DNA of 40,680 bases, taken from Deltaproteobacteria bacterium. GTDB lineage: Bacteria > Desulfobacterota > Desulfuromonadia > Desulfuromonadales > Geopsychrobacteraceae. The stretch is taken from positions 1 to 40,680 of the forward strand of contig JAJRWF010000073.1 in NCBI GenBank assembly GCA_024276905.1. Direction: 5' to 3'. Below, in pieces: positions 1 through 40,680 of this stretch (the first letter of the stretch is position 1; every line of letters begins with the position of its first letter). The translations under genes were made by a program, and so were the position numbers. The notes beneath the pieces were generated by a model, which saw only the letters and a program-made list of their open reading frames with translations, was not told the origin of the DNA and did no database searches.

Positions 1-1
1 T

Positions 2-997
2 ACCCTCAATAATGGTATTGATCCACTCAGCGGCAAAAAAGTCGGAATCGCAACCGGGAACCCGCGTGATTTCGAGACATATGAGGATCTTTATGCCGCT
101 TTTGTCAGGCAGTTGAATTTTATCGTCGAAACCAAAATCCGGGTCAGCAACTATATCGACCGGATGTTCGCCAAGTATGCACCAGCGCCATTTTTGTCGG
201 TGGTGATTGAAGATTGTATCAGCAAGGGGCGGGACTACTACGATGGTGGGCCACGCTACAATACCAACTACATCCAGTGCACCGGTCTGGGGACGGTCAC
301 TGACAGTCTTTCCGTTTTGAAAACCCATGTCTTTGGACAAAAAAGTTTTCGTATCAGTCAGTTACTTGATGCCCTGGCGAAGAATTATGCGGGTGAAGAG
401 TTTCTGCGCCAGACGATCATCAACAAGACACCGTTTTTTGGCAACGATGATGATGCCGCCGACGAGATTGCGCTGCAGGTCTATGCTGACTTACTGGCGG
501 CGATCGATGGCAAACCGAATGTCAAGGGGGAGAACTTTCATCTCAACATGCTGTCAACTACCTGTCACATCTATTTCGGCAAAATGACCGGGGCGACCCC
601 CAATGGTCGTCTGTCCGGCAAGTCGATCTCTGACGGCACTTCGCCCTCGCATGGTGCCGATACCAACGGGCCTTCGGCGGTGATCCGTTCGCTGACCAAG
701 CTTGACCACAGCCTGTCGGGCGGGACCCTGCTCAATCAGCGCTTTTTGCCGAGCCTGCTGAAACGCGAAGAGGATATCGTTCGGCTGGGTCAGCTGGTGC
801 GGAGCTATTTTACCCTCGGTGGCCATCATATTCAGTTCAATATTGTTGATACCGCGACCCTGAAAGCGGCGCAGGAAACACCGGAGGATTACAAGGACCT
901 GTTGGTGCGCATGGCCGGGTACAGTGACTATTTCAACGATATGAATGCCGACCTGCAGCTGGAAGTGATCGAGCGTACCGAGAATGAGGCCTTTTGA
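2..997 (+). CDS. Glycyl radical enzyme, PFL2/HypD-like, 3' part (5' end outside window)
   Basis: The reading frame is open from the first bases of the window, so this is the C-terminal part (about 331 residues) of a larger enzyme, normally near 800 aa. The glycyl-radical loop is clear: MAGYSDYF, with the radical glycine codon at 917-919, followed by the usual helix ending in a RTE motif. Upstream segments such as TTCHIYFG, TGATPNGR and GGTLLNQRF are typical of the dehydratase-like branch (hydroxyproline dehydratase HypD, glycerol dehydratase, PflD), not of pyruvate formate-lyase proper. The catalytic thiyl cysteine and most substrate-specifying residues lie upstream of the window, so the substrate cannot be named. 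The enzyme is cytoplasmic, oxygen sensitive, and needs radical installation by the activase encoded immediately downstream. Class call is secure; HypD-like is an inference from C-terminal resemblance. Confidence 0.9.
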   Translation, partial: TLNNGIDPLSGKKVGIATGNPRDFETYEDLYAAFVRQLNFIVETKIRVSNYIDRMFAKYAPAPFLSVVIEDCISKGRDYYDGGPRYNTNYIQCTGLGTVTDSLSVLKTHVFGQKSFRISQLLDALAKNYAGEEFLRQTIINKTPFFGNDDDAADEIALQVYADLLAAIDGKPNVKGENFHLNMLSTTCHIYFGKMTGATPNGRLSGKSISDGTSPSHGADTNGPSAVIRSLTKLDHSLSGGTLLNQRFLPSLLKREEDIVRLGQLVRSYFTLGGHHIQFNIVDTATLKAAQETPEDYKDLLVRMAGYSDYFNDMNADLQLEVIERTENEAF

Positions 998-1908
998 GCG
1001 TGGGCCAGAGTCTGATTTTTGACGTCAAGCGCTATGCGATCAATGATGGTCCCGGGATTCGGCTGACGATCTTCTTCAAGGGTTGTCCTTTGCGTTGTCG
1101 TTGGTGTCACAATCCCGAAAGTATTTCGTCGCGAGCACAGAAACTCTACAGCCTGGTCAGATGCATCGGTTGCGGTGCCTGTATTGACGCTTGCCCGCAA
1201 CAGGCCTGTCGCTTGAACTCCGACGGGATTGCGACCGATGATGCCAGCTGTCAGTCGTGCGGCATCTGTGCCGCGGCCTGCCCGTCGCGTGCAACCGAGA
1301 TCTCGGGGCAACTCTACAGTCAACGTGAACTACTCAGGATTATCGAAAAAGAAATTCCGTTTTTTGACCAGTCGGGAGGTGGAGTCACTTTCTCCGGCGG
1401 CGAACCCTTGCTGCATACGCCCTTGTTGCTCGACCTGCTTGCAGCTTGCGGCGAACGTCAGATTCACCGGGTGGTTGACACTTCGGGCTATGGCAGGCCA
1501 GAGGATCTGCTGGCTGTTGCCGAGCAGACCGAGCTTTTCCTTTTCGATCTCAAATTGATGGATGCCGTGCGGCATAAAAAATTCACCGGCGTCGAGAATC
1601 GGACGATTCTCGAAAACCTGCATTCCCTGGCTGCAATCGGAGCGCAGATTGAAATTCGTGTGCCGCTGATCGGCGGAGTGAATGATGATCGGCAAAATCT
1701 GCAGCAGCTGGCCAGGTTTGTTGCACAGCTCCCGGGACGGCAACCAAAGGTCAGTCTGTTACCGTTTCACGATGTTGCAGAAAATAAATTTCTCAAACTT
1801 GGACAGCGGTATGATACTGCCGCAATGTTGACGCCGAATGACGAGCAGCTGCAGCTGGCTGTAGCAATAATCTCGGCTCAGGGTCTGGATGTGAGCGTCG
1901 GGGGCTGA
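994..1908 (+). CDS. Glycyl radical enzyme activating enzyme (radical SAM, two extra 4Fe-4S clusters)
   Basis: A 304-aa radical SAM activase that would abstract hydrogen from the glycine of the upstream enzyme. The N-terminus has the family signature NDGPGIRLTIFFKGCP followed by the CX3CX2C cluster motif CPLRCRWC. Between about residues 50 and 95 is a bacterial ferredoxin insert with two 4Fe-4S motifs (CIGCGACIDACP and CQSCGICAAACP), which marks the long type that serves GRE dehydratases, unlike the short PflA. A SAM-binding GGE motif (FSGGEPLL) follows. The start is probably TTG at 994, inside the stop of the preceding gene (TTGA overlap), with GAGG a few bases upstream; GTG at 1000 is an alternative. 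The overlap implies translational coupling and a dedicated enzyme/activase pair. Confidence 0.9.
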   Translation: MSVGQSLIFDVKRYAINDGPGIRLTIFFKGCPLRCRWCHNPESISSRAQKLYSLVRCIGCGACIDACPQQACRLNSDGIATDDASCQSCGICAAACPSRATEISGQLYSQRELLRIIEKEIPFFDQSGGGVTFSGGEPLLHTPLLLDLLAACGERQIHRVVDTSGYGRPEDLLAVAEQTELFLFDLKLMDAVRHKKFTGVENRTILENLHSLAAIGAQIEIRVPLIGGVNDDRQNLQQLARFVAQLPGRQPKVSLLPFHDVAENKFLKLGQRYDTAAMLTPNDEQLQLAVAIISAQGLDVSVGG

Positions 1909-1919
1909 GTTCTGATTTA

Positions 1920-1977
1920 TTGTGCCGCTCAATATTAGATCATAGGATATGAACATTTTTCTATAAGTGAACACTTA
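1920..1977 (+). promoter_or_regulatory. Probable sigma70 promoter with palindromic operator-like site
   Basis: TTGTGC (1920-1925), a 17-base spacer and TAGGAT (1943-1948) form a plausible promoter in the only non-coding gap before the transporter operon. Some 16 bases downstream of the -10 element lies the inverted repeat TAAGTG-AA-CACTTA (1964-1977), placed where a repressor could block transcription. No known regulator family was matched to the site. Confidence 0.35.
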
Positions 1978-2016
1978 ATCTACTGTTTAAGGGTATTTGT
2001 CTATGGTTTGTCGTTC

Positions 2017-3375
2017 ATGACCGCAGAATTAAACTTCGGACGGATTTTTCGTTTCTGGTCACCACTGCTGGGGACTTGGTTGCTGATGGCGATCGACGGC
2101 CCGTTGCTGACCGCCATTATTGCGCGGATGGTCGATGCCGAGCTGAACCTGGCCGCTTATGGCGTCGCCTTCTCCTTTGCCCTGGTCGCCGAGGCACCGA
2201 TCATCATGTTGATGAGTGCCTCAACGGCGCTGGCATCGAATCCGCTGGCTTATCGGCGGCTACGGAGTTTTACTCATCTGCTGAATCTTCTGATAACCCT
2301 CGGCCTGGTGCTGATTCTGCTGCCCGGGCCTTATACGCTGCTGATGGAGACACTGATCGGGCTGTCGCCCGAGATTGCAACCCGGACTCACTGGGCGCTG
2401 CTGGCACTGCTGCCCTGGCCGGCGGCGATCGGCTGGCGGCGTTTCTATCAGGGTCTTTTGATCCGTAGTAATCAGACCCGCAAGGTGGCACTGGCGACAG
2501 TCTTCAGATTGCGGGGGATGTCTGGTTGTGCTTTTGCGCTCTTTAGCTATTCCGCCCTGCAGGGAGCCCTGCTCGGCGGGATCGCCCTGAGTTGTGGGGT
2601 GGTTGCCGAACTGCTGGCCAGCTATCTGCTGTCGCGCCAGGCGGTCAGAGAGGTATTGACCGCACCGCAGCAGGGTGAAGTGCTCTCCTTTTCTCAACTC
2701 TGGCGCTACTATTTACCTTTGGCGCTGACCCCTTTTATCACCCTGGGGGTTCATCCGCTGGTGATCTTCTTTCTCGGTAAGGGCCGTTTTCCCCTTGAAT
2801 CACTAGCAGTGATGCCGGTTCTGGGTTCGTTGACCTTTATCTTTCGTGCAATCGGTCTGTCCTTTCAGGAAGTCGCGATTGCCCTGCTGGGTCCGGATCT
2901 ATGTGGCTACCGGCCGATCCGCAACTTTGCTTACGGCCTGGCCCTGTGCGCCAGCGGGATTCTGTTATTGATTGCCCTGACTCCTCTGGCGAGCCTCTGG
3001 CTGCAGCAGGTTGCTGGACTGAACAGCGAACTGACCCGTTTCTCTCGTTTGCCACTGATCCTGATGGCACTTTTGCCCGCTGGTTCGGTGCTCGTCTCTT
3101 TCCAGCGTGGCCTGTTGATGGGCGGGCGGATGACCCGACCAGTTTCGACCGCAACGATGGTTGAAGCTGCAGTAATTTTTGGAATTTTGAGCCTGTTATT
3201 GCTCTATAGCAGTTTGTCCGGAGCACTCTGTGCTGCTCTGGCCTATGTGGTTGGACGCCTGATGGCAATTCTCTGGATGGTTTATCCCTGTCGCCTGGTT
3301 TTGCGGCGGCAGTCAGTTGTTCCAGTCGATAACTGCTTTGTGTCTGATCCGAAAGATAAAGTTATTTGCCGATGA
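2017..3375 (+). CDS. Polytopic membrane protein, MATE/ANKH-like
   Basis: About 452 residues, almost entirely hydrophobic, with roughly 12 predicted transmembrane helices and no signal peptide or soluble domain. Its layout recalls the MATE/MOP flippase superfamily: two halves, an early polar residue in helix 1 (AIDGPLL), and a loop with a FYQGLLIRS-type motif. The loop also resembles eukaryotic ANKH-like transporters. The protein encoded at 11105-12412 is a distant paralogue with the same FxQGLxIxSxxT loop. The substrate is unknown. ATG at 2017 is chosen; an in-frame TTG at 2008 would add three residues, and the nearest purine-rich stretch (TAAGGG, 1988-1993) sits better for TTG. The stop overlaps the ATG of the next gene by 4 nt (ATGA), so the gene starts a three-gene transporter operon. 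Confidence 0.75.
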   Translation: MTAELNFGRIFRFWSPLLGTWLLMAIDGPLLTAIIARMVDAELNLAAYGVAFSFALVAEAPIIMLMSASTALASNPLAYRRLRSFTHLLNLLITLGLVLILLPGPYTLLMETLIGLSPEIATRTHWALLALLPWPAAIGWRRFYQGLLIRSNQTRKVALATVFRLRGMSGCAFALFSYSALQGALLGGIALSCGVVAELLASYLLSRQAVREVLTAPQQGEVLSFSQLWRYYLPLALTPFITLGVHPLVIFFLGKGRFPLESLAVMPVLGSLTFIFRAIGLSFQEVAIALLGPDLCGYRPIRNFAYGLALCASGILLLIALTPLASLWLQQVAGLNSELTRFSRLPLILMALLPAGSVLVSFQRGLLMGGRMTRPVSTATMVEAAVIFGILSLLLLYSSLSGALCAALAYVVGRLMAILWMVYPCRLVLRRQSVVPVDNCFVSDPKDKVICR

Positions 3376-4265
3376 AGAATAATTCTGGAACTTTCTATAT
3401 TCTTGGTGCCGCCTTGCTCTGGGGGACAACCGGGACCGCCCAGTCTTTTGCCCCGGTCGGTTTTGATTCGACGGTCATCGGTTTCTTACGCCTGGCCGTT
3501 GGTGGATTTGTGTTGCTGGCTCTGGCTTACAGCCGTGCCGAACTCGGTCGCTTGAGCGACTGGCGCTTTGGTTCGACCTTGCTGGCGGCGCTTTTTATGG
3601 CCAGCTATCAGGTCTGTTTTTTTGTCGCCGTCAGTAAGACCGGGGTCGCAGTCGGAACCATTGTCGGTATCGGCAGTGCCCCGATTGCCGGAGGGTTGCT
3701 GGGCTATTTGTTTCGTGGCGAACGGCCTGGACGACGCTGGCTGGTTGCGACCCTGCTGGCGATCTCCGGTTGCAGTTTGCTCAGTCTGGGGGGGACGGCC
3801 CTGAATGTTGATCCGTTGGGGATTTTGCTCGCAGTCGGAGCCGGGGCCTCTTATGCGGGTTATGCCCTGGTGATCAAGGGGCTGCTCGAAAAACAGGCTC
3901 CGAATGCGGTGATGGCGGTCGTGGTCTGTCTGGGAGCGGTTTTGCTGGCCCCCTTGCTGATCGGCAAGGACCTTTCCTGGGTTGCACAGCCCCGGGCGGT
4001 TCTTGTGATTCTGCATCTGGGCCTGGCGACCATGGCGCTTTCATACTGGCTATTCGTACGCGGTCTGCAACAAGCCCAGGTTGCTTCGGTGGTGACTTTG
4101 TCGCTGGCCGAACCGATGACCGCCGGGCTGCTTGGTGTTCTGCTGCTGGGAGAACAGTTGACCCCGCAGGCTTTCAGCGGCATCAGCCTGATTTTTGCCG
4201 GATTGCTGTTGCTGATCCTGCCCGCCGACCGTCTTCTGCGGCGGTTTTCCAGGAGCACGGGATGA
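3372..4265 (+). CDS. EamA-family (drug/metabolite transporter superfamily) permease
   Basis: 297 residues with ten predicted transmembrane helices arranged as two EamA repeats. The first begins at ILGAALLWGTTGTAQ and the second around residue 150 (LLAVGAGASYAGYALVIKG). The tail SLAEPMTAGLLGVLLLGEQLT is the conserved end of the second repeat in this superfamily. Such proteins export or import small metabolites, amino acids or nucleotides across the inner membrane; the substrate cannot be told from sequence. The start is ATG 3372, overlapping the preceding stop (ATGA). The stop overlaps the next ATG at 4262 in the same way. An in-frame TTG at 3366 is less likely. Confidence 0.88.
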   Translation: MKNNSGTFYILGAALLWGTTGTAQSFAPVGFDSTVIGFLRLAVGGFVLLALAYSRAELGRLSDWRFGSTLLAALFMASYQVCFFVAVSKTGVAVGTIVGIGSAPIAGGLLGYLFRGERPGRRWLVATLLAISGCSLLSLGGTALNVDPLGILLAVGAGASYAGYALVIKGLLEKQAPNAVMAVVVCLGAVLLAPLLIGKDLSWVAQPRAVLVILHLGLATMALSYWLFVRGLQQAQVASVVTLSLAEPMTAGLLGVLLLGEQLTPQAFSGISLIFAGLLLLILPADRLLRRFSRSTG

Positions 4266-5140
4266 CACGACAGGGGCAGGCTTATCTCTGTGCGCTGATT
4301 GCTGTCCTGTTCTGGTCGACCATCGCCTCGGCCTTCAAGATTTCGCTGCGCTATCTTGATCCGGTACAACTGTTGCTCTATGCCGGGTCAGTTTCAACTC
4401 TGCTGCTGGCGGCTATTCTGGTGGTACAGGGCCGGTTGTGGCTGATTTTTCGCTGTACTCGGCGTCAGTATGCGATGTCGCTCTTGCTCGGGCTGCTTAA
4501 TCCCTTTCTCTATTACCTGGTTCTGCTGAAGGCCTATGATCTGCTTCCTGCTCAACAGGCCCAGCCGCTGAACTACACCTGGGCAATCACCCTGGCACTG
4601 CTTTCGGTGCCGTTGTTGGGGCAGAAACTGCGAACTGCCGAACTGGGAGCATTGCTGCTCAGTTATGCCGGAGTCGTGATCATTGCGACCGAGGGTCGGC
4701 CTTTCAGTCTGCAATTCACCGATGGGACCGGGGTGTTGCTGGCCCTGGCGAGCACTGTCGTCTGGGCGCTTTACTGGATTTTCAACACGCGCGATCAGCG
4801 TGACCCGGTGGTCGCATTGCTGGTCAATTTTCTGTGCAGTTTTCCTTTTGTCCTGGGCTACTGCCTGTTCTTTTCTGAACTGATCTGGCCCCCCTTGCCG
4901 GGTCTGCTGGGGGCTGTTTATATCGGTTTTTTTGAAATGGGCGTCTGCTTCGTTCTCTGGTTGCTGGCCCTGCGCAAGACGGATAATACCGCCAGAATCG
5001 GCAGCCTGATCTTTCTTTCACCCTTCCTGTCGCTCTTTTTTATCCATTTTCTGGTTGGAGAAGAGATCCTTCCGGCGACATTCTTTGGCCTGGTCCTGAT
5101 TGTCGGCGGCCTGCTGTGGCAGAAACATCTTGGGAAATAA
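4262..5140 (+). CDS. Second EamA-family permease
   Basis: 292 residues, ten predicted helices, two EamA repeats (starting at LCALIAVLFWSTIASAFK and around GVLLALASTVVWALYWIFN). It is clearly diverged from the upstream EamA protein, so it is not a recent tandem copy. It starts at ATG 4262 overlapping the previous stop and ends with TAA at 5138-5140. Two adjacent, translationally coupled DMT proteins may form a heteromer or serve related substrates; that is inference. The gene converges on the minus-strand sensor ending at 5270. In the gap a weak hairpin (GTCTTTC 5217-5223 with GAAAGAC 5241-5247) may end transcription. Confidence 0.87.
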   Translation: MTRQGQAYLCALIAVLFWSTIASAFKISLRYLDPVQLLLYAGSVSTLLLAAILVVQGRLWLIFRCTRRQYAMSLLLGLLNPFLYYLVLLKAYDLLPAQQAQPLNYTWAITLALLSVPLLGQKLRTAELGALLLSYAGVVIIATEGRPFSLQFTDGTGVLLALASTVVWALYWIFNTRDQRDPVVALLVNFLCSFPFVLGYCLFFSELIWPPLPGLLGAVYIGFFEMGVCFVLWLLALRKTDNTARIGSLIFLSPFLSLFFIHFLVGEEILPATFFGLVLIVGGLLWQKHLGK

Positions 5141-5269
5141 CACTGAAGACCAGCGGCACGGCAGCAAGCGCCTGGCTGACAATGCCCTGGTCGCCCTGAT
5201 CCCTCTGCTTGATGCAGTCTTTCTTTCAAGAGTCGCCTGTGAAAGACGGTATCCTTCATCGGAGTGGTG

Positions 5270-6148
5270 TTACTTGCGCAGGATATCCATCGCTTTGGCC
5301 AGCGAAACCTTCATCCGGTTGAAGGCATCGGCCAGTAACTTGATCTCATCGTTCCCCTTGACCTCAAACTCACGGTCCATCTTGCCGCGACTGATATCTT
5401 CAGCCACTTCGACCAGGCCTTCAATCGGCTTGACCAGCGTGCTGATGATGATCCGGTCGAGGACCAGCATCGCGAACAGAAAGAGCAGGCTGATGCCGCC
5501 GGCGAAACCGGCCAGTTTTTTCATCGTTACCTTATCGGCTGCGGCCATCGGGACATAAACAAAACGGCAGCCGACAATATCGCCGACCTCGTAACCGTAA
5601 CCGGAATCGTCGCCATATTTTTTAACCATTTCAGGGTTGGCGACTTCCGGGGTGTCATGGCACCAGATGCAGCTTTTGCGGGCCACAACCGGGACGGCGG
5701 AGGCATAGTAGTGCCGCCCGGCCTTGTTGACCGTGCCTTCCCATTCTTCGAAGTCGCCATTGTTGAATCCGGAGATGATCGAATTCTCGAAAGCGTCGGA
5801 GCGGTTCGTCTTGTTCAGTGGGTTCGGGGATGCAATCTTGAAGAGATAGTCAGGGAAATCCTCTTCGATTATTTTTGCCGTTTCGCTCATCATGACGATT
5901 CCGACCGAGGCTTCGGGGAGGTAGCTGTCAGGGAGCAGATCCATAATTTCGGGCCGGACATTACGCGCCATGAACGTCTGGTTGGCTGACATGATCGTGG
6001 CAAAGAGTCTGGTTTTTTCCTTGGCTTCGAGTTGCGCGTCACGGTCGAGAACATAATAACCGCCTGCGATAGCGCCGACCATGGTGATGGTGTAGACCAT
6101 GATCAGGATGATCATCAGCCGTTTGCGAATGCTCATATTTCTCAGCAT
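5270..6148 (-). CDS. Membrane sensor with periplasmic c-type haem domain (DUF3365/Tll0287-like) and HAMP, no output domain
   Basis: 292 residues. A short cytoplasmic N-terminus and a transmembrane helix (about 12-32) are followed by a periplasmic domain of about 180 residues resembling DUF3365/Tll0287-like haem sensor domains. A single c-haem site, CIWCH, lies at residues 160-164. A second transmembrane helix (about 213-235) leads to a HAMP domain (about 236-290), where the protein stops. No methyl-accepting, kinase or cyclase domain follows. Similar haem sensors in Geobacter-type bacteria are usually joined to chemotaxis or kinase modules, so this truncated form is notable. The ATG is preceded by a strong GGGAGG. 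It lies 68 bp downstream of the receiver gene on the same strand, suggesting a redox-sensing pair. Confidence 0.85.
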   Translation of the reverse strand: MLRNMSIRKRLMIILIMVYTITMVGAIAGGYYVLDRDAQLEAKEKTRLFATIMSANQTFMARNVRPEIMDLLPDSYLPEASVGIVMMSETAKIIEEDFPDYLFKIASPNPLNKTNRSDAFENSIISGFNNGDFEEWEGTVNKAGRHYYASAVPVVARKSCIWCHDTPEVANPEMVKKYGDDSGYGYEVGDIVGCRFVYVPMAAADKVTMKKLAGFAGGISLLFLFAMLVLDRIIISTLVKPIEGLVEVAEDISRGKMDREFEVKGNDEIKLLADAFNRMKVSLAKAMDILRK

Positions 6149-6216
6149 ATTGCTCCCTCCCTCAGTTGTCTGAACCCGGAATTTTCGTCAGGTAGACGGC
6201 CAGTCTTTTTCCGCTG

Positions 6217-6585
6217 TTATTTTACGCGCATGTGTTGCCGAATCGCCAGCAGGAGATCTACGGGGTTAAAGGGCTTGGTAATATACTCGTCGGCACCCTG
6301 TTTCATTCCCCAGAATTTGTCGCTGTTTTCCGATTTGGAGGTCAGCAGGATAATCGGTGTGTCCTTATGCGCAGGGTCCTTCTTGAGGGTTCGACAGACC
6401 TGAAAACCATTTTTCCCCGGCATGATAACGTCGAGGATAATGAGATCGAAATCGCCTGCCTTGGCGGCGGCTTCGGCTTCAAGCCCGTCACGCGTGACAG
6501 TCAATTCGTGATCGGTTTCTCTGAGCACTTCCTGGAGATATGCCAGTTCGGTGTCGCTGTCTTCTGCAATCAGTATCTTTGCCAT
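6217..6585 (-). CDS. Single-domain response regulator, PilH/CheY-like
   Basis: 122 residues forming one receiver domain and nothing else. Visible features are the acidic pocket AEDSD near the N-terminus, the phosphoacceptor Asp in LIILDVIMPG, the Thr/Ser switch in LLTSK, and the lysine in YITKPF. The segments TELAYLQEVL and FWGMKQGADEYITKPF resemble PilH-type receivers of twitching/chemosensory pathways more than classical CheY. The start is ATG 6585, preceded by AAGAAGGGG; an upstream in-frame start at 6612 would add nine unconserved residues. It is the first gene of a two-gene unit with the haem sensor. No kinase is encoded nearby, so the phosphodonor must be elsewhere. Confidence 0.9.
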   Translation of the reverse strand: MAKILIAEDSDTELAYLQEVLRETDHELTVTRDGLEAEAAAKAGDFDLIILDVIMPGKNGFQVCRTLKKDPAHKDTPIILLTSKSENSDKFWGMKQGADEYITKPFNPVDLLLAIRQHMRVK

Positions 6586-6787
6586 TTCGGCCCCTTCTTG
6601 TGAAAATAACAAGCGTGCAGCGCTCCGACATCACTGACGTTCGGTCTATTTATTAATGAGAGTCAGCACAAATCATGCCTTCCCAGTCGGAGAGGTGCAG
6701 GTGAATATTCGGTGTCTTACGTAACGACTGCCTGATCGTGTCCGGCGATATCCCCATCTCCACGGAAAACAGTCGCTATTTGGCGGT

Positions 6788-7006
6788 TCATTTTCCGGCA
6801 GCCAGCTCGTTCATCTCGCCGGACCAGGAACAGGCGGTACAATGAACCGGGGAAAAGTCAGCCTGGCTCAGGTCCGAAGCATTGACCCCGGTCGGAACCG
6901 GCCAGCAGTCGGAATTCACCTGAAAAAAAATCATTGTGCCAGCGTCCCCCCGGGCATAGAACTTCAGGCATCCGCAACGCGGACAGACGAGATACTCTTC
7001 CGACAT
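6788..7006 (-). CDS. Small zinc-ribbon-like protein of unknown function
   Basis: 72 residues with two cysteine pairs, CPRCGC near residue 8 and CTAC near residue 56, an arrangement that suggests one zinc ribbon holding a short beta core. No enzyme motif is visible. A strong ribosome site (GAGGAGG) precedes the ATG at 7006. It follows the ZIP transporter gene by 47 bp on the same strand and may be co-transcribed with it. A role in metal handling is possible from context only. Confidence 0.7.
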   Translation of the reverse strand: MSEEYLVCPRCGCLKFYARGDAGTMIFFQVNSDCWPVPTGVNASDLSQADFSPVHCTACSWSGEMNELAAGK

Positions 7007-7053
7007 TTTTCTGGACCTCCTCGAATTGATAATATTTCAGACCCGGATTGCCT

Positions 7054-7866
7054 TCAGCCGAGGGCGACATCAAGAACCATCATGACGGTAAAACCAAGCA
7101 TGGTACCCATGGTTGCCAGGTCGGTATTGTTGCCGCGCTGGGCCTCGGGGATGACTTCTTCGACGACGACAAATATCATGGCTCCGGCAGCAAAGGCCAG
7201 TGCGTATGGCAGAATCGGTTGTGCGTAAAGAACAACGGCCGCTCCAAGGACGCCCGCAGCAATCTCGACCAGACCACTGAGCTGACCGTACCAGAAACTT
7301 TTAAGTTTCGACAGGCCTTCACGGTGCAGTGGTAATGCAACGGCAATTCCTTCGGGAAAATTCTGGATGCCGATGCCGAGTGCCAGAGCAATTGCGCCGG
7401 CGAAGGTTGCTGCCGGCAGGTCTGCCGCCACGGCACCGAAGGCAACACCGACGGCCAGGCCCTCAGGGATGTTGTGCAGTGTGATCGCCAAAACCAGCAG
7501 GGTACTACGGTGCCAGCCGGTTTTGACTCCCTCTGCCTCACTGGTCGGAAATCCGAGGTGGAGGTGAGGCAGAATCCGGTCTATCAGGCGCATACAGATG
7601 CCGCCGAGCATAAATCCGATCGCTGCCGGAATCCAGCCTGCAACACCGTTGGCTTCCGACATCTCGATTGCCGGTGCCAGCAGCGACCAGTAGCTGGCCG
7701 CAATCATGACTCCGGCGGCAAAACCAAGCATCCAGTCAAGCAGCTTACGGTTTTCGCGTCCGGTGCCGAAAACAACAGCAGCGCCAGCGGCAGTCATCCC
7801 CCAGGTAAAGGTCGTTGCAAGCAACGCCTGCAGAATCGGATGAAGCTGGGCGAACTGCTGCAACAT
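7054..7866 (-). CDS. ZIP-family divalent metal transporter (GufA/ZupT-like)
   Basis: 270 residues with eight predicted transmembrane helices. The two metal-binding signatures of the ZIP family are present: HNIPEGLAVGVAFGA in helix 4 and QNFPEGIAVALPL in helix 5, the latter with the Q-N-x-P-E-G variant typical of GufA-like members. It would move zinc, iron, manganese or related cations into the cytoplasm. The start at ATG 7866 is supported by GGAGG eight bases upstream; a longer TTG start at 7896 has no such site. It lies between a cysteine-rich small gene upstream and a zinc-ribbon gene downstream on the same strand. Confidence 0.92.
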   Translation of the reverse strand: MLQQFAQLHPILQALLATTFTWGMTAAGAAVVFGTGRENRKLLDWMLGFAAGVMIAASYWSLLAPAIEMSEANGVAGWIPAAIGFMLGGICMRLIDRILPHLHLGFPTSEAEGVKTGWHRSTLLVLAITLHNIPEGLAVGVAFGAVAADLPAATFAGAIALALGIGIQNFPEGIAVALPLHREGLSKLKSFWYGQLSGLVEIAAGVLGAAVVLYAQPILPYALAFAAGAMIFVVVEEVIPEAQRGNNTDLATMGTMLGFTVMMVLDVALG

Positions 7867-7901
7867 TGGAACTGCCTCCAAATAAAGATCGTCCAATTAT
7901 T

Positions 7902-8111
7902 TCAAGGCTTTGCTCTGTTGTCAATTTGAACAGGGCGTGCAGTGCATTTTTTCTGTGATTGAGCTGTATTCAGAGCTTCATAGGCAGCAATCTGTTCAGA
8001 GATGCTCAGTTTCTTGCGGCAGTCCGTTCGCAAACAGAGTCGACAGCGATCATCCGAACACCACTGGCACATCTTGCAATCGGGGCAGGGATGTTTTTTT
8101 TTAGCGGCCAT
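7902..8111 (-). CDS. Small cysteine-rich protein, unknown
   Basis: 69 residues; the first 32 contain eight cysteines in closely spaced pairs (CPDCKMCQWC, then CRLCLRTDC), which suggests a compact two-metal knot. The C-terminal half is basic and unstructured-looking. There is no signal peptide, so it should be cytoplasmic. It precedes the ZIP transporter by 35 bp on the same strand, hinting at a metal-related role. I do not recognise a named family. Confidence 0.65.
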   Translation of the reverse strand: MAAKKKHPCPDCKMCQWCSDDRCRLCLRTDCRKKLSISEQIAAYEALNTAQSQKKCTARPVQIDNRAKP

Positions 8112-8444
8112 GGCTTCATTTTAAGCGGCGAACAGGCTTCAGGGCAAGCTGGTGGCCTTGCTGGTAGCTGAGGACTGTGGTTTCGCTTCGTCTTCTCGGT
8201 CCGCTGCGAGTGGTCTTGTCCCATTATGAAGCATGGCGAGTTGTCAGGATCGGTCGGTGTAATAGGGGTGATTTGAATTTTAATATTAAAATACGCTTTC
8301 TGTTATTGACTATTAGAAAGCCTTAGGTTTACTTGACCGACAATGAAAGAAAAGGAGATGTTCCTGTCCTGATCCTTCCCACCTTGCTGTTGGACATCCC
8401 CATTGTCAGTAACTTGTCAAAAAGACTATTAGAGGAGAGTTCTT
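8112..8444. other. 333-bp non-coding region with palindromes and a structured leader
   Basis: This is the divergent gap between the cysteine-rich gene and the large lipoprotein gene. It holds a perfect 16-base AT palindrome (8277-8292). Next is an inverted repeat GCTTTCT/AGAAAGC (8295-8301 and 8315-8321). Nearer the gene is a nested fold: GACAATG (8339-8345) pairs with CATTGTC (8401-8407), and inside it GATGTTCC (8357-8364) pairs with GGACATC (8392-8398) with one bulge. A weak -35-like TTGACT lies at 8306. It is probably a regulated promoter and 5' UTR for the lipoprotein gene. A small frame at 8333-8530 is not convincing. Confidence 0.4.
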
Positions 8445-11042
8445 ATGGTGCGAAGATCACGAATCAATGCGGCGTTGTTGATGGTTCTGCTGGGCTTGTC
8501 GGGGATGCTGCAGGGTTGTGGCGGCAGTAGCTCAGGGACTGATGCTGCTGCTGGAGCAGCGAGTCTTGGAATTGCTCTGCCGACGGAGGTTTCGGCTATC
8601 TCGGCCAGTAACAGCAACCCCTCAGCGTCACTGGCGTCCCAGATCAGGGCGGTGGCTGCCGCAGTCGGTAACCTGCCGTCCAACTCTGACTACCAGACAA
8701 CCCTGACCGCCAAGTATGTTGACGAGCCGACCCTGGAGGTATTCGGCATCATCGAAACCATCCTTAAGGCGACCGCTCAGACGCATTACGGCGATGCCGG
8801 CAACGTCGGTGCCGGTCCTTACAAGGCGATTGTTGCCTGGTTTGATGATGAGGGCGGCAAGTCAACCAAAACCCTGGAAGAATGGATTGTTCAGTCCGAT
8901 ATGGTGGGTGGCGTCAATAGAATAAAGATCTGGATCGATGACAATCAGGAGCCGGTCAAGGTCCAGGTTGACATCACGACCGCGCCGACTCAGGCCGCTG
9001 ACGGCAGCTACCTCAATTATGGCGAGTGGACCATTCTGGCCGACATCGGTAACGGCGGAAGTTTTGGCGGAACCTTCTATGCCAAGGCGGAAATCGTCGG
9101 CGGTCAGACCCAGTTGAGCATGTCGGAGGATTTCACCCGGAGCGAAAATATCGGCGGCGGCCCGATTGCCATTACTGACCAGACCAGGGCGATCATGCTC
9201 AAGTCGACCCTCAGCGGCGTCGGCAAGGCCTCTATCGCCGACCAGAGTTACTGCTGGGACACCGGTGGCGGACCGAGTCCCTGCACCAGTGATCTGATCC
9301 TGCCGACTGTTGACGTTCAGTACGCCTACGATGCCAATACCCTGGCGCTTGATCCCGGAGGCAGCAATCCGATCATCTATAAGGATCGTACCAACCCGGT
9401 TGAGATTAATTACAGTTACGGTCTGTTCGACGCCACCAGCGGCCAGGATGTCGAAAAAGTCAAGCAGTTCGGTTTTCCGGTCATCTTCGACAGTGATGGT
9501 TCCTACGGTTATTATGGTGCATGGCAGGGACGTCACCAACTCTGGGCGGGGGATTCTGCCGCTCCGGCCGACGGTACCAGCGTGACCAAGGAAGTCTGGG
9601 ACGGCAGTGTTGCGCCGACCTATACCACCAAAACCTTCAACGGAAGCTTGAGCAAGCGAATTATGACTTCGGCGGATCTGAGTCAGGTGTTGAATATCCC
9701 GGTCGAAATCTGGATGGGAGACGGTTTCTCCCTACGTTGGAGCCAGGCCAACTCCCGGTGGGAAAAGTGCCAGTGGGACCCAACCGCCAATAGCGGTGCC
9801 GGACAGAATGTCTGCGGGACCAGTGGTTTCGGTATGGGGGCTTTAACCTGGAGCGACAGCGATCGGAAACAGATCAATATCAACCGTTGGGACCCGGCGG
9901 CCAACGGCGGCAGCGGTGGCAATGTCGATTACTGGTATGACGGATCTCAGTTGAAGGTGCTCGATAACAGCAGCTGGCCGCCGACCAAAACCTCGACGCT
10001 CTATACGCCGTCGGCCGATGGTGAGGAGATCTGGGTCTGGATCAGCGGTTCGACCTATATCGAATACACTGGCGTCTTCACTGGCGGTGTCTCCGGCTGG
10101 GAAGAGAAGGACCTGACCAGCTTCGATCAGCAGAGCTGGACGCCCACCTTTGCCGCCACCAATCTGGGCCAGTTTGATTTTCCGGTCGGCACCGAATACT
10201 ACATCAACAACAAAGGGGTGAACTTCGTGGTCAAACGCATCGCCGGAACCAATGCGGCGAGCGATTACGAGGTATCGATGGAGTTGCAACAGGTCGCTCG
10301 CCCTGATAACGCCGCCGGTTTCCTGACCGGGGTTTCCTACCTGGCCTCGGCCTGGGAAGATGCCTCCACCCGTTCGACTTATGAATTAGAAGCGAACCCC
10401 GCCAGTCCGAATTACCTGTTGCTGGTTTACAAGGTTCCCGGCAGCAATGATAATGACAAGAATGCCGGGGATGTTGTTACCGAGGGGAAATGGGGGCTGC
10501 AGGCTTATGATGTCGGCGACAACGAAGTTTTGCAAAACAGCAGCCCGCTGCAATTCAACTGGGAATATGCCGATCCCAATCAGCAGGGCACCTGGGGGAG
10601 TGTCACCTACCTGTTAAACGGCAGCAATTATGTTTATCTGGATGACCCGATCATGCTCGATCCGATTGCCCTGACTCCGATGGGCGGGGGAGGAGCGCTT
10701 AACTTCTCCCTGCAGTTCGACGGCTGGATGCATGGTCTGCCCGACATGCGCTGGGAACTGGAGAAGAGCGGATTTATCCTGAGCAATGATATCAAAAACA
10801 AGGTTGTCAATATCCCGGAAGGAACCCTGGTGACCGACGGTACGAGCAGCACGCAGTATTATGTCAAGCCACTGGAGGTTGGAGTCATCCTGCCGATTCT
10901 CGGCTCGGCCCCGAGCGGAGCGCCAGATCCTGCAGCTGCGGCCAGTCTTGATATTAATTTTACGGTGCCGACCCCGACCGATATCGGCACCATGCCGACC
11001 GGCGTCACCACCAAATACGTGGAAGGAGTGGCTGTCCAATAG
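8445..11042 (+). CDS. Large secreted lipoprotein of unknown function (865 aa)
   Basis: The N-terminus is a lipoprotein signal: basic MVRRSR, a hydrophobic stretch, then the lipobox LQGC at about residue 25 followed by a Gly/Ser linker. The remaining 840 residues are rich in Gly, Asp, Ser, Trp and Tyr, with no transmembrane segment and no haem motif, consistent with an extracellular beta-rich protein. Two copies of a WDPxANxGxGxNV motif lie about 48 residues apart (nt about 9775 and 9889), probably an internal repeat. No catalytic motif was recognised. The start has a clear AGAGGAG site. It stands alone between a structured leader and a bidirectional terminator. The surface location is inferred. 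Confidence 0.8.
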   Translation: MVRRSRINAALLMVLLGLSGMLQGCGGSSSGTDAAAGAASLGIALPTEVSAISASNSNPSASLASQIRAVAAAVGNLPSNSDYQTTLTAKYVDEPTLEVFGIIETILKATAQTHYGDAGNVGAGPYKAIVAWFDDEGGKSTKTLEEWIVQSDMVGGVNRIKIWIDDNQEPVKVQVDITTAPTQAADGSYLNYGEWTILADIGNGGSFGGTFYAKAEIVGGQTQLSMSEDFTRSENIGGGPIAITDQTRAIMLKSTLSGVGKASIADQSYCWDTGGGPSPCTSDLILPTVDVQYAYDANTLALDPGGSNPIIYKDRTNPVEINYSYGLFDATSGQDVEKVKQFGFPVIFDSDGSYGYYGAWQGRHQLWAGDSAAPADGTSVTKEVWDGSVAPTYTTKTFNGSLSKRIMTSADLSQVLNIPVEIWMGDGFSLRWSQANSRWEKCQWDPTANSGAGQNVCGTSGFGMGALTWSDSDRKQININRWDPAANGGSGGNVDYWYDGSQLKVLDNSSWPPTKTSTLYTPSADGEEIWVWISGSTYIEYTGVFTGGVSGWEEKDLTSFDQQSWTPTFAATNLGQFDFPVGTEYYINNKGVNFVVKRIAGTNAASDYEVSMELQQVARPDNAAGFLTGVSYLASAWEDASTRSTYELEANPASPNYLLLVYKVPGSNDNDKNAGDVVTEGKWGLQAYDVGDNEVLQNSSPLQFNWEYADPNQQGTWGSVTYLLNGSNYVYLDDPIMLDPIALTPMGGGGALNFSLQFDGWMHGLPDMRWELEKSGFILSNDIKNKVVNIPEGTLVTDGTSSTQYYVKPLEVGVILPILGSAPSGAPDPAAAASLDINFTVPTPTDIGTMPTGVTTKYVEGVAVQ

Positions 11043-11062
11043 GGGTGATTGCATAAGCGCGC

Positions 11063-11100
11063 AAAAATGGGCTCCGAGTTGATCGGAGCCCATTTTTTTT
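11063..11100. terminator. Bidirectional intrinsic terminator
   Basis: ATGGGCTCCGA (11067-11077) pairs with TCGGAGCCCAT (11083-11093) around a 5-base loop. It is followed by T8 on the plus strand, and by a T run on the minus strand (A run 11063-11067). It lies between the convergent lipoprotein and MATE-like genes and can end both transcripts. Confidence 0.92.
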
Positions 11101-11104
11101 GAAT

Positions 11105-12412
11105 TCAGATTTCGGAGTTCGTTATCGCCCGCAGGGCAAGTTGACGATCACGTTGATAGCGTAAATAAAGGGCTTCGAGTGCTTCAGCACTCAGGAGCAG
11201 GGCGATCCCGATGACGGCACCTGACACCGGTGGTCTGAAGGTCAGAATCGGCCACCAGGCCAGCAACAGAAACCCGCTTTTGAAGAATGTTGAGTAGCCG
11301 AGCAGGGCGGTTTTGTGGGCTCCGGCAAACCAGCCGCGCAGCAGGTTGCTGACGGCATAGAGCAGCGGGAAAAGCGCACAGGCCGCCAGAGGCCAACGCA
11401 GATAGTTAAGCAGTTGCGATTCAACACCGAGCAGTTGGCCCAGCACCGGTTGTGCAAGGGGACCGGCGACCAGCAGGACCAGCAGACCTAGACCCAGGCC
11501 GACGATGAGTGCGAACCGGCGCAGGATCCGGTAGTAGAAAGGTGTATTGACCAGGGTCAGATAGACCTGTTGCAGGTTACGCATTGGGCCGGCCAGCAGA
11601 AACAGAAAGCCGCGGATGACGCCAAAAGCAGCCAGGGCCAGCGGTGCATCGGGCAGGCGGCCGAGGATTGAATTGATCAACAGCGGAATCGTCTGTTGCA
11701 GGCAGGAGGAGTAGGCCAGGGGAAAAGCATAGCGCAAAATTTCTGCGGTCGATTTTTCTGTCTCCTTGTCGGTCAGTGGCAGATGGACCCGCCATGCAAA
11801 CAGGGCCATGACCAGGGTTTCGGTCATGACACAACTGACCAGGGCAAAGGCTCCGAGTTGGGCGCCGGCGAACCAGTTGCTGCCGGTGGCCAGAAAACCG
11901 AAGAGTGCGACTACCCGGACTCCGGTGGCAACAGAAACCAGGGTTGTTTTCCGAGATTGAATGACCAGACCCTGAAACAGGCCACGCAGTCCGGTGAAAA
12001 AAGGCAACAGAGCAAGCAGTTGCAACGCCTCGCGAGCGGCAGCGGCGATTTCAGGTGGAGCACCAAGGAGGTCAATCAACACCAGATTTCCAAGTCCGGT
12101 AAATGCAACCAGACCGAGCATCAACGAGACGTAACCGGCGACCAGGGCGACAAAAATCACCACACTGCGCAGCGAACGAGGTCCACGAACCATGGCGATG
12201 GTAACGGTGTGATTCTGATAGGAGGGCGAGGCGATAAACAGGTGAACCACCAGCGCGACCGACATTCCGGCCAGGGCGGTGACATAGTCATCGAGTCTGG
12301 CCAGGGCACCGTTAATGATGGTGTGCGAAATGCTCATCAACTGGATGTTGAGCAGCAGTGGAAAGAAAAAGAGCGCGATCTCGCGATAGCGTAATGGGGC
12401 TGGTTCAGTCAT
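11105..12412 (-). CDS. Polytopic membrane protein, MATE/ANKH-like (paralogue of 2017-3375)
   Basis: 435 residues with about 12 predicted transmembrane helices. It shares overall layout and several positions with the protein at 2017-3375, notably the FQGLVIQSRKTT loop against FYQGLLIRSNQT, followed by an Arg-containing helix. I place both in the MATE/MOP superfamily with an ANKH-like flavour; the substrate is unknown. The ATG at 12412 has only a weak ribosome site. It is last in a minus-strand run after yggS (38 bp gap) and ends at the bidirectional terminator. Confidence 0.75.
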   Translation of the reverse strand: MTEPAPLRYREIALFFFPLLLNIQLMSISHTIINGALARLDDYVTALAGMSVALVVHLFIASPSYQNHTVTIAMVRGPRSLRSVVIFVALVAGYVSLMLGLVAFTGLGNLVLIDLLGAPPEIAAAAREALQLLALLPFFTGLRGLFQGLVIQSRKTTLVSVATGVRVVALFGFLATGSNWFAGAQLGAFALVSCVMTETLVMALFAWRVHLPLTDKETEKSTAEILRYAFPLAYSSCLQQTIPLLINSILGRLPDAPLALAAFGVIRGFLFLLAGPMRNLQQVYLTLVNTPFYYRILRRFALIVGLGLGLLVLLVAGPLAQPVLGQLLGVESQLLNYLRWPLAACALFPLLYAVSNLLRGWFAGAHKTALLGYSTFFKSGFLLLAWWPILTFRPPVSGAVIGIALLLSAEALEALYLRYQRDRQLALRAITNSEI

Positions 12413-12450
12413 CCTGTGACCAGCAGGGAAGAAAAAGCAGACATTGAGGG

Positions 12451-13143
12451 TCAGTCGCGTGCGCCGAAGATGGCGGTGCCGACTCTCACCAGGGTGGCCC
12501 CCTCTTCAATCGCGATCCGAAAATCGTGACTCATGCCCATCGACAGTTCTTCGAGGGTCAGATTCGGAAGGTCGACAGCCCTTAGCCTGTCGGCCAACAG
12601 GCGTAAACGACGGAAGTAGGGTCGGACCTCTTCCGGGTCTTCACAGTAGGGGGGCAGGGTCATCAGTCCGCGCACCTGCAGGTTGGGCAGGGCAGAAACC
12701 TGTTTTGCCAGCTCCAGAGCCTCGGCTTCATCGGCGCCGCTTTTTGTTGCTTCTCCACCCAGGTTGAATTGCAGCAGGATAGCAGCTGTCTGGTTGATTT
12801 TTCCCCATTGCCGGCTGATTTCGCGCGCCAGGGAGTAACGGTCGACCGAGTGAATCAGCGTTGTTTTGTCGCGCAGGTATTTAACCTTGTTGCTCTGCAG
12901 CCCGCCGATAAAGTGCCACTCAAGCGGTAGCTCCAGTTCTTCATGTTTCTGCCTGAATTCCTGAACATAGCTTTCGCCGAAGAGTTTTTGACCTGCCGCA
13001 TGGGCCGCTGCAAGAGCCGCTGCCGGTTTTTTTTTGCTGACTGCAATTAGACGCACGTTCTGTGGGTCACGGCCGCAATTCAGACAGGCGGTTTCGATCT
13101 GCTGGCGGACCAGATCAAGATTGGCGGCAATAGAACTCATCAT
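12451..13143 (-). CDS. yggS: PLP homeostasis protein (YggS/PLPBP family)
   Basis: About 230 residues of the single-domain alanine-racemase-fold PLP-binding family, which buffers pyridoxal phosphate and affects amino-acid and keto-acid balance. Signature segments are present: RLIAVSKKKP with the PLP lysine, LFGESYVQE, WHFIGGLQSNKVK, and the C-terminal SMGMSHDF...GTAIFGAR phosphate-binding region. The start is one of two adjacent ATG codons (13143 or 13140), preceded by CAGGA; in-frame sequence further upstream overlaps maf and is not conserved. The gene follows maf by about 11 bp in the same operon. Confidence 0.95.
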   Translation of the reverse strand: MMSSIAANLDLVRQQIETACLNCGRDPQNVRLIAVSKKKPAAALAAAHAAGQKLFGESYVQEFRQKHEELELPLEWHFIGGLQSNKVKYLRDKTTLIHSVDRYSLAREISRQWGKINQTAAILLQFNLGGEATKSGADEAEALELAKQVSALPNLQVRGLMTLPPYCEDPEEVRPYFRRLRLLADRLRAVDLPNLTLEELSMGMSHDFRIAIEEGATLVRVGTAIFGARD

Positions 13144-13154
13144 GTTTTCCTGTT

Positions 13155-13757
13155 TCAGGAGCGTTGTTGCAGCACAGGGACCGGTGCGCCCAGAATTTCC
13201 AGCGCCTGAACAACTTCGCACAGCGGCAGTCCGACGACATTGCTGTAGCTGCCTTCAATGCGGCTGACCATGAAGGCACCCAGCCCCTGAATGGCGTAAG
13301 CACCGGCTTTGTCTGCCGGTTCGCCACTGGCAATGTAGCCCGAGATTTCAGCATCTGTCAACGAACGAAAACTGACCCGGGTGGTAACCGCAGCGCTACG
13401 GTTTTCTCCGGTTCTCCGGTCAAGGATGGCGTAGCCGGAGAGAACCTGATGGGTGCGTCCCGAAAGAGAACGCAGCATCCGCGCGGCCTCTTCGTCATTT
13501 TCCGGTTTGCCGAGAATCTGTTCATCGCGCAGCACGATGGTGTCACTGCCGATGACCCAGCGACCATCTATGTCGTCGCGGGTTGAAACCTCGCGGGCTT
13601 TCTCCAGGCTGAGACGAATGACATGCTCTTGCGGGCTTTCTCCTGTAATTTCATGTTCTTCGGCGCGACTGGGTATCACTTCAAAGTCAAAGCCGACCTG
13701 GCGCAGCAACTCTTTGCGGCGAGGAGAAGCGGACGCGAGGATGATTTTATTATTCAT
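13155..13757 (-). CDS. maf: Maf-family nucleoside triphosphate pyrophosphatase
   Basis: 200 residues of the Maf/HAM1 fold, house-cleaning enzymes that hydrolyse dTTP, UTP and modified nucleotides to monophosphates. Visible motifs are [11 protein letters not shown] at the N-terminus, the catalytic SDTIV, the KP segment after it, and [13 protein letters not shown] near the C-terminus. The last is the form found in the dTTP/UTP (YhdE) subgroup. ATG 13757 overlaps the trmFO stop by 4 nt and has AAAGGA ten bases upstream. An upstream TTG is too close to that site. It lies between trmFO and yggS. Confidence 0.95.
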
Positions 13758-15094
13758 GAGGAACAAATCCTTTCATCTTTATCCCTGTTTTCCCTGATTC
13801 GCGTCCACCAGTCAGGCAGAGCATCAAGGGCACGGGCGGCCATTGCTAACCGGCGGTCAGCCCGTTTCATTTTGCGGCCCTCAAGCGGCGGGAAAAGACC
13901 GTAGTTGACATTCATCGGTTGAAAATTATCCGCGTCGGCTGTCTGCAGATGATTGAGCAGGGCGCCCAGTGCCGTGACTGCTGGTGGTGCCGGGACCTTA
14001 TGCCCCCGCTGCTCTCCGGCGACAAAGAGCCCTGCAAGCAGGCCGCAGGCAGCTGACTCGACATAGCCCTCGACGCCGCTGAGCTGTCCGGCCAGGGTGA
14101 TATGGGGAGCAGACTTAAGTTGCAAACGATGATTGAGTGCGTTCGGAGCATTAACAAAGGTGTTGCGGTGCATACTGCCGAGACGGGCGAAACGGGCATT
14201 CTCCAGGCCGGGGATTTTGCGGAAAATCCGTTCTTGCTCGGGGTAGATCAGGCGGGTCTGGAAGCCGACCAGATTGTAAAGACTGGCGTGGCGGTTATCC
14301 TGACGCAACTGGATCACGGCATGGGGAATCCTGCCAGTACGCGGATCGGGCAGGCCGACTGGTTTCATCGGGCCGAAGGCCAGGGTTTGAACACCGCGGG
14401 CGGCCATCTCTTCAATTGGCATACAGCCCTCGAAGTGGATCAGTTTTTCGAACTCACGTCCGGCAACCTTGTCTGCTTTGAGCAGGTCTGCAATAAACTG
14501 ATTGTATTGCTCCTGATCGAGCGGGCAGTTGATATAGTCAGCGCCGCCCTTGTCGTAACGGGAGGCACGCCAGACAATATCAAAATTGATCGAATCGGCT
14601 TCGACAATCGGGGCGATGGCATCATAGAAGTAGAGGTGTTCCGTGCCGATAAGCTGCGCCAGTTGCTGCGACAGGACATCCGAAGTCAATGGTCCCGAGG
14701 CGAGAATGACCGGACCGTCAGCCGGAAGCTCGCAAACCTCCTGGCGAACCAGTTCAATCTGTGGTGCCGCGGCGATCTTTTCGCTGATGTAACGGGAAAA
14801 CTCATCCCGATCAACTGCCAGGGCACCTCCGGCCGGAACGGCCGTCGCATCAGCCGCTTCGATAAACAGCGCACCGATTCTGCGCAATTCCTCTTTGAGA
14901 CAGCCGACCGCGTTGTTCATTCCGGCTCCGCGCAGACTGTTGGAGCAGACCAGTTCGGCCAGCTGTTCCGACTGGTGGGCGGGGGAGAAGCGTTGCGGTT
15001 TCATTTCGTAGAGTCGGACATCCAGCCCGAAACGGGCCAGTTGCCAGGCGGCTTCACAACCTGCCAGACCTGCACCGATGATGCTGACCTTCAT
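13754..15094 (-). CDS. trmFO: Methylenetetrahydrofolate-tRNA-(uracil-5-)-methyltransferase TrmFO
   Basis: 446 residues. This flavoprotein makes m5U54 in the tRNA T loop using methylenetetrahydrofolate. The N-terminal dinucleotide-binding motif is [11 protein letters not shown]. The catalytic cysteine regions are seen in LVCSNSLRG and [10 protein letters not shown], and the C-terminal [14 protein letters not shown] is characteristic. ATG 15094 has AGGAG six bases upstream. The frame is open further upstream, but that stretch overlaps the Lys-rich 3' end of topA in another frame and is not protein-like. The stop overlaps the maf start (ATGA). Confidence 0.95.
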
Positions 15095-15124
15095 TGCATA
15101 CTCCTGTTGAGGTATAAACACGAA

Positions 15125-15153
15125 ACCGGTCGAACCTGTAAGGTCCGACCGGT
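15125..15153 (-). other. Strong hairpin between topA and trmFO
   Basis: ACCGGTCG (15125-15132) pairs with CGACCGGT (15146-15153), with three more pairs inside and a 5-base loop. On the minus strand it is followed only by a loose T-rich stretch, so it may be a weak terminator, a processing site or an attenuator separating topA from trmFO expression. Confidence 0.5.
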
Positions 15154-15177
15154 CGCTACCGAGGATGTTGACCCGGA

Positions 15178-17583
15178 TCAGGCGTCCTTTTGGGGACTCT
15201 TTTTGGTTGCGGTCTTCTTGGGGGTTTTTTTCTTCACGGCCGTTTTTTTCGCCGGTGCCTTCTTCGCCGCAGTTTTCTTGGCGGTGGTTTTTTTGGCTGC
15301 CGGTTTTTTCTCCGGCGGGATCAGTTCTTTCTCCCAGCCGCAGCCTTCCTGTGGGCAGCGCTGCACCGTCCCCCAGCGTTTGGTGGTCTTGATCTCGGTC
15401 AGCGGCCAGCTGCACTTGGGACAGCTTTCGGCTTTGGGCGGATTCCATAGCGCGTATTTGCATTTGGGGTAGCGGTTGCAGGAGTAGAAGATCTTGCCGT
15501 AGCGGCTCTTCTTCTCCATCATTTCCCCCTCATTGCACTGCGGGCACTTGATGTCGAGCGCCTTCGGTTTTTCGAGCGGCTGGATGTTCTTGCACTCGGG
15601 GTAGGCGCTGCAGCCGAGAAATTTGCCGTAACGTCCCTGTTTGATCTGCATCAGGGCTCCGCATTTCTCGCACTTTTCGTCGGTGAGGACCGGTTCTTCC
15701 GCAGGTTGACCATCGGCATTAAGCGGTTCGGTGTGGCGACAGTCAGGAAAGCCACTACAGGCCAGGAAACGTCCGGCACGGCCCAGTTTGATCACCAGCT
15801 CCTTGCCGCAATCTGAGCAGATCTTGTCCGTCTTCTCGGTGGTGACGTCGGACTTTTTGACCTCTTTATCCTTGATCTGCAGCAGTTCGATAAAGGGTTC
15901 CCAGAATTGTTTGACTGCCGGGATCCATTGTTTCTCACCACGTGAGATAGCATCAAGTTCTTCTTCAAGACTGGCGGTAAATTCGTAATCAACGTAACGA
16001 CTGAAATGGTCAGTCAGCAGTTTGGCGACCACCTTGCCGACATCCTCGGGGAAGAAGGTGCGTTTTTCCAGTCGGACATACTTGCGGGTCACCAGGGTAT
16101 TCATGATGCTGGCATAGGTTGATGGACGACCGATACCGTATTCTTCGAGTGATTTCACCAGGCTTGCCTCAGTAAAACGTGGCGGCGGCTGGGTGAAGTG
16201 CTGGTCCGGAACCAATTGCTGGACGTCGAGAGCTTCCCCTTCCTGCAGGGCCGGAAGCAGCCCTTCCTTGTTCTCGTCGTCGCCGTTATCGGTACCCTCG
16301 ATATACAGGGCCATAAAACCGGCAAAACGGATCACCTGACCGCTGGCGCGAAAAGTGTATTTTTCGCCGGCGGCGATATCAACGGTTGTGGCATCAAATA
16401 TTGCCTGGGCCATTTGTGAAGCGACGGTCCGTTTCCAGATCAGCTGATAAAGACGTAACTGGTCGGAAGAGAGGTAGGGCTTGAGTGAATCCGGGGTGCG
16501 CACCACCTCGGTCGGGCGGATTGCTTCGTGAGCTTCCTGGGCGTTTTTGCTCTTGTTGCGAAAGGTTCTGGGCTGATCAAGCGCGAATTCCTTGCCGTAG
16601 AGCTTGCAGATCACTTCATGCGCCTCACTGGTCGCAACGGTTGAGAGGGCAACCGAGTCAGTCCGCATATAGGTGATCAAGCCGTGGGTGCCGTCATCGA
16701 CCGCAATTCCTTCGTAGAGTTTCTGCGCAACGGTCATGGTTTTACGCGCAGAGAACCCGAGTTTACGACTCGCTTCCTGTTGCAGGGTGCTGGTGGTAAA
16801 GGGTGGTGCCGGGTTGCGTTTACGTTGTTTCTTTTCGAGCTTGGCAATATTCCACGCGGCGTGTTGCAGATCGTTCAGAACCGCCTTGGCATCCTGTTCG
16901 GTGGGCAGGGCAAACTTGTCGAGTTTTTTGCCCTCCTTACTGTGCAGGTGGGCGTGGAGCAGCTCCTTGTTGCCATTGGTCAGGTCGGCCTCGATACTCC
17001 AGAACTCACGCGGATCAAAGGCCTCAATTTCGGCTTCGCGTTCACAGATCATCCGTAATGCGACCGATTGCACGCGTCCGGCGGAAAGGCCATAGTGGAT
17101 TTTCTTCCACAAAAAGGGTGAAAGATTGAAACCGACCAGATAATCAAGAATTGAGCGCGCCTGCTGAGCATCAACCAGATCACGTGCTATGGCACGCGGC
17201 TCGGCCATGGCCGCATCGATCGCCGACTTGGTGATTTCGTGAAAGGTCACGCGTTTGACCTTCGGTTTGTCGGCACCCTCATCAATTCCCAGGGCTTCGA
17301 GCAGATGCCAGGCGATTGCTTCTCCCTCGCGGTCGAGGTCAGTTGCGAGGATCAGTTCATCACAGAGGGCCAGCTCTTTTTTCAGGAGCGCTATATGTTT
17401 TTTACTCTCGGGGAGGACATGGTATTTGGGACGAAAGTCCTGTTCGATGTCGACCGATCCCTGTTTGCTCGGCAGGGCGCGAACGTGCCCGTACGAGGCC
17501 AGGACCTTGTACCCTTTGCCGAGAAATTTTTCTATGGTCTTCGCTTTGGCCGGTGATTCGACGATTACCAGTGATTGAGCCAT
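15178..17583 (-). CDS. topA: DNA topoisomerase I with four zinc ribbons and a Lys/Ala-rich tail
   Basis: 801 residues. This type IA topoisomerase relaxes negative supercoils. The TOPRIM domain starts at [18 protein letters not shown] and carries the acidic [12 protein letters not shown] motif. The active-site tyrosine is Tyr305 in TYMRTDS. After the core, four C4 zinc ribbons run to about residue 760, starting with [24 protein letters not shown] and CPKCSWPL. The last 40 residues are a histone-H1-like repeat of AKK/TAKK/PKK units, a DNA-binding tail not found in E. coli TopA. The start at ATG 17583 has AGAGGA upstream. The gene follows smg and precedes trmFO. Confidence 0.97.
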
Positions 17584-17626
17584 AAGGCTGTCCTCTCGCC
17601 GGGAGCAGAGGCTGTCCCCGGAACCT

Positions 17627-17649
17627 AAAAGGGCTGCATAATGCAGCCC
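17627..17649 (-). terminator. Intrinsic terminator after smg
   Basis: GGGCTGC (17631-17637) pairs with GCAGCCC (17643-17649) around ATAAT. On the minus strand the stem is followed by TTTTAGG. It lies just downstream of the smg stop and separates the dprA-smg unit from topA, probably with partial read-through because the T run is short. Confidence 0.6.
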
Positions 17650-17661
17650 GGAATCATAATG

Positions 17662-18141
17662 CTAATGATATATACGCGCCCAGTCTTCAGTCATCATGCA
17701 GTCTATCTCACGCTGCCACTGGTTGCTGTTTCTGGCCAGCAGCGTCAAGGCGGTAATGATTTTTATTTCCTGCAGGTTGACCGGTTCGTCTGCGGCACTG
17801 ATGATCCGATCAATCAGTTCTTCCTCAATCTCATCGTTGATCAGGCCCATACTGCGTAACCGGACCAGAAAACCCCGGGCCTCGGTTTCGATGAGACGAC
17901 ATTCTTCGGCAGTGAAGATGCGCATTGTCGCAGCAGGTGTGCAGAAACTGGTGCGATCCAGTGATTTCGGATGCTCAAGGGCCGTCGACTCCATCCAGGA
18001 AAAAGCGTCGTTGATCTCCTGGGCGTCGAACCCTTCAGCCATCAGTTCGGCAACCAGCTCCTGCTCGCTGATCGGAGCACCCTCTGCTCCCAGTACATAT
18101 TTGGCTATCAGGTTAACGATTGCCAGAACCCGCTCGCGCAA
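17662..18141 (-). CDS. smg: DUF494/Smg family protein
   Basis: 159 residues matching the Smg (DUF494) family, which commonly lies between dprA and topA in proteobacteria, exactly as here. The function is unknown. Recognisable pieces are the N-terminal VLAIVNLIAKYV helix, ISEQELVAELMAEGF, and the C-terminal LTLLARNSNQWQREIDCMM region near WARIYH. The start is TTG at 18141, supported by GGAGG four bases upstream. It ends with TAG just before a terminator. Gene order dprA-smg-topA supports the call. Confidence 0.92.
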   Translation of the reverse strand: MRERVLAIVNLIAKYVLGAEGAPISEQELVAELMAEGFDAQEINDAFSWMESTALEHPKSLDRTSFCTPAATMRIFTAEECRLIETEARGFLVRLRSMGLINDEIEEELIDRIISAADEPVNLQEIKIITALTLLARNSNQWQREIDCMMTEDWARIYH

Positions 18142-18204
18142 GTGACCTCCAGATCGACTTCATGCAGTTATCCGGGAAGAGGGCGGCTCGCAGGTCTAAA
18201 AGAC

Positions 18205-19293
18205 CTAGCGACTGCGGATATAACGCCCGCCAGGCAATGCCTGAACCCCGCCCCGGAGTTCTAGGTCGAGTAAAATAGCGGAAACCTCCATTGGAGTCAA
18301 GCTGCAGGCGCGACCGAGATCATCGCCATGTTTCGGGTTGAAATCAAGGTTCTGGTAAAGCCTGAGTGCGGCTCCGTCGAGAGTCGCGGCAAAGGATTCG
18401 ACGGTGTTCTGTTCACTGCGGGAGGGCAGGGTCGGCCAGAGAGCCTGCAGAATATCATCGGCTTCGGTCACGACCTGGGCTCCGTCCTTGATCAGGCGGT
18501 TGGGCCCGTAACTGGCAAAACTTTTCACTGCGCCTGGAACGGCAAAAAGTTCGCGGCCCTGTTCGAGCGCAAAGTCACCGGTAATCAGAGAGCCACTGCC
18601 TTTGGCGGCTTCGACGATCAGAACCCCGCGCGACAATCCACTGATAATCCGGTTGCGACCGGGAAAGTGTCCGGCCAGTGGTGGCGTGCCCGGTGGATAC
18701 TCGGAGATAATGGCATTGTTTTCAAGAATCCGATGAAAGAGGCGATTGTTTTCCGGTGGATAAATCCGGTCGACGCCACAACCGAGAACCGCGAGGGTCG
18801 GCCCGCCAGCATCCAGAGCTCCGCGATGGGCGGCCGTGTCGATGCCGCGTGCCAGGCCACTGATGATGGTTATCCCGCGGGCCGCCAGTTCGGCCGCAAT
18901 CTCTGCGGTCAGACGCAGCCCCTGTGCCGTCGCACGGCGTGAGCCGACAACCGCAAAAGACTTGCCTTGCGGCAGATGGCCGCGCAGATAGAGCAGTGCC
19001 GGAGGGTCGTGTATGTAACGCAGACACTCCGGGTAATCGTCATCCCAGTATGAAATCAGACTGACCGAATGTTCAGCCAGAGAATCAAAGCCCTGTCTCA
19101 GGTCGGGGGCGTCTGCAGCCAGAACGCTGTGAGCCTGACCTGGTGTCAGTTGGGCCAGCCTCACCCTGTCCTCGGGTGTGGCAATCAGTGCGGTGGCGAA
19201 GTCGCCAAAGGTTTTTTTCAGCTTGAACAGAGCCGCACGGCCCATTCCCGGTGACATATGCAGCCGGAAAAGACTGCTTTTCTCCTGATCCAT
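18205..19293 (-). CDS. dprA: DNA processing protein DprA (Smf)
   Basis: 362 residues. DprA loads RecA on incoming single-stranded DNA during natural transformation and is widely kept in non-competent bacteria. The Rossmann-like core shows VGSRRATAQG, SGLARGIDTAAHRGAL, GCGVDRIYPPEN, FPGRNRIISGLSRG and GSLITGDFALEQGR. An N-terminal SAM-like helical region and a C-terminal winged-helix-like DprA domain (about 300-360) flank it. ATG 19293 is preceded by GGAGGGGGA. The stop is TAG, and smg follows after 63 bp. No other competence genes are in the window. Confidence 0.97.
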   Translation of the reverse strand: MDQEKSSLFRLHMSPGMGRAALFKLKKTFGDFATALIATPEDRVRLAQLTPGQAHSVLAADAPDLRQGFDSLAEHSVSLISYWDDDYPECLRYIHDPPALLYLRGHLPQGKSFAVVGSRRATAQGLRLTAEIAAELAARGITIISGLARGIDTAAHRGALDAGGPTLAVLGCGVDRIYPPENNRLFHRILENNAIISEYPPGTPPLAGHFPGRNRIISGLSRGVLIVEAAKGSGSLITGDFALEQGRELFAVPGAVKSFASYGPNRLIKDGAQVVTEADDILQALWPTLPSRSEQNTVESFAATLDGAALRLYQNLDFNPKHGDDLGRACSLTPMEVSAILLDLELRGGVQALPGGRYIRSR

Positions 19294-19326
19294 TCCCCCT
19301 CCTCACAGCTGGTTGACAGGCCAATG

Positions 19327-19360
19327 AAAAAGGGACCGGCAGCGCGTGCCAAATCCCTTT
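19327..19360 (-). terminator. Intrinsic terminator after the LysM gene
   Basis: On the minus strand AAAGGGA pairs with TCCCTTT and an inner GGCA pairs with TGCC around CGCGC, ending in a T5 run. It lies between the LysM gene (upstream on this strand) and dprA, so dprA probably has its own promoter. Confidence 0.75.
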
Positions 19361-19387
19361 ATCATCTTATTTTTTCTTCTTTGCGCC

Positions 19388-20461
19388 CTAGCGAGACGCG
19401 GCCATCACCTGATCACCGATATGCATCTCGGCGCTGCTTTTGAAAATTAATGCCGCAGCACTCTGGTTCCGTGCGTCGACAACTACAGCGGCCCCCAGCA
19501 GATCGTCAGGCAGCTGCAGCAGGTCTTTGCCCTTGGCTGCCAGTCGGGTCGCTTGTCGTGGGCGCGATATGTAGAGAATATTTCCAACCTGCAAGCCGTT
19601 GTCGAGGCCGAGGTCAATGTAGACGATATCATTTTGTCCCTGGGTCATCTTGCGCTGTTGTCCGGAAACGATGTGGCCGGCCAGTTCACCTTCGGCCTCT
19701 TTAAGTTCAATTTCGAGCGGGGGCTCAATATATTCAAAAAGTTCTGCGCCGCGCTCGATTTCGCGATAGACGTTGCCAATTCTGCCGACGATGGTCTTGC
19801 CTTTAATTGCCGTGACCTGGACAAATCCGAGATCATACATCATGGTCCCGAATGCTTTTTTGGTCAGGGGATGAACAACCTGTGGTCCGCGACCAAACAG
19901 GCTGTAGGTATCGCCGATCTTGACTTGTTCCGGGTTCTTCATCTTGAGGAAGACCAGATCATTCCTGGTCAGGAGAACACGTGCGTCGACTGAGTCAACC
20001 AGGGTTCCCAAGGGCTCTTCATCCGTTTTGATGAAACCATCGCCGCTGCCGGAGGCCTTGAGGGTGGTGACCTTTTCTTCTGGTTCCGGTTCAGTTACCG
20101 GTTCTTCGGGGACTGGTGCCGGAGTTTCAACGACAACCGGAGTTGCGACTTCTGGCGCTGTCTTGACTTCCTGCGTGTTTTTTTGTGTCCCGGGATATTC
20201 AGGAATCAGTTCGATTCGACCGTTATAGAGCCGGACTTTCTGCCCGGGGTAGATCAGGTGCGGATTGGTAATGTCGGGGTTGTTGGCCCAGAGATTCGGC
20301 CAGTAATAGGGGTCCTTGACGAAACGCTCGGAAATCCCCCAGAGTGTGTCCCCTTGCTTGATGGTATAGCTGCGGGTCTCCGCGGCAAAAGCCGTCACCG
20401 ACGGCAGGCTAACCATCAACAGGAACAGCAGCAATAGCCATAAGCGGATCAGTTTATTCAT
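19388..20461 (-). CDS. Secreted LysM-domain protein
   Basis: 357 residues with a Sec signal peptide (MNKLIRL, then a Leu-rich core, cleavage near AFAAE). One LysM domain (about residues 32-80) begins RSYTIKQGDTLWGISERF and ends IYPGQKVRLYN, which binds peptidoglycan glycan. A Pro/Glu/Val-rich linker (about 95-140) follows. The C-terminal 200 residues form a conserved-looking domain of unknown function with short beta-strand patterns. It acts in the periplasm or cell wall. ATG 20461 has GAGGGAG upstream. It follows the YbgF-like lipoprotein by 26 bp in the same unit. Confidence 0.88.
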   Translation of the reverse strand: MNKLIRLWLLLLFLLMVSLPSVTAFAAETRSYTIKQGDTLWGISERFVKDPYYWPNLWANNPDITNPHLIYPGQKVRLYNGRIELIPEYPGTQKNTQEVKTAPEVATPVVVETPAPVPEEPVTEPEPEEKVTTLKASGSGDGFIKTDEEPLGTLVDSVDARVLLTRNDLVFLKMKNPEQVKIGDTYSLFGRGPQVVHPLTKKAFGTMMYDLGFVQVTAIKGKTIVGRIGNVYREIERGAELFEYIEPPLEIELKEAEGELAGHIVSGQQRKMTQGQNDIVYIDLGLDNGLQVGNILYISRPRQATRLAAKGKDLLQLPDDLLGAAVVVDARNQSAAALIFKSSAEMHIGDQVMAASR

Positions 20462-20487
20462 GGGCTCCCTCTGTATGCCAGATTTTA

Positions 20488-21186
20488 TCAACGGGGCTCT
20501 GTGCTCCGCATGAGTCGTTTCAGTTCCGGACTTTCCGGAAAGTGAGTGCTCAACATCTGCAGCATTGCGGTGGCGTTGTTCCGGGCACCGCTTTCGCGGT
20601 AATACTGAGCCAGTCGCGCCATAGCTGCCGGAGCTTTATTCTGTTGTTTCGGGCTGTCGATGATTCCGAGCAAGATGGTCTCGGCCCGTTTCGGTTTTTG
20701 TTGTGCCAGCAAGGCCTCTGCCATCGAGTAGTTGGCGTTGCCGACATACTCATGATCGGGATAGCGCGTAATAAATGAACGAAAGCCTGTTTCCGCTTCG
20801 ACCATCTGCCCGGTCGCTATGGCGGCAAAGGCCTCCAGGTAGAGGCTGGCCGCTTCGGACAGTTCGGCAATTTCTGCGGCCGAGGGGGCAACATTTACTG
20901 CCTGTGGTGCGGTCAAAGCCGATTGTTCTTCCGGCGCTGTGTTGTCGGCCGCAATCAGTGTCTCAATATTCGGCGTCGCTGTCGGCAGGTTCTGCAGCCT
21001 GGCCAGCTGTTGCTGCAGTTCTTCCAGCTGTCCGGCCTGTTGTTGTTGAATCTGCATTAATTGCTCGATACGCTGTTGCAGCTCATTTGCTGCCGGCGGA
21101 GGGGCGCAACCGGTAGCCAGCAGTGTCAGTGCTGTCAAGATGATGAACGCGCTTGTCGTGCAATGGGCTTTTCTCAGTCTTTTCAT
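20488..21186 (-). CDS. YbgF/CpoB-like lipoprotein with coiled coil and TPR repeats
   Basis: 232 residues. A lipoprotein signal ends in LLATGC (about residue 27). A Gln/Leu-rich coiled coil (about 33-66) is followed by a low-complexity linker and tetratricopeptide-like repeats (about 105-225) containing FRSFITRYPDHEYVGNANY, the YbgF/CpoB signature. CpoB coordinates peptidoglycan synthesis with outer-membrane constriction. Here there are no tol-pal genes alongside; it is paired with a LysM protein instead, so the link to cell envelope work is context based. A perfect -35/-10 pair lies just upstream. Confidence 0.82.
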   Translation of the reverse strand: MKRLRKAHCTTSAFIILTALTLLATGCAPPPAANELQQRIEQLMQIQQQQAGQLEELQQQLARLQNLPTATPNIETLIAADNTAPEEQSALTAPQAVNVAPSAAEIAELSEAASLYLEAFAAIATGQMVEAETGFRSFITRYPDHEYVGNANYSMAEALLAQQKPKRAETILLGIIDSPKQQNKAPAAMARLAQYYRESGARNNATAMLQMLSTHFPESPELKRLMRSTEPR

Positions 21187-21219
21187 ATTAATCCATAGGT
21201 TCTTGTTAATCTCGTAAAA

Positions 21220-21246
21220 ATTATAGGGTTATTAAGAGGTTGTCAA
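21220..21246 (-). promoter_or_regulatory. Consensus sigma70 promoter for the YbgF-like/LysM unit
   Basis: On the minus strand both hexamers are perfect, TTGACA (21246-21241) and TATAAT (21225-21220), but the spacer is only 15 bases, shorter than the usual 17. The predicted leader before the start at 21186 is about 27 bases. Confidence 0.75.
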
Positions 21247-21338
21247 GTTTTTCGCACTCGGGCAGCACGATGGACTCTACACCTTCTGCTGATGGCTGTG
21301 TTATCCTTGGCCGCCAAATCAGGCTGCACAGAGGATAA

Positions 21339-22568
21339 ATGGACAAGATGAACAGAATCGATAAACCGTTTGAACTGCTGGTTCCGGCCGGTGATCCGGA
21401 CAAGCTTAAAACCGCTATCCGCTATGGTGCCGATGCAATCTATCTTGCCGGAACCGATTTCGGTTTGCGGGCACGTGCCGGTAACTTCAGTTTCGAGCAA
21501 TTGCGGGAAGCACGCCAATCGACTCGTGCTGCAGGAGTCAGACTCTATTTAACGCTTAACGCCAGTTTGCGGGCCGCTGAATTTTCTGCTCTTGAAGATC
21601 TGCTTGAGGAGCTGAAACCTCTTGATCTCGATGCTTATATCGTTGCCGATGCCGGGGTTCTGGCCTGCGTGCGGCGCGTTGATCCACAACGGGCCATTCA
21701 CCTATCGACCCAGGCGAATACCTGTAATCCCGCAGCCGGCCTTTTCTGGCGACAGGCCGGAGCCGGACGGATTAATCTGGCCCGTGAACTGACGCTGGAA
21801 GATATTTCGGCATTTCAGACCGTTCCTGAACTGGAGTTGGAAGCTTTTGTCCATGGTGCCATGTGCGTCGCACATTCGGGGCGCTGCCTGATTTCAGCCG
21901 CCTTGGCCGGGAGAAGTGCCAATCGCGGGGACTGCGCTCAGCCCTGCCGCTGGAATTACACTTTGGTTGAAGAGATGCGGCCCGGTGAAGTGATGACGGT
22001 TGAAGAGGATCAGCGCGGCACTTATCTGTTTAACAGTCGAGACCTCTGTCTGGTGGAGAACCTTGGCCAGCTGGCTGCCGCCGGAGTGAGCAGCTTCAAG
22101 ATAGAGGGCCGGATGAAGGGAATCTACTACGTTGCCGTGACCACCGATGTCTACCGGCATGCGCTTGATCGGTTGGTTGTCGGTGAGCGAGAGATTGATC
22201 CACGCTGGCGCCGGGAACTTGATACTGTCAGTCATCGTCCTTACGGTAACGGGTTTCTTTTTGGTCGTGAGGACGCCCAGATTCATGCTGAGGATACAGG
22301 GTATCTGCGTAGCCATGATTTTGTCGGTCTGGTCTGTGATGACGAAAATGGACTCTATGTTGAAGGTCGTAACCGGTTTTTTCCCGGAGATGAATTGGAG
22401 GTGATCGGTCCCCGGATGAGAAGGGCCATGATAAAGGTCACGGCTCTCTGTGATCTTGACGGTAAGGAACTGGATGTTGCCCAGCCGAACTCAACGGTCA
22501 GGTTTGATTGTCTTCCCGCGTGGGCCGAGGCTGGTGATATGTTGCGGAGAAAGAGGATTGCTCCGTAA
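21339..22568 (+). CDS. Peptidase U32 family protein (TrhP/YegQ-like)
   Basis: 409 residues of the U32 family. Despite the name, characterised members such as TrhP and RlhA hydroxylate tRNA or rRNA pyrimidines using prephenate-dependent, iron-sulphur chemistry. Recognisable segments are ELLVPAGDPDKLKTAIRYG, DAIYLAG, HLSTQANTCN, the ligand-rich region FVHGAMCVAHSGRC with RGDCAQPCRW, and FKIEGRMKG. The four conserved cysteines in that region are intact. ATG 21339 follows AGAGGA closely; ATG 21348 is an alternative. It is divergent from the YbgF-like gene. The choice between tRNA and rRNA activity is not resolved. Confidence 0.9.
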   Translation: MDKMNRIDKPFELLVPAGDPDKLKTAIRYGADAIYLAGTDFGLRARAGNFSFEQLREARQSTRAAGVRLYLTLNASLRAAEFSALEDLLEELKPLDLDAYIVADAGVLACVRRVDPQRAIHLSTQANTCNPAAGLFWRQAGAGRINLARELTLEDISAFQTVPELELEAFVHGAMCVAHSGRCLISAALAGRSANRGDCAQPCRWNYTLVEEMRPGEVMTVEEDQRGTYLFNSRDLCLVENLGQLAAAGVSSFKIEGRMKGIYYVAVTTDVYRHALDRLVVGEREIDPRWRRELDTVSHRPYGNGFLFGREDAQIHAEDTGYLRSHDFVGLVCDDENGLYVEGRNRFFPGDELEVIGPRMRRAMIKVTALCDLDGKELDVAQPNSTVRFDCLPAWAEAGDMLRRKRIAP

Positions 22569-22615
22569 AAAACAAAAAAATAGGCGCACCAGCCAGGAGG
22601 GATGCCAGGTGCGCC
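22567..22615 (-). terminator. Intrinsic terminator for the minus-strand DUF2835 gene
   Basis: GGCGCACC (22583-22590) pairs with GGTGCGCC (22608-22615). On the minus strand the stem is followed by TATTTTTTTGTTTTTT. It overlaps the last bases of the convergent U32 gene. The plus strand has no T run next to the stem, so plus-strand termination here is less certain. Confidence 0.8.
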
Positions 22616-22729
22616 AAATGTTGTTGTTGCCTTGTTGAAACCTTACCAAAGTGGTCAGATATAAGCAAGCGGTTTTTTGTCTTTTTTTATTTCGGCGTTA
22701 AGGAACGGAAATATTTGGGTTAAATATGA

Positions 22730-22963
22730 TCAGGAAATTCTTTGCAGCGATTTAAAACGGTTATTTTCGTCAATCGTCAGTAAGAAACGACCATGGATGC
22801 CGGCGGCGGAAATGAAGGGGCGCAGATGACGGGCGGCAAAGCGCAGCCGCTGGCCGTTGTCGGCCTGTACACAGACGTCGCGGGCTTTCCCCTGATAGTA
22901 GGATGTGATTTCACCTGGGGTGAGGTGCAGACCAAAACGGTAACTGTGGATTTGTCCTTGCAT
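22730..22963 (-). CDS. DUF2835 family protein
   Basis: 77 residues matching the small DUF2835 family. Recognisable are the ITSYYQGKARDVCV strand, a DNGQRLRFAARHLRPF segment and the GIHGRFLLTID ending. The function is unknown; no signal peptide or metal motif. ATG 22963 has GGAG upstream. Its start lies only 12-30 bases from the start of the divergent plus-strand gene. A strong terminator lies 115 bp downstream. Confidence 0.82.
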   Translation of the reverse strand: MQGQIHSYRFGLHLTPGEITSYYQGKARDVCVQADNGQRLRFAARHLRPFISAAGIHGRFLLTIDENNRFKSLQRIS

Positions 22964-22993
22964 TTTCTCCGGGTGATGAAAGGGATTGTCGGA

Positions 22994-23191
22994 ATGATTT
23001 ACAAGGTTGTTGAAACCAGCGAAGTGACGGATGAAAAACTTGAAGCCTTACTCAACCAGTGGACTCTACAGGGCTGGCGTTTCGACTCCTTGCAGTTTGC
23101 GATGCGCGAAGGAAACCGGCGACCAGGGATGGCTTTTATCTTTTTTACCCGCGAGGATGCGGTCCCGAACGAAGAATCCTCTTGTAGTTAA
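22994..23191 (+). CDS. Small DUF4177-like protein
   Basis: 65 residues beginning MIYKVVETSEVTDEKLEALL, then WTLQGWRFDSLQFAMREG and MAFIFFTRE, which fits the small DUF4177 type fold. The function is unknown. ATG 22994 is favoured by AAAGGGA upstream; ATG 22976 in the same frame would add six residues. Its stop TAA (23189-23191) overlaps the stop of the convergent gene at 23188. Confidence 0.7.
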   Translation: MIYKVVETSEVTDEKLEALLNQWTLQGWRFDSLQFAMREGNRRPGMAFIFFTREDAVPNEESSCS

Positions 23192-23364
23192 TCATCCCAC
23201 TCCTCCTGATCACGGAAGCTGATCGTTTGTTTCGGATCGGATGAAGGGGTTGCGCCGCAGTGTTCACAGGCCGGTTCAGCTGCTTCCTCGCCGTATAGAA
23301 TCTCGCTGTCCAGCTGGCGAGGGATTCCGTCACAGCTGCAGAACCATTGGCGATAGACGGTCAT
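23188..23364 (-). CDS. Small zinc-ribbon-like protein, unknown
   Basis: 58 residues with two cysteine pairs, CSC near residue 9 and CEHC near residue 33, and an acidic C-terminus. ATG 23364 has a strong AAGGAGG five bases upstream; longer in-frame starts lack one. No family was recognised. Its last codon overlaps the stop of the convergent DUF4177-like gene. Confidence 0.65.
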   Translation of the reverse strand: MTVYRQWFCSCDGIPRQLDSEILYGEEAAEPACEHCGATPSSDPKQTISFRDQEEWDD

Positions 23365-23481
23365 CGGTACCTCCTTGCTGCCCGCAACCTGTGTCGTCAG
23401 ACAGGCCACTGGAGAGGTCAGTATAACAGAGATTTTAACCGACAGGCTTCAGCCACATCTGTGAGTCCCTGCAATTTCCCT

Positions 23482-24447
23482 TCAATAGTTCAGACCACTT
23501 TTTTTACGCACTTTGCGCATGGTTTTAAATGCAACTCGCCGGGCCTTTTCTGCACCGAAGGCCAGGATCTCGCGTAAACCGTCTGGATTGGCAAGCAGTT
23601 CCTCGCGTTTCTCACGAAACGGGGCAAAAAAGTCGCGCATTTTTTCATACAGTTCCTGTTTGACATCACCGTAGCGCAGTCCCGGAGTGAGGTAGCGTTG
23701 TCGTAGTGCATCACGACCATCGGCATCGAGAAAGAGGCTGTAAATTTGAAACAGGTTGCAGTTGTCGGGATTCTTGGCCTCTTCCACCGGGGTCGGATCT
23801 GTGACAATTCGCATCACCTGTTTACGCAGGGCCTTGTCGCTTTGAAACAGATCAATGGTGTTGCCGTAGCTTTTACTCATCTTGCGTCCGTCGAGTCCGG
23901 GAACCGTTGCGACCTCGCCGTCGATCTCGGGTTCGGGAAGGGTGAAAACCTCACCATATTCATTGTTGAATTTGATCGCGATATCCCGCGCAACCTCCAG
24001 GTGCTGTTTCTGATCCTTGCCGACCGGGACCTTTTCGCTCTGAAACAACAGAATGTCGGCAGTCATCAGCACCGGATAGGCGAAAAGCCCGTGGTTCGGT
24101 TTGATTCCCTGGATGACCTTGTCCTTGTAGCTGTGACAGCGTTCCAATAGACCCATCGGCGTGAAATTCGATAACAACCAGGCCAGTTCCTGAACCTCGG
24201 GCAGGTCGGACTGGACCCAGAAAATACTCTTCTGTGGATCCAGGCCCAGGGCCAGAAAGCTGGCAGCGGCTTCAAGGGTGCCGGTGGCCAGGACTTTGCC
24301 ATCACTGAGCGAAGTCTGGGCATGATAGTTGGCGATAAAGCAGAAGAGTTCTTCCTGCTCCTGGTAGGCGATCATCTTCTGCATCATGCCGAAATAGTTG
24401 CCCAGGTGCAGGGCGCCGGAGGGTTGAATGCCGGATAGAATACGCAT
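23482..24447 (-). CDS. trpS: Tryptophanyl-tRNA synthetase
   Basis: 321 residues, class Ic synthetase that charges tRNA-Trp. The ATP-binding HIGH-type motif is HLGN (in GIQPSGALHLGNYFG) and the KMSKS loop is intact in DGRKMSKSYGNTI. The ADILLFQSEKVPVGKDQKQH region contacts substrate. The length is in the usual bacterial range of 320-340. ATG 24447 has no good ribosome site nearby. It is divergent from the two-CW gene across a 238-bp gap with several repeats. Confidence 0.97.
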   Translation of the reverse strand: MRILSGIQPSGALHLGNYFGMMQKMIAYQEQEELFCFIANYHAQTSLSDGKVLATGTLEAAASFLALGLDPQKSIFWVQSDLPEVQELAWLLSNFTPMGLLERCHSYKDKVIQGIKPNHGLFAYPVLMTADILLFQSEKVPVGKDQKQHLEVARDIAIKFNNEYGEVFTLPEPEIDGEVATVPGLDGRKMSKSYGNTIDLFQSDKALRKQVMRIVTDPTPVEEAKNPDNCNLFQIYSLFLDADGRDALRQRYLTPGLRYGDVKQELYEKMRDFFAPFREKREELLANPDGLREILAFGAEKARRVAFKTMRKVRKKSGLNY

Positions 24448-24611
24448 AGTTCTTTGTGGACTCCGATGATATGTGACGGGGGTAGAAGCTGAACAACGGA
24501 TCGTGAAAACGTTGCTGAATTTAGCAAATGGCTTTGCGCAAGGTCAATGGCTAACTCGAACTCTTCTCCCCCATAATCCACCATCAGTTCACAATCGATA
24601 CTGCAGATGAG

Positions 24612-24665
24612 TTGACGGTTTGTTAGAACCTGTTATTAATTAGATAGTGTGCATTGTTTTATGCA
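24612..24665 (+). promoter_or_regulatory. Probable sigma70 promoter and inverted repeat upstream of the two-CW gene
   Basis: TTGACG (24612-24617) and TATTAA (about 24634) are 16 bases apart. Just downstream, TGCAT (24650-24654) and ATGCA (24661-24665) form an inverted repeat. It could serve the two-CW/symporter/kinase unit. Confidence 0.4.
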
Positions 24666-24685
24666 TTAAACCGCAGGTGTTTTGA

Positions 24686-24997
24686 ATGAAGAAAATCAAT
24701 TGCTGGGAGTTTCGCCAGTGCGGTCGGCAGCCTGGTGGGGACAAAGTTGAAGAACTGGGGGTTTGTCCAGCTTGTGGACCTTCACAGTTTACCGGTGTTA
24801 ATGGGGGGCAGAATGCCGGTCGTTGTTGCTGGGTCGTGGCACAGACTCTCTGTCGCGGTCAGTTACAAGGGGAGTACGCCGACAAAATGGCCGAGTGCCT
24901 TGATTGTCCTTTCATGTTGCAGGTCATCGAAGAGGAAGGGGAGAGCTTTCAGGGGGCCCATGAGCTTTTAAGCGCCGGTAATAAAAGGGAGAAGTGA
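24686..24997 (+). CDS. Two-CW domain protein
   Basis: 103 residues. The first 80 carry the two-CW pattern: INCWEFRQCGRQPGG, ELGVCPACGP, GRCCWVVAQTLC and ECLDCPFM, about ten cysteines and two Cys-Trp pairs. This domain is common in Geobacter-type bacteria, alone or attached to chemotaxis receptors, and probably binds metal or a cluster. Here it stands alone with a short charged tail. It directly precedes (1 bp gap) a small membrane protein and then the symporter-kinase, which suggests co-expression and possibly a sensory role. Confidence 0.82.
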   Translation: MKKINCWEFRQCGRQPGGDKVEELGVCPACGPSQFTGVNGGQNAGRCCWVVAQTLCRGQLQGEYADKMAECLDCPFMLQVIEEEGESFQGAHELLSAGNKREK

Positions 24998-24998
24998 C

Positions 24999-25247
24999 TT
25001 GAAATCAGTCGGTTCCGCGTGGCAGACGTTGCTGCACAGCCGGGAATTCACCGGTCTGTTGCTGGTTCTGGCGCTGCTCTGTTTCTCCTACCAGCTGTTT
25101 GCCAGCCTCGATTCGATGCTGATGACCTTACTGGCATTGTTTGTCCCCTGGGGGGCTGTCATCGCCCTGTTGCGCCTCAGTCAGGAACGCCGGAAGCCTG
25201 ACCGTTCGACAGAATCAGCAGAAACCGAGGAGAGTGAGCATGCGTAG
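24999..25247 (+). CDS. Small two-helix membrane protein overlapping the symporter gene
   Basis: 82 residues with two hydrophobic helices (about 17-37 and 40-60) and a charged C-terminus. The start is TTG at 24999, supported by AGGGAG eight bases upstream. Its last 8 nt overlap the symporter start, so translation is probably coupled. The arrangement recalls the small membrane ORF (cbrX) overlapping cbrA in Pseudomonas, which also encodes a symporter-kinase; similarity in sequence was not tested. Confidence 0.75.
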   Translation: MKSVGSAWQTLLHSREFTGLLLVLALLCFSYQLFASLDSMLMTLLALFVPWGAVIALLRLSQERRKPDRSTESAETEESEHA

Positions 25248-27123
25248 TCCTCAGTTTCTGCTGTTATTTATCTGTGGTTATGTTGCCCTGTTGTTTCTGT
25301 TCGCCATCCTGGTTGAACGCAACGCGCGGTTGCGCCGCCGGTTGTCAGGTCATCCGCTGATTTACGCGCTATCACTGGCCGTTTACTGTACGTCCTGGAC
25401 CTTTTACGGCAGTGTCGGCAAAGCGGCCCACTCCGGCATGTCTTTTCTGGCCATTTATCTCGGGCCGACCCTCAGTATTATCGTCTGGTGGCTTCTCCTG
25501 CGCAAACTGGCGTGGATCAAACATCGCTACCGGGTCACCAGTATTGCTGATTTTATTTCGGCACGGTACGGAAAGTCGCAGCGAATCGCCGCGTTGGCAA
25601 CTTTGCTGGCGCTGGTCGGTAGAACCCCTTATATTGCTTTGCAGCTCAAAGCGGTTATCAGCAGCTTCGACGCCATGACCGCTGCTGCCGAAGGTTCATC
25701 CTGGGCGCGTGAGCATATCGGTACGCTGGTGGTGGCCCTGATGACCCTGTTCACCATTATTTTCGGTGCCCGTCGCCTTGATCAGGCGGAGCGACATGAG
25801 GGGATGATGACTGCCCTGGCGATCGAGTGTCTGGTGAAACTGTTTGCTTTTCTGGCCGCCGGGTTGTTTGTTACTTACGGGCTGTTTAACGGTTTCGGCG
25901 ATATCTCGCAGCAATTGGCAGCCAGTTCGCTCGGTGCCCCCTTCAGCGGGAGACCCAAAGATGTCAATGCCTACCTGAACTGGTTTACTCTATTGTTACT
26001 GGCCGCCTCGGCGATCCTGTTTCTACCGCGCCAGTTCCATGTCGCCGTGGTCGAAAATACGGATGATAACCAAATCCGTACCGCCATGTGGCTCTTTCCG
26101 CTCTATATGCTGTTGATCAACCTGTTTGTCGTACCGATTGCCTACGGCGGGTTGCTGCTCGGCTACTCTCCGAGCCAGGCCGATAGTTTCGTGCTGCTGC
26201 TGCCGCTGCAGCATGGCCCTGGTTGGCTCAGTCTGCTTGTCTTTATCGGGGGGTTCTCCGCCGCCACCGGCATGATTATCGTCAGTTCGATGGCCAATGC
26301 CACCATGGTTTCCAATCATCTGCTACTACCGCTGATCGAAGCGATCAAACCCTTGCGTTCACTCCGGCGGCGTTTGCTGCAGGCCCGTTGGCTGACCATT
26401 GCCGGGATCCTGGTGATGAGCTACCTGGTTCAGCGCGGCATCGGTGATTCGCACACCCTGGTCAATATGGGACTGATTTCTTTTGCTGCGGTACTGCAGT
26501 TCGCACCGGTGATTCTTGCTGGATTGTTCTGGCCGCGGGCCAACCGAAATGGTGCCATGCTTGGGCTTTGTGCCGGTTTTTTTATCTGGATCTACACCAT
26601 GCTCCTCCCTTCATTTGTTGCCAGCGGCTGGATTCCCACCGGTCTGGTTGAACAGGGGCCCTGGGGAATCAGCTGGCTGCGGCCAGAAGGTTTGTTCGGT
26701 CTGACTCGACTGCCGGCACTGGTGCACACTGTTTTCTGGAGCATGCTGGCAAACATCGGCCTGTTGGTGTTTGGGTCCTTGCTGAGTAGTGCGAGCCAGG
26801 ACGAACAGCGTCTGGCCGAGAGTTTCAACAAGATTCTGCAGCTGCGTGATGAGCGTTCCCGTTGGGGAGATGAGGAGACCCTGGTCGATTGGCGAGAAAA
26901 ACGGCAGAAACTGGAGCAGATCGTTTCGACTTACCTGTCGAGAGATGAAACAATCCGGCTGCTCGATGGCTTGACACAGCGTTGCCTGTCAATACAGCAG
27001 GATCATATTTCGGTGGCTGGTCTGGCGGAACTGCTACGTCAGGCTGAACGGATTCTGGCCGGTCATATCGGCACCGCTGCTGCTTACAGGGTGCTGCAGC
27101 AGGCCAGGTTCTTCTCCGCCTAG
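25240..27123 (+). CDS. SLC5-type (sodium/solute symporter) sensor module, ends at an in-frame TAG
   Basis: 627 residues. Thirteen or so transmembrane helices of the sodium:solute symporter fold run from LLLFICGYVALL to about residue 525 (LANIGLLVFGSLL). Family-like segments include YCTSWTFYGSVG and RYGKSQRIAALATLLALVGRTPY. The remaining 100 residues are cytoplasmic and resemble the linker that joins symporter and kinase in CbrA-type sensors. The frame stops at TAG 27121-27123, but coding-like sequence continues in the same frame into the kinase. ATG 25240 has GAGGAG seven bases upstream. With the TAG read as sense, the protein would be about 1129 aa. Confidence 0.88.
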   Translation: MRSPQFLLLFICGYVALLFLFAILVERNARLRRRLSGHPLIYALSLAVYCTSWTFYGSVGKAAHSGMSFLAIYLGPTLSIIVWWLLLRKLAWIKHRYRVTSIADFISARYGKSQRIAALATLLALVGRTPYIALQLKAVISSFDAMTAAAEGSSWAREHIGTLVVALMTLFTIIFGARRLDQAERHEGMMTALAIECLVKLFAFLAAGLFVTYGLFNGFGDISQQLAASSLGAPFSGRPKDVNAYLNWFTLLLLAASAILFLPRQFHVAVVENTDDNQIRTAMWLFPLYMLLINLFVVPIAYGGLLLGYSPSQADSFVLLLPLQHGPGWLSLLVFIGGFSAATGMIIVSSMANATMVSNHLLLPLIEAIKPLRSLRRRLLQARWLTIAGILVMSYLVQRGIGDSHTLVNMGLISFAAVLQFAPVILAGLFWPRANRNGAMLGLCAGFFIWIYTMLLPSFVASGWIPTGLVEQGPWGISWLRPEGLFGLTRLPALVHTVFWSMLANIGLLVFGSLLSSASQDEQRLAESFNKILQLRDERSRWGDEETLVDWREKRQKLEQIVSTYLSRDETIRLLDGLTQRCLSIQQDHISVAGLAELLRQAERILAGHIGTAAAYRVLQQARFFSA

Positions 27124-27156
27124 GAACAGGAAGGTCTGGCGCAGCGTTACGGACGT

Positions 27157-28629
27157 ATGTTAGCTGATTTGCAGATTTCCCCTGAAGAGTTGAAGAAAAA
27201 GCTCAATTATCATAAGGAAAAGGAGAGCCTGCTGGCACAATATTCCAAAGACCTGCGGCAGCAGGTTGCTAACCGCACCCGTGATCTGCAGGCAGCAGCC
27301 GAGGTCATGCGGGTTGCCAGCTCCCACCTTGATCCGCAAAATCTGATTGAGCAGTCTGTGAGGCTGATCCGTGAGCGTTTTCAGCTCGATTATGTTGCCC
27401 TTTATCTGATTGAAAACAATCGCACTGAGGCGTATCTTCGCGCTGATTCAGGTGAGCCTCCGGCGGAGCTTCAGGTCGAACAGATGATCAGCGTCGGAGA
27501 GGGGCTGGTCGGGCAGGCAATGCGGACTCTTCAACGGCAACGCCGGGAGTTGCTTGTTCGTTCCTCGTCAGAGAGCCCTCCGGAAACTTGTTCCGATCTG
27601 GCGATCGCCTTGTCGATGGGTGACAAGGTGATCGGGGTATTGCGGATGTTCGGATGCAGCAGCGAGATCAATGACGAGGCAGGAGAGGAGGTTATCGCTA
27701 CGCTGGCCGCTCAGATTGCGGTGGCCATCAGTAATGCCCGACTCTACCAGAGCCTCGGGGAAGAATTGACAGAACGCAAGAAGGCCGAGGCGGAACTGGC
27801 TAAGGCCTACCGGGAATTAAAAGAGACTCAATCTCACCTGTTGCAACAGGAGAAGATGGCTTCTATCGGCCAGCTTGCTGCCGGGGTTGCTCACGAGATT
27901 AACAATCCGATGGGCTTTATCACCAGTAACCTGAGCAGTTTGGGCAAATATACCCTGAAAATGAAGGAATTCATCGATAAACAACAGCAGTTACTGGAAC
28001 AGCAAGCTGAACCGGACACCCTTGAGGAACTCATTAAGACGCGCAAGAAGATGAAGCTTGATCTGTTGCTGGAGGATATCGGCGATCTGCTGGAAGAATC
28101 GCTCGACGGCGCAAAGCGGGTCAAAGAGATTGTGCTCAATTTGAAGAACTTTTCCCGTGTCGATGCGTCAGAGCAGTGCAATGCCGATCTGAACGAGTGT
28201 ATCGAGAGTACCCTCAAGATGGTTTGGAATGAGATCAAGTACAAGGCATCAGTCGAGAAAGATTTTGACGAGTTGCCGCCGGTAAATTGTTATCCCCAGC
28301 AGCTTAATCAGGTTTTTATGAACCTGCTGATCAACGCTTCACACGCCATTGAAGACCGGGGGATTATCCGCATCACTACCAGGGCCGCCGCCGAGAAGGT
28401 CGAAATTTCCATCGCCGATAACGGTTGCGGAATTCCCGCCGAGAGTGTTTCACGGATTTTCGAGCCTTTTTATACCACCAAAGAAGTTGGTAAAGGCACC
28501 GGGCTGGGACTGAGCATCAGCTACGATATTATCAAGAAACATCATGGCGAGCTGAACGTCAGCAGTAAGCCAGGTCAGGGAACCACTTTCACAATCATCC
28601 TGCCGGTAGGTTCTGTCGCGATGGCCTGA
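27157..28629 (+). CDS. Histidine kinase with GAF domain (C-terminal half of a CbrA-like sensor)
   Basis: 490 residues. A coiled coil (about 20-50) is followed by a GAF domain (about 52-205), a second coiled coil, HisKA with the phospho-acceptor His246 in GVAHEINNP, and a HATPase domain. The last has N box FMNLLINASHAIED, G1 box DNGCGIP, F box FEPFYTTKEVG and G2 GTGLGLS. The catalytic parts are intact. ATG 27157 has no good ribosome site; the nearest (CAGGAAGG, 27127-27134) is 22 bases away. The frame is open from the preceding TAG, so this gene looks like the second half of a fused symporter-kinase. No response regulator lies beside it. Confidence 0.9.
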   Translation: MLADLQISPEELKKKLNYHKEKESLLAQYSKDLRQQVANRTRDLQAAAEVMRVASSHLDPQNLIEQSVRLIRERFQLDYVALYLIENNRTEAYLRADSGEPPAELQVEQMISVGEGLVGQAMRTLQRQRRELLVRSSSESPPETCSDLAIALSMGDKVIGVLRMFGCSSEINDEAGEEVIATLAAQIAVAISNARLYQSLGEELTERKKAEAELAKAYRELKETQSHLLQQEKMASIGQLAAGVAHEINNPMGFITSNLSSLGKYTLKMKEFIDKQQQLLEQQAEPDTLEELIKTRKKMKLDLLLEDIGDLLEESLDGAKRVKEIVLNLKNFSRVDASEQCNADLNECIESTLKMVWNEIKYKASVEKDFDELPPVNCYPQQLNQVFMNLLINASHAIEDRGIIRITTRAAAEKVEISIADNGCGIPAESVSRIFEPFYTTKEVGKGTGLGLSISYDIIKKHHGELNVSSKPGQGTTFTIILPVGSVAMA

Positions 28630-28667
28630 GTTCACTCGAGGCTGTTTCATCTGCTCAAACTAGGTGC

Positions 28668-28696
28668 TTGACCCGATTATCTTCTGCCGCTAAATT
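28668..28696 (+). promoter_or_regulatory. Probable sigma70 promoter of the ABC transporter operon
   Basis: TTGACC (28668-28673), a 17-base spacer and TAAATT (28691-28696) lie in the 119-bp gap before the substrate-binding protein gene, which has GAGGA before its start. Confidence 0.5.
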
Positions 28697-28748
28697 GGGC
28701 CTCCAACTCATTTGCCCATCAATTTATTTTGCTGCGAGGATAGTGAAA

Positions 28749-29687
28749 ATGAAACGACTGACGCTCCTGATTCTGCTGCTGTCACTGGCGGGACCGACTT
28801 TTTCTGCCGACTACAAAGTATCTTTCAATCAGATCGTTGAGCATCCGGCATTGGACGCTTTACGTCAGGGGATTAAGGATGAACTGAACGCGCAGGGGCT
28901 GAGCGTTAGCTATCAGGATCATATCGCCCAGGGAAATATCGCTACCGCCAACCTGATTGCCAAGCAGATTCTTGGTGAGGCCCCGGATGTTGCTGTGGGT
29001 ATTGCGACCCCAACTGCTCAGGCCTGTGCCCAGGTCATCCGGAGCATCCCGGTTGTCTTTGCTGCGGTGACTGACCCGGTTGGTGCCGGTCTGGTAACTT
29101 CACTGGCGAAGCCGGGCGGGATGATTACCGGAACGTCCGACATGAGTCCGATCGACCGCCAGCTGGAATTGATTCTTGAGTTCATGCCGCAGCTTAAAAC
29201 CCTGGGTGTGATCTATAATTCAGGTGAAGCCAATTCAGTGACACTGGTCAAGGTGCTGCAGTTGCAGGCCCGGAAGCGTGGAATCAGAATTGAAGAAGCG
29301 ACAGTCAGCAACTCGGCCGGGGTTTCTCAGGCGGCCAAGAGTCTGGTCGGTCGGGTCGAGGCGATCTATATTCCGACTGACAACACCGTGGTTTCGGCGT
29401 TTGAGGCGATTACCCAGGTTGGTTACCAGGCCAGGCTGCCGGTTTTTGCCGCCGATACCGACTCGGTGCAACGTGGAGCGATTGCAGCACTGGCGGTTGA
29501 CTACTACCGGATGGGTCGTCAGACCGGCGAAATGGTGGCGCGTATCCTGAAAGGGGCCAATCCGGGCGAGATGCCGGTTGAGACCTTGCGTGAATTCAAG
29601 ATTCATCTCAATCCTGGTTCGGCGACAAAAATGGGGTTGAAGGTTCCAGCCGCACTACTGAAGAAGGCCGATAAAATCATCGAATAA
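28749..29687 (+). CDS. ABC transporter substrate-binding protein (TrpX-like, ABC_sub_bind)
   Basis: 312 residues. A Sec signal peptide (MKRLTLLILLLSLAGPTFSA) leads to a periplasmic binding fold of the ABC_sub_bind (PF04392) type. Recognisable segments are VGIATPTAQA, VFAAVTDPVGAGLV, MITGTSDMSP and YNSGEANSVTLV, and the conserved end YYRMGRQTG. This family includes the proposed tryptophan-binding TrpX; the ligand here is not known. ATG 28749 has GAGGA upstream; the in-frame TTG at 28668 lies in the promoter. It heads a three-gene operon with permease and ATPase. Confidence 0.9.
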   Translation: MKRLTLLILLLSLAGPTFSADYKVSFNQIVEHPALDALRQGIKDELNAQGLSVSYQDHIAQGNIATANLIAKQILGEAPDVAVGIATPTAQACAQVIRSIPVVFAAVTDPVGAGLVTSLAKPGGMITGTSDMSPIDRQLELILEFMPQLKTLGVIYNSGEANSVTLVKVLQLQARKRGIRIEEATVSNSAGVSQAAKSLVGRVEAIYIPTDNTVVSAFEAITQVGYQARLPVFAADTDSVQRGAIAALAVDYYRMGRQTGEMVARILKGANPGEMPVETLREFKIHLNPGSATKMGLKVPAALLKKADKIIE

Positions 29688-29759
29688 TTCGTCCTCTCCG
29701 AGGCACAGAGACCGGGTTGCGACGAAGTTTTTGACGTTTTTTCTTTAATTGGTTTCAGC

Positions 29760-30647
29760 ATGAGTTATTTCGCATTTATGGGCGCCCTTGAGCAGGGCTT
29801 TGCCTATGGTTTTCTGGTGCTGGGGGTCTACCTGACATTCCGCGTACTCGATTTTCCGGATCTGACTGTCGATGGCAGTCTGCCGCTCGGCGCTGCGGTT
29901 TATGCGGTTGCAATCAGCGCCGGGATCAATCCCTATCTGTCACTGTTCTTGGCCATGCTCGCTGGATTTGCCGCCGGGGCGGTGACCGGGATTCTCAATA
30001 CCCGCTTCGGCATTCTGCATCTGTTGGCCTCGATCCTGACCATGATCGCTCTCTATTCGATCAATCTGCGGGTGATGGGGCGACCGAATATGACCCTGCT
30101 CGGGAAACCGACCGTCCTCGACCCGTTGACCAATGCCGGGATCGGGTTGTTTAATGCCGCCCCCCTGCTTTTCGGGTTGCTCAGTATTGTCGGTTTGCTG
30201 TTGCTGCTCTGGTTGTTGCAGACCGCTTTCGGTCTCTGTATGCAGGCAACCGGGGCCAATCCGCAGATGATCACCAGCCAGGGGGTTGCTACCAGTCGGG
30301 TGATTATTCTGACCGTCGGTCTTTCCAACAGTTTTGCCGCCTTGAGTGGTGCATTGCTCTGTCAAAGCCAGGGCGCAGCCGATGTCAACATGGGGGTCGG
30401 AACGATTGTTGCCGGCCTGGCCTCGGTGATCCTTGGTGAGACTCTCTTCGGTTGTCGCTCGGTGGGGCGGGCACTGCTGGCGGCACTGCTTGGTTCGGTG
30501 GTCTATCGTCTGGCCATTGCCCTGGCGCTGGGTCTGAAACTGGGGCAGTTTTCCGTGACTCCCAGCGACCTCAACCTGCTCACCGCACTACTGGTTGTGG
30601 CGGCATTGAGTTTGCCGGGGTTACGCAGAAAGGTGCTGCGACGATGA
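29760..30647 (+). CDS. ABC transporter permease (TrpY-like, BPD_transp_2)
   Basis: 295 residues with about eight transmembrane helices of the branched-chain-amino-acid permease type (BPD_transp_2). The FPDLTVDGSLPLGAAV segment near residue 35 and NTRFGILHLLASILTMIALYSIN are typical of the TrpY subgroup that partners TrpX-type binding proteins. It forms the inner-membrane channel. ATG 29760 lies 72 bp after the binding-protein gene; the stop overlaps the ATPase start (ATGA), so the subunits are translationally coupled. Confidence 0.9.
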   Translation: MSYFAFMGALEQGFAYGFLVLGVYLTFRVLDFPDLTVDGSLPLGAAVYAVAISAGINPYLSLFLAMLAGFAAGAVTGILNTRFGILHLLASILTMIALYSINLRVMGRPNMTLLGKPTVLDPLTNAGIGLFNAAPLLFGLLSIVGLLLLLWLLQTAFGLCMQATGANPQMITSQGVATSRVIILTVGLSNSFAALSGALLCQSQGAADVNMGVGTIVAGLASVILGETLFGCRSVGRALLAALLGSVVYRLAIALALGLKLGQFSVTPSDLNLLTALLVVAALSLPGLRRKVLRR

Positions 30648-31438
30648 TCGAGATTCGTGATCTGGTCAAAACCTTTCATCCTGGCAGTGTCAACGAGGTG
30701 CTGGCTCTGGCGGGGATCAATCTGCGGGTCAAAAATGGCTACTTTATTACCGTTATCGGCTCAAACGGCGCGGGGAAAAGTACTCTGCTCAACTGTCTGG
30801 CCGGGAGCTATGCGATTGACAGCGGCCACATCCAGATTGGCGAACAGGACCTCAGCTACTGGCCCGAACATCGCCGGGCCAGTTTGATCAGCCGGGTGTT
30901 TCAGGACCCGTTGTTGGGGACCTGTGCGGCGTTATCTCTCGAACAGAATCTGGCGCTGGCCAATCGCCGAGGCTGCCGTCACGGTCTGGGCCGGGGAGTG
31001 CGTCGCGTAGATCGTGAACTGTTTCGCCAGCAGTTACAGCAGCTCGGCCTGGGGCTTGAGGATCGCTTGCGTGATCCGGTCGGATTACTTTCGGGCGGGC
31101 AACGTCAGGCGTTGACTCTGTTGATGGCAACCTTGATTCGACCGCAGGTGTTGTTATTGGATGAACATACCGCCGCCCTCGATCCGAAGACCGCGCAGCA
31201 GGTTCTGGAATTAACGGTGAAACTGATTGCCGAGCAGCAGCTGACTGCACTGATGGTCACACACAACATGCGTCAGGCGTTACAGCTGGGCAATCGTTTG
31301 ATCATGCTTCATGGCGGCCGGATTATTCTGGATGTTGGAGAGGCCGAAAAGGCGGCGATGAGTATCGAGGATCTGCTGCAGAAATTCTATACGGTGCGTG
31401 GCGAAGAGTTTGTCTCAGACCGGATGATGCTGGTCTGA
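30644..31438 (+). CDS. ABC transporter ATP-binding protein (TrpZ-like)
   Basis: 264 residues. Walker A is GSNGAGKST, the signature motif LSGGQRQ, Walker B VLLLDEHTAALDP and the switch histidine is in MVTHNM. It powers the transporter formed with the preceding permease. ATG 30644 overlaps the permease stop by 4 nt; the longer in-frame extension upstream lies within the permease gene and is not real. The C-terminal extension is short. Confidence 0.93.
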   Translation: MIEIRDLVKTFHPGSVNEVLALAGINLRVKNGYFITVIGSNGAGKSTLLNCLAGSYAIDSGHIQIGEQDLSYWPEHRRASLISRVFQDPLLGTCAALSLEQNLALANRRGCRHGLGRGVRRVDRELFRQQLQQLGLGLEDRLRDPVGLLSGGQRQALTLLMATLIRPQVLLLDEHTAALDPKTAQQVLELTVKLIAEQQLTALMVTHNMRQALQLGNRLIMLHGGRIILDVGEAEKAAMSIEDLLQKFYTVRGEEFVSDRMMLV

Positions 31439-31458
31439 GACAAGAGTTGGGCCGCTAC

Positions 31459-31689
31459 TCAATCTTTCTGTTCCGGTGATGATCCCATCATACCGGCAAA
31501 CTGCAGCAGTTGTTGCAGGTCCATTCCGCTTTCCTTGAGAATCCCAAGCATTACCGGAAAGAGTTGCATCATAAAACCCGGTTCCTTGATCACCTCTTTG
31601 GCCAGGTCGGGCAGGGTTTCGAGGATAAAAGCCTGCTTTTCTTCCTTGCTCAGTTCGAGCAGTCCTTTTTTAATCTCTTCTACAGTCAT
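31459..31689 (-). CDS. Small helical protein, unknown
   Basis: 76 residues, predicted alpha-helical, with acidic and basic residues alternating (MTVEEIKKGLLELSKEEK) and a Met/Leu/Gln-rich C-terminal half. No known family was recognised. ATG 31689 has AAAGGAAA upstream. It lies 45 bp downstream of lon on the same strand and may be read from the lon transcript. Confidence 0.65.
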   Translation of the reverse strand: MTVEEIKKGLLELSKEEKQAFILETLPDLAKEVIKEPGFMMQLFPVMLGILKESGMDLQQLLQFAGMMGSSPEQKD

Positions 31690-31734
31690 CAAAATTTCCT
31701 TTACAATATCAACAATGAGATGTCGCTCTTCTCG

Positions 31735-34167
<2,433 letters not shown>

Positions 34168-34247
34168 CGTTAATCATTCTCCGTTTTTTTCGCAATGCTT
34201 TATTCGGCGCTCGGCCTGAGAGCGAAAAGAGTCGCTGATTTTCGGCG

Positions 34248-34276
34248 AAGTTAGTCGATTGTGTTGGGGCTGTCAA
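34248..34276 (-). promoter_or_regulatory. Sigma70 promoter of lon
   Basis: On the minus strand TTGACA (34276-34271), a 17-base spacer and TAACTT (34253-34248) form a good promoter. The leader to the ATG at 34167 is about 75 bases. No CIRCE or clear heat-shock sigma element was seen. Confidence 0.7.
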
Positions 34277-34453
34277 CTCTTCAGGTGTGCGCTGAGCCAG
34301 AGAAGAGAAGCACTATGAACAAAAGCATAGAAAGTGGCGCCAGCGTTGTCAATCCAGACGGGAAAAAGAGTTGTGCCGCGGCTTTTTTTTGTACCAGAAG
34401 GCTGATGAATCAGTATTTTCCTCTTTTAGACCCGGAAAAGCAATGAGTTGCTA

Positions 34454-34481
34454 TTGCAGTTGAGCAGGAGGAATGTATAAT
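34454..34481 (+). promoter_or_regulatory. Sigma70 promoter of the porin-cytochrome operon
   Basis: TTGCAG (34454-34459), a 16-base spacer and a perfect TATAAT (34476-34481). The predicted transcript would have a leader of roughly 190 bases before the porin start. Confidence 0.6.
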
Positions 34482-34567
34482 TAATTTCGATAAATTTTCT
34501 GGGATCGTTGCCGATATTAATGTTATATTTAGAACGTGGTTTTGCTTGGAGCTTTATTTTTTTTATT

Positions 34568-34661
34568 GCTTCACCCCGGTGGTTCTGAAGACGTTCCAGA
34601 CAACCCTTCCGTTTCTTTAGAAGCGGACTTACCATGCTTCCGCTTTGCCTGGTGGTGAAGC
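34568..34661 (+). promoter_or_regulatory. Structured 5' leader (possible cis-regulatory RNA) before the porin gene
   Basis: GCTTCACC (34568-34575) can pair with GGTGAAGC (34654-34661), closing a domain of about 94 bases that ends two bases before the CAGGAGG ribosome site. Inside it, AAGCGGA (34621-34627) pairs with TCCGCTT (34639-34645). I looked for the cyclic-dinucleotide GEMM motif and did not find its conserved core, so no known class is claimed. Confidence 0.4.
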
Positions 34662-34678
34662 TCCAGGAGGTTTTGTTT

Positions 34679-35974
34679 ATGACTGCTGTTGCCGATTCAT
34701 TGTCGTCCCGACGGCTTTGTTGTGTCTTGCTGGCCATTTTGCTTTTCTTGCCGTCGGTCTCCGTTGCCCTGACGGCAAAGGTTGAGCTGGAAACCATATT
34801 GCGGGGTTTTGAGCGTGATGTCCCTGTCAAGGGGAGCTCGCAAGTTCTCCCCGGCTACGGTTACCTGAAGCTTGATCTCAAGGACATCACTTCGAACGGC
34901 GTCAGTTTTCACGGTTACGGCTGGGGACGTTACGATGCCGCCGACAGCAACTACTATGACAGTCAGTCAGAGGGTGAACTGCTTTACGGCTACCTGGAAT
35001 ACAAGAAAAAGTTCAGCACACTGCGTGCGCGTCTGGGGCGGATGCATATTTACGAAGGTGTGGCCAACGAGGCTCTTGATGGACTCTGGCTCGCCGGGAG
35101 TGTTTCTCCCCAGATTTCTCTCTCCGGCTACGCCGGACAGCCGGTCGGTTTGTCTTCGACCGATGATCGCAGCGGCGACAGTCTGTTTGGCGGGCGGGTC
35201 GCTTACCATGGGAGCGACAAATTCGATATCGGCCTTTCGGCCAAATTTTCCAACAACGACGGCAATACCGCAGATCGCATGATCGGTACCGACCTGATCT
35301 ATTATCTGCCCAAGGATATGACCCTCTTCGGTTTTTCAAAGTTCAATACCGATGAATCGAGCTTTGCCGAGCATTCATGGGAATTGCGCATTCCCTTCGA
35401 AGAGTGGGATTTCAAACCTTACATTCAGTATTATGACTATGACGGCTATTTCGGTACCGGCGACAAGGCACGATTACCCTTCAGTAATCTGGCCAACAGC
35501 GGCGAGTCGCTCGGGATTCTCGGGCTCTACACTTTCTGGCGCAAGTCTGAAGAGTTGAATCTGGGCGCCAAACTCAAGGCTTACAGTTACGATGATAATG
35601 ACAGTTCCCAGTATATTGCGGCGGTTGTGGACTTCCTCGGCGACGAGCGTACCCAGAGTGGTGGTGAACTGGGTTACATGCGCGGGGAAGCTGCCAACAA
35701 TGATTATTTGCTGTTGCGACTCTATACCTACCAGGACCAGATTCCGGAAAAGTACTGGGTTGCCTTTGTTTCGGCCGATCTGGTTTATGCCCTTTACGAC
35801 CAGGAAATCAACAACAAAAGTTCTTCGCTGTTTCTGTCACTGGGGGCTGGCAAGCACTTCTGGAACGATGCTCTTGATCTGAAGCTTTCGGCTGATTACA
35901 GCGTCGATCCTTTTTACACCTCTGATCTGCGGGGAACGCTCTCGGCCACCTACTTCTTCGGCCGGAGGAATTGA
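34679..35974 (+). CDS. Outer-membrane beta-barrel protein of a porin-cytochrome cluster
   Basis: 431 residues. A Sec signal peptide (cleavage near VSVALTA) is followed by alternating aromatic/polar strands throughout, many ending in Tyr/Phe/Trp pairs, and the C-terminus reads LSATYFFG, as in outer-membrane barrels. There is no haem motif. Length and context fit the porin part of a porin-cytochrome conduit, which sheathes a cytochrome across the outer membrane. ATG 34679 has AGGAGG eight bases upstream. It is first in an operon with the pentahaem and giant cytochrome genes; it is not obviously similar to OmbB or MtrB by eye, so assignment to a known subfamily is open. Confidence 0.8.
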   Translation: MTAVADSLSSRRLCCVLLAILLFLPSVSVALTAKVELETILRGFERDVPVKGSSQVLPGYGYLKLDLKDITSNGVSFHGYGWGRYDAADSNYYDSQSEGELLYGYLEYKKKFSTLRARLGRMHIYEGVANEALDGLWLAGSVSPQISLSGYAGQPVGLSSTDDRSGDSLFGGRVAYHGSDKFDIGLSAKFSNNDGNTADRMIGTDLIYYLPKDMTLFGFSKFNTDESSFAEHSWELRIPFEEWDFKPYIQYYDYDGYFGTGDKARLPFSNLANSGESLGILGLYTFWRKSEELNLGAKLKAYSYDDNDSSQYIAAVVDFLGDERTQSGGELGYMRGEAANNDYLLLRLYTYQDQIPEKYWVAFVSADLVYALYDQEINNKSSSLFLSLGAGKHFWNDALDLKLSADYSVDPFYTSDLRGTLSATYFFGRRN

Positions 35975-35975
35975 A

Positions 35976-36473
35976 ATGAAAAAGCTGACTTCTGGAGCCG
36001 ATACAATGATAAATCGAATCTGCCTGTTAATCCTGCTGTCTCTGTTGCTTCTGCTTGCAGCCTGCGCACTCGACAAGAGCGGCTATACGCCACCCGAACA
36101 GCATCCGGTTGATGCCGAACTCCCCCCTAAACCACCAATTTGTATCGATTGTCACGAAGCGCGTGACGAGAACTTCAACTGGGGACAGTTTGACCACACA
36201 ATTTCGTTTGGCCAGGATCACCGTCAGCAGGCCTATCGCCAGAACCGGGTCTGCAGCATGTGTCATACCCCCAGCTTCTGCAGTGATTGCCACGCCACCC
36301 GAATTGAGCTGAAACCGAGTGATCGGGATCCAACCAAGACCTACCGCCGCATGCCGCACCGGGGAGATTACCTCTCTCGGCACCGTATCGATGGCCGAGT
36401 TGATCCATCCTCCTGTTTTCGCTGCCACGGCAACTCGAAAACTGCCCAGAACTGCGCACGTTGTCACGCATAA
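35976..36473 (+). CDS. Pentahaem c-type cytochrome lipoprotein
   Basis: Up to 165 residues with five CxxCH motifs: CIDCH, CSMCH, CSDCH, CFRCH and CARCH, the last at the extreme C-terminus. The N-terminus has a lipobox LAAC (about residue 30 from the first ATG) after a Leu-rich core. Two starts are possible: ATG 35976 (GGAGGA six bases upstream, 1 bp after the porin stop) and ATG 36006 (GGAG nine bases upstream), which gives a more standard signal peptide. It probably passes electrons in or across the outer membrane between periplasmic carriers and the giant cytochrome. The name of the closest known cytochrome was not determined. Confidence 0.88.
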   Translation: MKKLTSGADTMINRICLLILLSLLLLLAACALDKSGYTPPEQHPVDAELPPKPPICIDCHEARDENFNWGQFDHTISFGQDHRQQAYRQNRVCSMCHTPSFCSDCHATRIELKPSDRDPTKTYRRMPHRGDYLSRHRIDGRVDPSSCFRCHGNSKTAQNCARCHA

Positions 36474-36499
36474 GTTAAATGCCTGGGAGATTGTCTAAT

Positions 36500-39400
36500 A
36501 TGAAGAATGTCAATTTTATTCTATTGATACTGCTACTTGCTGTTGTTGCCGGTTGTTCGAGCGGAAATTCCGATGCACCGGCTCTCGGTGGGAAGGTTGA
36601 GCCGCACCCGACCAACTGGATTTCACTGCACGGATCCCAGGCTAATGCAGATCTGCGCGGCTGCCAGGGCTGTCATGGATTCGACTTCAAGGGGGCCGGA
36701 AATGCGGTCAGTTGCTTTGATTGTCATTCTTCGGGTCCGCCCTTCAGCGGCGCGCACCCGGCATCCTGGAACGCTGACCCGCTGGTCAGTCATCGGCTTA
36801 ATTTCCAGACCGCATTGAGTGATCAGACGCCCTGGACAACCTGTGCCGTTGCTGCTTGTCATGGGGTTAATCTCGAAGGAGGCGCCTCGGGACCGACCTG
36901 CCGGAACGCGGCCTGTCATCCGACCGGGACCAATAACTGGCCACCGGCACCGGCGAACCACAGTACTTTCAATGCCGCAAATGCCAGTGCGGATGCCGTG
37001 CACGGACGTGCGGCCAAGGGGGAAACCGATCCATCCCTGAGTATGGGAAATTCCTGTATTCTTTGCCACGGTACACCGACCAACCCGATTGCAACGACAT
37101 TTAATGGTGGTTTTGTCAGCAATCCTGCCATTGTTAATGATACGAATGCCAATTGTTCGGCCGCATCCTGCCATCCGAATGCAACGGCTCATCCCTCCAA
37201 TTGGGCCAGTACTCGCACGGGGAACAATATCTACCATAACAACGGCACCCTGACCGCGGGGATCAAAAGTGCGTCCTGTGCGCTCTGCCATACGACGACC
37301 GGCCAGCTGCCAGCCAGTCCATTTTCCGGCGCGCCGACCTGTTTCGCGACGTCTTTCAATGGTTTGACCTGTCACGCATCAGGACCTGGAAGTGCCCCCC
37401 ACGACACTCTGGCAACAACTGGAATCGACTACCTCCCCGCAGGCCAGCATGGCCCGGCGGCCAAGGCTAATCTGATTTACTGTCAGACCTGCCATGGTAC
37501 CGCAGGCGGTGCTGGCAGTGATCCGCGGTTTAATGTCGCCAAAGGGACAATGACCGCCGGTTGCGAGGATTGCCACCCGGTTGGCGCTGCACACCCGAGT
37601 CGAGCCGATCGTTGGACATTCAATCTGGACGCAACTCACGATGTGACCGGGGATCCCTTGACCCGTCGTACCCACTTTGCTGCTGGCCTTGATGGTGCCA
37701 ATCCCAGGGATTTGAGTGGTTGTTCGCTTTGTCATGATGCGACATCAGGCGGTGCCGATGATTCCGGTTCGGCTCCAGCCTGTACAACCTGCCACCTTTC
37801 GCTCGGAGCATCCGGGCCATCGGCCGGTGTCAAGTGTACCTACTGCCACCTGTCACCACCGGACGGGACCAATGATTTTACGGTCGATCCGGTCAATGGC
37901 AGTGCGAGCGTAACGCACACGATCAACGGCAATGATATCAGCCTGGAACCACTGCACGATACCTGCGCGCTTTGTCATGGTGCCAAGGAAAATGGTTCAA
38001 CTGGGATATTAACGCCCAAAAATTCCAGCTACAGCCTGACACTCGCGAATACCAGCCCGACCTATCAGGGTGGTGACCATCTTGATGGCAATATCGAAAT
38101 GAATGGTCCGGTTGGTACCGGTGCGGGTTACGACGCGACGAGCTGGAATTGTACCCAGACGTGCCATTCTGCAGCTGAATCATTGCGGGCGCTATCTGAT
38201 TCAACCCTGACCCTGGAGTATGGCGATTATGGTGCCGGCTCCTGCAATAGCTGTCATAACTACCCACCTGATGGTAATGCCTGGCCTGATGGCAGCGCTA
38301 CAGACAGTACCAATCACCTTGCGGCAAACCGTGACCGTAACGGTGGTGGCTCAGGAGCGACCGATGCAGCATTCTACGCTGCACATGATACCTGTGCCTC
38401 CTGTCACGGAGTGAAAGGCAACCAGGTGCCGCCGACCCTGGCGACGGCCCGGACGGGTGCGGTTGACCTCACGGGCAGTAATGGTGACGCCTACCTGGAC
38501 CCGGCCATGCACAACGATGGCAGTATCCAGATGAACGGCTACAATGCCGGTATCGGTGACGGGACCAGTGACAACAATGCCGGCTACGATGGAGCCGGAG
38601 GTTGTGCCGATGCCTGTCATCCGCAAACCTGGGTTTTCAGTACGATTCAAAGTGCACCTGCAAATACCGTAGAATTACGTGAATTCGGTGGTGGTTGTAC
38701 CTCTTGCCATGGTTTCCCCCCGGTTCAGGGAGCGCATGTGCGTCATGCCGGTGGTGGAACCGATTATTCTTACGATTGTCAGATGTGCCATCCCAGTTCT
38801 TCTGCTTCCTCTCACAATGAGGGGAATGGCACGGTGATTGCGGCCAACGTTGACGTATTAGCGACTCTTGGCGGGTTTGGAAATGTTCCGGCGGCGGGAA
38901 CCTTTGATTCGGGAACCAAGGCCTGCTCCAATACCTACTGTCATGGCACTCTGTCGACACCGAGCTGGACCGGTGGCTCCAGTCAGGCCCTCTGTGGCAG
39001 TTGTCACGGGTTTGATTCTACAGGTCGACCCGCGACCCCCACGTCCGGCGGTAACCATCTGACTACTCCTCACCAGGCAGAAACCTGTGACAGTTGTCAT
39101 ACGCACAATAATACCTCTTTGATCGATCTGGCCGAACATGCCAACGGTCGGGCTGATACGGTCAACGGTTTTTATGATGCGACCGTGAGTTCCGCCGGTG
39201 CAAAGCTGGCATCCTACACCTACGGCAGCAGTACTCTGGGTACAGATTCTCACGGGCGCAGGTACTCTGCCGGAACCTGTAGTTCGAATAATGCCGGTTG
39301 TCACGGTACGGCCACCTGGGGTAGTGCGACACTGGCCTGCGCCGCTTGCCACAATCAGACAGGTAACAGCGCTCCGCAGATTAATGCGGCAACGGAGCAC

Positions 39401-40680
39401 ACCGATGCTGATGGCACCGGAACTTCCTACGCGGCCGGCACCTGTGAAGACTGCCATCCTGGTGGCACCAAGGGGCTCAGGCATCTCAAAAACAGCGATG
39501 TCAACGTGGTGGCGATTGCCAACAACACGACGGTGGGAATCAATTACGGACATACTGTTGATACCGGCGTGAATGGTTTTGTCCTTGGCGGTGATGCGAC
39601 AACCGGAACGACCGAAGCCGAGATCTGCTGGAATTGCCATGATGGCAATGGTGTCTCGGAGTGGGGTATGAACAACATGGCCAGTACCGGGGGTCTTACT
39701 TACAACTATGGGCAGACCTATACCACTTCTGGGACGACCACCCCGACTAGCAACTGGGTTGGAGCATGGTGGAAATCGGGGACCGCAGCTTTTACCTATA
39801 AAACAGGGCAGATTCAGTCGACGCACTCGGCAAATAGTGTCAACGGGGTTCAGGGAATGGACGCTGTGACGGATATTCGTTGCTCCTACTGTCATGATGT
39901 GCATGACACTCTGGCCGGATCACCCGCCGGGGCTCCGTTTTTACGCGGCAGCTGGCGAGGCAATCCCTACAAGGAAGATGGTGCCCCGCAACAGGGGACC
40001 CAGTACAACAGTGCCAACGCTTATGGTCGTGTGCCGCGCGGTTCCAACTCCACGACCCAGCTGATGGGCGGCTACTGGATTGATCAGAACACCGCCGTTG
40101 CCAGTACTCCGGATGGCCGCGGTTGGACGCCGGAAGATTTTGGTGGTCTGTGTGAAAAATGTCATGGTAACAACGATGGAATCTTCTCCGCTGCCGAGAT
40201 CGGGTCCTTGGGTGGAACCGCCGGTTGGGTCAGCGGCCTGAACGGTCATGCAAACTCGGTCAAGGGGGCCGCTCATACCGACACGGCTGGCGGACGAAAT
40301 ATCTTCGATGCCCGTGGCGGGACCCAACTTGGCTACAATGGTTTGATGGCTTTCAGCGGCTATCGTCGTCCCGGCGATAATGCCGGCGGATTGCGTGGTA
40401 TGGAGAAGTCCCTCGGCGAAGGCCCGAAGGTGCAACTCTGGGATAACGAGCCTGAAGCTAACGCTGTTACCAGTAATGGGAACCCGGCAGTGATCGATTG
40501 GGACAACCTGCGGACACTCGATCTGACCGGCAGTACAGTCAATCCGGATTTTCACCATTTCAGCTGTTCGAAATGCCATAACCCACATGCATCACGCTTG
40601 CCGCGGTTGATGATCACCAACTGCCTGGATACCAAGCACAATACCTGGGACAATGGTGGCACGGTGGATGACAGCTGGGA
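36500..40680 (+). CDS. Giant multihaem c-type cytochrome lipoprotein, 3' end outside window
   Basis: The frame is open for 1393 codons from ATG 36500 to the window end with no stop. A lipoprotein signal ends in VVAGC (residue 19). I count 22 CxxCH motifs. There are also four CX4CH (CAVAACH, CRNAACH, CSAASCH, CSNTYCH), two CX3CH (CTQTCH, CADACH), one CX6CH (CSSNNAGCH) and one possible CX9CH. The CX4CH-then-CX2CH pairs fit the Geobacter CxxxxCH...CxxCH family (PF09698). The regions between are Gly/Asn/Thr-rich. It should sit outside the outer membrane as a terminal reductase or nanowire-like conductor, fed by the preceding porin and pentahaem protein (26 bp gap). The ribosome site (GGGAGA) is moderate. 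Confidence 0.93.
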   Translation, partial: MKNVNFILLILLLAVVAGCSSGNSDAPALGGKVEPHPTNWISLHGSQANADLRGCQGCHGFDFKGAGNAVSCFDCHSSGPPFSGAHPASWNADPLVSHRLNFQTALSDQTPWTTCAVAACHGVNLEGGASGPTCRNAACHPTGTNNWPPAPANHSTFNAANASADAVHGRAAKGETDPSLSMGNSCILCHGTPTNPIATTFNGGFVSNPAIVNDTNANCSAASCHPNATAHPSNWASTRTGNNIYHNNGTLTAGIKSASCALCHTTTGQLPASPFSGAPTCFATSFNGLTCHASGPGSAPHDTLATTGIDYLPAGQHGPAAKANLIYCQTCHGTAGGAGSDPRFNVAKGTMTAGCEDCHPVGAAHPSRADRWTFNLDATHDVTGDPLTRRTHFAAGLDGANPRDLSGCSLCHDATSGGADDSGSAPACTTCHLSLGASGPSAGVKCTYCHLSPPDGTNDFTVDPVNGSASVTHTINGNDISLEPLHDTCALCHGAKENGSTGILTPKNSSYSLTLANTSPTYQGGDHLDGNIEMNGPVGTGAGYDATSWNCTQTCHSAAESLRALSDSTLTLEYGDYGAGSCNSCHNYPPDGNAWPDGSATDSTNHLAANRDRNGGGSGATDAAFYAAHDTCASCHGVKGNQVPPTLATARTGAVDLTGSNGDAYLDPAMHNDGSIQMNGYNAGIGDGTSDNNAGYDGAGGCADACHPQTWVFSTIQSAPANTVELREFGGGCTSCHGFPPVQGAHVRHAGGGTDYSYDCQMCHPSSSASSHNEGNGTVIAANVDVLATLGGFGNVPAAGTFDSGTKACSNTYCHGTLSTPSWTGGSSQALCGSCHGFDSTGRPATPTSGGNHLTTPHQAETCDSCHTHNNTSLIDLAEHANGRADTVNGFYDATVSSAGAKLASYTYGSSTLGTDSHGRRYSAGTCSSNNAGCHGTATWGSATLACAACHNQTGNSAPQINAATEHTDADGTGTSYAAGTCEDCHPGGTKGLRHLKNSDVNVVAIANNTTVGINYGHTVDTGVNGFVLGGDATTGTTEAEICWNCHDGNGVSEWGMNNMASTGGLTYNYGQTYTTSGTTTPTSNWVGAWWKSGTAAFTYKTGQIQSTHSANSVNGVQGMDAVTDIRCSYCHDVHDTLAGSPAGAPFLRGSWRGNPYKEDGAPQQGTQYNSANAYGRVPRGSNSTTQLMGGYWIDQNTAVASTPDGRGWTPEDFGGLCEKCHGNNDGIFSAAEIGSLGGTAGWVSGLNGHANSVKGAAHTDTAGGRNIFDARGGTQLGYNGLMAFSGYRRPGDNAGGLRGMEKSLGEGPKVQLWDNEPEANAVTSNGNPAVIDWDNLRTLDLTGSTVNPDFHHFSCSKCHNPHASRLPRLMITNCLDTKHNTWDNGGTVDDSW

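Follow-up and report, generated by a model that had tools for sequence, protein, structure and literature searches.

The window analysed here, the whole stretch of 40,680 nucleotides, is one entire contig (G000:C20) that ends within a cluster of three co-oriented genes. The first encodes a putative barrel protein, the second a pentahaem lipoprotein and the third a giant lipoprotein cytochrome. The features of the cluster are as follows.

34634..35974, + strand: ExtB-like, putative outer-membrane beta-barrel protein, 446 residues from the first ATG; upstream, co-oriented, in a conserved position
35976..36473, + strand: ExtC-like pentahaem lipoprotein, 165 residues, five CxxCH motifs, lipobox LAAC; conserved across loci
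36479..40680, + strand: ExtD-like giant lipoprotein multihaem cytochrome, so named for its open reading frame, motif counts and N-terminal homology to Geobacter-type ExtD
36554..36556, + strand: lipobox Cys (AGC, residue 26), predicted lipid anchor, unchanged throughout two alignments (20 and 24 ExtD-like sequences)

The ExtB-like gene likely starts at 34679, where an AGGAGG precedes the start codon, and its product has counterparts in the same position in 12 relatives (37–79% identity). Because no Pfam, NCBIfam or PDB entry matched it above cut-off, the protein is described as a presumed outer-membrane beta-barrel by its position and by the published description of ExtB (PMC6148476). The ExtC-like gene carries a GGAGG 7 nt 5' of its ATG; its product is conserved in 45 named loci, and related sequences, some of them weak matches, were found in 42 of the 136 genomes of the order. 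The combination of barrel, five-haem lipoprotein and variable lipoprotein cytochrome recurs in about 17 relatives and in most of the 45 named loci, and is spread over the Desulfuromonadales and some neighbouring groups. A search of the plasmid collection gave no match, and a promoter scan upstream gave no signal above chance.

The third open reading frame (36479–40678) runs for 1400 codons without a stop and reaches the end of the window. Its start is probably ATG 36500, codon 8 of the frame, as the preliminary description had it, since a GGGAG lies about 10 nt upstream. The same description expected the protein to run past the window, and an exact 141-base match between the last bases of C20 and contig C54 of the same assembly bears this out. 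The extension adds 85 codons, and the joined protein ends in ...NCHRLAGDDPLHPDDAAGSGGGWNTVTPW, giving a full length of 1485 residues (counted from 36479) with 31 CH motifs and a mass of about 149 kDa without signal peptide and haems. The anticipated rise in the motif count amounts to one more CH (residue 1458), with no further CxxCH downstream. Across the join the frame is unbroken, homology spans it and relatives have the same downstream genes. Contig C20 does end within a tail whose DNA shares 77% identity with a second giant cytochrome gene in this genome, a setting in which an assembler could have fused two genes. Such a chimera is extremely improbable and was rejected on the evidence of four independent genomes (G005, G006, G007 and the complete G003), all of which have this gene at full length and with 31 CH motifs in the same place and setting, which makes the join credible.

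Haem motifs and cysteine pairing

Within the window the giant cytochrome contains 30 C..CH motifs, comprising 22 CxxCH, four CX4CH (beginning at residues 122, 141, 226 and 816), two CX3CH (558 and 709), one CX6CH (934) and one CX9CH (288–299; 37340–37375). The claim of a giant multihaem cytochrome with at least 28 motifs was therefore sound, if slightly understated; the listed CxxCH, CX4CH, CX3CH and CX6CH motifs sum to 29 on recounting, and the CX9CH had been overlooked. The motifs far exceed chance expectation. In 2000 residue shuffles CxxCH occurred 0.12 times on average and three times at most (22 seen). With the 22 CxxCH held fixed, 5000 shuffles gave a mean of 0.11 and a maximum of three CX3–9CH motifs, against eight seen, and left at least 12 cysteines unpaired, against none in the protein.

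Besides the lipobox residue, the full-length protein has 62 cysteines, which alternate strictly between C and CH and make up 31 C...CH pairs, leaving no orphan. The same count of 62 cysteines, 31 pairs and no orphans is found in the nearest homologues (L040/L061, L041/L063, L043 and L044/L062); some of the remaining sequences, namely the standalone copy L042 and shorter homologues, have one or two orphan cysteines. A further 39 histidines lie outside the motifs and are candidate second ligands.

The spacing at the expanded sites was compared across homologues. Site-level claims are limited to nine full-length homologues, because site assignments for the short members are doubtful when all 37 ExtD-like proteins are aligned (for example at sites 1053 and 1458); in those members the spacing hangs on aligning low-complexity, haem-rich sequence.

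36842..36862, + strand: CX4CH, residues 122–128; CX4CH in all nine full-length homologues; in the wider set, CX2CH in 10 and CX4CH in 18
36899..36919, + strand: CX4CH, residues 141–147 (site 146); CX4, CX6 or CX14 in full-length homologues
37154..37174, + strand: CX4CH, residues 226–232 (site 231); CX4 or CX2 in full-length homologues
37340..37375, + strand: CX9CH, residues 288–299 (site 298); CX9, CX10 or CX14 in the nine full-length homologues
38150..38167, + strand: CX3CH, residues 558–563; CX3CH in all nine full-length homologues
38603..38620, + strand: CX3CH, residues 709–714; CX3CH in all nine full-length homologues
38924..38944, + strand: CX4CH, residues 816–822 (site 821), within the TIGR01904 match; CX3CH in one homologue
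39278..39304, + strand: CX6CH, residues 934–942 (site 941); CX6, CX3 or CX4 in full-length homologues

In those of the nine full-length homologues that have the module, whole-module gaps being set aside, an expanded site always retains both cysteines and its histidine, even as the spacing shifts. Canonical CX2CH takes the place of the expanded spacing at site 231 and at site 365, which has CX2 or CX4 in these proteins. At the CX9CH site both cysteines and the histidine are invariant in the alignments of 20 and 24 ExtD-like sequences, in which its conservation equals or exceeds that of the CxxCH sites, with a spacing of 9, 10, 13, 14 or 19. Because the spacing changes from 2 to 19 residues and the three key residues stay, we infer haem binding at the expanded motifs, which would represent loop insertions between the cysteines of working sites.

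The preliminary description had allowed that some expanded motifs may be structural. Such a role, or metal binding free of haem at the CX6CH, CX9CH and CX4CH motifs, gains some weight from sulfite reductases, in which sites of the CX15CH type depend on dedicated lyases (PMC6976685); the maturation-gene search covered ResB/CcsB-type genes only. Retention of Cys, Cys and His under varying spacing, the interchange with CX2CH and the conservation of the CX9CH site speak against this reading, which we regard as unlikely and which is disfavoured for 30 of the 31 sites. Elsewhere, haem has been found by mass spectrometry on CX3CH and CX4CH in MmcA (PMC11024163), and in the structure of OmcZ on a CX14CH motif (PMC9473688). 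If the expanded motifs do bind haem, genome surveys restricted to CxxCH miss nearly a third of the haems here (22 of 31 counted). With the two cysteines separated by 2 to 19 residues at homologous sites, and perhaps by 18 to 75 in the tail, these proteins would also serve as a test of how strictly cytochrome c maturation reads the motif.

The C-terminal C...CH pair

The last pair is formed by two cysteines that lie on either side of the window's end.

40565..40680, + strand: start of the conserved C-terminal tail, containing CSKCH (residue 1363) and a single further Cys (1382); pattern shared by 57 distinct tails

The partner of Cys 1382 is the NCHR motif (Cys 1458) on the joined contig C54, which makes the pair a CX75CH. 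The pattern CSKCHNPHA..LP.L..TNC-(18-75)-NCHR..GWN was found in 57 distinct tails, and in all 57 the third cysteine is located 19 residues past the first. The doubled-CXXCH family PF09699 (Paired_CXXCH_1) scores 15.8–17.8 bits on the tail, under its gathering cut-off of 20.6; the weak likeness is to the first part of this family (E 0.0027, below cut-off), and the second motif of the tail is a C(18-75)CH instead of a second CXXCH.

It stands close to an even chance that Cys 1382 and Cys 1458 are joined by a disulfide and thereby fasten the C-terminal tail, in which case the protein would carry 30 haems instead of 31 and the conduit would otherwise be the same; the histidine of NCHR may then be the second ligand of haem 30. 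The loop is 75 residues long here, relative L034 has a long insert with extra cysteines, and the longest proven haem motifs in the cited literature are CX14–CX15. Because all four residues of NCHR are invariant, conservation of the histidine alone is not diagnostic for haem. Against a disulfide, the strict C/CH alternation of the giant cytochrome and its nearest homologues would be incomplete without this pair, and the loop lengths are continuous from 18 upward. The part of Paired_CXXCH_1 that the tail weakly resembles is followed by a haem motif in the second half of the family, and several relatives lack the other conserved-looking histidine (NCLDTxH) but retain the CH. We tentatively propose, at somewhat less than an even chance, that the tail of ExtD-like and other giant cytochromes of the order binds a covalent haem through cysteines separated by 18 to 75 residues (75 in the present protein). 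Such a spacing would exceed that of any haem motif in the cited literature, and the attachment machinery would therefore tolerate nearly any loop length between the cysteines.

The cluster as a probable ExtBCD-type conduit

The published ExtABCD conduit consists of a 12-haem ExtA, the barrel ExtB, a five-haem ExtC and the 12-haem lipoprotein ExtD (PMC6148476). Six Geobacter-type loci (L089, L092, L094, L096, L097 and L101) contain the same trio as the present cluster after a cytochrome of about 290 residues with 11 CxxCH and one CX3CH. Their gene order is that of ExtABCD and their haem counts come close to the published ones, with 6–10 CH in their ExtD versus the 12 reported for G. sulfurreducens ExtD. 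The ExtC-like protein, with its five CxxCH and lipobox, is homologous to those in the Geobacter-type loci. By gene order, motif counts and these relatives, the cluster is probably the ExtBCD part of an ExtABCD-type conduit.

A different porin–cytochrome conduit, ExtEFG-like or unnamed, that merely resembles ExtBCD was also considered. ExtF is likewise a pentahaem lipoprotein beside a barrel (PMC6148476), and searches for ExtA gave no match in the genome itself (92% complete), in the complete genome G003 or in that of L061, while Geobacter positive controls were matched. Loci with extBCD and no nearby extA are already described for the order (PMC6148476), and in the Geobacter-type loci the ExtC family is preceded by the 12-CH cytochrome and the barrel and followed by a short lipoprotein cytochrome, as in ExtABCD. 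The ExtEFG assignment was set aside on gene order, and we give a different conduit a low probability.

The ExtBCD assignment extends to the third gene through its N-terminus. Searched with a profile of the long ExtD proteins, the short Geobacter-type ExtD match at their N-termini, with best-domain E-values of about 5e-26 (L097), 3e-23 (L101) and 6e-19 (L096). The matches cover profile positions 1–87 and approximately 265–380, and an ExtA-like control scored far lower. By sequence, then, the ExtD proteins belong to a single family, in which haem modules have been inserted into or appended to a core near the anchor. The shortest ExtD of the same clade (L056, 256 residues) matches positions 1–123 and 236–365, so the stretch between 123 and 236 is an insertion in longer ExtD.

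Proteins in the ExtD slot range from about 230 residues with 6 CH up to 1512 residues with 31 CH. In G067 and G078, two species of one genus, ExtC is 100%, the barrel 97% and the flanks 94–97% identical, versus 38% for ExtD (1317 vs 816 residues). This divergence fits the published account of a variable ExtD slot, in which the outer lipoprotein is the component that turns over (PMC6148476), here seen at close range. With ExtB and ExtC conserved, the motif count in the slot varies from about 6 to 31, a natural series in which outer-cytochrome size could be tested for its influence on acceptor range.

Taken together, the locus is likely an ExtBCD-type conduit of a member of the Desulfuromonadales related to Geopsychrobacter, in which the outer ExtD has grown to a 31-motif cytochrome whose expanded motifs bind haem. 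Electrons from periplasmic cytochromes would reach the pentahaem ExtC, lipid-anchored and associated with the barrel ExtB, and would then traverse the outer membrane into ExtD, lipid-anchored on the outer face. There a closely packed haem chain would lead to a mineral, an electrode or a partner cell, the expanded motifs being true haem sites with surface loops inserted between the two cysteines. Haem attachment, the fold of the barrel, the placing on the outer face, and the path and final acceptor of the electrons are deduced, with function, location and path taken from what is known of the family. The cluster probably exports respiratory electrons through the outer membrane in a type of bacterium that respires metals or electrodes. 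AlphaFold2 gave a mean pLDDT of 40 for residues 1–720 (20 sequences) and of 28 for the last 556 residues of a homologue (five sequences), and both models were discarded.

Comparison with known systems

The expanded motifs had been called unusual in such number. This holds relative to bacteria at large and not within the order, in view of the TIGR01904 family, a 60-CH protein of the same genome and the published 86-motif cytochrome of Desulfuromonas acetexigens (PMC12133095). The giant cytochrome matches the CxxxxCH/CxxCH domain (TIGR01904/PF09698) over cut-off, TIGR01904 scoring 45.3 bits against a cut-off of 27, and the best match covers CX4CH 816 and CxxCH 839; little of the protein's length falls within the domain, and CX9 and other variants fall outside its definition. 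The same genome encodes a neighbouring pair of cytochromes with 2376 residues and 25 CH, and 2233 residues and 60 CH, each with several CX3CH or CX4CH. In the frame of the latter there are 60 pairs, of which 14 are CX3 or CX4, and no orphans. Giant Desulfuromonadales cytochromes of 2000–4000 residues share the C-terminal 400–500 residues or so, including the C(18-75)CH tail. Unlike the high-molecular-weight cytochromes of the order, a class exemplified by the 86-motif protein of D. acetexigens (PMC12133095), the present cytochrome is predicted to be lipid-anchored and lies within a conduit cluster.

Searches against the PDB gave weak matches to haem motifs only, the best being the sixteen-haem cytochrome 1z1n (E 3e-4), a match that is probably motif-driven. 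OmcZ has a similar loop between haem cysteines (CX14CH at haem 1), and CX14CH occurs in homologues at the CX9CH site. OmcZ gave no sequence match among the solved structures. Four stretches of the giant cytochrome match PF22113, domains II/IV of MtrC/MtrF, over cut-off, and the proposed role is the same; MtrC has 10 haems, and no solved Mtr chain was matched by sequence. The G. sulfurreducens ExtABCD locus (GSU2645–GSU2642) has the same order of barrel, pentahaem lipoprotein and outer lipoprotein cytochrome, and the N-terminal core of Geobacter-type ExtD is common with the giant cytochrome. The two differ in that ExtA was not found here and in size, with about 12 haem sites in G. sulfurreducens ExtD against 31 C..CH pairs in 1485 residues. 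The cluster is of a type already known, and many of its haem sites have a stretched spacing that seems both real and functional.

Further reading frames in the window

Minus strand, 5273-6148: a Tll0287-like domain with HAMP and one CxxCH
Plus strand, 8445-11042: an 865-aa ORF

The domain composition of the first product makes a haem-containing sensor possible, and the 865-aa ORF has no Pfam match.

Giant cytochromes elsewhere

L182 (G000:C104:40500-55000), minus strand: adjoining giant cytochromes of the source genome
L006:5895-7208, minus strand: ResB/CcsB-type gene

The first cytochrome of the L182 pair has 2376 aa and 25 C..CH haem motifs of any spacing, and the second has at least 2233 aa and 60 such motifs, with perfect C/CH alternation. 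The ResB/CcsB-type gene lies a few kb away from this pair, and several ResB-like loci occur in the source genome. In the C-terminal tail of locus L034 (1702-3708), a long stretch bearing two extra Cys separates the lone Cys from the last one.

Possible decay and turnover of conduit genes

G003:C1:2567121-2567270 (in L042): remnant of an ExtC-like gene, containing two stop codons
L042:5276-9523: standalone full-length giant ExtD

This remnant of the complete relative genome lies just upstream of the full-length ExtD, an arrangement that suggests a decayed second conduit copy.

The clusters of two genomes of one genus (L047:3123-8877 and L050:3763-8014) share 100% identity in ExtC and 97% in the barrel, but only 38% in ExtD. 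At the DNA level, similarity exceeds 92% only over the initial ~137 nt of extD and in the downstream region, a pattern that resembles replacement of the gene body.
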